38,389 nt of DNA. It comes from a virus. A program made the translations under genes and the position numbers. A model generated the notes under the pieces. It searched no databases, was not told where the DNA came from, and worked only from the letters and a program-made list of their open reading frames with translations. The stretch spans positions 1-38,389 of the IMG/VR virus record IMGVR_UViG_3300035703_000205. One strand, 5' to 3'. Positions 1-38,389 of this stretch are shown in pieces (positions within the stretch are counted from its first letter, which is position 1; each line of letters opens with the position of its first letter).

Positions 1-2473
1 AGGTGAACGGGTCATCTGTGCCAGATCTGCGAAAGCGCGCTTGAAAGAACGCGGTTCTGGTGACTGTCCCATCTGATGGGTTGGATGTTTTGCCAGCCTG
101 CACATAAAGGAAGATCGACGGCACGATCGCGCCGCTCGAAGTGACTTGCAGCGCGGCTTCGTCCGACACGACGTTCGAAATAAACGGGCGGGGCGGGCCC
201 GTGAATGATGCAGAAACTGGATCCGATAGGATGGTCGTGTAGTCTGGGATCGTCGTTGCGGCGTTGTAAATCGCGGGCGAGTAGGGCACGCAGGTCACAG
301 CCGCCGCGAGGTCGTCGAGGTATTCAATGCCCGCGATCAGAACTTCGAGGCTTTCAAGGTTCTGCTCCCCGAACTGGAACAGATCGCCGGTGTTGACATC
401 AGACCCGCCGCTCGTCGCCTCGACAGTGTCGCTGGTCACAGTCGTGCCAGATGACGCGACTGTCAGCGCGCGGGTCGTGCCCGTCGCGGTTTCGCGGATC
501 CGCAGGGTGTAGGCCTTGCCAGCTTCTCGCGTGACCGGCTCGTCCAGAACGATCGTATTCGTGGCGCGTGATACGACGCGCCCCGACATCTGGCCTATCC
601 CCGGCACATCGTGCGTCAAGCGGCACAGATCGCCGCGCATCGCGACCAGATGCTCGATGTCGAGTTCGAATGTGAAGACCTCCGGCCGAAGGCGCGCCGA
701 TGCGATGTAGTGTCGGCCCAGCTTGTAGACGTTGGCCGGGTTTGTCTGGCCGGGAAGATCAATCAGCTGGAAGGTTGTCGCGTTCGCGGCATTAAAGCCG
801 TCGTCATAGACGACGCGTTCGTCCTCGCGATAGCCTTTGTTCTTGTTAAAGAACCGGATCCGCAGCGCATCCGGGATTTCGTTGTATATGATCTGCCCGG
901 CAAAATTGCGGGTGTTGCGCGGCGTGAAGTGCTGGATGACTGTCGAGCGCGGTTTCTCAATGATCACTGTCCATTTGTCATCGACATATGCGGGGCTGGC
1001 TTTGCCCGCGTTCGCAACGTCTTGCAGCAGATCGCGCACCGACAGTTGGAAGTCGATCACCTGATCGAAAGCAAAGCCGTTTGTTTCGCAGAACTCATAC
1101 CACGCGCCCAATTCGTCATTGTTGATATTCGCGTTCGTGACCGGCTTCTTGTTCGGCGCGCCCTTGAGCACGTAGCGGAAGATCGCGGCAGGGTTCGATG
1201 TCGCGCTCGTTGCCGTTGTCCAAGCGGAGCCGTTCCATGTCGGGATCTTGAGCGATACCAGCGCATTTAGCTGATCCACCACGCCGTTGAGTTGGTCTGT
1301 CGCTTTGATCCGAAACGCGCTTTTCGCGATGCCCGATAAGAGCACGGGTTCGGATCGCGTATTGAACGACCGCAGATCCGTCCAGATGCAGCTATCGTTG
1401 ATCTTTGGACTGGTCGATTGCGCGACTGTCCGCCTGATCCGAACCTCGTATTGCCCAGAGGTGAGCCCGCGTTGGCGCTGTGACACGCGCTTCACCTGAG
1501 CGGTGTCATCTGTGTAGGTCTGGTCGAACCAAGCTGTAAATGATCCCGCGCCGACAAGTCGATACTGCCCAATAATGCGCGCGGAAGTATTCACACGCTG
1601 GCCTTTGTCGTTCTGTTTGAACAGCCCGGCGGGGAATGTGAATGTCACGCCGATCTCCGTCGTGGCGCGCGGCGTCGTGCGTTCGACAAAGCTGGTCGTC
1701 AGCTTGATAGATAGATCTTCTTGGCTGGCATCCGCTGGATAGAGATCAAGCTGGGTCGCGCTGCCGTTAAAATCGTGTTCGGTTTCGACCTCTGCGTAAT
1801 CGCCTATCGGCGTGTTGCCGATCCTGATGTCAGAAACGGAGACAGGGCCATAGCCCCAGATCAGCACAAAGCGCAAATACTGTGCATTGCCGACGATCTC
1901 TGTGTAAGGGGTCGCGCCATAGGGAGGAACCATGCGGTGCGTGCCCAGCACGACCGGCACAGTCTGAAATGGTGTTATGCCGTTGCGCGCCGAGCTAATC
2001 CCATAAGTTGGGCTTTCGCTGCGGTTCTGGGTCTGACGCGGGCCGATCAGGGCTGACGCTGCGTAGGTGATAGCCATAGAGATCGCCGCGCCCACGACTG
2101 CTGCCCCAAATGCCCCAAATGTGACGCCAAGCGCAGTGCCCAGCGCGGTGGTGAGCGTTGGCGCGGCTACGGTGCCGAGGATTGAGATCAGCGTGACGGG
2201 ATCCTGTGGCACGATGCGCAGATATACTGAAGCGCCAGATTTCGGGCGGATCTTTGCCCACAGGTCTGGCTCGATATAATCGCCGCCGATAAACGCGCTG
2301 ATGTGGTCGCGGTCGAGTTCATCAGGAACTAGCGCCGCGATCAAATCCGCGAGCGTGCCGACGGGTGCGACGCGCACAATCAGGCGATCGCCCTGCGATA
2401 GCGGGCTCAGAACGAGCGTAATCTCAATATATTCTGCGAGCGCACTCTGTTTTGGGTGGGTGAGATCATTCAA
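1..2473 (-). CDS. Tail tip / host-specificity protein J, N-terminal part (continues at 38389)
   Basis: Central tail-tip protein that forms the baseplate hub and contacts the host receptor. I translated this strand by hand and the frame stays open from a stop above 2485 down to base 1. It resumes at 38389 with the split codon TGC, giving a predicted 1223-residue protein. The only plausible start is TTG at 2473, with GGAG nine bases upstream; it overlaps the end of the NlpC/P60 gene, as is usual for the K-I-J block. A long hydrophobic Ala/Gly/Thr/Val stretch at about residues 90-140 matches the membrane-insertion region of J proteins. The junction reads ...DDPFT-C-PYVELF..., consistent with a fibronectin-like region. 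The family is clear; the start codon is less certain. Confidence 0.85.
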   Translation of the reverse strand, partial: MNDLTHPKQSALAEYIEITLVLSPLSQGDRLIVRVAPVGTLADLIAALVPDELDRDHISAFIGGDYIEPDLWAKIRPKSGASVYLRIVPQDPVTLISILGTVAAPTLTTALGTALGVTFGAFGAAVVGAAISMAITYAASALIGPRQTQNRSESPTYGISSARNGITPFQTVPVVLGTHRMVPPYGATPYTEIVGNAQYLRFVLIWGYGPVSVSDIRIGNTPIGDYAEVETEHDFNGSATQLDLYPADASQEDLSIKLTTSFVERTTPRATTEIGVTFTFPAGLFKQNDKGQRVNTSARIIGQYRLVGAGSFTAWFDQTYTDDTAQVKRVSQRQRGLTSGQYEVRIRRTVAQSTSPKINDSCIWTDLRSFNTRSEPVLLSGIAKSAFRIKATDQLNGVVDQLNALVSLKIPTWNGSAWTTATSATSNPAAIFRYVLKGAPNKKPVTNANINNDELGAWYEFCETNGFAFDQVIDFQLSVRDLLQDVANAGKASPAYVDDKWTVIIEKPRSTVIQHFTPRNTRNFAGQIIYNEIPDALRIRFFNKNKGYREDERVVYDDGFNAANATTFQLIDLPGQTNPANVYKLGRHYIASARLRPEVFTFELDIEHLVAMRGDLCRLTHDVPGIGQMSGRVVSRATNTIVLDEPVTREAGKAYTLRIRETATGTTRALTVASSGTTVTSDTVEATSGGSDVNTGDLFQFGEQNLESLEVLIAGIEYLDDLAAAVTCVPYSPAIYNAATTIPDYTTILSDPVSASFTGPPRPFISNVVSDEAALQVTSSGAIVPSIFLYVQAGKTSNPSDGTVTRTAFFQARFRRSGTDDPFT

Positions 2474-2903
2474 GGCGATATGCTCCGATCACGCGCTGCA
2501 AGAACCGACTATCGCCTCTATAGCGCGAAACACAGGATCCGATAACCTCTTCTGCGTGGAGCACAAAACCCGGCTCCGTCACAATCCCGCAATGCGTCGC
2601 GCGCCGCTTGCCCTTATAGAACCCCCACATATGCAAAACATCACCAGCGCGCACATCCGATAGATCGACCTGCACGCCGGTCGCGGCAAAATCCGCGAAT
2701 GAGCCCATGCCGCGCTCGATCTGGCTTTCCATCTCGTCATGGCGCGGTAGTTTGATCTTATAGACTTCTTTGTAAACCAAGCAGACAAGCCCCCAGCACG
2801 ACGCGCCTTCGCGCGTTGTCCCGTTCCATTTGAACGGGATCCCGACATAATTGTTCCACCAGTTAGAAGATGCCGGGGAAAGTAGACGGCGAGAAGGTTG
2901 CAC
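2466..2903 (-). CDS. NlpC/P60-type tail-tip peptidase (lambda K-like)
   Basis: Cysteine peptidase of the tail tip, expected to cut peptidoglycan peptides during DNA entry. The catalytic cysteine is in ASCWGLV (residue 36) and the histidine in ATHCGIV (about residue 103), the usual Cys...His arrangement. At 145 residues it is about the normal size for the single-domain phage form. The only good start is GTG at 2903, with GGAG ten bases upstream, overlapping the DUF1833 gene by about 40 bases. It lies between DUF1833 (L-like) and J, the standard order L-K-J. No lambda I-like gene is seen. Confidence 0.88.
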   Translation of the reverse strand: MQPSRRLLSPASSNWWNNYVGIPFKWNGTTREGASCWGLVCLVYKEVYKIKLPRHDEMESQIERGMGSFADFAATGVQVDLSDVRAGDVLHMWGFYKGKRRATHCGIVTEPGFVLHAEEVIGSCVSRYRGDSRFLQRVIGAYRLE

Positions 2904-3339
2904 TTGGGAAGGGCTCCGTGAGAAAATTGTCGATCGTGAGGTCGATGTTCATCGCGTCTGCGTTATAGCTGACCGACGCCGCGACCAGCCCCGACACGCT
3001 CTGCAAAATGACGTCTGGCGCGCTGGCATCAATGACTTCGAGTTTGAATGCGGGCCGCTCGCGCTGCCCGGCGAGCGTGCGTAGGATGTTGAGTTCGGTC
3101 GTGACATGCGACAGCGTGAGGCGCGCCCGCACTTGCAGTTCTGGGCTGTCTGGCGGGAGCGTCACGGCGAACGGAAAGGCGATATAGGTGTTTCCGCCGG
3201 ATGTGATGTTCTCTGTGTTGTTGACCAGATAAAACGTGTCCAGATCGCTGTGCGTGATCTCAAGCAGCACCAGAAACGCACGCGTCGTCGTCTGCGAGTT
3301 CACGGCGGTGATAACAGCGGTGGGAAGGGTGCGCGCCAT
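2863..3339 (-). CDS. DUF1833 minor tail protein (lambda L-like position)
   Basis: 158-residue tail-tip protein of the DUF1833 family. The diagnostic features are LLEITHSDLDTFYLVNN near the start, LPPDSPE in the middle and a FPSATFSPSTFPGIF ending. Family members sit between the tape measure and the NlpC/P60 peptidase in lambda-like tails and probably form part of the tip. The start is ATG at 3339, overlapping the TAA of the upstream gene as TAATG, with GGAGG about eight bases upstream. An upstream in-frame start would add 12 residues without a better ribosome site. The biochemical role is unknown. Confidence 0.82.
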   Translation of the reverse strand: MARTLPTAVITAVNSQTTTRAFLVLLEITHSDLDTFYLVNNTENITSGGNTYIAFPFAVTLPPDSPELQVRARLTLSHVTTELNILRTLAGQRERPAFKLEVIDASAPDVILQSVSGLVAASVSYNADAMNIDLTIDNFLTEPFPSATFSPSTFPGIF

Positions 3340-3704
3340 TACGGGAGCACCTCCAGCACGATTTCGATGCGCCACTGCCCAGTGCCTGCCGTGCCCCCGC
3401 CAGCGACGGCAGAGAGGGCAGGCGGCGACACAAAGCGCGCTGAGATGGTCGAGAAATCCGCAGGGTCGATGAAATCGAATGCGTCCGTGCCTTCTGAGAT
3501 TGTCGTCTTGTAGAACGTGTCAAACGTCGCGCGCTGCGTGCCCGTCAGCAGCATTGTGCCCGACAGAAAGCGTGAGGTCGCGGTGAACCGCTTGCGCTGC
3601 TTATAGGGGCCGGTTTCGGTCTGCGAGCGGATGAAGCCCTGCTGCCGCGTGTCCTGCACGCCGACTTCAAAATATTCTGGAAGTGATCCCGGCCACGTTG
3701 GCAT
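3339..3704 (-). CDS. Minor tail protein (lambda M-like position)
   Basis: 121-residue protein placed directly after the tape measure and before DUF1833, the position of lambda M or distal-tail proteins. It opens with MPTWPGSLPEYFEVG and contains an aromatic/basic central stretch (GPYKQRKRFTA) and a Gly/Ala loop near the C-terminus; it looks beta-rich and soluble with no signal or membrane segment. The stop of the tape-measure gene's reading frame is four bases away and the downstream gene overlaps it, so it is translated as part of the tail operon. The assignment rests mainly on position and size. Confidence 0.65.
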   Translation of the reverse strand: MPTWPGSLPEYFEVGVQDTRQQGFIRSQTETGPYKQRKRFTATSRFLSGTMLLTGTQRATFDTFYKTTISEGTDAFDFIDPADFSTISARFVSPPALSAVAGGGTAGTGQWRIEIVLEVLP

Positions 3705-3707
3705 GGT

Positions 3708-5753
3708 CTAGCCCCTCTGCTGCAAGCGGCCGCCGAGCCCAAACGTCGTGCGGATCGCGCGATAGCTGGGCCCGCCCGAGGTGATGTCCTGCGCGATGGC
3801 GCGGCCGATCTCGACGATGATGTTCCCCGCGCTGTCCGACGACGCCGTGGCGTCCTGCCCGCTGTAATTGTTGATGATGACATTCGGCGCGCTGTTGCCG
3901 TTCGCTGCGGACACGCCCAGCTTGCCATCCGCGCCGCGCGCCAGCGGCATGATCGCCTCCGGCCCTGCTTCGCCCATCAGCCCGATGCCGTTTGCGAACG
4001 GGAAGATCGTAGGCCCGCCGACGACGCCGCCGTTTGCAAAGGCGGTGACGCCCGCGCTGTTAAACACGCGCCCGTCCGCCGCGAATATCCCCGCGATCCC
4101 AGCCGCGATAGGCTTGGAGAACTGCTGCGCGAATAGATCCTGCGCGACTTGCGCAAGCACGTTTGAAGCAAAGTCGAGCAACGCCTCTCCGAGCGTCTTT
4201 GTCCCGTCTAACACCGAAGCGAACGCGCTGTTGAGCTCGCTCTCGATCGTGCCCGCGACGCCTTCAACCACTTTTTGGAATGGGTCAAAGGTTTCGGTCA
4301 GCTTTGCCACCTCTTGATCGACTTTTGCCGCCGCCGTTCCGCTGCTGCGCATAGTATCGTTAAATGATGCAAGCGCGGCCTGAGCTTCAGCGGTTGCCAC
4401 AGCATTGTCGATAGTCTCCTGCCGCAGAGTTTCAAATTGCATCCGCAGGATCCTGTCCTGCGATCCCCGCATAGCGCCTGCGGATTGATTAAACTGTTCC
4501 GCAGCCAGCGCACCGGCTTGCCCTACTGGGTCGCCCGCAAATTGCAGCCTGATTTCCGCTTCGCGGCGCGCTTGCGATGCGTTCGCTGCCATCGCGATGG
4601 CGTTTGATGCTGCGCGGCCCATTTCGTCGGCCAAGGCGGTGGCGTTAGACGTCGCAGCGCTGATGTTGTTCGCAGCCGCCCCTGCGTTGTCAGCCAGATC
4701 TAGCCCGGCCAGTGCGGCATTGATCATTTGCTGGGTAAGCTCGCGCTGCGCCTCCGTCATGTTTTCCGTGCCACCGGTGATCTCAAGCATCAGCCGTTTG
4801 ACTTCAGCAAGTGCAACCACCTGTTCGTCGACAGTCAACGCGGTTTGCAGATCTGCGAGAGCGGCAGAGAACGTGATCGCTTCTTCTTGCGTCGCGCCCA
4901 GCGCCTCTTTGACGCTTTCAATTCCCTTCCGGTATCCAGCCAACTGATCAATCTGAACTTGTAAGCTCCCGATACTGTTAGAGAGCATACCAGCCTGCTC
5001 GCCGCTGGCTGTCTCTGCTTGCTTCTGAAGATCCGCCATCTGCGCCCGCAGGGCTTCGACTTTTTCCCCCGTGGCGATTAGTTGTTCACCGGTCTGGCCT
5101 TCAAAATCACCAAATGCGCTGACAAGCGCTTCAGAAGACGCCGCGAGCGCGTCTAGTGCGTCCAGCTTGGCAAGTTCTTGGTTGATCTGTAGAAGCTCGC
5201 GCGCCTTGCCTGATGCTGCGCCATATTGTGCAATTAGCTTATCGGTTGGCGAAGCAGCGGCGGCGGATGCTGAAGCATAGGCGTCAACAGCATCAGTGAG
5301 GTCATCCATCGCCTTAGTGAGCGCCTCAGCGCCGTCCGCAGCGCCGAGAATAGAAGGCGCGAAGGTCAGAAGCGCACCGACTGCAACGCCGATGACTGCG
5401 CCGAGCGGCCCGAACCCGCCCAGCATTTGCGGGAGTTGCTGACCGAGAGCGCGGGATGCTGGAACGCCCATCTCCATCTGAACGATAAGGTCAGAAAGCT
5501 GAAAGCTGGTGTTTTGGATGCGAGACGAGTTGTTGTTAAACGCAGCACCGATGCGATCCATCGCGCCCGGGAGCGGGCGCGCCGTTGCTGCGACCTTAGA
5601 TTGCGCGGCAGAGGTCGCGTTAAGCTGGTTCTCTAGGGTGTCGGCTGCGCCCGCAGCGCCCTTTGCCGCGCTGCTGAACTGGCCGAGTTGCTGCGCAGAT
5701 TGCGCAGCGCCTTTGGTCTGAACTTCGACGCCAAGCGTTACTATGTCTGCCAC
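3708..5753 (-). CDS. Tail tape measure protein
   Basis: 681-residue tape measure, which sets tail length and is ejected ahead of DNA. It shows the usual parts: Ala/Gln-rich helical N-terminus with coiled-coil character, a hydrophobic segment near residue 120 (LLTFAPSILG), long Ala-rich helices, and a C-terminal Gly-rich domain with FANGGVVGGPTIF and GLMGEAGPEAIMPL, the signature of lambda H-type proteins. I chose GTG at 5753 (MADIVTLGVEVQTKG) because AGAGGG lies about seven bases upstream; the longer frame to 5777 has no ribosome site. It overlaps the end of the frameshifted chaperone gene by 13 bases. The length suggests a tail near 100 nm by the common 1.5 Å per residue rule. Confidence 0.93.
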   Translation of the reverse strand: MADIVTLGVEVQTKGAAQSAQQLGQFSSAAKGAAGAADTLENQLNATSAAQSKVAATARPLPGAMDRIGAAFNNNSSRIQNTSFQLSDLIVQMEMGVPASRALGQQLPQMLGGFGPLGAVIGVAVGALLTFAPSILGAADGAEALTKAMDDLTDAVDAYASASAAAASPTDKLIAQYGAASGKARELLQINQELAKLDALDALAASSEALVSAFGDFEGQTGEQLIATGEKVEALRAQMADLQKQAETASGEQAGMLSNSIGSLQVQIDQLAGYRKGIESVKEALGATQEEAITFSAALADLQTALTVDEQVVALAEVKRLMLEITGGTENMTEAQRELTQQMINAALAGLDLADNAGAAANNISAATSNATALADEMGRAASNAIAMAANASQARREAEIRLQFAGDPVGQAGALAAEQFNQSAGAMRGSQDRILRMQFETLRQETIDNAVATAEAQAALASFNDTMRSSGTAAAKVDQEVAKLTETFDPFQKVVEGVAGTIESELNSAFASVLDGTKTLGEALLDFASNVLAQVAQDLFAQQFSKPIAAGIAGIFAADGRVFNSAGVTAFANGGVVGGPTIFPFANGIGLMGEAGPEAIMPLARGADGKLGVSAANGNSAPNVIINNYSGQDATASSDSAGNIIVEIGRAIAQDITSGGPSYRAIRTTFGLGGRLQQRG

Positions 5754-6432
5754 TTCTTCGCCCTCTCTGCGTGCCACAAGCCATCGAGTTCTGCGATCGC
5801 GTCGACTTCTAGGGGCGTGAAGATCCGCCCGGTGAGCTTACTATATGCTAACACCTCCGAAAATGCTATGGGCGCGTCGGCCTGCCGAGACCGATGCAGG
5901 CGGAGGAACACAGACCAGAACTCGCCCATTGTTGGCGGCAGGGGCGTGATGTTTAGTTCGTGCGGGCGAATCCCCGTCGCCTTCTCGACCTGTTCGTAAT
6001 GCTCGCGCAGCGAGATGCCGTCTTTATCCCGTTGTGCGAGCCGAAAGACCCCCTCAGCGTGCTTTATTAGCTCGCCGAGGGCTCCTCGAAAAAATTGGCG
6101 CGGATCGACGCCGCCGTGAAGATGTCATCGCGCAGCCACGACGGAAACTTAGCATAGACCTCCGGGGCGTCTTCCACGCGCGGGCGATCTTTGCCTGCGG
6201 TGATGTCCCAGCGCGCCGTGATCCGCCCGAGGAACGCGACCAGCTTTTGCGTTTGGTCTTCGATCCCGAGGCGCGCCACTTCTGCCAGCGCGTTGCGGTA
6301 TTGCGGCGTGTCCGCGCCATAGATCTCGATCCATTGCGGCGACCCGTCTTTGTTCAAGACGGGCTCCTTTTTGATCGGGTGCAAAACCGCGTAGGTGTAG
6401 GTTTCGCGAAGCGTGAGGTCGTAGAGATCCAT
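5741..6432 (-). CDS. Tail assembly chaperone gpG-GT fusion made by -1 frameshift
   Basis: Long form of the tail chaperone that loads tail-tube subunits onto the tape measure. The short-form frame runs to TAA at 6067, but the -1 frame is open from the slippery T-TTT-TTC at 6094-6088 down to 5741. Reading through gives about 230 residues: 115 shared, then RGALGELIKHAEGVF... to ...AKKWQT. An ORF seen alone at 5929-5741 (MGEFWSVFL...) is just the tail of this product. Lambda G/GT and nearly all long-tailed phages use the same device immediately before the tape measure. I see no strong downstream pseudoknot by eye. Confidence 0.85.
6067..6432 (-). CDS. Tail assembly chaperone, short form (gpG-like)
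   Basis: 121-residue protein, the unshifted product of the chaperone gene. It starts at ATG 6432 (MDLYDLTLRETYTY) with AGGG upstream; a longer in-frame extension to 6501 runs back into the tail tube gene and has no ribosome site. It is mostly helical and mildly acidic at the C-terminus (FFEEPSAS). Position between tail tube and tape measure, and the frameshift site near its 3' end, identify it; sequence alone would not. Confidence 0.82.
   Translation of the reverse strand: MDLYDLTLRETYTYAVLHPIKKEPVLNKDGSPQWIEIYGADTPQYRNALAEVARLGIEDQTQKLVAFLGRITARWDITAGKDRPRVEDAPEVYAKFPSWLRDDIFTAASIRANFFEEPSAS
6088..6094 (-). promoter_or_regulatory. Programmed -1 frameshift site T TTT TTC
   Basis: On the minus strand the zero-frame codons AAT TTT TTC contain the heptamer T-TTT-TTC, a perfect X-XXY-YYZ slippery site. 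Both tRNAs can re-pair after slipping back one base (TTT TTT). The zero frame stops 21 bases beyond, while the -1 frame stays open for another 115 codons. Confidence 0.85.
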
Positions 6433-6442
6433 CAGTTTCCCT

Positions 6443-7354
6443 TTATGATGTCGTGCGGGTGATGCGCAGCTGCGTGCCCGTCGAACTGTCGCGCAGCGCA
6501 ACGAACGGGATGGTGATCAGGCGCGATGTTGGGCCGGCAACAGGAACAGCCGCGCCGTTGATCTTGATGCGCGGCATCAGCAGCGTGTAGTTTAGGCCTG
6601 CCACGCGGTCGTCCAGCACGATCGAAAGCGAGCTTTCGGTCTCGTTCAAGAACTTGGTGATCAGCGCCGCGTCTTGGTAGAACACAGTCATCGTGCCTTC
6701 TAGGTTCGACATCCCAAATTCCATTTGAGGAGTGGTCGTCGATCCGAGCGCGAATGCGGGGTTCAAGTTGTTGTTGAGCGTGAAATCGATTGAATTGACG
6801 TAGGCAATGGTGGATCCGCCTTCGCTGATCGCGCCGGAAAAACTGTCGAATGGTTCGTTGCCGGAGGCTGCGGTCAAGCTCGCATCGAGCGGGCTTGTGC
6901 CCTGCGTCATGTTTTTGCCGATGATCCCGAATGTCGCTGTCGTCATCTGGTTAGGCGCGATCGAGATCTGCATCGTGTTGACCATGCAGCCAGTGAAGCC
7001 GCGGTATTGCGTGATGTCCAGCGCGCCATCTTCGATCGTAAACGACTTCACAGTCGTTCCGGTGTTCAGCACATTGGTCGAAAACGCGCCAAACATCACG
7101 CCTTCAAGCAGCCAATCATAATCAGCCGGGCGCATCTCGACGACAATATCGCCAGCGACAGTGCGCTGCCCGTGGCGATCAACGCGTGGCATACGATCCG
7201 GCGTGATCTCTGCCGACTGCACGCGCGTCTTCGACAGATCGATGGAATGCGTGTTAAATGGGATTGCCGCCATCGCGGGCGTCGCGGGCGTCGTGCCGTA
7301 AGTGCTTTCCGCCACATAGGCGAGCTGTGTTCTAGAACCCTGTGCAAATGGCAT
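6443..7354 (-). CDS. Major tail tube protein
   Basis: 303-residue tail tube subunit. It opens MPFAQGSRTQLAYVAESTYG and has the alternating beta-strand pattern, Thr/Gly-rich loops and late ITIPFVALRDS segment seen in siphophage tube proteins. It precedes the chaperone pair and follows the tail terminator gene, the standard order. The start at ATG 7354 has GGAGGG upstream. The length is on the long side for a one-domain tube, so an added Ig-like surface domain is possible, but I cannot point to one with confidence. Confidence 0.87.
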   Translation of the reverse strand: MPFAQGSRTQLAYVAESTYGTTPATPAMAAIPFNTHSIDLSKTRVQSAEITPDRMPRVDRHGQRTVAGDIVVEMRPADYDWLLEGVMFGAFSTNVLNTGTTVKSFTIEDGALDITQYRGFTGCMVNTMQISIAPNQMTTATFGIIGKNMTQGTSPLDASLTAASGNEPFDSFSGAISEGGSTIAYVNSIDFTLNNNLNPAFALGSTTTPQMEFGMSNLEGTMTVFYQDAALITKFLNETESSLSIVLDDRVAGLNYTLLMPRIKINGAAVPVAGPTSRLITIPFVALRDSSTGTQLRITRTTS

Positions 7355-7369
7355 TTGTGCGCCCTCCTT

Positions 7370-7789
7370 TTATGAGCTGGTGTAGGTGTACCATGAAATC
7401 GAGACAGTGACGATATACCACGGCGTATCGAGCACGGCGACGCCGCGCTCTGCGTAATTGAACCGCACAGTAACGCCGCCTGATGTCAATCCGGTGTCGA
7501 CTGTGAAAGATGCGCGAATAGCGTCTGCCAGCGCGTCAGCGGCAGCTGGGCCTGCGCCTTCTGGCAAGTGCGCGGTGACTAGGAAACTGCCATCGTGCCG
7601 GATCTGCGGGCTGGGCCCGCGCACGGCTGGGCGGCTCGTCACGGGCACAAGCGCCATGCGAACCCACGCGGTGTTGGTCGTTGGGGTGAACCGCACGTTC
7701 TCCCATGCGCGATTGCTCGATGACGGGATCCCCGAAACATTGGCGATCTGCTGCTCAAGCGCCGCGCGGATGTCCTGCATCACTGTCAT
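7370..7789 (-). CDS. Tail terminator protein (DUF4128-like)
   Basis: 139-residue protein expected to cap the tail tube at the head-proximal end and to join tail and head. It starts MTVMQDIRAALEQQI, has a central VRMALVP strand and ends in an aromatic strand (TPWYIVTVSISWYTYTSS), which fits the DUF4128/lambda U-like fold. It overlaps the preceding gp10-like gene by four bases (ATGA type), and lies just before the tail tube gene. Family call from pattern and position. Confidence 0.75.
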   Translation of the reverse strand: MTVMQDIRAALEQQIANVSGIPSSSNRAWENVRFTPTTNTAWVRMALVPVTSRPAVRGPSPQIRHDGSFLVTAHLPEGAGPAAADALADAIRASFTVDTGLTSGGVTVRFNYAERGVAVLDTPWYIVTVSISWYTYTSS

Positions 7790-8223
7790 GGGATCCCCGT
7801 CGCTTTGATGTTCCGGATCTCGATCACGACGTCTGCGGCGATTGCGGAGGCGCGCGCGAGCACCTTTGCAAGAAACTGGGTGCGCGCCTCAACAAAGATC
7901 GCATAGTTCGCGCCGTTCAGTAGGTAAAGTGATCCGTCAAGGCTGGCCAGCGCGCCAGCCTGCCCAGAGAGGCGCGCAAGCGTTGCCCCCGGCGCGCCTG
8001 CGGTGATCTCGCCCTGCCCAGCGCCGGGCGCCCCTGTGAGTGTAGAGGAGAGAAACCACGACGCACGGAGCCGCCCGGTCTTCACCGGCGTGCCGCGCAC
8101 GACCTCAAGCGCGAGCCGGTTTGCAAATTCGTTCCGCGCTTGCGCGACTGTCGCCCCTGCATCAGCGGCGAGCTTGTCGAGGTCGACTGTGATTTGCTGG
8201 AGGATCTGCCCCTGCGCCATCAT
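7786..8223 (-). CDS. HK97 gp10-like tail completion / neck protein
   Basis: 145-residue neck protein. The hallmark is the segment ...EVVRGTPVKTGRLRASWFLS..., matching the TPVxTGxLRxS motif of the HK97 gp10 family, which helps join tail to head. Two adjacent ATG codons (8223 and 8220) overlap the stop of the upstream gene; either may be used. It is followed by the tail terminator with a four-base overlap, as in HK97-like neck operons. Confidence 0.85.
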   Translation of the reverse strand: MMAQGQILQQITVDLDKLAADAGATVAQARNEFANRLALEVVRGTPVKTGRLRASWFLSSTLTGAPGAGQGEITAGAPGATLARLSGQAGALASLDGSLYLLNGANYAIFVEARTQFLAKVLARASAIAADVVIEIRNIKATGIP

Positions 8224-8597
8224 TCCCTCGCTTGGCAGATATAGGCGAGGATCGACGCGCCGCTCTTAATCGTCTGGACGGAGACGACCCGCACCGCATC
8301 GCCTTCGCCGCGCAGTTCGTCATCGATCTGCGGGGTTTTGGTCAGCGCCGTGCCGTTATAGGTCGCGGCCATGACTGCCTTGCGGTCGCCACGCTGCACA
8401 AGCGTGCCGTCGATGTCACGCGAATTATAGTTGAGGAAGACGACGCGCGCCGTTTCGTCAGCGTTAGATCCGCCCGTGACAGCGCCGGTTGACGGGCTGT
8501 AGGATCCGCCGTTGTTCGGGCGGCGAAACGTCAGATTGTAGCCGTGCTCCCGGAGGAGCGCGACGACATCCCGTTGCATCTCCGCCCCGGTTGCCAT
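8220..8597 (-). CDS. Head closure / head-tail stopper protein
   Basis: 125-residue small beta-rich protein in the slot of lambda FII or SPP1 gp16, which closes the capsid after packaging. Features are a helical N-terminus (AEMQRDVVALLREHG), a FRRPNNGGSYSP loop, and C-terminal strands with DAVRVVSVQTIKSGA. It starts at ATG 8597, five bases after the adaptor gene, and overlaps the gp10-like gene. Assigned chiefly from neck-gene order. Confidence 0.7.
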   Translation of the reverse strand: MATGAEMQRDVVALLREHGYNLTFRRPNNGGSYSPSTGAVTGGSNADETARVVFLNYNSRDIDGTLVQRGDRKAVMAATYNGTALTKTPQIDDELRGEGDAVRVVSVQTIKSGASILAYICQARE

Positions 8598-8602
8598 TGC
8601 GT

Positions 8603-9061
8603 TTAATCCTCATCAAGCATTGGGTCGAAGCGCGGCGGATTGCTGAACTGATCGACCCGGAACGCCGAGGGGACGCGATCGGTGTCGGTCTCGACGCCCT
8701 CCATCTCGCTGATCGACATCCCGCCAGCCACCGGCACGCCCAGCCCGACAGATCCCAACCGCTTGCCCTCTTTGATGAGGCGAACGGCGAGCTCTGCATA
8801 TTGCGTCGCGCGCTGGGAGTAGGAAGACGAAACGCTTTCAATGCTGGTGTCCACCAGCCGCGCATATTTGCCCGAAAGCGCGCGGCAGATGAGCGCGCTC
8901 GCGTTGTAAATGTCATCAGCAGCCTGAGAGAGCCCGAATGCGATCTCTTCGTCGCTGACTTGCTGATCGGTCGTGTCGGTGTCGCCTACGAGGAGGCGCA
9001 CGGCATCCCGCCGCGTTGTTGCGCTCGTTGTGCCGGGCGCTCCCCCGTAAGTCCACGTCAT
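8603..9061 (-). CDS. Head-tail connector / adaptor protein (gp6-like)
   Basis: 152-residue helical protein expected to dock under the portal as the adaptor ring. The sequence DAVRLLVGDTDTTDQQVSDEEI near residue 20 is typical of the phage gp6/gp15-like connectors (RxxLGDtdxxdxxlsDeei), followed by long helices (DDIYNASALICRALSGKYARL). It starts at ATG 9061, overlapping the stop of the upstream ORF as TAATG. The C-terminus is Pro/Asp-rich and likely flexible. Confidence 0.82.
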   Translation of the reverse strand: MTWTYGGAPGTTSATTRRDAVRLLVGDTDTTDQQVSDEEIAFGLSQAADDIYNASALICRALSGKYARLVDTSIESVSSSYSQRATQYAELAVRLIKEGKRLGSVGLGVPVAGGMSISEMEGVETDTDRVPSAFRVDQFSNPPRFDPMLDED

Positions 9062-9348
9062 TAGACCACCTTTTTAGTTCGCGTCGGTTTAACCGGCGCG
9101 GGATCTGGGACATCTTCGGCGATCTCTTCGCCGAGGCCGTTTTCGCTTAGGTCGACTTCAAGGTTTCCGGGCGCATAATGGCGAACCTTACCCGCCCGGA
9201 ATAGGAGCGCGACCTTCTCTGCGGCAATGCCAAGGGCTTGCCAATCGAACGCTGCGCCGCGATTGAACCGACGTCCGTGAGCCACGAACGAGCGGAACGC
9301 GAAGAGCGGGTCCGACTTCTGGAAAGATCTCTGCTCGAGCTTCATCAT
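9061..9348 (-). CDS. Hypothetical protein between capsid and connector genes
   Basis: 95-residue protein, not recognised. It is basic in its first half and acidic with a Pro/Lys tail (PAPVKPTRTKKVV) at the end. Its start, one of two adjacent ATG codons (9348/9345), overlaps the stop of the major capsid gene, and its stop overlaps the connector start, so it belongs to the head operon. A role in head completion is only a guess from position. Confidence 0.65.
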   Translation of the reverse strand: MMKLEQRSFQKSDPLFAFRSFVAHGRRFNRGAAFDWQALGIAAEKVALLFRAGKVRHYAPGNLEVDLSENGLGEEIAEDVPDPAPVKPTRTKKVV

Positions 9349-10337
9349 GCGACGATCGCGTCCCAGAAGTAGCCCAGCGACGAGGAGACGACCTTGTGAT
9401 CGTAGTGCGAGCGAGCGCGCACGACGTCGGTGTCTTCTTCATCACGGCGCTTGGTGTCGATCACGAACCCGTACTCGTTCGTGCCGCCCAGATAGCCCGC
9501 CCACGAGAACGTGTAGCCTGCTGCGGGCGTCATGATGCCGGGCGATGGTGGGCGATAGGTCAACAAGCACTTCTTGCCCAGAATGAACGAGTGAGCGGCG
9601 GTGTCGCCCTCTGCTGCGGTGTTCTGGATGGCCTCGCCTACCATGACCTCATCAACTTCGAAGATCTGCGCAAGCAGGTTCAGCGAAGCGATCGAAGGCT
9701 GCGAGGTGGTCGCGCCGCCGTTGATCCGGCCTTGGATGTCTGGGTGATCGATCAATGCCGAATAGACCGGGCGGCCCATCGCCATGACGTTTGGCTTGAT
9801 GCCGGTCGAGCCGAGGATGAAGTCGATCCCGGTGCGCACGTTGCCGATAGGGTCGCCGTTGGTCGTGTCCGACCAGCGAATGACCTGATCAGTCGAAGGC
9901 GAGGACGCGACGCCGGTGATGTCCTTGCTCCAGATGCCGGTCGAGAAGAACGACGACGAGAAGTCGACTTCTTTTTGGATTAGCATCTGGTGGGTCGCCA
10001 GTTCTGCGGCTGCGCGTGCAGGATCCGCAGCTGGATCTGCGTTGGCGCGCACTTGGTCTGGGATCGGGATCGCGACGCCATATTCCTCGCAGAAATAGCT
10101 GTCGTTAGAGACGGCATAACCGACCTCAGACACGCGAGCACCAGCGGCGCGCTTCTTAGCGCCGTTGCGGTTGAAGAACGAGCGGTCGAACGTGAAGAAT
10201 TTGTCCGACTGCTTTTGCACTGGCACGTTCTGGAAAACGCGCGAGGAGATGAACGACCCCGGGTTTTGCAGCAGCGCGACAGAGATGTTAGTAAGGGCTG
10301 CGTCGATATGGAACGCGCCGACGTTAGGTTGTGGCAT
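9345..10337 (-). CDS. Major capsid protein
   Basis: 330-residue major capsid subunit. The segment order fits HK97-fold capsid proteins: N-terminal arm (residues 1-40), an extended E-loop region with KQSDKFFTFDRSFF, the long spine helix (AAAELATHQMLIQKEVDFSSSF), and P-domain strands with IKPNVMAMGRPVYSALIDHP and the late YLGGTNEYGFVIDTKRRDE. It is flanked by a DUF2190-type decoration gene and connector genes. No N-terminal scaffold domain is fused; scaffold is encoded separately upstream. The start at ATG 10337 has a GGGGG-type ribosome site. Confidence 0.88.
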   Translation of the reverse strand: MPQPNVGAFHIDAALTNISVALLQNPGSFISSRVFQNVPVQKQSDKFFTFDRSFFNRNGAKKRAAGARVSEVGYAVSNDSYFCEEYGVAIPIPDQVRANADPAADPARAAAELATHQMLIQKEVDFSSSFFSTGIWSKDITGVASSPSTDQVIRWSDTTNGDPIGNVRTGIDFILGSTGIKPNVMAMGRPVYSALIDHPDIQGRINGGATTSQPSIASLNLLAQIFEVDEVMVGEAIQNTAAEGDTAAHSFILGKKCLLTYRPPSPGIMTPAAGYTFSWAGYLGGTNEYGFVIDTKRRDEEDTDVVRARSHYDHKVVSSSLGYFWDAIVA

Positions 10338-10355
10338 GATTTAAATCCCCCTGCC

Positions 10356-10724
10356 TTATGCTGATGCGCCGCGAGGCTGGAATAGGATCTCGATGATCCG
10401 CCCAGCCGCGCCAGTTTCAAGAGCCGTGCCGAGGATGATATCCCCGGTCGCTGGATTTACTGCGGTTCCGCTGGCATCAGAAGCCACGGGCCCGCCACGG
10501 GTGACGACGCCACCGCAAACGACCTTGACCTTGCCAGCGATCGCCACGAGCGCAGCACGCCCAGCGGCTGCGGGAGCGTCTTGCAGAACGCCGTCCGCGT
10601 CGAGCCCGTCACCGGTGGGGTCAATTTGACCATCCGCTGCGACGGAAACGAAGTAGAACTGCTTCGTCGAGAGGTCTGCACCAGCCTCGAGCGTGACGCA
10701 GAGCATATTGTCTTGAGTTGCCAT
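10356..10724 (-). CDS. Capsid decoration / stabilising protein (DUF2190-like)
   Basis: 122-residue Ala/Gly-rich beta protein. The pattern of alternating strands with GADLSTKQFYFV, AAAGRAALVAIAG and GTALETGAAGRIIEILFQ matches DUF2190 capsid cement proteins, which bind the outside of the mature capsid. It sits directly before the major capsid gene. ATG at 10724 has a strong AAGGAGG seven bases upstream, in keeping with high expression. Confidence 0.8.
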   Translation of the reverse strand: MATQDNMLCVTLEAGADLSTKQFYFVSVAADGQIDPTGDGLDADGVLQDAPAAAGRAALVAIAGKVKVVCGGVVTRGGPVASDASGTAVNPATGDIILGTALETGAAGRIIEILFQPRGASA

Positions 10725-10735
10725 TCGAGGCCTCC

Positions 10736-11575
10736 TTACTGCGCGTGATTGCGTTTAGCGAAGAGCTCCGCGCCGCGTCCGGTCTTGGTCACTTCGGCGA
10801 ATGCCTTGGCGAACGTGACCTTCTTTTCGGCGGCGAAATCTTCTGCCATCTTGTTGAGTTCGGTCATGGCGTCGGTCTCTTGCGGAGCGACGCTGCCGAA
10901 CTCGCGGGTCAGCTTCGAGGCGAGAGCGTTCGCGCCTTTCAGCATAGCATGGGCTGCCTTGCGGACAGCTTCATCAGCGATCGCGTCGACCGCTTTGAGA
11001 ACTTCGCCCTTGGTCACGGCGTCGCCTGCCAAGTGCGGGATTTCGGCGCTCACGCGCTTGACCAGCTCTTCGGCTTCCAGCTTCTTTGTGACGGCTGCGA
11101 GTTCGTCAGCCTGCTTTGAGATCACCGACAGGACGCTCGCAGGGAGCGCGCTTTTCAGGATCGTCTCGCCACCGACTTCGATATAGTCTTCGGCTTTGCG
11201 CTTCTCGACAGTGACAGCCTCATCCGCAAGTTGGACGACATAGCCTTCGGTCTCAAGCGATTTTACAAGCGCGTCGACAGAACCTTCGAGGCGCTTGTTT
11301 GCCGCCTCGAGTTCCACGAGGCGCTTTTCTTGATCGGACATAGATTGACCCCCTTTGCCCGGATCGCCGGACGGGCCGGCCCCCTTGCTGCGCCTCATCT
11401 GCGCAACCTGTTTGCGGGCGTCGTCCTCTGACATCCCTCCCGCAATCAGTTCTTTGATTTTGTCTTCGTCTGGCATCATGTCGCGCTTGAACATCACGAC
11501 ACGCGCAGCCGGGTTTGCGGGTTCGTCGACCAGCGAGAGCTCGATCAGTTCCAGATCCGTCAGATTATACGGCAT
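10736..11575 (-). CDS. Scaffold protein carrying the C-terminal strand of the capsid protease
   Basis: 279-residue Lys/Glu/Ala-rich, coiled-coil protein between protease and decoration genes: the expected head scaffold. Helices start around residue 95 (QEKRLVELEAANKRLEGS) and continue to the C-terminus. Its first 35 residues are different: LTDLELIELSLVDEPANP resembles the conserved C-terminal part of XkdF/S78-type proteases (EISLV..PANP.A). The preceding gene stops just before this part, in another frame, with an 11-base overlap (ATG 11575, TAA 11565). Either the two are coupled separate products, or a +1 shift makes a protease-scaffold fusion; the second would mirror protease/scaffold fusions known in other phages. 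Confidence 0.75.
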   Translation of the reverse strand: MPYNLTDLELIELSLVDEPANPAARVVMFKRDMMPDEDKIKELIAGGMSEDDARKQVAQMRRSKGAGPSGDPGKGGQSMSDQEKRLVELEAANKRLEGSVDALVKSLETEGYVVQLADEAVTVEKRKAEDYIEVGGETILKSALPASVLSVISKQADELAAVTKKLEAEELVKRVSAEIPHLAGDAVTKGEVLKAVDAIADEAVRKAAHAMLKGANALASKLTREFGSVAPQETDAMTELNKMAEDFAAEKKVTFAKAFAEVTKTGRGAELFAKRNHAQ

Positions 11576-13016
11576 TGCGTTTCCCCATGCCTCCGATGCT
11601 AAAGGCGGCGAGTTCGCCGCTCTTAACTCTGCTCCATACACTATCATCGTGCACTTTCATAGCCACGATCCACCCTTCCATTGCAGAGTGCACGCCCAAC
11701 GCCTCGCCCAGCGCCTTTGTGAGCGGGAAGGAGTGAATAACCTCCCCGATCTTGCCGCCTTCGTGCATCGCTTTGGCAGTGCGAACGTCGGCCATAAAGT
11801 TGTCGGCGGCCTTGGTCATCACCTCCGCCGAGATGATGTCGCCCTGCCGGTCAATCATCGGCTTGCCATCGATCGACACGACCGACGCCCAGCCCCAAAC
11901 GATGCGCGCTTCGTCGTCGATCTTGATGATCTTAGCCGCGCGCTTTTCCATGCGCGCGTCGATGATCGCGCTGATCGCGGCGTCGATCACGGCTTCGATC
12001 ATCTCGCCCGTCGGATCTTCGACCTCTTCGCCTTCTGGCGACATCATGCCCGCCGTGCCCACCATGTCGAGGTAGTCCTCATGCGTCGCCCCGGGCATAT
12101 AGAACACCTGCCCGTCTGGCCCTTCGGTCATATGCGCGGCGAGCCCCAGCCCGAGCTGTTGCGCGCGCTGCACTGCTTCGATCGACGTCGTGAACACGTC
12201 ATCCGAGATCTGCCGCTTTTCCATCTGGTTCATTTTCGTCATCTCCGAGACTGAGGTTCCGCTTTCCCACATCCGGCACGACCAGTAACGCGCCGAGGTC
12301 TTGTCGGTCGCCGTGTCGCAAGAGTGCCGCGAGCGGAAGTTGGCGCGGGCTTGGGGGTCATCACGGCGGATCTCCATCTTGGGATCGCCGAACGTCACTT
12401 TCTTGGTCTTGTCGCCGTCCTTGACGTAAACGCCGAACTTCTTGCTCGCGCCAGCTGGGAGGCGGAACGGCTGGTCAAGTTCGACCTCGCGCCCCTGATA
12501 GTCGGCTTTCTCGACGCCCCGGGTCGACATAGGATGTTTTTCTGGCAACAGATCCGTGTCGTGCTTGCCCGACCGAAACCGGCCATCGCGGATGGCGCGC
12601 AGGAAATTGTTGACCCGCGCCATAGCCCACTGCTCCGGGGAGCTTACACTGGGCCGCACGCTGCCCGGGTTCGTGCGATACGCGCCGATCCCCCGGTCAT
12701 AGACCTGCCGCAGCATATCGACAGTCACGCGCCCCTTGTCGCCGTCCTCTGCGTTGTGCGCCTCGACCTTGGCGCGCAGCGTGTCCGTTGACACCTTCTC
12801 GAGCGCCTCGTCGGCCTTCTCGATGTAAACGCCGTCCTTGCCCTTTGTGTAGCCTGCGCTCTCGATCGCAGCATACGCCGCGCCGAATGCCCGGCCCTCC
12901 TGATAGCCCCGCTCGATGCTGTCGTTGAACACGCCGCGCCAGATTGATCGCGCCTTATCGCTGGTCAGCACGCGCTTCACCGCGCCCGGTAGATCGTCAT
13001 TGGTTTGATAGGGCAT
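11565..13016 (-). CDS. ChaB-XkdF capsid maturation protease
   Basis: 483-residue multidomain protein. Residues 1-60 (MPYQTNDDLPGAVKRVL... to ...AAIESAGYTK) are a ChaB-like domain. Residues about 130-265 contain VNNFLRAIRDGRFRSGKHDTD and a Cys-bearing segment RHSCDTATDKTSARYWSC. The C-terminal 150 residues form an XkdF-like protease domain: WGWASVVSIDGKPMIDRQGD, a candidate catalytic His in KAMHEGG and Ser in LAAFSIGG. It should process capsid and scaffold subunits. The last conserved strand expected after FSIGG is missing here and appears at the start of the next ORF. The start is ATG 13016 with AAGGA upstream; repeat element A lies just upstream. Confidence 0.82.
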   Translation of the reverse strand: MPYQTNDDLPGAVKRVLTSDKARSIWRGVFNDSIERGYQEGRAFGAAYAAIESAGYTKGKDGVYIEKADEALEKVSTDTLRAKVEAHNAEDGDKGRVTVDMLRQVYDRGIGAYRTNPGSVRPSVSSPEQWAMARVNNFLRAIRDGRFRSGKHDTDLLPEKHPMSTRGVEKADYQGREVELDQPFRLPAGASKKFGVYVKDGDKTKKVTFGDPKMEIRRDDPQARANFRSRHSCDTATDKTSARYWSCRMWESGTSVSEMTKMNQMEKRQISDDVFTTSIEAVQRAQQLGLGLAAHMTEGPDGQVFYMPGATHEDYLDMVGTAGMMSPEGEEVEDPTGEMIEAVIDAAISAIIDARMEKRAAKIIKIDDEARIVWGWASVVSIDGKPMIDRQGDIISAEVMTKAADNFMADVRTAKAMHEGGKIGEVIHSFPLTKALGEALGVHSAMEGWIVAMKVHDDSVWSRVKSGELAAFSIGGMGKRNAV

Positions 13017-13058
13017 ATCAGATCCTTTTCAGGGGAGGACAGAGATTTGAGGAGGGCG

Positions 13059-13125
13059 CAAAATCGGCCAGAACCCCGGAGGTGCGACCCTGCGCTAGCA
13101 GGTCTCCCCTTCGGGTTCCATCCGC
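13059..13125. ncRNA. Candidate structured RNA core, copy A
   Basis: Three nested helices can be drawn: GAACCC (13071-13076) with GGGTTC (13113-13118); a GGAG/CTCC-type middle pair; and CCTGC (13089-13093) with GCAGG (13098-13102) around a GCTA loop. Flanking CGG and CCG can extend the outer stem after a small internal loop. Compared with copy B the inner stem sequence differs (CCTGC/GCAGG versus CCCCGC/GCGGGG) but pairing is kept, which supports selection on structure. Function unknown. Confidence 0.55.
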
Positions 13126-13134
13126 AGGTTCACA

Positions 13135-13185
13135 GGGAGGAGAGGATAATACTATAGGGAAACCTGTCCTCTCCTCCCAGTTTTT
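13135..13185 (+). terminator. Hairpin with T-run, plus-strand direction
   Basis: GGGAGGAGAGGA (13135-13146) pairs perfectly with TCCTCTCCTCCC (13167-13178) around a 20-base loop, followed by AG and five T. It is a strong intrinsic terminator on the plus strand, although all genes here are on the minus strand. Confidence 0.65.
13145..13158 (-). promoter_or_regulatory. Candidate TATA-type promoter box, copy A
   Basis: On the minus strand the loop of the hairpin reads CTATAGTATTATCC; copy B has CTATACTATATCC at the same relative place. Both precede the structured core and then a late operon. No convincing -35 is visible, so this is only a candidate. Confidence 0.3.
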
Positions 13186-13193
13186 GGGCGCGG

Positions 13194-14027
13194 TCAATCG
13201 ACATCTTCGATCCACCCATAGAAGCCCGCCGATGCGGTCGCCGCCTTGTCTGTCGTGACGCGAAACCCGATGATCGCGCCGGCTGGAAATGCCGCCAGCG
13301 CGCCATCCGCGAGCGCCGTTGTGTTGTCTTGCAGTTCGATCGTGCCCTGTCGAAACAGCATCCCGACGTCCTCGAAGCGGTCGACGCTCCCGTCGAGGTT
13401 CCCGATCACTGATGCAACGAATGAGATTTGCACCTTGGCGGCGGAGGTTCCCGAGTTCGCGCCAGCAAATAGCGAATGAACGATCAGCCGCTTGCCATCT
13501 GGGACGCGGAAGGCGGTGCTGCGCGTGCCGCGCGCGCCAGCATCAAGCAGCTTATAGCGAGTGTCGCTGTTCGTGACAGTGATGTCGCCGACAGCGCCTT
13601 TTACAGATCCAAATGTCAGCCCATGCAGATCGCCGACCCAGCGCACATTGGTCGCCGTCGTCAGCACGGGCGTCGTGCCGTTCATCGTCACGATCTCGCT
13701 CTGCGGGTTCAGGTTCGCGTCGAGATAGTTGAACCGCAGCGTTCGAACGCCCGTGCCTGCCGCGCTGTCCTGCGCGCTGGTCGAAACCAGCGTCATCTGC
13801 ACGCCGCCTGCGGGCGCGACGGACGGGTCTTTCACAGTCGAGCCGGGCCATATCATAATATCTGTCACCGCGCCGCTGGTCGTCAGCGTCCCGGTGACAG
13901 CGATCGACTGCGCGCCCTCGACGCGTCCCCGGGCGATCTCGACCTGCTGCGTGAACATCAGTCGCCAGATCCGCTGCGACCAGTCGCGCACGGGCTTGAT
14001 CGTCTTTGTGTAGCCGGTTTCCGTCAT
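13194..14027 (-). CDS. Hypothetical virion protein between MuF and protease genes
   Basis: 277-residue protein, not recognised. It is beta-rich with Thr/Gly/Ser/Ala repeats, has no signal or membrane segment, and ends GFRVTTDKAATASAGFYGWIED. The composition resembles head fibre or decoration proteins. ATG 14027 overlaps the stop of the preceding small ORF (ATGA), so it is co-translated with the head genes; its stop lies eight bases from the end of element A. A structural role is inferred only from composition and position. Confidence 0.65.
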   Translation of the reverse strand: MTETGYTKTIKPVRDWSQRIWRLMFTQQVEIARGRVEGAQSIAVTGTLTTSGAVTDIMIWPGSTVKDPSVAPAGGVQMTLVSTSAQDSAAGTGVRTLRFNYLDANLNPQSEIVTMNGTTPVLTTATNVRWVGDLHGLTFGSVKGAVGDITVTNSDTRYKLLDAGARGTRSTAFRVPDGKRLIVHSLFAGANSGTSAAKVQISFVASVIGNLDGSVDRFEDVGMLFRQGTIELQDNTTALADGALAAFPAGAIIGFRVTTDKAATASAGFYGWIEDVD

Positions 14028-14242
14028 AGCACCTTGCCTTTTTCTGGATCCGGAACGGAGACCCCGCGAATGAAATCTGCGTCGGTTATCGGGCTCCCGC
14101 GCAGGATCGCCCGGCCCATTGTTTCGGGGAGTGCGTAATATTCAGCATCGCTCATAGACCGCATATCCGGGAGATCACCGGGGAACCGCTCGATGTAGCG
14201 CTCAATCGCGGTTCGAAATCTCACAGTAAATGCGTCCATCAT
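14024..14242 (-). CDS. Small ORF downstream of the MuF-zincin gene
   Basis: 72-residue protein (or 71 from the second ATG at 14239), not recognised. It has charged helical segments (FRTAIERYIERFPG) and MSDAEYYALPETMGRAILRGSP. The start overlaps the stop of the MuF-zincin gene as ATGATG and its stop overlaps the next start, so translation is coupled on both sides. Being strictly coupled to a putative effector domain makes an inhibitor or partner role possible, but nothing in the sequence proves it. Confidence 0.65.
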   Translation of the reverse strand: MMDAFTVRFRTAIERYIERFPGDLPDMRSMSDAEYYALPETMGRAILRGSPITDADFIRGVSVPDPEKGKVL

Positions 14243-16374
14243 CTGAGCGCCTCCTCAACCATTGCTTCAAACATCTTCGACGTGCGCGGGAAGAACCGCA
14301 CGAAAACCGCGTATTGAGTTGCATTTCCGCTAGTCCACGCCTCGAACCAGTTTGCAAATAGCTGGGCGCTTGTCCCAAGTCCGTATTTTCGAGACGATGA
14401 TCTATAAGTGAAATCTGATCTTTTGCCGACAAGGTTCGCTCTATCTGATAGAGTAAGGAACTCTGCATAGTAATCTTTTTTATGCCCAAAGTTGTATCCA
14501 ATGTCTTGAAGCGTCGCCGCTCCTATGCTGTCAGATAATCCGGCGAGCGGGGATCCTCTCTTGTATGAGGCAAGCTGCGTTAAGAGCGTCCAATGATCGC
14601 GCTGGTCGTAGGATACGAGAAATTCAACAGCGTTGCGCACCGCCCGGAAGGTCTCGCGGGAAGTATCCGGGATTGCGCCGGGCTCTAGTTGCAGATCCGG
14701 GCAAACTTTCTGCGCCTGTTTGAAGTCCAATCCGCGCTTTGCAAATTCAGCTTCGAGCTTTCCATAAACTGCTGCGGCGCTGTAGCGATCCTCCAAGCCG
14801 AGATCATCCCGCAGTTTTTGCTGGGCCGCGATCACGCGCTCTTCTATACCTGCCGCCGCTTGTTGCGGTGTTGCTGTCCACCCTGTCGGGGCCGTCCTTC
14901 TGAGCGATGCTTCTAGATCTTTAGCGTCCTCCGCAATAGCTTGGAGGGCACGGCGAGACGCGACCCAGCCGTAGTTGTCAGTGAAATCCTGCGGTGCGCC
15001 TTCTTTTGTGAGGAAATACCTATCAATCACGGCATCAATATGATGCCCGTATTCGTGCCGCATGGTTGTTTGATAATCTTCTGAAGCGGTGTCGCGGTTT
15101 GACATCGCAATTCGAAGAGATGTCCCCTCATGCCACGCCCCACTGGCAACAAATTGGACGCCGCCCTTCAGATCCCCTAGCTTCTCGATCACTGCCATGC
15201 GATCGGGATCTGTATCCATGAACGCAGGCGCGACGTTGAGGCGCTCGTCGATGGTCTTATTCGCCCAGACCCGCCGCCGCCGTTCTTCGTCAGTCATCGC
15301 CGGGAGAGGAGCGGGAGCCGGACGCGGCGGCGGGGGCGGCGCGACCACCGCTCCCGGGGAGGGCGGAAGCAGGTCGCGAGAGATGATGCGCGCGAAGACC
15401 GCGCACCGGCATTGGATGGTGTTCGCGGCAAGCGCGCTGGGATCCCCGGGATAGAGGATAGGGCCGAGCGGGCTTGCGAAGGTTTCCGCCTGCCCGACGC
15501 CGCGCGGGTTGATCTGCGGGATCTGGACGTGCGAGTTCCGAACGTGCCCGTCGTTGGTGTTGATCCACGTCCTGCGCACCTGCCGGATGTCGATCTGCCC
15601 TTTGTTGATCATGTCCTGAAAGAGCTCCCACTGCGCGCCCTGCACGGCCCGGATGCTCTCTGTGCGCGCGATGACGTTCGCCCGGTATTTGACATATCGG
15701 TCGCGATACCGGTCGACCAGTGAGCGGATCTGCGCGTCGGTCAGCGCTTTGTCGTTGGCGATTGCGCGCCCGACGGATCCATCACTGCGCCGGTCGCGCA
15801 GCTTGCGCTCCAGCGCCTCCGGGTCGAGCGCGCGCAGCATCCGCTCATAGTTTGACACCGCCGCTTCCTGCCGCCGCGTCAGCCCGATGGAACCCCTGAT
15901 CTGGCGCGCAATGGCGAACGGGTCATCGCCCGCTGTCAGCCCGCGCTGGAGCACCTGCCGGATCGTGTCGCGCGTCGTCTGGTCGATCTCGCGGATCCGC
16001 GTCGACGTCATCGTGATGGCGAACTGCTCAAGACGCGGGTTCAGCCCGACGGCGATCTCGAAGTCCGCCTGCGCGCCGTTGATCACGCCCTGCGTTGTGC
16101 TGGTGGCCTTCACGCCTGCGAGGACGGCCTGCTCGATCGCCGCGCCGTAGGGTTGCCATTCGGTCGACGTGAAGTGACCTGAGAAGGCGTTCTCGAGCGA
16201 GGTGAAGTCGCGCCGCTCGATCAGCCGCGCGATCTGCTCGGCCGGGACGCGGGTCCGGATCGCCTCGATCGCCGCGATGAACGCGCGCGCAATTCGCGGC
16301 TCCATGCGTTCTGCCGCCCGCAAGAACACGGCCACGGCGTCGGACGCGGTGATCTTGCGGATGGCGGCGTTCAT
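14239..16374 (-). CDS. MuF-type minor head protein fused to a zincin metallopeptidase-like domain
   Basis: 711 residues. The N-terminal part to about residue 325 is a phage head morphogenesis (SPP1 gp7/Mu F-like) domain ending in the NTIQCRCAVF motif, found next to the portal; such proteins enter the capsid in few copies and can be ejected with DNA. A Pro-rich linker (VVAPPPPPRPAPAPLP) follows. The C-terminal 350 residues carry RHEYGHHID, a HExxH zinc site with His440, Glu441 and His444, and a candidate third ligand in YYAEFLTL or NWFEAW. The 3' half is visibly more AT-rich than the 5' half (for example 23 G/C of 60 at 14401-14460), suggesting separate origin. Possible roles are an ejected effector or head-maturation protease. 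Confidence 0.82.
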   Translation of the reverse strand: MNAAIRKITASDAVAVFLRAAERMEPRIARAFIAAIEAIRTRVPAEQIARLIERRDFTSLENAFSGHFTSTEWQPYGAAIEQAVLAGVKATSTTQGVINGAQADFEIAVGLNPRLEQFAITMTSTRIREIDQTTRDTIRQVLQRGLTAGDDPFAIARQIRGSIGLTRRQEAAVSNYERMLRALDPEALERKLRDRRSDGSVGRAIANDKALTDAQIRSLVDRYRDRYVKYRANVIARTESIRAVQGAQWELFQDMINKGQIDIRQVRRTWINTNDGHVRNSHVQIPQINPRGVGQAETFASPLGPILYPGDPSALAANTIQCRCAVFARIISRDLLPPSPGAVVAPPPPPRPAPAPLPAMTDEERRRRVWANKTIDERLNVAPAFMDTDPDRMAVIEKLGDLKGGVQFVASGAWHEGTSLRIAMSNRDTASEDYQTTMRHEYGHHIDAVIDRYFLTKEGAPQDFTDNYGWVASRRALQAIAEDAKDLEASLRRTAPTGWTATPQQAAAGIEERVIAAQQKLRDDLGLEDRYSAAAVYGKLEAEFAKRGLDFKQAQKVCPDLQLEPGAIPDTSRETFRAVRNAVEFLVSYDQRDHWTLLTQLASYKRGSPLAGLSDSIGAATLQDIGYNFGHKKDYYAEFLTLSDRANLVGKRSDFTYRSSSRKYGLGTSAQLFANWFEAWTSGNATQYAVFVRFFPRTSKMFEAMVEEALR

Positions 16375-16757
16375 TAGATGCTGCCCAAATCTGCGAAAGC
16401 GGGCGAGCCAAGCGGCAGTTTAGTGCGGAACGCGTGATAAACTTCGTATAAATTGTCGTCGCCGGGGAATAGGTCGAAGCATTGCCGCACATCCTGCAAC
16501 ATGACGCGCACGTATTCGTCACCGAACCGCTTGATCGACGCGATCGCCGAAGTGCGGATCCACCGCTGCGGGCTCATCTCAATGAAGTCGCGCGCAAACG
16601 CGTCGGTCTCGACGAACTCCGCGCCGTTGATCACGGCAAACTGCAAGCCCGGAGCGTGCACGATCATCGTTTCGCCCGACATCGACGCTTCGATAGCGGC
16701 CACAGTAAAGTCGTCGATCGCGATCCATATGCCGCGCGGGTAGACTTGGAACCTCAT
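16374..16757 (-). CDS. Hypothetical protein between portal and MuF genes
   Basis: 127-residue protein, not recognised. It opens MRFQVYPRGIWIAIDDF and has mixed alpha/beta character with several aromatic residues toward the C-terminus (CFDLFPGDDNLYEVYHAF). Start and stop both overlap the neighbours by a few bases (ATGA and TAATG), so it is part of the head operon. No motif points to a function. Confidence 0.7.
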   Translation of the reverse strand: MRFQVYPRGIWIAIDDFTVAAIEASMSGETMIVHAPGLQFAVINGAEFVETDAFARDFIEMSPQRWIRTSAIASIKRFGDEYVRVMLQDVRQCFDLFPGDDNLYEVYHAFRTKLPLGSPAFADLGSI

Positions 16758-18112
16758 TCTGGAACCCCCTCGTCAAGTTGCGTGTCTGGCGACCCAAGCA
16801 GATCCGGGTCGATTGTTTTCTCTGGGAAGCCCGCGGCGCGCCGGAGCGTGTTTTCTGTGTCGTCGTCTGGGAATAGCGGCATTCCCGCGCCTGAGATGTC
16901 GCGCACGAACGCGCCCAGTTCGGCCAGATCCACCGGCGCGATCTCGCCAAAGCCTGCCTTAGGCATGACTGCCGGGTCGAACCCGTTGATCTCCCAGAGG
17001 CGCGGCAGAAGCTGGCGGTTCAGCACCGCTGCGATTGCTTCGGTATACCCGCTTGCTGCCGCTAGGAATAGGTCGGTCTTGCTTTTGGATAGGGCGAACG
17101 ACCCAGTGTCGCCGCCGCCCAGCATCAGGAAGTCAGCCAGCACCGAGCGCGCGATGTTTTGCTGGTGGCGCAGGATCACATCCCCCGTCGGGATTGCGCG
17201 CGATCCTTGGGCAGTCACCAGCCCGAACTCGACCATCGGGATCGACGTCTTTGTGCCGTCGTCGTTCTCGTAAACGTCGGACGGGATCAGGATGAACCCT
17301 TGATCGTTGAACTTGACGTCGCGCAGGATCTTCTTGAACGCATTGGTGAAGCCCTGCTGCGCGGCGCTCGCGCTCTCGCCCAGATATTCGGACGGGATCT
17401 TGCCCACTGGGATGCCGTTCATCTCGCGCTCGACCGCGATTGCCTCGATCATCTGGATATGCGACGCATAATGGTAGGATGTGAAGGCGTTGCGCAGGAT
17501 GGAGCGCCCGCTGGGGTCGTTGTTCACAGTCGAGGTGCGGAAGTGCAACATTTTCCATAACGGGATATCGGCGGATCCGAGTTTGAGCGACAGCGCGCTC
17601 TGCCGCACGCCCGTGATCGTGCCGTTCTCGTCGGTCAGGAACTTATCAATTGTCCACTGGGCGCGCGGCGCGAGCTTGCGGATGCCCCAGCGGCCATCAT
17701 CAAACTGCGAATAGCGCGTGGGGTCATCAGTCTGCCGGCCCGATCTGGTCTTATAGACCACCTCGAAGACAGAGAAACCGAACGGGAGGAACGTCAGCAC
17801 TTCGGCGAGGAAGTCGTCAACAGTGCCTTCCATGTCGTCAAAGCACTGTTCGACGAATAGCTTGGCTTCTTCCGCCTCTGGGCTGGTATCGGTCGCGTCG
17901 ACGCGGAACTCCGCCGCGCGCAGCAGCATCTCGAACGCCATCAGGATCGCGCCGATTGTCGGGTCGTTGTCCTTCATCTCGCGGAATGTCCGCGTCGCGT
18001 TCAGCCCGCGCAGCTTCGGCAGGAATTCATCGGGGCGCAGCTGATCATCGCGCCCATAATTGCCCGCTGCGCCCAGTTCGCGCGTCGCAGTTGATTTTAT
18101 TGGTGCTTTCAT
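16754..18112 (-). CDS. Portal protein (DUF935 / Mu gp29-like)
   Basis: 452-residue portal subunit forming the dodecameric DNA channel at the capsid vertex. Recognisable parts are the N-terminal ATRTFREMKDNDPTIGAILM, PFGFSVFEVVYK, and the stem region with HQQNIARSVLADFLMLG, common to the DUF935 family. It follows terminase with a four-base ATGA overlap and precedes MuF, the Mu-like head order. The length is typical for the family. Confidence 0.9.
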   Translation of the reverse strand: MKAPIKSTATRELGAAGNYGRDDQLRPDEFLPKLRGLNATRTFREMKDNDPTIGAILMAFEMLLRAAEFRVDATDTSPEAEEAKLFVEQCFDDMEGTVDDFLAEVLTFLPFGFSVFEVVYKTRSGRQTDDPTRYSQFDDGRWGIRKLAPRAQWTIDKFLTDENGTITGVRQSALSLKLGSADIPLWKMLHFRTSTVNNDPSGRSILRNAFTSYHYASHIQMIEAIAVEREMNGIPVGKIPSEYLGESASAAQQGFTNAFKKILRDVKFNDQGFILIPSDVYENDDGTKTSIPMVEFGLVTAQGSRAIPTGDVILRHQQNIARSVLADFLMLGGGDTGSFALSKSKTDLFLAAASGYTEAIAAVLNRQLLPRLWEINGFDPAVMPKAGFGEIAPVDLAELGAFVRDISGAGMPLFPDDDTENTLRRAAGFPEKTIDPDLLGSPDTQLDEGVPE

Positions 18113-19578
18113 CAGACCGGCCTCGCCTTGTTGCCCACATGATCACCGATCGCGAATAGACCGGTCGTCTTCTGCCGCTTCGGCGCGACGGCGTTAAAGC
18201 CCGAGCTCGCGGCGTCCGCTTGGTCTTTATACACCGATCTGGGGAAATGTCGAAGCTCTTCTATGAAGTCGCGGTTCCACGCACCGGTCACGATGTCGAC
18301 GTTGCCCGCCTCCATCTGCGCCGCCAGAGGTTCGGCGCGGGTCTCTTTGGATCCGCTCTGCGGCTCGATCCGCACGCGATACCCCGCCAGCCGCACCACG
18401 AAATCACGCGCCTGCGCTTTGCCGGCTTGCCCGGGATCTTGCGGAAGCGAGATCGGCACGTCGTCGCCGTCAAACTCTGCGGCGCTCTCGACCATCTTGC
18501 GCACGCCGTCCGGGCCGAGCCGCGCGCGCCGCACGTCCGCGATGATCACCCGGCGCGCCTCGACGCGCCAGCCGACCAGCACGCCTGCGGTATATGCGCC
18601 GCCCCCGTCGGTCGCCGCGAGATCCCATGCCCTGCACCAGTTGATGTCCTCATCTGGCACGGCGTCGATCGTTTGGATCTTGTCTACCTTGAACAGCCCG
18701 CCTTCGCGCGGCGTCGGGCGTTGCTCCAGCTGGGCGGCGGATGCGTAGGGGCCGAGCGTCTGCACCAGTTCGGCCACCGCCTGCGCAGAGAAGCGCGCGG
18801 GCCACATCAGTTCGTTGGGCTGCGTGCGCGGATCCTGCCAGCCTATCGACGTCGTGCGCGCTCGCGAGGGGTCATAGTGCATCGGGATCAACAGGTGCTC
18901 ATAGCCCTGCTCTAGGGCCGCTGCGGCCACGTCCTCATGGTGCACGCGCTGCATGATCGTGACGAACGCGCTGCGATCTAGGTCGTTCACGCGGCTGGGC
19001 ACGACCTCGCGGAACCATTGCAGCGTTTCGCCCCGGATCGCCTCGCTCTCCGCCTCCAGCACGTTGTGCGGGTCATCGATGACGAACACATCGCCGCGCT
19101 CGCCTGTCGCGCGCCCGCGCACCGATGTCGCCATCATGGATCCCGTCGCGGTGTTCGCGAAATTTACTTTCTGCGCTTGGTCATCAGATAGCCGCACGCT
19201 AGGGAATAGCCGCTGGTAAAGCGGGCTCTCCACGATCATCTTGGCGCGCCTGTTGTCGCGCGCTGCCAACGCTTCAGCATAAGACGCGCCGATATAGCGC
19301 AGCGACGGGTCTTTTGCCCAACTCCACGCGGGCCAGAACGCGCGCGTCAGCAGCGATTTCATCGACCCGGGCGGAACAGTGATCAGCAGCTTGCGGATCT
19401 CGCCCCGCGTGACTGCCTCAAGGTGCTCTGCAATCGCCTCGATCGGCCACCCAGTGACCAGCTGCCGCCCGGGTTCAAGCACTGGCCAAAATGTCTGCGC
19501 GAAGTAAAGCACAGACCGCCGGCAGAGCTCCGCATCAATTAAGTCTCGATCTGCCGTCGTGATCTTGGGGAGTTGCAT
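18112..19578 (-). CDS. Terminase large subunit
   Basis: 488-residue packaging motor with nuclease. The ATPase has the variant Walker A VPPGSMKS (residues 68-75) and Walker B VFVIDDP (164-170). The C-terminal RNase H-like nuclease shows its acidic sites in WDLAATDGGG, LPQDPGQAGK and KDQADAASSG. I used ATG 19578 (MQLPKITTAD), with AAAGG upstream, rather than the TTG eight codons earlier; either way it overlaps the small subunit. No cos site is evident and no headful signal can be read directly. Confidence 0.93.
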   Translation of the reverse strand: MQLPKITTADRDLIDAELCRRSVLYFAQTFWPVLEPGRQLVTGWPIEAIAEHLEAVTRGEIRKLLITVPPGSMKSLLTRAFWPAWSWAKDPSLRYIGASYAEALAARDNRRAKMIVESPLYQRLFPSVRLSDDQAQKVNFANTATGSMMATSVRGRATGERGDVFVIDDPHNVLEAESEAIRGETLQWFREVVPSRVNDLDRSAFVTIMQRVHHEDVAAAALEQGYEHLLIPMHYDPSRARTTSIGWQDPRTQPNELMWPARFSAQAVAELVQTLGPYASAAQLEQRPTPREGGLFKVDKIQTIDAVPDEDINWCRAWDLAATDGGGAYTAGVLVGWRVEARRVIIADVRRARLGPDGVRKMVESAAEFDGDDVPISLPQDPGQAGKAQARDFVVRLAGYRVRIEPQSGSKETRAEPLAAQMEAGNVDIVTGAWNRDFIEELRHFPRSVYKDQADAASSGFNAVAPKRQKTTGLFAIGDHVGNKARPV

Positions 19579-20017
19579 CTGCGATGGCCTTTGACAGTTC
19601 AAGTAGCGCCTCAGTCGATACTTTCGATAGATCGACAGTTTGGATCGGCCCGCCAGCCGCGCCGGTGATCTCGACCTTTTGCGTTTCCGACCAGCGCATC
19701 TGCGTCTTTGTCCACCAGATCATGGCGGTCGTGTCGCCCTTCAGTGCCTTGTTAAACAGCGCGTTCGCAATCTTCCAGTTGGCTGTGGCCTTGCCTTCGT
19801 CCAGCTCGACGCGGAAGTGCTCAAGCAGTGTCTCAAGCGCGATGCCGCCACGCACGAGCAGCCGGATCTGGTGCTGCGGAAGACCTAGACCAGATAGTTT
19901 CTGCACCAGCACGCGCTCTGCCGAGGTTGGCACGAACGCAGGTCGACCCGACCCGGGCTGCGCCCCGCCAAACTTCCGCTTCTTTTCTGGTGTCGGTTTT
20001 CCTGCGGTTTCTGCCAT
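19535..20017 (-). CDS. Terminase small subunit
   Basis: 160-residue DNA-recognition subunit of the packaging complex. The basic N-terminus (EKKRKFGGAQPGSGRPAFVP) is followed by a helix-turn-helix-like region (LSGLGLPQHQIRLLVRGG) and helices ending in MIWWTKTQMRWSETQKVE, a pattern common in phage small terminases. ATG 20017 has GAGGG just upstream and follows the resolvase stop by eight bases; the large subunit overlaps its 3' end by 44 bases. Confidence 0.88.
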   Translation of the reverse strand: MAETAGKPTPEKKRKFGGAQPGSGRPAFVPTSAERVLVQKLSGLGLPQHQIRLLVRGGIALETLLEHFRVELDEGKATANWKIANALFNKALKGDTTAMIWWTKTQMRWSETQKVEITGAAGGPIQTVDLSKVSTEALLELSKAIADATPQDHDGRSRLN

Positions 20018-20025
20018 GATGTCCC

Positions 20026-20505
20026 TCACCGGTATCCTGCCGCATGATACGCTAAAAGCGCGGCCTCCGCTACTCCGTCGTCAGCCAGCGCACGGAACTG
20101 CGATGTAAACGCTTCACCGAACCGCAGTCGGCACAGATCAAGACTGCCCTGCTTTTCCTTGCCCAGCCCTAGATCCCGTTTCCAGACAGCAGGCGTCACC
20201 CAGATCACAGTATCGGCCATCAGCTGCGCGATTGCCTCGACCGCGCCAGTTGCCCGGCCAAAGGTGAACGCTGAGACAGTGCCCTGCCCGGGGCGGGATC
20301 CGACCTGCTCGATCACGGCTTGGTCAATCTGGCCCAGCTGCGTCATCCACACGACCAGCCTGCGCGCATCGATCAGGTTCTTGCCTCTGTTCTTGATCGT
20401 CGGGACGCGCAGCCCAGCGATGAACGCAGGGGGCGCGCCGTCCCTTGTCTCGATCAGCGCGAGCCCTCCGCTTAGTCCGGGGTCGATACCTAAATAGCGC
20501 GCCAT
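20026..20505 (-). CDS. RuvC-like Holliday junction resolvase
   Basis: 159-residue RNase H-fold endonuclease. The acidic motifs are in order: YLGIDPGLSGGLALI (Asp), AVIEQVGSRPGQG (Glu) and LADDGVAEAALLA (Asp-Asp), with WKRDLGLGKEK between them. Phage enzymes of this type resolve branched concatemers before packaging, which fits its place directly upstream of terminase. The start is ATG 20505; the frame follows the HNH gene by 18 bases. Confidence 0.88.
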   Translation of the reverse strand: MARYLGIDPGLSGGLALIETRDGAPPAFIAGLRVPTIKNRGKNLIDARRLVVWMTQLGQIDQAVIEQVGSRPGQGTVSAFTFGRATGAVEAIAQLMADTVIWVTPAVWKRDLGLGKEKQGSLDLCRLRFGEAFTSQFRALADDGVAEAALLAYHAAGYR

Positions 20506-20523
20506 TGGGTGCCTTTTATGTGA

Positions 20524-21024
20524 TCAGCGGATGGGCTTGCGTTTATAAGCCGCTTCCGCCTCGATGCGAGCGAAGACCGCCTCTTTGAAGGTAGGAAAAG
20601 AACCAAGCCGGTGTATGATACCACGCGCTTGGATTTGGGCGCGCCATCGACCTTTGATCTTATCAAAGCTGACCCCGACAGCGCCACTAGTGTTCCTGCC
20701 TCGTCTTTGCACGTCGCGCTCGTCAGGGAGACGCAAATTCTCAATCCGGTTGTCGGTGAATGTCCTGTTCGCGTGGATAATCTTTCCGACCGGCCACTCT
20801 CCGTAGTGCAGCGCCCAGATTACTCGGTGCGCGACAAAAGTGCGGCCATTTATCTTCCCTTGCAGGTAGCCCGAGCCGCCACGCGAAGTGAATGCCTCGT
20901 CATAGGAAGCGCGCAGGTGGGTTGGCATCGCGCCCCAGCTCAGCCAAAACAGCTTTCCCGTATCCGGGTCATACCGCAGGCGTTGACGCAAATAGTCGAT
21001 TGAGGGTAAGTCTTGCTTAGTCAT
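20524..21024 (-). CDS. HNH homing-type endonuclease with AP2-like C-terminus
   Basis: 166-residue protein. The central HNH segment is AHRVIWALHYGEWPVGKIIHANRTF followed by TDNRIENLRL (shown in parts), and the C-terminus NTSGAVGVSFDKIKGRWRAQI matches the AP2/DNA-binding extension of phage HNH proteins. The usual Asp of the DHxNG motif is replaced (IIHAN), so activity is uncertain. ATG 21024 has GAGGTG upstream. It lies between element B and the resolvase-terminase operon, and its low GATC density compared with neighbours fits a mobile gene. Confidence 0.85.
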   Translation of the reverse strand: MTKQDLPSIDYLRQRLRYDPDTGKLFWLSWGAMPTHLRASYDEAFTSRGGSGYLQGKINGRTFVAHRVIWALHYGEWPVGKIIHANRTFTDNRIENLRLPDERDVQRRGRNTSGAVGVSFDKIKGRWRAQIQARGIIHRLGSFPTFKEAVFARIEAEAAYKRKPIR

Positions 21025-21193
21025 GTCGCACCTCTTGTTTAGGTCGATTGATAGGAGCAGGGATTGACGTTGGCGCGTCTCCCTGCCCCGCGTTCTTAAT
21101 TTATTATCCTCCCCTTTGTCAACCGCGTTTAAGGTAGCTAAAGGCGCGCTCTTTTTGTTTTCCCTTCTGGAGGACAGAAAAATCCCGGCTACC

Positions 21194-21262
21194 CAAAATC
21201 GGCCAGAACCCCGGAGGGGTAACCCCCGCTTTAGCGGGGTTTCCCCTTAGGGTTCATACCGG
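21194..21262. ncRNA. Candidate structured RNA core, copy B
   Basis: Nested pairs: GAACCC (21206-21211) with GGGTTC (21250-21255), GGAGGGG with the CCCCTT side, and CCCCGC (21224-21229) with GCGGGG (21234-21239) around a TTTA loop. The layout equals copy A with compensatory change in the inner stem. Either strand can fold; no protein frame spans it. Confidence 0.55.
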
Positions 21263-21282
21263 AGGAGTAGTAGTGGATATAG

Positions 21283-21328
21283 TATAGGGGGGTGTGCCCT
21301 CCCCCCCCCCGCCCCCCCTATAGGTTTT
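21283..21328 (+). terminator. C-tract hairpin with T-run
   Basis: TATAGGGGGG (21283-21292) pairs with CCCCCCTATA (21313-21322), enclosing a loop of ten further C, followed by GGTTTT. It occupies the same place as the terminator hairpin of copy A. The minus strand here is a long G-tract that could also form a quadruplex; length errors in the homopolymer are possible. Confidence 0.5.
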
Positions 21329-21424
21329 AAGGGTTTCTGGCGCGCTGGTTTTGCGCGCTTGGAGTAGACGTTTTTGTGCACTCCCTCTGTCCTCCCAGCA
21401 CTTCATTTGGCGCGCAGCTGGGGG

Positions 21425-22750
21425 TCATAAATACACCGCGCAAACTGTGGTGCATATGCCTGTTCCGCTTTCCGCGAACGCCCCAACGGGTAGGTCAGCC
21501 CAGCTTGGCTTTAGGTCATCAAGTTCGCCGTGATCATACCGCGCTGTCGCGGGCAGGATCGCCACCAGCTTTCCGTTCGGCTTCAGAAACCGCAGCGCAT
21601 GGCGAACGTGCTTTGCGTAATGCCGCCCGTAAAAGGGCGGGTTCATGACAACCCAATCAAAATCGCCCGTTGGCACTGTCTCAAGAAAATTGCCGGTCAA
21701 CACCGCGTGCCCGTGGACGCGACAGCGCGCCGCCCGTGACGCGTCAACCTCTATGCCGTAGCAATCTGCCCCGGCACTGCGTAAAGCGTCTAAAAACCGC
21801 CCGCAGCCGCAAGACGGCTCTAACACGCGCAGCCCTGTAATGTTGCCCAGCCCGGCCACGACTTTGGCAACCACCGCGCTGGGCGTCGGGTAATATTGCA
21901 GATCCTTGCTGACTTCAGTGCTGGCCTGCTTTTTTGCGTTCGGTTCGGGGGCGTCTGGTAAAACAGCGCCGTAGTATTCTGCAAGCGCGCGGTTTACATC
22001 CTTCAGCGTGTCCGGCTCAAAGAACAGGTGGCCGTTGCCGTTTTGAAACCGCTTCAGCCACACACCCCGCGCCGGGTAGTGCTGATCTTCTCCTTTAAAA
22101 TTGACTGCGCTCCACGGCTTCAAAAGCGCCTGCCCGCCTGTGAGCAGTTCATCTAGCTCAGCATATTCAACCAGCGGCTTGCGCTGATACGCTGCTAGGG
22201 CGTTCAAGATGTCGCGCAGGCGATCACGGCCCCACGTCCCATACCCAGAAACATTGGACAATATAACGCGCTTTGGTAGCCCGTCGACGCCAATCTTGAC
22301 CTTTTCATGCGACTTGAACGCCGGATCTAAGTTCGCGAAAGTCTCAGCCAGTCCGCGCAAAATTGCCGCCCACGGGTCTGCAAAATAATCACCAAACTCG
22401 ATGCGGATGTTGTCCACAGTAAAAGCGGGCGGCTGTTCAAACATCATGTCAACCCTGCGTTTGTCTGCGGCGGGCAGGATGTCGGCGAGGTTATAAAGGC
22501 TGTAAATATGACGCCACGCTGACTTTAGCAAAACACGGCGCGCATCTGTTCTAGACACGCGTCCAGTTTCTAGGCGGTCATTCGGAAACGTGCCGCCAAT
22601 GCAGCAGGCGGTTTTCAGGTCTGTTTGGGCCTGTTCAAACGTGGTGAGCGCTTCATCTAGCAAGTCGACCTTTGCGTTATACTCTGCCACAATCTCACTT
22701 GGCTTGCGGCGTCCCGTGGTGACCTCAGTTCCGTGCAATATGTAAGCCAT
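21425..22750 (-). CDS. DUF4942 protein with N6-adenine DNA methyltransferase domain
   Basis: 441 residues. The N-terminal two-thirds resemble DUF4942 phage proteins (LLKSAWRHIYSLYNL, IEFGDYFADPWAAI, LSNVSGYGTWGRDR). The C-terminal domain has the SAM-binding motif LEPSCGCGRFLDAL and the catalytic NPPF in DWVVMNPPFYGRHYAKHV, as in adenine-N6 methyltransferases. No partner restriction enzyme is present, so it probably protects phage DNA. Target site is unknown; the near-absence of GANTC and the excess of GATC make those two sites worth testing. The start ATG overlaps the primase stop as TAATG, so both are one operon. Confidence 0.85.
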   Translation of the reverse strand: MAYILHGTEVTTGRRKPSEIVAEYNAKVDLLDEALTTFEQAQTDLKTACCIGGTFPNDRLETGRVSRTDARRVLLKSAWRHIYSLYNLADILPAADKRRVDMMFEQPPAFTVDNIRIEFGDYFADPWAAILRGLAETFANLDPAFKSHEKVKIGVDGLPKRVILSNVSGYGTWGRDRLRDILNALAAYQRKPLVEYAELDELLTGGQALLKPWSAVNFKGEDQHYPARGVWLKRFQNGNGHLFFEPDTLKDVNRALAEYYGAVLPDAPEPNAKKQASTEVSKDLQYYPTPSAVVAKVVAGLGNITGLRVLEPSCGCGRFLDALRSAGADCYGIEVDASRAARCRVHGHAVLTGNFLETVPTGDFDWVVMNPPFYGRHYAKHVRHALRFLKPNGKLVAILPATARYDHGELDDLKPSWADLPVGAFAESGTGICTTVCAVYL

Positions 22751-24936
22751 TATACCGCCTCCCCGCCGTCAAGCATATTTTCGACCAGCGCGAGCCCGCC
22801 TTTGGTCACCTCGTAGGCCTTGCCGCTGTTCTTGCTTGGGCCCGTATCTTTGAAATCAACCACCTCCAGCGCGCCCATGCCGACCAGCTGCGACAGCACG
22901 CTGAGCACGCGGCCACGCGCCGCGCTCTCCTCCTTCGTCAGTTCCGCCTTGACCTTCTCATAGCCCAGATCTAGGCCCAGCGCCTTGGCCACCGGGTAAT
23001 CCGCACGCGATGCGCCCTTCGTGCGGCGCTCCTGCGGGGGCAGATCCTGCAACACCCGCACCGCGACCACCAGATCCCCCATGCGTTCCGCCTGCGACGC
23101 TGGCGACGGCTTCCACGCTGTCGCGACTGCCACTGTGTCCTCGTCGTTGTCTGCGTCGCCATTGCCGAACGCGACCACCTCGACCTTGATGTAATCACCA
23201 CCGAAACTGCGCGGCCCCATGTTCGCCTTTGGGCGTGTCAGTTCGCCGTAAAGCGGGCGCTCGCCTTCTGGGATGCCCAGATCCTCCGCATCCTTGGCCG
23301 TCATCTCGTTAAGCACCATCGACACGCGCGCCGAGTTGACGATGGCGCCCGCGCCCCGGGTCGCTGTTGCGGCGCGTGACTTGCCTGCATCGACCGACGC
23401 TTTCGACGCGTGATGCAGCAGCAGGATCGCCGCCTTGGTCTCGCGCGCCACTGATCGCACCATGCCCATGAGTTTTGCCATCTGCACGTTGTCATTTTCT
23501 TCGAGCTCGTGCAGTTCCGCGATCGGGTCGAGCATCACGACATCGAGCCTATTCGCGACGATGATCTGCTTGAGCACATCGACATCCACCGCGATGACCT
23601 CGCGCAGTTCCTGCGAAAATCGCGCAATGGTGATCTTCAGTTCGTCAATCGAAACCACGATCAACCGGTCTTCGATGTCGGCGCGTGTCAGCCCGTGGAT
23701 CTGCATTGCCGCGTCGACGCGCTTCGCCAGTTCCTCCGGCGGATCCTCTGACCAGATCAACACGCGGCGCGGCCTGCCGACGCGCTCGCCCATCACCGGC
23801 TTGCCCGACGCGAGCGACAGCGCCCATCCTATCGCGAGCGACGTTTTGCCGCCCCCGCCGGATCCGGCCAAAACTGTAACATATTGCCGGATCAGCACAT
23901 TGCCCAGCAGCCAGCGGCGCGGCTCATATTCGCCCAGCGGGCGCGGCATATGCCCGGCCACGACATCAGGCGCGGGTTCGTATTCGTCAACGAATGGTTC
24001 TGGGTCTGGATCGACGCCAAGCAGCCCGGCCAGCGCGTCGAGCACGGCGCGCTCATCTCGCGGTTTGAACCTGCGCATCGCGCCGTCCAGCGCGCGCTCC
24101 GCATCCTTGCGCGCCTTCTGCCATCTGCCCAGCGCTGCGCCGCCTGCGGGGCGTGCTTCGTCATATAGGGCCATCAGCGCCGTGAGCGCCGCGTCGTGCT
24201 CCATCCCAGCCAGCGCCCATCGCTTGGTCAGTTCGAGCGTCGTGTAGTGAAAATCAACACCGCTGCGGATCCGCCCTTCCAGATCTTCGACATCGACGCC
24301 CGACAGATCCGCGCCAGCATCAGCCGCGCCGCTGACGCGATAGGCTGTTTGCATCCGCAGCAGATCCGCAAGCAGCGCGCGCGACATCTCTGGCGGGTCG
24401 ACATCGTGCACCACCGAATAGCCCAGCGACGGCGGCCAGACGACAAAACCGCTCGCGCCCCTGATGTCGATCGCGTCGGCAGTTTTGCGCGACGACACCA
24501 CCGAACCGCCAGCTGCAAAGATAAAATGCTGCCCGCCGCTGGTCGTGCGGTGGATCCGCGCCAGCGCGAGTTCCGCTGCGTGGCGCGCGAAGAACGCTTC
24601 GGCCACTGGGTCGTCTTTCTTCGCGCGATCGTCGTCGATCACGACGAGCCCAGCCGCACCGGTCGCGACGCCGATCGCTGTTGCGCGATCGCCTGCGGCT
24701 TCCATCATCGCCTCGATCACGGCCCGGTCGCGCGTTGCGGCATAAAACCCGGCTTTGAAATCGTCGCCTGCGCCGTGTCCCCAGCCGTGGCGCGCGCAAA
24801 TATCGCGGTTCAGCGCCGGGATCTTGTGCTTTGACCCTTCTTTATCGGTATAGACATTTACCCAGAAAATAGGGTATTTAGTGCTTGCGGTGATCGCGTC
24901 CGCTAGGAGTAGTGTTCGGTCGCTTACTTGACTCAT
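22750..24936 (-). CDS. PrimPol-helicase (primase/polymerase fused to RepA-like AAA helicase)
   Basis: 728-residue replication initiator. Residues about 25-200 form a bifunctional primase-polymerase domain: GLVVIDDDRAKKD supplies the acidic metal site, TTSGGQHFIF the His motif, and IDIRGASGFVVWPPS a further conserved segment. A RecA-like ATPase follows: Walker A AGSGGGGKTS, WSEDPPEELAKR, Walker B DVVMLDPIAEL, and AILLLHHASKAS. The C-terminal 130 residues look like a winged helix (SQLVGMGALEVVDF). ATG 24936 has GAGGAAATC before it. It should prime and unwind phage DNA for the polymerase encoded on the other arm. Confidence 0.9.
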   Translation of the reverse strand: MSQVSDRTLLLADAITASTKYPIFWVNVYTDKEGSKHKIPALNRDICARHGWGHGAGDDFKAGFYAATRDRAVIEAMMEAAGDRATAIGVATGAAGLVVIDDDRAKKDDPVAEAFFARHAAELALARIHRTTSGGQHFIFAAGGSVVSSRKTADAIDIRGASGFVVWPPSLGYSVVHDVDPPEMSRALLADLLRMQTAYRVSGAADAGADLSGVDVEDLEGRIRSGVDFHYTTLELTKRWALAGMEHDAALTALMALYDEARPAGGAALGRWQKARKDAERALDGAMRRFKPRDERAVLDALAGLLGVDPDPEPFVDEYEPAPDVVAGHMPRPLGEYEPRRWLLGNVLIRQYVTVLAGSGGGGKTSLAIGWALSLASGKPVMGERVGRPRRVLIWSEDPPEELAKRVDAAMQIHGLTRADIEDRLIVVSIDELKITIARFSQELREVIAVDVDVLKQIIVANRLDVVMLDPIAELHELEENDNVQMAKLMGMVRSVARETKAAILLLHHASKASVDAGKSRAATATRGAGAIVNSARVSMVLNEMTAKDAEDLGIPEGERPLYGELTRPKANMGPRSFGGDYIKVEVVAFGNGDADNDEDTVAVATAWKPSPASQAERMGDLVVAVRVLQDLPPQERRTKGASRADYPVAKALGLDLGYEKVKAELTKEESAARGRVLSVLSQLVGMGALEVVDFKDTGPSKNSGKAYEVTKGGLALVENMLDGGEAV

Positions 24937-25020
24937 GATTTCCTCGCTGTTGTGTATCCTTGGCAGGTCTGCACAATAAACCCAAGACTGCGATCACCGC
25001 AAGACTGCATGGATCTCTCC
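24937..25020 (-). promoter_or_regulatory. Leftward promoter/operator region of the primase operon
   Basis: Minus-strand features: -35-like TTGCGG (25002-24997), 16 bases, -10-like TTTATT (24980-24975), and a direct repeat GCAGTCTTG at 25008-25000 and 24991-24983, 17 bases apart and overlapping the -35 and spacer. A further GCAGACCTGCC lies just downstream (24972-24962). The paired repeats look like a regulator site; which protein binds is unknown. Confidence 0.5.
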
Positions 25021-25031
25021 TCCCTGAACTA

Positions 25032-25060
25032 ATCACCCGCTCCGGCGGGTGATCTTTTTT
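25032..25060 (+). terminator. Intrinsic terminator between the divergent promoters
   Basis: ATCACCCGC (25032-25040), loop TCCG, GCGGGTGAT (25045-25053), then C and six T. A textbook plus-strand terminator, but no plus-strand gene lies upstream; it may end a short leader RNA or block transcripts running antisense through the primase gene. Confidence 0.8.
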
Positions 25061-25064
25061 CGTT

Positions 25065-25134
25065 GACCGGTCTTGACGTTCCTTGCGACCGGTCTTACAT
25101 CTTGGTCAACGAAACGCAAACACGGAGACCTGCC
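25065..25134 (+). promoter_or_regulatory. Rightward promoter P1 with twin GACCGGTC operators and leader
   Basis: GACCGGTC palindromes at 25065 and 25087 lie exactly 22 bases apart. Between and around them are -35 TTGACG (25073-25078), a 17-base spacer and -10 TACATC (25096-25101). The leader then reads ACGAAACGCAAACA and GGAGACCTGCC before ATG 25135. The whole block recurs as P2 at 31002-31070. Confidence 0.75.
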
Positions 25135-25410
25135 ATGACAAAGATCGCCATCAAAGCCAGCCAATACGGACGCCGCCAGCTTAACGTCAATGGGCGCGTT
25201 GTCGCCATCGACGGGCGCATCAGCGAAATCTCCGCCATATCGACCGCGCGCTGGGAAGGTGTCGCTGGCGGATCCAAGTTTGTTATCTCTGGCGGCAAGG
25301 CTGCTGGCGGCGCGAGCAACGAATGGTTCGTGCAGTGGGACGCGCACGGCGATCATACTTTCAAGGTCAAGAGCGCGACAGAAGCCTGCAACATCATTGA
25401 ACGCGCATAA
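25135..25410 (+). CDS. Hypothetical first gene of the rightward arm
   Basis: 91-residue basic protein, not recognised (MTKIAIKASQYGRRQLNVNG...). It looks like a compact beta protein followed by one helix (ATEACNIIERA), with no signal, membrane segment or zinc motif. I chose ATG 25135 because the GGAGACCTGCC ribosome leader ends there; an upstream in-frame extension would run through promoter P1. As the first gene after an early promoter it may be a host-takeover or regulatory protein, an inference from position only. Confidence 0.72.
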   Translation: MTKIAIKASQYGRRQLNVNGRVVAIDGRISEISAISTARWEGVAGGSKFVISGGKAAGGASNEWFVQWDAHGDHTFKVKSATEACNIIERA

Positions 25411-25414
25411 AGAA

Positions 25415-25436
25415 CGGGGGGCTTGACCGCCCCCCG
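25415..25436 (+). terminator. GC hairpin after the first rightward gene
   Basis: CGGGGGGC (25415-25422) pairs with GCCCCCCG (25429-25436) around TTGACC. There is no T-run, so it may only attenuate or stabilise the message rather than terminate. Confidence 0.4.
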
Positions 25437-25474
25437 ATCCTGCGCGTATGACTGAGACCGGGCCGAATGGGCCC

Positions 25475-25486
25475 ACGTAGCAACGT
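25475..25486 (+). repeat. ACGTAGCAACGT motif, copy 1
   Basis: A 12-base motif with ACGT at both ends, 31 bases before the helicase start. An identical copy stands 30 bases before the gene at 28435. No other function is evident. Confidence 0.5.
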
Positions 25487-25505
25487 AAACCGAAAGAGAC
25501 CTGCC

Positions 25506-26849
25506 ATGATATTATTACCCCACCAAATCGAAGACGCCGCCTTCCTCGCATCCCGCAAATTTGCCGGGTGTTTTAGCGGCATGGGTTCGGGCAAGACCCG
25601 AACCGCGCTCGAAGCCGCGCGCCTCGTCGGATCCGACTGCATCGTCATCATCGCGCCGCCCATTGCACTGCGGATGTGGGCGCGTGAGGCGCGCGATCAT
25701 CTGGGCCTGCCCGCGCAGGTGCTCAAGACCGGCGCGAGCAAGATCGACCCTCTCTCGCAGATCCTGATCATGTCTTACGAAATCGCCACCAAACGCATCG
25801 CGGAACTGATGGCGATTGCTTCACCGCTGGCGAAGTCGGTTTTGATCTGTGACGAGAGCCACGCGCTCAAGAGCATCAAAGCCAAGCGCACAAAAGCCAT
25901 CCTTGGGTTCGGTGGGCTGTGCTCCGCGTTCGCTCATTCGTGGATGCTGACCGGCACGCCCGCAACGCGTTGGAACGACGACCTGATCCCGTTTCTTTTC
26001 CGCGCCGCGCCCGAAGCGATGAAGGCCAAACTGGGCGGCCTGTCGATCGAGCGGTTCGAGATCCGCTATACGATCCGCCAGCAAAAGCAGTTCCAAGGCG
26101 CGCGCTTCCCAGTGCCGATGACTGTCGGATCTCGCAACACAGAGGAATTGCGCGAGATCATGTATTCCGGCCCGGATCGCGTCGCCGTTCGGCGCGAACT
26201 GGCCGACGTCTGGGCAGCGATGCCGCCCATCACCTACAATCGGTATTCGATCCCGCTGTCGGCGTCGCCCGAACTGTCGTCAGCCCTGACAGCGCTTCGT
26301 TCGATGTCGCAGCATCAGGTCGAGGAGAAGCTCGCGGCCAAAGACCCCGCGCTGTCGACCATGCGCCGCCTGATCGGGCTGGGCAAGGTGTCTGCCGCTG
26401 TCGAAGTGATCGCAGAACGCGCCTCTGGTTTGAACTCTGACGCGGTTCTCGTCGGGGCTTGGCATACCGAAGTCATCGACGAACTTTGCGCCGGTGTCCG
26501 CGCCAAGGGGCTGGTCTGCGAGATCCTCGACGGGCGCACCTCAATGGGGCGCAAGTCTGAGCTCGAGGCGAAGTTCAACGCCGGTGAGATCGATGTTCTT
26601 GTCGGCCAGATCGGCGCGATGGGCGTTTCGCTGAACCTCCAGCGCGGCGGAAACTGCATCATCGTCGTGGAGGAGGATTGGAGCCCGGCTATCATGGATC
26701 AGTTTTATGCTCGGCTTTATCGCATGGGGCAGGAGAAACACGTTCACGTCGACACGCTGGAAAGCGAAACCAAGATTGACGATGCGATCCACAAAATCAG
26801 CAACGAGAAGGCGCGCCAGCACCGGATCCTAAACACGAAGGCAGAATAA
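25506..26849 (+). CDS. SNF2/DEAD-like superfamily 2 helicase
   Basis: 447-residue SF2 ATPase. Motif I is GMGSGKT (residues 25-31), motif II DESH (116-119), motif III MLTGTPATRW, and in the second RecA-like lobe GVSLNLQRG and the motif VI segment QFYARLYRMGQ, a SNF2-type arrangement. It most likely remodels or unwinds DNA during replication or recombination. ATG 25506 is set by AGAGACCTGCC directly upstream. The next gene starts one base after its stop. Confidence 0.88.
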   Translation: MILLPHQIEDAAFLASRKFAGCFSGMGSGKTRTALEAARLVGSDCIVIIAPPIALRMWAREARDHLGLPAQVLKTGASKIDPLSQILIMSYEIATKRIAELMAIASPLAKSVLICDESHALKSIKAKRTKAILGFGGLCSAFAHSWMLTGTPATRWNDDLIPFLFRAAPEAMKAKLGGLSIERFEIRYTIRQQKQFQGARFPVPMTVGSRNTEELREIMYSGPDRVAVRRELADVWAAMPPITYNRYSIPLSASPELSSALTALRSMSQHQVEEKLAAKDPALSTMRRLIGLGKVSAAVEVIAERASGLNSDAVLVGAWHTEVIDELCAGVRAKGLVCEILDGRTSMGRKSELEAKFNAGEIDVLVGQIGAMGVSLNLQRGGNCIIVVEEDWSPAIMDQFYARLYRMGQEKHVHVDTLESETKIDDAIHKISNEKARQHRILNTKAE

Positions 26850-26850
26850 A

Positions 26851-27258
26851 ATGAAGAGACAAAGGACGTTTGAACCATGCCGGGAATGTGGCGCAATTCA
26901 CGCAAACCCTAGATCGTCATCCCTATGCGAGCCATGCGGGCCTATTGTTCGGGCAAGAAATGATCAATTAAAAGCTGAAGAACGCGAAATACAAATGACC
27001 GATGAAGGCATGATCGAACGGCTGCGTATTTTGGGCGATAGTGACGCGGCTGAGCGCATGGCGCAGTTGGTGGAAGATCTGACAGCGGCGGTAACAATCG
27101 CAACGCAGGCTTTGAACGCCTTGCACGAAGTCCAGACGTATAAACAGCCTGATGACCCTGATGAGGAGAACGCGCTGACGATGCACGAACTAGACGCATT
27201 TGACTTTGATGTGAACAGCGCGCGTGACGCTCTGACTGAACTGGTGCACGGCACATGA
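26851..27258 (+). CDS. Zinc-knuckle protein with helical tail
   Basis: 135-residue protein, function unknown. Cys10, Cys13, Cys26 and Cys29 (CREC...CEPC) form a likely zinc site at the N-terminus; the rest is acidic and helical, with a coiled-coil-like stretch from about residue 45 to 90. The start lies one base after the helicase stop, so the two are translationally coupled, suggesting an accessory to it. Confidence 0.72.
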   Translation: MKRQRTFEPCRECGAIHANPRSSSLCEPCGPIVRARNDQLKAEEREIQMTDEGMIERLRILGDSDAAERMAQLVEDLTAAVTIATQALNALHEVQTYKQPDDPDEENALTMHELDAFDFDVNSARDALTELVHGT

Positions 27259-27374
27259 AAGATTGGATTGACCTGCTGCTCCCGCCTGTTCTTGGGATCG
27301 CCACCGGCTGCGCCATTGTCCTATTTGCAAACTGGATCCACCTTGGAACCATTGTTTTGCAGATGTTTAACTGA
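27255..27374 (+). CDS. Small single-span membrane protein
   Basis: 39 residues (MKDWIDLLLPPVLGIA..., ending IVLQMFN), overlapping the previous stop by four bases (ATGA). Residues 7-27 form one hydrophobic helix (LLLPPVLGIATGCAIVLF). Too small for family assignment; it is supported by the coupled start and clean membrane segment. Confidence 0.6.
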   Translation: MKDWIDLLLPPVLGIATGCAIVLFANWIHLGTIVLQMFN

Positions 27375-27406
27375 TCACGAAATATTTCAACCAAGGAGAC
27401 CTGCCT

Positions 27407-28396
27407 ATGACACCCGAAGACCTAAAGAGCGCGATCCTGCGGGGCGCTGATGTGATCGACGCGCGCAAGACGTTTAGCGTTGATCGCTCAAAATATCTGA
27501 ACGCCAGCGAGGCGCTGTCTTGCATCCGCAAACAATGGTTCTCGAAGCACGAACCCAGCGACGCGCCGCAGGATTGGGGCTTTGCCCGGCGCGGCACGCA
27601 CGGCGAAAAATACGTCGTTGAGATGCTGCGCGCATCTGGCATTGAGCTGATGCTGGCAGGCGATGATCAGGAGAGCGTCGCAGACGACGAACTGCGGATA
27701 TCTGCCACGCCTGACGGCGTGCTGTTCAACGCATCCGGCGCGCACGTCGCGCTGGAGATCAAGACCATCGACCCGCGCACGAACCGCGCGAACCTGCCGC
27801 GCCGCGAGCACGTCGCGCAGATCCAAATCGCGATGGAACTGCTGAACAAGGTCGCCAAACTGGACATATCGCACGGGCTGATCGTTTACATGGATGCGTC
27901 GAACTTTAATCAGCTTGACCCCTACCAGATCGAACGGAACCCGGGGATCCTCTTTGATATGCAGCTGCGCGCCAATCAGGTGCTGAAGACGCGGAACGTC
28001 GAACGCCTTGACCGCGAAGGGCGAGCGACTGGCGCGTGCAAAACCTGCCCTTACGCGGAGCGATGCGGCGTGGATCTGTCGGAGACAAAGGCGTTCACGC
28101 GCTCAAATCGCGGCTCGCAGCTTGATGCGATCGTGCAGCGCTATGTCGAGATCAAGGAGGCGCAAGACGCGCTCTCTGGCGAGAAAGACGCGCTCGCCGA
28201 AGAGATCAAGGAAGAGCTGCGCAAGCGCAACACCTCGTCGACTATCGTCGGCGACATCGAAGTCGAGTTGTCGTCTGTCGCCGGGCGTTCTAGTCTTGAC
28301 CAGAAAGCAATGGAGAAGGCGGGGCTTGACCTGACGCCTTTCAAAAAGTTCGGTCCGCCGTCTGAGCGGCTGACTGTAAAGCCGCTGGCGAGCTGA
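27407..28396 (+). CDS. Cas4-like PD-(D/E)XK exonuclease with Fe-S cluster
   Basis: 329-residue nuclease. The catalytic core shows His65, Asp103 (TPDGVLF), Glu117 and Lys119 (ALEIKTID), and a downstream Gln in HVAQIQIAME. Four cysteines, Cys39 (EALSCIRKQWF) and Cys211, Cys214, Cys220 (CKTCPYAERC), match the Cas4/AddB Fe-S pattern. The last 100 residues are a charged helix plus a small domain. Together with the ssDNA-binding candidate and polymerase downstream it probably processes DNA ends for replication and recombination. ATG 27407 follows GGAGACCTGCC with one extra base. Confidence 0.87.
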   Translation: MTPEDLKSAILRGADVIDARKTFSVDRSKYLNASEALSCIRKQWFSKHEPSDAPQDWGFARRGTHGEKYVVEMLRASGIELMLAGDDQESVADDELRISATPDGVLFNASGAHVALEIKTIDPRTNRANLPRREHVAQIQIAMELLNKVAKLDISHGLIVYMDASNFNQLDPYQIERNPGILFDMQLRANQVLKTRNVERLDREGRATGACKTCPYAERCGVDLSETKAFTRSNRGSQLDAIVQRYVEIKEAQDALSGEKDALAEEIKEELRKRNTSSTIVGDIEVELSSVAGRSSLDQKAMEKAGLDLTPFKKFGPPSERLTVKPLAS

Positions 28397-28404
28397 TCGC
28401 CAGA

Positions 28405-28416
28405 ACGTAGCAACGT
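28405..28416 (+). repeat. ACGTAGCAACGT motif, copy 2
   Basis: Identical to the copy at 25475-25486 and again about 30 bases ahead of a start codon (28435). Confidence 0.5.
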
Positions 28417-28434
28417 GCAAAATAGGAGCACAAT

Positions 28435-29133
28435 ATGACCACATCTTTGACCGCCTATCTATCCTCTGCTGATCTGCCGGACATCTCCGATGATCAGATG
28501 ATCGCCGCGCTCTCTGACACCACCGAAGAGCAACGCACCGGAACTGGGCTGAATGTCCAGTATCTGGCTTTCTCTGGCAAAACCGGATCCTACGCGCTGG
28601 GCCGCGACCGCACCGACGTCCACGATCAGCTGTTCGTGATCGAACCAAAATCAGTGGTTGAAGGCTGGATCTGCTGGAAAGCAAGCAAACCAATCGATCG
28701 CGTCGAATGGTCGATCTTCAACAAACGCGCCGCCGTCGCGGAGCCAGATCTGCCCGATCACGCGCCCTATAACACCAAGACGGGCGAGGGCTGGCATCGC
28801 GCACTGGGCTTTGGCTGCGTCTCGATGGACGGCGCGCAGACCAGCATCAAGTTCGTGACGAACTCAGTTTCTGGACGCAACGCGATCACCGACCTGTTGA
28901 ATGAGATCGTGCGCCGCATGACATCTGGCGCGCCGTCTATGCCGATCTTTGAGTTCGCCGCTGAACAGTTCACGGCTCAAGGCGCGGTGAACTATAAGCC
29001 AAAGTTCGTGATCCACGGCTGGGCGACGCGCCCAGAGGTCGAGGCGTTCTTTGCGGGATCGACTGATCTCGATGGCTTGCTTTATGGTGTGGATGGCGCA
29101 AACGCCAAGCCGCTGACCCGCGCTCGCCGCTAA
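28435..29133 (+). CDS. Putative single-stranded DNA-binding protein
   Basis: 232-residue soluble protein. It is beta-rich with aromatic residues scattered through strands (EGWICWKASKPIDRVEWSIF, GWHRALGFGCVSMDG) and a late YKPKFVIHGWATRPE segment, similar in style to phage ssDNA-binding proteins encoded between exonuclease and polymerase. I do not recognise a specific family, and it lacks the usual acidic C-terminal tip, ending LTRARR. ATG 28435 has AGGAG upstream. The role is inferred from position. Confidence 0.7.
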   Translation: MTTSLTAYLSSADLPDISDDQMIAALSDTTEEQRTGTGLNVQYLAFSGKTGSYALGRDRTDVHDQLFVIEPKSVVEGWICWKASKPIDRVEWSIFNKRAAVAEPDLPDHAPYNTKTGEGWHRALGFGCVSMDGAQTSIKFVTNSVSGRNAITDLLNEIVRRMTSGAPSMPIFEFAAEQFTAQGAVNYKPKFVIHGWATRPEVEAFFAGSTDLDGLLYGVDGANAKPLTRARR

Positions 29134-29144
29134 AACACCACGGG

Positions 29145-29163
29145 GGGCGCGCCAGACGCGCCC
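29145..29163 (+). terminator. GC hairpin before the polymerase gene
   Basis: GGGCGCG (29145-29151) pairs with CGCGCCC (29157-29163) around CCAGA in the short gap after 29133. No T-run; weak evidence for termination. Confidence 0.35.
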
Positions 29164-29188
29164 TCTGCCCCCATTTAAGGCCTGCCCC

Positions 29189-30991
29189 ATGACATATGAC
29201 CTGATCACCGACAAAGCCGCCCTGTGGCGCGCTCTGGCGCTGTGCCAGACGGCGACCGCGCTTGATTTCGAGACGACTTCGCTGCGCCCGATAGATGGCC
29301 GCGTTCGGCTCGCGCAGCTGCGCAACGAAAAGCTGCGCTGCATCGTTGACTTTGACCAGATCCCCGGCGGTTTCGCGGGCTGCGCAAAATTGTTCGAGAG
29401 GTTCGGCCCTTGGGTCGTGTTCAATTCGGGCTTTGAGATGCGCTGGTTCGTCGCCGCCGGCGCTTGCCCTGACATCGTGGATGTCGGCCACCTGCGCCGG
29501 GCGCGCATGGGCGGGGGCCGGTTCTCGCTTGCTGATATGGTGCGCTGGGATCTTGAGCAGACCCTCGCCAAAGACGAGCAAGTGTCGAACTGGGCCGCGC
29601 CCGAACTATCGCAGCAACAGCTCGAATATGCGATCCGCGACGCCGATGTCACGTTTGAACTCTGGGAGCACTGGAAAGCCAAAACGACAGTGGCGCACGA
29701 CCGCGCCGCGCAGATCCTCGACGATATGACGCTGGGCGTCATTGAGATGGAGGAAGCCGGGATGCTGCTTGACCGGCGCGCGCACCGCGAACTGGTGGCG
29801 CGCTGGGAGCAGATCCGCGACGATCTCGCCCTGCAAGTGCGCGCGCTGATCCCCGAAACGGATGTCGTGAACCTCAATTCGAACCCGCAGTTCTCCGACT
29901 TCTTCGCGCGGATCTTTCCCGATCGCGTGCTGTCGGTCTGGCCGAAGACCGAAAAAACGAACCAGCTTGAGATTTCCGGCGAAGCGCTGTCCAAAATGGC
30001 CGGGCTGTTCCCCGGCACGCCGATCGAGGCGGCGCTCGACGCGCTGTCGCGCTATCGCAAAATTCAGAAATACATATCGAGCTTTGGGCAGACTGTGATC
30101 GACACCGCGACCAGATCGCCAGACGGGCGGGTGCGCGCGCGGTTCAACGTCGGCGCCGCGCGAACCTGCCGGTTCTCCAGTTCCAGCCCGAACCTCCAGC
30201 AAGTGCCACGCGACAAGAAGCTGTTCGCGGCTGACGAAGATCAGACCCGCGTGCGCAAATCGTTCATCGCGCCGCCCGGGTCGTTGTTGGTGTCTTACGA
30301 TTATTCGGCGATCGAAATGCGCGTGCTCGCGCTGCTGTCTGGCGATGACCAGTTGCTCGAAGATGTCGTGTTCGGAGACGTGCACTCCGAAGTGGCGGCG
30401 GTGATCGCCGGGCACAAGATCGACAAGAAAACGCCAGAGGGCAAGAACGCGCGCAGCGCAGCAAAGGGCGTGTCGTTCGGCATCATTTACGGATCCGGCG
30501 CGGGCGGGCTGGCGCTCACGATGCGCACGCCGATCGAAAAAGCGCAGACGTATATCGATTTCTGGGCTGATCGATACAAGCGCGCTTTTGCCTACCGCTT
30601 CCAGATGCAGGAGGAGGCGCAGGCGACGGGCTATTTGACGATGTGCGACGGCGGCACGATCTATCTTGGCAAGCGAAACGCGGATTTGCCCAAATGCGCG
30701 AACTATCCCGTCCAGCGCGCCGCGCTGTCAGTGATGGCGCGCGCGATCACCCGGCACAAGACGACGCTCGACCAGCTGCGCGGATCTGGCGCGCTCGACC
30801 CGTCCCGAACGCTATTGCTCGCCACGATCCACGACGCGCTGATCGACGAGGCGCTAGAGACGCAGGCGGAGATCGTCAAGCAGGCGATGGCCGCCGACAT
30901 GACCGCCGGTTACCTTGACTTTTTCCCCGGCGCGCCGACGGACAACTTGATCGAAGGCGGCGTCGGCCCGAACTGGGCGGATTTGGGATAA
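29189..30991 (+). CDS. polA: Family A DNA polymerase with 3'-5' exonuclease
   Basis: 600-residue replicative polymerase. The DEDD exonuclease has Asp26/Glu28 (LDFETTS), a variant ExoII NSGFE with Glu for the usual Asp, and ExoIII YAIRDADVTFELW. The polymerase domain has motif A VSYDYSAIEMR (Asp371), motif B RSAAKGVSFGIIYG, and motif C IHDALIDE (Asp549). In motif C the usual Glu after Asp is Ala550. There is no 5'-3' exonuclease domain, as in phage enzymes. The start at ATG 29189 has AAGG and a CTGCCCC leader. It is probably used with the clamp-like protein downstream. Confidence 0.93.
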   Translation: MTYDLITDKAALWRALALCQTATALDFETTSLRPIDGRVRLAQLRNEKLRCIVDFDQIPGGFAGCAKLFERFGPWVVFNSGFEMRWFVAAGACPDIVDVGHLRRARMGGGRFSLADMVRWDLEQTLAKDEQVSNWAAPELSQQQLEYAIRDADVTFELWEHWKAKTTVAHDRAAQILDDMTLGVIEMEEAGMLLDRRAHRELVARWEQIRDDLALQVRALIPETDVVNLNSNPQFSDFFARIFPDRVLSVWPKTEKTNQLEISGEALSKMAGLFPGTPIEAALDALSRYRKIQKYISSFGQTVIDTATRSPDGRVRARFNVGAARTCRFSSSSPNLQQVPRDKKLFAADEDQTRVRKSFIAPPGSLLVSYDYSAIEMRVLALLSGDDQLLEDVVFGDVHSEVAAVIAGHKIDKKTPEGKNARSAAKGVSFGIIYGSGAGGLALTMRTPIEKAQTYIDFWADRYKRAFAYRFQMQEEAQATGYLTMCDGGTIYLGKRNADLPKCANYPVQRAALSVMARAITRHKTTLDQLRGSGALDPSRTLLLATIHDALIDEALETQAEIVKQAMAADMTAGYLDFFPGAPTDNLIEGGVGPNWADLG

Positions 30992-31001
30992 TTATTTTTA
31001 A

Positions 31002-31070
31002 GACCGGTCTTTACATTCCTTGCGACCGGTCTTATATAGGATATACGAAACGCAAACAAGGAGACCTGCC
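31002..31070 (+). promoter_or_regulatory. Rightward promoter P2 with twin GACCGGTC operators and leader
   Basis: Near-copy of P1. AAGACCGGTCTT, a perfect palindrome, begins at 31000; the second GACCGGTC is at 31024, 22 bases from the first. -35 TTTACA (31010-31015), 17-base spacer, -10 TATATA (31033-31038), a better consensus than P1. The leader again reads ACGAAACGCAAACA then GGAGACCTGCC. Confidence 0.8.
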
Positions 31071-31277
31071 GTGACCTTTTCATTCGCACCAATCACTTCC
31101 GAAACCATTTTGGCGGACATCGCCACCCTTGACGACGCAAAGGCTGTAGCGCGCGATATGCGCAAAACCGCAATAATTGTCGCCGATGCGCACGGCGAGG
31201 CATCCGAAATCGCGCGCTCTGTATCCGCGCGCTACTTTGATTTCGTTGACGCAATGGCCGAAAAATTTGCCGCATAA
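31071..31277 (+). CDS. Small hypothetical protein under promoter P2
   Basis: 68-residue Ala-rich helical protein, not recognised (starts MTFSFAPITSETIL, ends AMAEKFAA). The start is GTG 31071, fixed by GGAGACCTGCC directly before it. A UUCG-loop terminator follows at once, so most P2 transcripts may carry only this gene, implying a need for it in bulk. Function unknown. Confidence 0.7.
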   Translation: MTFSFAPITSETILADIATLDDAKAVARDMRKTAIIVADAHGEASEIARSVSARYFDFVDAMAEKFAA

Positions 31278-31281
31278 TCAC

Positions 31282-31303
31282 TGGGGGCTTCGGCCCCCAT
31301 TTC
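31282..31303 (+). terminator. Intrinsic terminator with TTCG loop
   Basis: TGGGGGC (31282-31288), loop TTCG, GCCCCCA (31293-31299), then TTTC. Short T-run, but the stem and tetraloop are strong; partial read-through would feed the genes beyond. Confidence 0.6.
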
Positions 31304-31319
31304 ATCCCGGAGACCTGCC

Positions 31320-31784
31320 ATGATCCACCATTTCGAACCCGATCAGATCCCGCCGCCAGTGCCGAACGGCGCGCTCGAAAGCGCGAACGACGCGCTCCGC
31401 TTTATGTTTGGCGGCAACGCGACCTTCACGCTCCGCAGCGAGAAGACCGGCACGCGATACACTTACAAGATCCGCCAGCAAAATGAGGATGCGCCGTTCT
31501 TCGTCTCAGTGCTGCGCGGATCCAATAATGAGCGCGACTATCAGTATATCGGCTGCATTTTTGGCGAAGATCGCGGAACGCTCAAAGCCGGGGCCAAAGG
31601 TATGCCCAGCGTGCCCAGCTTCAAAGCGCTGTCTTGGACGCTAACGCAGCTGTGCGCGCACGCGCGGATCCCCGAACAGCTCTTGATCTTTCACGAGGGC
31701 CGCTGCTGCGCCTGCGGGCGCAAACTTACCACCCCCGAAAGCATCCTCTCTGGCATTGGGCCAGAGTGTGCAAAGAAATCATAA
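31320..31784 (+). CDS. DUF6011 protein with C-terminal zinc site
   Basis: 154-residue protein. The last 30 residues, HEGRCCACGRKLTTPES then LSGIGPECAKKS, are the DUF6011 signature, in which the cysteines bind zinc. The N-terminal 110 residues are alpha/beta (NATFTLRSEKTGTRYTYKI). Members occur in phage and plasmid replication regions; the biochemical role is not known. ATG 31320 follows GGAGACCTGCC exactly. Confidence 0.83.
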   Translation: MIHHFEPDQIPPPVPNGALESANDALRFMFGGNATFTLRSEKTGTRYTYKIRQQNEDAPFFVSVLRGSNNERDYQYIGCIFGEDRGTLKAGAKGMPSVPSFKALSWTLTQLCAHARIPEQLLIFHEGRCCACGRKLTTPESILSGIGPECAKKS

Positions 31785-31795
31785 GGAGACCTGCC

Positions 31796-32404
31796 ATGAC
31801 TGACTTTTCCATTCAATTAAACACTAACATCCTGCGCGCTGCGCTGATCTGCACAAGCGACGAGGAGACGCGCTATTATTTGCAGGGCGTCAGCATCGAA
31901 CCGAACCCGCGCGATCTGCGCGTCGTCAGCACCGACGGCCACCGGCTGTTTTGCGCGCGCATTGATGTCGTTGTCGATGTCGACAAGTTCCTGATCCCCA
32001 AAGACGCGCTGGCGCGGGCGCTGAAGGGGTATAAGCATACCCACCTATACATATCCCGCGAAGGCAATCTGTGGCGCGCTGGTGACGTTGTTTTCACGCC
32101 CATTGATGGTGTTTTCCCCGACAGCTGGCCGCGCGTCATCCCGCAGGATCCACCGGCGACGCTGACTGCAGCGCAGTTTAATCCCGCGTATCTGGCCGAC
32201 ATGAAAAAGATCGCGGAGGCGCTGGACGGGAAAGGATCGATTGCATCCATTTACCAAGACGGGATGAACCAGGCGCTGGTGACATTCGGCGCGCGTGAGG
32301 ATTGCCTCGCAGTGGTCATGCCGCACCGCAACGACAATCTGCTGGGCCCGCAGGCGCGGCGCTCGCTCGTCCATTCCCTAATCACCATTCCAACCACCGC
32401 ATAA
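31796..32404 (+). CDS. Shortened DnaN-like sliding clamp
   Basis: 202 residues against about 366 for bacterial DnaN. Matches are strong and in order: RYYLQGVSIE, RVVSTDGHRLF (RYYLNG and VATDGHRL in DnaN), DGVFPDSWPRVIP, then FNPAYLADMKKIAEAL and the clamp ending VVMPHR (VVMPMR in DnaN). The first domain of DnaN is absent, and the first half of the third domain also seems missing, as the sequence passes from the RVIP loop to the FNxxYL helix. About 25 extra residues follow the normal end. It may tether the phage polymerase; how it would close a ring is an open question. Confidence 0.8.
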   Translation: MTDFSIQLNTNILRAALICTSDEETRYYLQGVSIEPNPRDLRVVSTDGHRLFCARIDVVVDVDKFLIPKDALARALKGYKHTHLYISREGNLWRAGDVVFTPIDGVFPDSWPRVIPQDPPATLTAAQFNPAYLADMKKIAEALDGKGSIASIYQDGMNQALVTFGAREDCLAVVMPHRNDNLLGPQARRSLVHSLITIPTTA

Positions 32405-32415
32405 GGAGACCTGCC

Positions 32416-32535
32416 ATGTTGAACGAAATCCGCCGCGTTTTTTCCAAATCGACCCCCGCCCAGATCGCAGAAGCGATCTGCGGGCTGGGATGCCTGTTCG
32501 GGCTGCTCGCCCTGTTCTTAATCGTCACGCCATAA
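32416..32535 (+). CDS. Small single-span membrane protein
   Basis: 39 residues (MLNEIRRVFSKSTPAQ..., ending LFLIVTP). The C-terminal half is one hydrophobic helix (ICGLGCLFGLLALFLIV) after a basic N-terminus, so the N-terminus should face the cytoplasm. The start carries the same GGAGACCTGCC leader as its larger neighbours, which supports real expression. Confidence 0.68.
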   Translation: MLNEIRRVFSKSTPAQIAEAICGLGCLFGLLALFLIVTP

Positions 32536-32548
32536 GGAGGCCAAAAAT

Positions 32549-32887
32549 ATGCAAGTTCCCCTGTCCTACCACCTGCCCGCCATGTTCGGATCCGCCGCAG
32601 AGCGCGCCGCGCTCTTTGACGACATCCGCGCGCGCGGGATCCTCGAAACAGCCGACCTCACCGGCTTTGTCGATACGACAGAGCGCGTGATCGAGGACGC
32701 CGAAACGCGCGCCGAAGCTGCGCGCGTTGAAGCGCGGCACGGCTTCAAATCTTCGATGTCTGCGGCAGAACTCGCCTCCGTCGAGGCGAAGATCACCGCC
32801 GCTTTTGACGAGCTGATCTGCCGGCATCCGAAACTGTCGGATGAACTGCGCGACACCTGCCTGTTGCTGATCTTGGAGGTGCGCTGA
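32549..32887 (+). CDS. Hypothetical helical protein
   Basis: 112-residue, largely helical and acidic protein, not recognised (MQVPLSYHLPAMFGSAAERA...). A coiled-coil-like segment spans about residues 45-95 (RVIEDAETRAEAARVEARHG). ATG 32549 has AAGGAGG upstream, and its stop overlaps the next start (TGATG). Confidence 0.7.
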   Translation: MQVPLSYHLPAMFGSAAERAALFDDIRARGILETADLTGFVDTTERVIEDAETRAEAARVEARHGFKSSMSAAELASVEAKITAAFDELICRHPKLSDELRDTCLLLILEVR

Positions 32888-33066
32888 TGGACGATGCAGC
32901 CAATGAGCGCCGCCGCAAAGCCCGGGAGCGCAAGCGCGCCGAACGCGCCCAGTTTGCAGATCGCGGAGTGTCCCGGGTCGAAGTCGTCGTGCCGACGGCC
33001 AAGGCCGCGCAGATCCGCGAACTGGCGGAGATGCTGAACGAACCCAAATCAGAAGGGGGCGAATGA
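32887..33066 (+). CDS. Small CopG/ribbon-helix-helix-like protein
   Basis: 59 residues. A very basic N-terminal helix (ERRRKARERKRAERAQF) precedes SRVEVVVPTAKAAQIRELAE, which fits the strand-helix of ribbon-helix-helix DNA binders, and an acidic tail. It overlaps both neighbours by a few bases. It could be the regulator of the twin-operator promoters, which is a guess. Confidence 0.6.
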   Translation: MDDAANERRRKARERKRAERAQFADRGVSRVEVVVPTAKAAQIRELAEMLNEPKSEGGE

Positions 33067-33242
33067 TGAGCATCCAAAAATCCGCAGAGGACATCACCCT
33101 GCTGGCCACACTACACCGCATCAAGCGCAAGGCTGACATCATGGCGCTGGACGCGCCGCGCGGGACGCTGGCCGCGCAGAACGCCGTCGAGCTTCAACTG
33201 CTCGCAGGCATTGCCCTGCGCTGCATCGGGGGTGAGAAATGA
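33066..33242 (+). CDS. Small hypothetical protein
   Basis: 58 residues, helical (MSIQKSAEDITLLATL..., ending ALRCIGGEK). Start overlaps the previous stop (TGATG) and its own stop overlaps the next start (ATGA). Not recognised; supported by the coupled arrangement. Confidence 0.55.
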   Translation: MSIQKSAEDITLLATLHRIKRKADIMALDAPRGTLAAQNAVELQLLAGIALRCIGGEK

Positions 33243-33490
33243 ACATTCCCACATGGACAATCATGGCCCTGTCACTAGGTGGGCCACTCGAAGGCTACGG
33301 GCCACGGGTCGCGCTGATGTTCCCGTCCTACGCTGAGTGCAGCATTAGCATCAACACGCTGCGTGACGTGTTCGAGGCGCAGGGGCTGGACGTGCAGGGC
33401 GTACACTGCACAGAGACAGGCGCACCCAGCGTGTCGCCACTCCCAAAGCTGCGCCCCAGCGATTTTGATGCGATTGGGGGTGCGAAATGA
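33239..33490 (+). CDS. Small hypothetical protein
   Basis: 83 residues, not recognised (MNIPTWTIMALSLGGP..., with a helix INTLRDVFEAQGLDV and a Pro-rich C-terminus). It begins a block whose GATC density is far below the rest of the genome, suggesting recent acquisition. Coupled by four-base overlaps on both sides. Confidence 0.6.
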   Translation: MNIPTWTIMALSLGGPLEGYGPRVALMFPSYAECSISINTLRDVFEAQGLDVQGVHCTETGAPSVSPLPKLRPSDFDAIGGAK

Positions 33491-33720
33491 CAATAGACAC
33501 AAGCGCAGAGGCCTTTAACCCGAAGTTTGAAGATGGTGAGGAGGTTTTGACCTTTTATCGCGGCAAATGGACACATGTGAAGTGGTCTGAGGTGCATATG
33601 CGGTGGCATCTTGGGCATGGGCTCCCGTTTCTGGTGAACCTACCCGACCGAGTATTTGCCCCTTTGCCCCCAAAGCCAGAGAACGCAGATGGATTCTATG
33701 ACTGGAGGGGGCGGCCATGA
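33487..33720 (+). CDS. Small hypothetical protein
   Basis: 77 residues, rich in Trp, His and Pro (GKWTHVKWSEVHMRWHLGHG). Not recognised. Holds one of only four GANTC sites in the window (33692). Overlaps both neighbours by four bases. Confidence 0.6.
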   Translation: MTIDTSAEAFNPKFEDGEEVLTFYRGKWTHVKWSEVHMRWHLGHGLPFLVNLPDRVFAPLPPKPENADGFYDWRGRP

Positions 33721-34136
33721 CTAACCCAGACACAAGCGCAGCCGCTGAAAAACTTGCAGACTGGTTTGGCGACCGTTGCGATGAATACGATCCAGAGTGC
33801 AGCACTTGCCGCGCTTGGGAGGCTTTTGATGCGGTATCCCGCGACCTAGAGGCCATGCGGGCAGAGCTGCACTTGATGAAAACCGCGGGCATTGTCGAGG
33901 TGGCAATTCGCAACCCGTCCGTTGCCGAATACATGTTCCATTGGGAAGCACGCGCGGAACAAGCCGAGGCGCGGGTGGTGGAGTTGGAGGCTGAACGCGC
34001 CGAAATAGGCAAAGCCAGCGTTGCGCTGCTGGACGAATTGGTCGCCTATCTTAGCCAAAACGCGCCCGCACACAAAGAGGCGCTTGCTGGGCTGAAAACT
34101 GCCCGCGCCGCCCTATCACGGGAGAGCGGGGAATGA
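33717..34136 (+). CDS. Hypothetical protein with coiled coil (Ead/Ea-like)
   Basis: 139 residues. A Cys pair near residue 28-31 (DPECSTCRAW) and a long coiled coil from about residue 40 to 125 (AEQAEARVVELEAERAEIG). Such proteins are common in accessory early regions of siphophages and have no known activity. Coupled to its neighbours by four-base overlaps. Confidence 0.68.
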   Translation: MTNPDTSAAAEKLADWFGDRCDEYDPECSTCRAWEAFDAVSRDLEAMRAELHLMKTAGIVEVAIRNPSVAEYMFHWEARAEQAEARVVELEAERAEIGKASVALLDELVAYLSQNAPAHKEALAGLKTARAALSRESGE

Positions 34137-34327
34137 GTGTCAATAGCTTTTGGAATGATGTCGCTGCCATCCCCCAAATTGCGCGGGGAAAGGTTTGGTG
34201 TCGAACCTGTGGGCGTGAACAGTCTGTGAATGGCGTTGGCGCTATGCAGAACGGGTGGCCCAAATGTTGCGGCTATACAATGACGATCGACAGCCCCACA
34301 GAGCAAGCAAAGGAACCCAAACCATGA
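34133..34327 (+). CDS. Small zinc-ribbon-like protein
   Basis: 64 residues. WCRTCGREQ and PKCCGYTM supply two Cys pairs about 22 residues apart, a plausible zinc ribbon. Function unknown. ATG 34133 overlaps the previous stop by four bases. Confidence 0.65.
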   Translation: MSVNSFWNDVAAIPQIARGKVWCRTCGREQSVNGVGAMQNGWPKCCGYTMTIDSPTEQAKEPKP

Positions 34328-34512
34328 CCGCGCTTGAAACAATGGCCCCGACAATGCGGCTCCGCTTGGTTGATAAATCTACATGCCCGCAATCGTATAC
34401 GCAGAAAGTGCTGCAACAGTGTTTTTTGGATGTTCGAACTGGCCATGAAGAATGGATTGATGTCCCGTTTGCTGGACACATTAGCGAGGAGACGAAAAAT
34501 GCGGGTCAGTAA
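34324..34512 (+). CDS. Small hypothetical protein
   Basis: 62 residues (MTALETMAPTMRLRLV..., ending HISEETKNAGQ), not recognised. I used ATG 34324, which overlaps the previous stop (ATGA); the frame is open upstream but lies inside that gene. Confidence 0.55.
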   Translation: MTALETMAPTMRLRLVDKSTCPQSYTQKVLQQCFLDVRTGHEEWIDVPFAGHISEETKNAGQ

Positions 34513-34684
34513 ACAAAAGATGCCAGAGGGTAGGGTCGCCAGCGACAAGCCCAGCATGTATGCCATCAGGAGCGCGATCAGCGGGCCGCGCAAGAAAATC
34601 GAAGTCCCGGTGATGTCCACGCATACAATGGAGCGGCGCATCGCGATCGTCACAGTGCCGCGCGCGCCTTGGGATCGCGACTAA
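34499..34684 (+). CDS. Small basic hypothetical protein, last rightward gene
   Basis: 61-residue basic protein (MRVSKQKMPEGRVASD..., ending VPRAPWDRD). ATG 34499 has GAGGAG seven bases upstream and overlaps the preceding gene by 14 bases. It ends just before the convergent terminator. Not recognised. Confidence 0.6.
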   Translation: MRVSKQKMPEGRVASDKPSMYAIRSAISGPRKKIEVPVMSTHTMERRIAIVTVPRAPWDRD

Positions 34685-34692
34685 CAGACCAG

Positions 34693-34716
34693 ACGCCCGC
34701 CCTGCGCGGGCGTTTA
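34693..34716 (+). terminator. Terminator where the two arms converge
   Basis: CGCCCGC (34694-34700) pairs with GCGGGCG (34706-34712) around CCTGC, then TTT. It lies after the last rightward gene and overlaps the stop codon of the leftward Rz1 gene. The T-run favours the plus direction. Confidence 0.7.
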
Positions 34717-34926
34717 CCAATCAGCGAACGCCGCAAGCTGCGCCAGTAGGGCGAGGCCCGTCTCGCGCGCCGCAGGCATACTGTCGCCCGCCAGCGCGTC
34801 TGCGTGATCCGCTGCCGCCGGGCGCAATCGATCAATCGCGGAGTTGGTCTGCCATGTCGCGCAGCCGCTTAATGCGCTCGCCATCAGTAGCACCGCCGCC
34901 AGTGTCCGCATCGTTGATCCGTTCAT
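34714..34926 (-). CDS. Rz1-like outer-membrane spanin lipoprotein
   Basis: About 70 residues with a lipoprotein signal, LLMASALSGC, the lipobox Cys following LSG. It starts inside the Rz-like gene in another frame, the usual nested spanin layout, and should sit in the outer membrane and bridge to Rz for the last step of lysis. ATG codons at 34932, 34926 and 34911 are all possible; 34926 is ten bases after GGAG. Confidence 0.8.
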   Translation of the reverse strand: MNGSTMRTLAAVLLMASALSGCATWQTNSAIDRLRPAAADHADALAGDSMPAARETGLALLAQLAAFADW

Positions 34927-35059
34927 GTGCATCAAGCTCCGCTTTCAGTTGCTGGTTTTCTGCCCGGGCCGCGCTGTCGCCGCGCCCCTTCAAATAAGCC
35001 GCCACGAACGCCGCGATCAGCGCGCCCAGCGCGGCGAGCCAGAGTTTAAGACGCAGCAT
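34832..35059 (-). CDS. Rz-like inner-membrane spanin
   Basis: 75 residues: an N-terminal membrane helix (LWLAALGALIAAFVAAYL) and a charged coiled coil (AARAENQQLKAELDAHERI). ATG 35059 overlaps the endolysin stop (ATGA) and has GGGGGA upstream. Shorter than lambda Rz but of normal layout, and it hosts the Rz1 start. Confidence 0.82.
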   Translation of the reverse strand: MLRLKLWLAALGALIAAFVAAYLKGRGDSAARAENQQLKAELDAHERINDADTGGGATDGERIKRLRDMADQLRD

Positions 35060-35682
35060 CAGCGATCCCCCTCGGCCCACTTTTTAATGCGCTCGCGCAT
35101 GATCCACAGGGCGGCCAGCACGACGATGCCCGCGAAGGCGAGTGCCACAATCTGGGCCGTGCCGTCCAGCGCGCCGACGGCGGCGATGCCCGCGCCAGCG
35201 CCCGATACGATCTGGACGGCGGATGCCTGCACGGTGGTCGATTGCGCGGCACTGGTGCGCTCTTCGGGAGGCTTTGCCTTTGTCTCCCACTCGCCCATGG
35301 GGTATGCCGTGCGGTCAAGCTCGAAGTGCGGCCCATCCTTGAATTTCTTCCAGTCACCGCCCCAATCCAGCTCAACGCCCAGCTCGTCGGCGGCCTTTTT
35401 TACCGCAGGGCCAAGCTGGTTATATAGCGGCCAGTCAAAAGCGGGCTTTCCGTTGGGGCCGATGGGTAGTAGGTCAACCGCGTGGCCCGTGATGTGGCGG
35501 CTGTTCATGGTCTGGGATGCGCCGCTGGCAACGAGCTGTTTCTGGCGTTCCTTCGTCCGTAGACCCTCGATCACCACAAAGTCCAGCGGGCTATCTTGCA
35601 GCGCCTTATCCAAAACAAGGCGCAAGTCAGGGTGTATGCCCTGCAAATTTTTCAGACTGCGAGACCCAAAGGTACGTGTCAT
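35059..35682 (-). CDS. M15-family endolysin with C-terminal membrane segment
   Basis: 207 residues. The catalytic half (to about residue 125) is a VanY/CwlK-type peptidase: zinc ligands His63 and Asp70 in SRHITGHAVD and His119 in DGPHFEL. It cuts peptide links in peptidoglycan. Residues about 150-195 form one or two hydrophobic helices (QIVALAFAGIVVLAALWI) ending in a basic tail, so the enzyme may be membrane-held until the holin fires, or may combine enzyme and holin-like parts. It overlaps both neighbours by four bases. Confidence 0.87.
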   Translation of the reverse strand: MTRTFGSRSLKNLQGIHPDLRLVLDKALQDSPLDFVVIEGLRTKERQKQLVASGASQTMNSRHITGHAVDLLPIGPNGKPAFDWPLYNQLGPAVKKAADELGVELDWGGDWKKFKDGPHFELDRTAYPMGEWETKAKPPEERTSAAQSTTVQASAVQIVSGAGAGIAAVGALDGTAQIVALAFAGIVVLAALWIMRERIKKWAEGDR

Positions 35683-35909
35683 TTCCCCACCCGTGAAATT
35701 AGTGCTTTGATGTCGTCGCGGATCTCGGCCAGCATCGTGTTCGTCTCGCTGCGCGAGCGTTGCGCGGCGTCCATATCTTCGCGCCGCTGGTTCCAGAGAC
35801 GCTTGATCTCTTTGGTGTTCTCGGCGCTGCCAGCCTCAAGGCGGACGAGCCATGCGACCACCGCGACGAGGCTGACAGCGACAGGCCAATATTTGATGAT
35901 CCCTTCCAT
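35679..35909 (-). CDS. Small membrane protein with coiled coil, holin candidate
   Basis: 76 residues: one membrane helix near the N-terminus (YWPVAVSLVAVVAWLV), then a charged coiled coil (NTKEIKRLWNQRREDMD). ATG 35909 has GAGGAG upstream and the stop overlaps the endolysin start. Position just before the endolysin favours a holin or lysis regulator; XhlA-like proteins have the reverse order, so the family is uncertain. Confidence 0.7.
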   Translation of the reverse strand: MEGIIKYWPVAVSLVAVVAWLVRLEAGSAENTKEIKRLWNQRREDMDAAQRSRSETNTMLAEIRDDIKALISRVGK

Positions 35910-35919
35910 CGTCAGCTCC

Positions 35920-37191
35920 TCACTGTGCTTCTAATGCGGTCAATCGAGCTTCGAGAGCGGCGATGATGGCCTGCTGCTCTTGGATCGCGGCGGTTAGCGT
36001 GGCAACCAAGAAGGACGTATCGACCCCCTGATACTCTGGCTTACCATCCGCATCTACGGCGTCTTTTTCCCCGATAACACAGTCTGGAACCACTGCTTGC
36101 AGTTCATGGGCGATGAAACCTTGGCCATCACTGCCGTCAGTTTTCCATGTATATGTAACAGGGTTTAGTTGGGCGACCAAATTGAGCGCGCCTGTCATGG
36201 GCTGCACGTTTTCTTTCAGGCGGTAGTCGGATGCCGTGACGTATGCAGTGGCCGTCGAGCTAGTCGTGATAGAGCCGTTCAGGATTTCGCGTCTAAAGAA
36301 TCTAATCATAGACCGCGCAATGTTGTCGTTTACGCTGTTGTTGATATCCAAAGGAGCGACAGGATCAGTAACATTCACAGAAACTGCCCCTGTGGCCTCT
36401 ACGTTAACGCCAATACCATCGAACACACCTAATGTGCTTGACCCACAAAAGAAAACAGTTCCAGCACTGTCTACCTTTAACCGTTCAGACCCAGCCGTGG
36501 ATAGTGCTATGTTATTTGCTGACGGGAAGAAAATGCCCGTGTCCAAATCGCCCGTATTGGTTATGGACGGAGCTGCTGCCGTTCCGTCACCAAATGACGC
36601 TTGCCCGACAACGTCTAAAGCAGTGGCGGGACTTGTTGTACCAATACCCACGCCGCCCGTGCCCTTTGGCGTCAGCGCGATTGAGATGTTCGTGTCAGTT
36701 CCTACCGCCGATAGATTGACCGCGCCGCCGGTCGCGGAGTTGGCGATATTGAGCTGGTTCACCGCGCTCGCGGTCGTCGTGAACGAGATCAGCTCGTTGT
36801 TATTGCTGTCCGCGATCACAGGCGATGCCAGATTGAACTGGATCCCGGTCGATCGCGTCGTGAAAATGTTTGTGCTGGCAATCACATGACGGATCTGCGC
36901 GCTGGTCGTCGCTGTGATATAGCTCGTCTCCGCAGGATCGACTGCGACCCGCGCCACGTTGTTCGTCGCGTCGATGATCGCGACAGTGATCGACTGCGCG
37001 CCATCATAGAGCTTGACCTCATAATTCGCTGAGGTCGTATCGACCCACATCATACCTGCGGTGATATAGCTGGGCGCGCTTGATCCGCTGTGCATTGAGT
37101 TCACCGCATTGCGGTATGAGTTCAAATCCGTGGCGAGCGCAGTTCCGCTCTTGGTGTTCGGGTCAATCGTGCCAAAATCGTATTGAGCCAT
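35920..37191 (-). CDS. Tail fibre with S74 intramolecular chaperone domain
   Basis: 423 residues. The N-terminus (MAQYDFGTIDPNTKSG) begins a fibre of Thr/Ser/Asn-rich beta repeats (TSPATALDVVGQASFGD). The last 100 residues are a peptidase S74 chaperone: ASDYRLKENVQPM, GFIAHELQAVVPD, and a final coiled coil. The domain assembles the trimer and then cuts itself off, normally just before the Ser of SDYRLKEN. It directly follows J with an ATGA overlap. Its 3' half has few GATC and one GANTC (36298), unlike the rest, so it was likely exchanged recently. Confidence 0.9.
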   Translation of the reverse strand: MAQYDFGTIDPNTKSGTALATDLNSYRNAVNSMHSGSSAPSYITAGMMWVDTTSANYEVKLYDGAQSITVAIIDATNNVARVAVDPAETSYITATTSAQIRHVIASTNIFTTRSTGIQFNLASPVIADSNNNELISFTTTASAVNQLNIANSATGGAVNLSAVGTDTNISIALTPKGTGGVGIGTTSPATALDVVGQASFGDGTAAAPSITNTGDLDTGIFFPSANNIALSTAGSERLKVDSAGTVFFCGSSTLGVFDGIGVNVEATGAVSVNVTDPVAPLDINNSVNDNIARSMIRFFRREILNGSITTSSTATAYVTASDYRLKENVQPMTGALNLVAQLNPVTYTWKTDGSDGQGFIAHELQAVVPDCVIGEKDAVDADGKPEYQGVDTSFLVATLTAAIQEQQAIIAALEARLTALEAQ

Positions 37192-38389
37192 CAGGTGCTC
37201 CTTTCTCTGCCAAAGCCGATTGCTTGATAATCGAACGATCGACTAACCGCAGCCCCGGCGCTGTTGCGGAATATAACATCGAAGCCCGTTCGCGTCTTGT
37301 TCGAAATAACGTAATAGTCGCCCGTGTTCATGTTCTGCGCGGCGATGGTCACAGACCGCAGTTCGCGGAAACTGGGCGAGAACACGACGGAATAAGTGCC
37401 CGCGCCCGACGTGATGTCGTTTCCATAGTCGACGCGATCTGGCATATCAATGACGACTGTCAGCGCGCTGATTGTCGGGCTGATTGTGGCAAAGATGGTC
37501 TTGAGCACGGCGCGGAACTTGAGATGCCGCGCGGTATAATCCCCGACAACGAAGCGCCGCCACCCCTGATAGACCGGCGTCGCGCTGTCGACGATCGAGT
37601 AGTTTACTTGCAGCTCGACCGCCACCTCGTCGCCGGTGTCGTCGCCTGCAATGTTCACCAGCCCTTCAAGGTTGACCCATGTCGCCATTGTCGTCAGCCC
37701 GCCTGTGGTGGAGACGACCGCGTCGACGGTGACGCGAGAAGTATAGACCTCGGTGAGATCCGTCTCCCCGAACTCATAATATCCCTCGGTCGCATAGCCG
37801 ACATCCGGCAAAACGCCGATGCTCGAGACCGCAGCGAGCGTCGCCCAGCTTGCCATAAAGTTTTGGCTCCGCAGGACGATGATCGAGCCGCTGCGATCGA
37901 CATCTGTCATCGTTCCGGTCCAGAGCGGGTCTTCCGTGATCGTTGAGACGACATTTTGCGCGGCTGGGTCTTCTAGAGAAGCATTGATAAATGTCGCAAG
38001 GATTGATCGGTTGTTCAACACATCAATCGCCTTGATCGCGTAGGATCCGGATCGGCTAGGCACAGTAAACGAGCGCGCCTCTCGGGGGAGGGCATCCGAG
38101 AGCACTGTCATCGTTGTCCACGACGTGTTGTTTTGGTTTGCCGAATATCGGATCTCATAGCCAGTAACATCGACTGCTATCGACGGATAAGTCCACTCGA
38201 CATAGGTGTGTTCCCCGATCGTGTTTAGGGTGAAGGTGTCGACTTGCGGCGGCTTTGCGGACGCGCCGATGACCTGATGGTTTGCAATCTCGACAAATGC
38301 GCTGGTCGTGCCGTCGTCTGGGCCGATCGCGCGCACTGCAATGTCGTAGTTGATCCCGCTCTCCACCGGAAATAGTTCTACATATGGGC
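37191..38389 (-). CDS. Tail tip / host-specificity protein J, C-terminal part (begins at 2473)
   Basis: Continuation of the gene cut by the window ends; 398 residues plus the split codon. The frame is open from 38389 and needs no start here; the GTG at 38366 (read VESGINYDIAV) is an internal codon. The first 100 residues resemble a fibronectin type III module (THVEWTYPSIAVDVTGYEIR; start given as TYVEW in the sequence). The remainder is beta-rich with repeated SITVAAQN-like strands. The stop overlaps the tail fibre start (ATGA). Confidence 0.85.
   Translation of the reverse strand, partial: PYVELFPVESGINYDIAVRAIGPDDGTTSAFVEIANHQVIGASAKPPQVDTFTLNTIGEHTYVEWTYPSIAVDVTGYEIRYSANQNNTSWTTMTVLSDALPREARSFTVPSRSGSYAIKAIDVLNNRSILATFINASLEDPAAQNVVSTITEDPLWTGTMTDVDRSGSIIVLRSQNFMASWATLAAVSSIGVLPDVGYATEGYYEFGETDLTEVYTSRVTVDAVVSTTGGLTTMATWVNLEGLVNIAGDDTGDEVAVELQVNYSIVDSATPVYQGWRRFVVGDYTARHLKFRAVLKTIFATISPTISALTVVIDMPDRVDYGNDITSGAGTYSVVFSPSFRELRSVTIAAQNMNTGDYYVISNKTRTGFDVIFRNSAGAAVSRSFDYQAIGFGRERST

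Follow-up and report, generated by a model that had tools for sequence, protein, structure and literature searches.

Does a phage prohead protease gene that stops short of the last strand of its core reflect a sequence error, a programmed frameshift or an enzyme that is genuinely made in two pieces? The question is raised by a virus record (38,389 bases), analysed over its whole length and called the window here. The XkdF-type protease gene of this record (ORF1) ends 8 residues past the FSIGG motif, and the strand that belongs beyond that point, LTDLELIELSLVDEPANP, forms the opening of the following open reading frame (ORF2), in the +1 frame relative to ORF1. The original prediction offered all three explanations. 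The analysis favours, with a probability of about 0.68, a prohead protease that is genuinely split and that would receive its last core strand in trans from the scaffold, with proteolysis thereby tied to assembly.

Coordinates are those of the window unless another contig is named, and all features given lie on its minus strand. A Mu-F-like gene (head morphogenesis protein, 14239-16374) and a second gene (13194-14027) precede ORF1, the XkdF-type (Peptidase_S78_2) prohead protease of 483 aa at 11565..13016. ORF2, a presumed scaffold of 279 aa, extends from an ATG at 11575 to a stop that ends at 10736 (10736..11575). It is followed by a capsid cement-like protein (10356..10724), with a weak match to PF22758 and a match to phrog_673, a family named head scaffolding protein (E-value = 7e-20), and by the major capsid protein (9345..10337; phrog_1005, E-value = 1.2e-84; Phage_cap_E). 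The C-terminal end of ORF1 is ...GELAAFSIGGMGKRNAV and the N-terminal start of ORF2 is MPYNLTDLELIELSLVDEPANPAARVVMFKR. The two genes overlap by 11 nt, ATGCCGTATAA (11565..11575), consisting of the ORF2 start codon (11573-11575) through the ORF1 stop codon (11565-11567). If TAAT is read as a single step, ORF1 and ORF2 are joined as ...KRNAV-N-LTDLELIELS... The Mu-F-like protein is also extended at its C-terminus by a long additional part, in which a zinc peptidase-like HExxH motif (MRHEYGHHIDAV) occurs; similar C-terminal parts are present upstream of the protease in loci L005, L012 and L023.

ORF1 residues 361-480 (11577..11936, as derived from the residue numbers) match PF14550 (XkdF) with an E-value of 1.5e-16 and 61 bits, above the curated cut-off of 24. 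The match spans model positions 3-124 of 126 and reaches nearly to the end of ORF1. The conserved His and Ser of the XkdF catalytic site are invariant in 9/9 rows of an alignment of split proteases; they correspond to His418 (codon 11763..11765) and to Ser473 in FSIGG (codon 11598..11600), the putative catalytic residues by homology. The N-terminal side of ORF1 shows a match to DUF5824 and a match to ChaB that is below the cut-off. In the canonical single-chain S78 and S78_2 proteases the strand after the serine motif is part of the same polypeptide, but here it sits in ORF2.

A well-conserved block at ORF1 residues ~168-250 (12267-12515), matched by phrog_7595 at residues 169-250, is behind many phage and IMG/VR matches that lie outside the protease domain (loci L028-L080). 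Altogether 324 phage records were matched, most often from Salinibacter and Vibrio, many of them by way of this block; the protease domain was matched by 194 phage records, of which 15 were examined. Two proteins with a Pfam assignment of Peptidase_S78_2, RDJL Phi 1 gp71 (L123) and 9NA gp37 (L124), carry the RefSeq name DNA methyltransferase, as does phrog_1530, and this naming of the two proteins is a probable annotation error.

ORF2 has no Pfam family above the cut-off and no solved relative by sequence search. Its residues 3-33 show similarity to PF04586 (Peptidase_S78) at model positions 129-159 of 165, with an E-value of 0.017 and 15.7 bits (curated cut-off 21). ORF2 also matches the C-terminal part of the fused protease family phrog_80 (head maturation protease; positions 353-561 of 607, E-value = 9.8e-6) and phrog_24785, to which no function is assigned (E-value = 1.8e-16). 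The natural fusions TunaTartare, Peregrin and L319 carry FSIGG and an ELSLVD-like strand within one chain. Likewise, fused chains of Streptomyces and Rhodococcus phages and of IMG/VR relatives show FSIGG, a linker of ~20-25 residues and then LxELSxVDxPxN. By sequence comparison the N-terminal strand of ORF2 (residues 5-17, LTDLELIELSLVD; 11525..11563) is homologous to the strand of these fused proteases, which bear out the original assignment of the strand to the protease.

The division of the gene was followed in relatives. With ORF2 as query, 40 loci were found in IMG/VR, and all 40 keep the junction, with TAA as the ORF1 stop in 39 and TGA in L117. Together with the coordinates and the PF14550 and PF04586 matches, these loci confirm that the protease ends after FSIGG and that the strand lies in the next open reading frame, at +1 with an 11-nt overlap in the window. 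A wider survey covered 299 loci and the window, 300 sequences in all, of which 240 have the protease domain; ORF1 is complete in 238, and the other two, where it ran off the end, were left out of the count. The split is found in 228 of the 238 loci, 3 are fused and 7 lack a recognised strand. Since some contigs occur twice among the loci, counts are given by cluster at 80% identity: 52 of 62 clusters are split, and 7 without a recognised motif were left outside the split count. Split-type queries supplied most of the members, so these figures are no census of split versus fused forms. In 52/52 split clusters ORF1 runs on for 7-12 residues past SIGG, and at the start of ORF2 the same 52 clusters retain E in 50, S in 51, V in 52, D in 44 and the last K in 51.

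The two halves are annotated as separate genes in isolated phages: CRP-6 (gp55/gp54), RHph_TM3_3_9 of Rhizobium, RDJL Phi 1 (gp71/gp72), 9NA (gp37/gp38), KPP23 (ORF84/85), Vibrio 1.032.O and Mulvp2. The genuine split, one of the three explanations first proposed, is upheld by these pairs, and relatives with two separate genes are also what the original prediction named as its refutation; division of the prohead protease domain at the active-site hairpin is real and widespread. No description of it was found in the open-access PMC literature, a scope that leaves most subscription journals outside. In a tree built on few columns, neither the split rows nor the fused rows group as a single clade, the split state needing 5 changes and the fused state 2; a single origin of the split is therefore not shown.

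Other arrangements were also seen. In L237, L259 and L128, ORF2 is well downstream of the ORF1 stop, with ~100-400 nt of other sequence between them; in L237 (about positions 2880-3310 of that locus), ~400 nt of unrelated sequence separates the protease stop from the strand-bearing open reading frame. Three of the loci without a recognised motif, L127, L133 and L135 (RcZahn, RHph_Y1_11 and KarBoss), display a second two-gene layout, in which ORF1 extends ~80-90 residues past the serine motif and has GHxH-type repeats in the extension. Their ORF2 opens with a SMVKRGANRIPF-like strand, and by eye a related strand (SMVKRGANR, SIVPKGANR) apparently forms this opening. No strand was seen by eye downstream of the protease in L241, L277 and L299. 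Contigs assigned to the archaeon Candidatus Methanoperedens and to Candidatus Contendobacter (L297, L298) contain split pairs as well, possibly as proviruses.

Sequence searches against solved structures gave no significant match, and no Foldseek match reached E <= 0.001, the best being HCMV protease at 0.039. An AlphaFold2 model of the joined ORF1 and ORF2 reading (55 rows; pLDDT 84.2, pTM 0.70) has strands at 127-137 and 140-152, the second of which is from ORF2. The model of the natural fusion L319 (20 rows; pLDDT 71.8, pTM 0.67) has strands at 119-134 and 139-155. Both place the ORF2-type strand in a hairpin with the serine strand, a hairpin that is easily formed in joined chains. When aligned with solved structures, T4 gp21 is the top match for the joined model (Z = 12.8, rmsd 2.1, 121 aligned residues) and for L319 (Z = 11.4, rmsd 3.6, 133 aligned), followed by herpesvirus proteases with Z up to 8.7 and 6.4, respectively. 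Thus the joined model displays the gp21/assemblin fold.

Covariation between ORF1 and ORF2 gives weak support to pairing in this hairpin. When only variable columns are used (entropy >=0.5, 0.8 or 1.0), the register i+j = 279 ranks first of 122, 111 and 91 antiparallel registers, and under the strictest filter it scores 0.93 vs 0.88 for the next. With all columns, hairpin registers lead as well, but conserved columns inflate this result (pairs of conserved columns show 1.4-2.6 z). The unfiltered version, with the hairpin register far ahead, was rejected as partly an artefact of conserved columns, and only the filtered version is used for that reason.

The models also bear on a third catalytic residue. 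His157 of HCMV is named as a catalytic site in PDB titles. Several rows align residue 160 of the joined model with HCMV 169; counted without gaps, this places Glu148 (Glu12 of ORF2; codon 11540..11542) opposite His157. Residue 162 of L319 pairs with HCMV 168, which puts Glu151 opposite His157; L319 rows that end at 241 were unusable. The mapping uses only the first and last aligned residues. Applied to other herpesvirus proteases, it points to VZV 139, HSV-2 148, PRV 128, KSHV 134 and EBV 139, the catalytic histidines of these enzymes, and on T4 it gives 165 or 164, a shift of one residue between the two models. Ser and Glu are 19 residues apart in the joined ORF1 and ORF2. The Glu is not universal, as 9NA has Phe and the fused psiM100 has Thr at this position, and the more distant RcZahn, RHph_Y1_11 and KarBoss have, by eye, a hydrophobic residue. 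Thus the mapping supports a third catalytic position on the presumed scaffold but gives no proof of it. That a large group of tailed phages divides the triad between two proteins, with His and Ser on the protease, the acid Glu12 on the scaffold, and activation by the scaffold strand, is a tentative proposal, to which we give somewhat less than an even chance.

The preferred reading can be set out as follows. ORF1 and ORF2 are separate genes for a protease of the herpesvirus and T4 gp21 type, divided right after the serine strand. ORF1 would give the protease core with His418 and Ser473, and ORF2, initiated at its own ATG in the region of the ORF1 stop, would give a scaffold that has the final strand of the protease core as its first ~20 residues. 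Because ORF2 has its own start, the scaffold can be overproduced. The scaffold strand would most likely pair with the FSIGG strand and set Glu12 next to the Ser and His, which would complete both fold and active site in trans. As the missing strand is carried by the scaffold, the enzyme is probably complete only on meeting it. The protease would then be recruited into the growing scaffold core and turned on there. If each protease is active only on accepting the strand of a scaffold subunit, then assembly itself is the activating switch.

It is also possible, although we consider it unlikely, that the split is genuine and ORF1 is a complete enzyme alone, the ORF2 N-terminus being a docking tag or a cleavage site left from a fused ancestor. 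The nearly full coverage of the curated PF14550 model by ORF1 fits this explanation. Variation of the third catalytic residue in the superfamily also fits, SPN3US gp245 having H77, S153 and D178 (PMC5694885). However, the strand lies inside the domain in the natural fusions and in the alignments with T4 gp21 and herpesvirus proteases, the E, S and V of the strand are retained in 50-52 of 52 clusters, and in a second paper (PMC7411985) a truncation in SPN3US that loses the third residue was expected to be inactive.

The scaffold function of ORF2 is presumed from gene position and weak family matches. It is improbable that ORF2 is instead a separate protease cofactor or a structural protein, a reading to which the want of a Pfam family above the cut-off and of a solved relative lends itself. 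Against it, the ORF2 counterpart is located between the protease and capsid genes in the split pairs of the annotated phages examined, and the match of ORF2 to phrog_80 falls in the C-terminal part of that head maturation protease family.

A programmed +1 frameshift at GTA-T-AAT, which would produce a protease-scaffold fusion and set its ratio to the free products, has very little chance of being correct. ORF2 is indeed at +1 here with an open overlap, and in 14/28 distinct junctions of the window's own 80% cluster (58 loci, 28 distinct junctions of 160 nt) a TAG is present in the ORF2 frame 4 codons before the ATG, the frame being open from that TAG onward. However, neither the relative frame nor a shift site is kept among relatives. 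For 49 clusters an ORF2 start was assigned, by a rule that may have erred in some cases; their overlaps modulo 3 are 1 in 32, 2 in 13 and 0 in 4. By cluster, the overlap is 4 nt in 14, 1 nt in 11, 8 nt in 7 and 11 nt in 3, the remaining lengths being found once or twice. The frame differs even inside one cluster: CRP-6-like proteins that are >=80% like its first member have overlaps of both 1 nt and 8 nt. A shift from GTA to TAT would, by reasoning, be a poor slip, and the codon that precedes the ORF1 stop is variable in the 28 junctions (GTT 18, GTA 6, ATA 2, ATT 2). Because the frame varies, even within one 80% cluster, and the halves can be separated by other DNA, as in L237, L259 and L128, a common frameshift mechanism is excluded, and the original suggestion of frameshift control does not stand in general. 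A frameshift private to this phage has little in its favour.

ORF2 displays start signals of its own, which likewise speak against the frameshift. The mean anti-Shine-Dalgarno energy before the ORF2 start is -7.5 kcal/mol vs -3.1 within ORF1 (49 clusters; Wilcoxon p = 4.6e-11), and in 24/49 clusters the ORF2 site is at or under the 5th percentile of its own gene. The window has a Shine-Dalgarno-like stretch, GGAGGCATGGGG (11583..11594), within ORF1; its best duplex is -9.5 kcal/mol vs an ORF1 mean of -3.7, the 8th percentile of its own gene. The site is weak or absent at some loci, e.g. L252 and L251. DNA resembling GAGGAGGT encodes the acidic ORF1 tail (EEVE, EDVE) of many relatives, and thus the tail doubles as a ribosome site. 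The ORF1 stop is retained in 28/28 junctions of the window's cluster (TAA 27, TGA 1). The ORF2 ATG arises through an Asn codon that is AAT in 28/28 junctions vs 19% (44/236) of Asn codons in these genes, and T is in all junctions the last base of the ORF2 codon that supplies the ORF1 stop, against a background of TTT in 17% of Phe and TAT in 36% of Tyr codons. This bias is given without a probability because the junctions are related sequences. The ORF2 start and the ORF1 stop look to be under selection, and the two genes are probably translationally coupled.

A one-base sequencing or assembly error that splits a normal fused gene, suggested by the single skipped T that joins the frames, is excluded because all 40 loci with ORF2 relatives keep the junction, and the split loci (217 from IMG/VR, 8 phage records and 2 genome contigs, besides the window) have differing junction sequences and include isolated, independently sequenced phages.

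How prohead proteases are recruited into the procapsid and kept inactive before assembly is still unsettled. A T4 review (PMC9026906) calls gp21 autocleavage a major gap and considers targeting and activation possible. Phages of several hosts share a natural split at the active-site hairpin, which offers a handle on these questions through a scaffold peptide of ~25 residues, and the pair is a ready-made split protease. The split may also be the reason that these enzymes escape annotation, as with RDJL Phi 1 gp71 and 9NA gp37.

Of the known systems, the fused PF14550/PF04586 proteases (psiM100 ORF12, Streptomyces and Rhodococcus phages) have a protease core with a conserved His and FSIGG-type serine; an [LI]xE[LI]SxVDxPAxxxA-type strand and a long tail, acidic or coiled, come next, and the capsid gene follows immediately. 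In them one chain contains all of these parts, whereas here the chain stops 7-12 residues past SIGG. T4 gp21 and herpesvirus assemblin share the fold of the joined model by structural alignment but have three catalytic residues in a single chain, the third of which would be elsewhere here. Lambda C/Nu3 and herpes UL26/UL26.5 are nested genes, in which the scaffold starts within the protease gene or at its end and the full-length product consists of protease and scaffold in frame; the scaffold of the present pair has its own start as well, but no full-length product is encoded. Listeria phage PSA uses a programmed +1 frameshift and also has overlapping frames in head genes, but in the present case frame and site are not conserved among relatives. 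The serine protease HCV NS3 is completed by a strand of another polypeptide, NS4A, which carries no catalytic residue; the strand from a second polypeptide is the likeness to the present pair, although fold and virus are unrelated.

Follow-up and report, generated by a model that had tools for sequence, protein, structure and literature searches.

What signal stands ahead of the late genes in this phage, and is it recognized as DNA or as RNA? The window analysed here is the whole of the 38,389-base IMG/VR virus record IMGVR_UViG_3300035703_000205 (positions 1 to 38,389). Its minus-strand genes extend from ~3.7 kb to 25 kb and encode tail, capsid, protease/scaffold, head morphogenesis and portal proteins, and in the same run also the large terminase, a RuvC-like protein, an HNH endonuclease, a methylase and a primase-helicase. 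A second block on the plus strand encodes a helicase, a nuclease, DNA polymerase A and a beta-clamp-like protein; we call this block early and the minus-strand genes late from their gene content, not from expression. An element of ~150 bases occurs twice, one copy ahead of each late block of packaging or shell-building genes: copy A is intergenic before the head block and copy B before the terminase block, as an initial annotation of the sequence had placed them. By protein similarity the nearest named phages include several phages of alphaproteobacteria (Rhizobium, Roseobacter group; 37–64% identity), and the host group of these uncultured bacterial viruses is probably the alphaproteobacteria.

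Since both copies lie between minus-strand genes, the element is most likely read on the minus strand. This reading relies mainly on location and orientation before genes; in 23 of 34 copies the minus-strand hairpin also has a slight edge in stability, which carries little weight by itself. The initial annotation had read the plus strand, where it saw a "TATA hairpin plus T-run". That feature is well formed only in copy A, while the dyad of copy B is degenerate with G/C homopolymers. The simplest reading of the feature is as the −10 region of a promoter, not as the 3′ end of an RNA. The copy B dyad (21264–21325) has G and C runs of up to 10 and could be slippage-prone. The statement that no coding frame crosses the element has to be corrected, as a mechanical 104-aa plus-strand ORF (12944–13258) spans copy A; it looks spurious. 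An intrinsic terminator was considered on either strand and rejected. On the sense strand the scores are negative and below threshold (−18 for copy A, −5.5 for copy B and −2.6 for the relative L030 with a longer T-run, against +10 for a nearby ordinary terminator as control) and most copies have only TTTT. On the plus strand the score is −14.9 and the T-run is not conserved, being often absent among relatives, several of which have TGAACAAAG there.

Read 5′ to 3′ on the minus strand, the element consists of a dyad, GGGAGGAGAGGACAG...TCCTCTCCTCCC, whose arms enclose a CCTATA −10-like box, then a nested hairpin of ~66 nt ending in CCG-N-TTTT, a Shine–Dalgarno sequence and ATG (Table 1). The dyad consensus is GGGAGGAGAGGACAG-RTTTCCC-TATAGT-ATTMTCC-TCTCCTCCC with the −10-like box in its centre; several copies have TATATACT in the dyad instead and retain a TATACT box. 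After a linker of ~0–20 nt follows one nested, interrupted hairpin of 66–68 nt with the consensus CGG-nnn-GAACCC-..-GGGG-..-CCYGC-TANN-GCRGG-..-CCCC-..-GGGTTC-UGG-CCG-N-UUUU, then a variable spacer with CTGTCCTCC, then AAGGATCT and the start codon. In relatives the hairpin usually lies ~30–55 nt upstream of a conserved start codon.

Table 1. Features of the two copies of the element and of the adjoining genes (window coordinates)
Feature	Position	Strand	Evidence
Copy A dyad enclosing CAGGTTTCCCTATAGTATTA, proposed late promoter core	13135..13178 (arms 13135-13146, 13167-13178)	-	conservation, alignment
Putative -10 box of copy A, TATAGT (some other copies have TATACT); a -35 is not recognisable	13151..13156	-	sequence and alignment; promoter function inferred
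Copy A leader RNA hairpin, CGG-nnn-GAACCC..GGGTTC-TGG-CCG, then ATTTTG	13059..13124	-	folding, covariation, conservation
CTGTCCTCC motif downstream in copy A, in inverted orientation to the GAGGACAG of the dyad	13034..13042	-	motif search
Shine–Dalgarno AAGGA of the 483-aa protease/scaffold gene	13023-13027	-	
483-aa protein with XkdF-like protease domain, gene 1 of the head block, next after copy A	11568..13016	-	Pfam PF14550 1.5e-16
GGAGGACAG motif upstream in copy B; in some relatives a repeat with an 11-nt period	21387..21395	-	motif search
Copy B degenerate dyad/promoter region, TATACT at 21281-21286, G/C homopolymer tracts	21264..21336	-	sequence
Copy B leader RNA hairpin, then ATTTTG	21194..21261	-	alignment, folding, covariation
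Copy B downstream CTGTCCTCC motif	21169..21177	-	motif search
HNH/AP2 homing-type endonuclease that separates copy B from the RuvC-like gene as an insertion	20527..21024	-	Pfam PF13392
RuvC-like Holliday junction resolvase, directly after copy B in most relatives	20029..20505	-	phrog_1770 8e-24

In relatives the genes after the element are kept, together with their start codons and Shine–Dalgarno sequences: the gene after copy A encodes a protein starting MPYxxND (protease/scaffold), the gene after copy B a RuvC-like resolvase starting MAR(Y/F)LGIDPG. The HNH insertion behind copy B is found in the window and in at least two relatives (tblastn, G001 and G003), the HNH gene at this place in G003 being less similar (70%), and a TTGACA-bearing stretch near 21100–21130 may be the gene's own promoter. 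In G003 the terminase large-subunit gene (19912–20825) is also split, by an insert of ~912 nt that is probably an intron or homing element.

The resemblance of the two copies within the window is as it had been described: an exact 24-base match (CAAAATCGGCCAGAACCCCGGAGG at 13059 and 21194; 91% over 32 nt), an identical outer stem GAACCC/GGGTTC and an inner stem altered in compensating fashion, CCTGC/GCAGG in copy A and CCCCGC/GCGGGG in copy B. The conserved spacing proposed for the upstream sequence holds in part. The distance from GGAGGACAGA to the core is equal in both copies, but the spacing of GGAGGACAG is not conserved in relatives, and some of their B copies have a degenerate motif or none. 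Among class A copies the promoter core (measured over 30 nt) is 90% and the hairpin 89% identical, compared with 69% at third codon positions of the next gene; spacer and linker reach 74–75%. In class B the promoter core is 91% and the hairpin 93% identical, with 63% at third codon positions, 66% in the spacer and 88% in the linker. The element is under selection. Unpaired positions of the hairpin are also strongly conserved, which argues for recognition of the RNA over mere stability.

The main hairpin folds with −31.2 kcal/mol (z −2.7) in copy A and −40.0 kcal/mol (z −4.9) in copy B, relative to shuffled sequences. Three of its 20 pairs show compensatory variation (alignment columns): 109/128 is A-U or G-C (22/11), 113/122 is U-A or C-G (20/14), and 89/148 changes from G-C to C-G in L032. 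Since the change at 113/122 coincides with the split between classes A and B it counts as few events, and the pair 109/128, which varies inside class A, is the better evidence for structure. Both sides change in 26 cells, where shuffles give 9.4 and slid partners no more than 6; 97.4% of cells are paired, compared with 36–62% with the partners slid. Judged by comparison of the copies, the hairpin stem is real. Many of the covarying cells nevertheless track the class split, and the same sequence may therefore still be recognized at the DNA level. No covariation beyond composition was detected in the dyad arms (744 of 5040 permutations were as good). Two observations concern the history of the copies. 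In L011 an upstream flank, TTTTCGTTCTCTCTTTGTTCAGGAGG, is common to copies A and B of the same genome, which suggests copying between them, and in L001, L011 (copy B), L029 and L032 the dyad loop has ATACT, the reverse complement, in place of AGTAT with the TATACT box kept, possibly a minute inversion.

The family, to which both window copies belong, is present in ~43 IMG/VR contigs, as counted from those listed. They were collected with an exact pattern of 20 bases, with one pattern each for the hairpin and the promoter, and with two more added later; such recurrence is far beyond chance. The covariance model finds two sense copies in eight records (G001, G002, G003, G005, G006, G007, G008 and G010), in each case exactly two, on the coding strand and at the same two sites. 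One class A copy was found in G004, G009, G011 and G012. G016 gave a partial copy and G013–G015, G017 and G018 gave none, some of these records being fragments. The idea of a late-gene control RNA is thereby supported: the element occurs twice per genome, without exception on the coding strand and before late start codons, and shows covariation, and both the homologues and the compensatory changes (at three pairs) that had been sought as a check are there.

In the relatives L123 and L119, which have related head genes, the cassette is absent and the two genes abut as TGATG, the overlapping head gene of L123 starting at the same residue as that of the window; the cassette is therefore a discrete optional module. 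G013 has head and terminase proteins that are 83–92% identical, a different replication module and no element, and its gene after the site of copy A also lacks its N-terminal part. G011 keeps copy A together with a different replication module, and neither the primase-helicase nor the RuvC gene turned up there; the element is thus not strictly tied to one particular early factor. This relative also encodes a Mom-like DNA modification protein (PF25680; L290:11043–11897). Among distant viral relatives (the best 80 of 595 by protease and 77 by RuvC) the element is confined to the near clade. A DNA search of named phages gave only a 33-nt chance match. A hairpin pattern, loose in places and strict elsewhere and so a limited probe for prophages, picked out 63 stretches in 84,980 bacterial and archaeal genomes, none of them a real copy by the covariance model, which also found no copy in four alphaproteobacterial genomes. 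That no described family of this shape is known agrees with our searches: strict and permissive searches of Rfam gave nothing credible and no match at the gathering score, and literature searches returned no description of such an element.

The centre of the dyad has the appearance of a promoter. CCTATA is invariant in the 34 aligned copies and a TATAAT-like −10 hexamer is present, TATAGT or TATACT in nearly all copies and CCTTATATACATT in L296–L298. A sigma70 scan for a TTGACA-like −35 at 16–18 nt from the −10 gave no such pair at the element, where the aligned −35 region is a purine-rich GGGAGG. Each element-bearing genome examined has 2–6 occurrences of GAGGACAG, nearly all of them no more than ~200 nt from the element, and all four in the window flank the two copies (0.9 expected). 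In near-complete genomes the motif is nearly limited to the surroundings of the element, which suggests a dedicated, putative DNA-binding protein. The early plus-strand genes have another signal, GACCGGTC-N14-GACCGGTC over TTGAC promoters. These palindrome pairs, with 22 nt spacing around TTGAC, lie at 25065–25094 and 31002–31031 in the window and similarly in relatives, a single GACCGGTC site lies at 18159–18166, and the pairs look like an early operator/promoter system separate from the late element. A ribosome-site box GGAGACCTGCCATG or a near match precedes several early genes (25109, 25480, 31045, 31770 and 32390).

This two-copy, strand-fixed and conserved element, with its real stem and conserved −10-like dyad, is to our mind rather probably a promoter-leader cassette of the late operons on the minus strand, whose RNA acts in cis. 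RNA polymerase would start inside the dyad at a −10-only promoter, CCC-TATAGT/TATACT; as this promoter is without a −35, it would probably need a phage-made factor that binds the surrounding GGAGGACAG repeats. The 5′ end of the transcript would then fold into the one long interrupted hairpin, in which the loops appear constrained in sequence (UGG opposite a variable triplet, and NUUUU at the foot), and we infer that the leader acts on its own late transcript. In the version that we favour, the hairpin would modify the elongating polymerase and allow read-through of the long late block, as HK022 put RNA does; even so, this antitermination version of the cassette is put forward tentatively.

Two alternatives differ from it in how the leader would act in cis. 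In the version placed second, and which we find rather doubtful, the hairpin would be a 5′ stabilizer of the mRNA, or an RNA-binding protein of the phage or its host would attach to it and control how the first late gene is translated, with transcription unaffected. The hairpin is indeed very stable, lies close behind the proposed start and mostly 33–53 nt before the start codon, and in copy A leaves the Shine–Dalgarno sequence outside. However, a plain stabilizer would not need a sequence identity of 89–93% that includes the loops, and because one block begins with a protease/scaffold gene and the other with an unrelated RuvC-like gene, shared autoregulation by a coat protein is less natural. 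The other version is taken from Lambda pR′/Q late control, where a late promoter is followed by a hairpin and a U-run before the late genes. Here too, a putative late promoter, a hairpin and a U-run stand ahead of late genes, in all 34 aligned copies a single base separates TTTT from the CGG/CCG foot of the hairpin, and it is at this foot that L032 has its compensatory change. The hairpin would accordingly be an early terminator, passed only with a late antiterminator. The terminator scores given above are below threshold in both copies and even with a longer T-run, the U-tract is only 4–5 long, and no Q-like gene was recognized among the proteins scanned, all of which make such a switch quite improbable.

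The remaining explanations dispense with a leader RNA in cis. The dyad and the GGAGGACAG repeats could be an operator or a recombination or packaging site for a phage protein, the hairpin being a by-product of an imperfect palindrome. Primary sequence is conserved beyond what structure requires, the dyad arms are conserved as an inverted repeat, and GGAGGACAG is repeated with an 11-nt period near copy B in relatives. Against this stand the fixed position and orientation before start codons, the compensatory changes at single internal pairs and the U.G and G.U juxtapositions that columns 92/145 and 93/144 show in 27 of 34 copies and that fit a minus-strand RNA, and a function as DNA seems unlikely. 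Another suggestion of the initial annotation was a plus-strand small RNA that carries its own terminator; such an RNA would act in trans. Copy A does have a 12-bp hairpin followed by TTTTT on that strand, and CTATAGGGAAA there resembles the end of a T7-type promoter, as does the plus-strand reading ACTATAGGGAAA. The rest of such a promoter does not match and its direction is antisense, no single-subunit RNA polymerase of the T7 type was found among the main window proteins scanned (Pfam/PHROGs), the T-run is missing in several relatives and the terminator score is negative, and the orientation of the element before late genes is always the same. We regard this possibility as very remote.

The cis-acting cassette also bears comparison with other systems. 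T4-type late promoters have the consensus TATAAATA, and we know of no such leader RNA attached to them. They drive late genes from a −10 box without a −35 (PMC2988020). The element resembles them in its putative −10 box without a −35, and differs in that its TATAGT/TATACT lies inside a conserved dyad and is not TATAAATA. As a further parallel, the window phage encodes a DNA polymerase III beta-clamp-like protein (PF02767; 31634–32404), in a 38-kb phage that also has polymerase A. The put RNAs of HK022 (putL and putR) are two related elements of ~70 nt per genome, located downstream of the promoters of two long operons; each has two stem-loops conserved in sequence and structure, serves the early operons and suppresses termination via the zinc-binding domain of the polymerase beta′ subunit (PMC9378689). 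Two copies per genome are present in the eight records, with hairpins of 66–68 nt behind two putative promoters. This arrangement recalls put and implies no sequence relation; the element differs in having one long interrupted hairpin and in preceding late operons. As a single hairpin does not agree with the two-stem definition of put, we have not filed the element under that name. It could conceivably represent a new class of factor-independent, put-like antitermination RNA for the late operons of alphaproteobacterial phages, with a −10-only promoter and its own activator site, although we hold this to be rather doubtful.

The element offers a testable RNA family for a poorly studied group of phages, with 40-odd natural variants and a covariance model, and natural relatives that do without the cassette, though their head genes are closely related, are a ready comparison. 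If the leader RNA alters read-through by the polymerase, the late operons would have an equivalent of the RNA-only antitermination described for the early operons of HK022; if the leader only stabilizes the mRNA, the element would still be a compact module for late expression.
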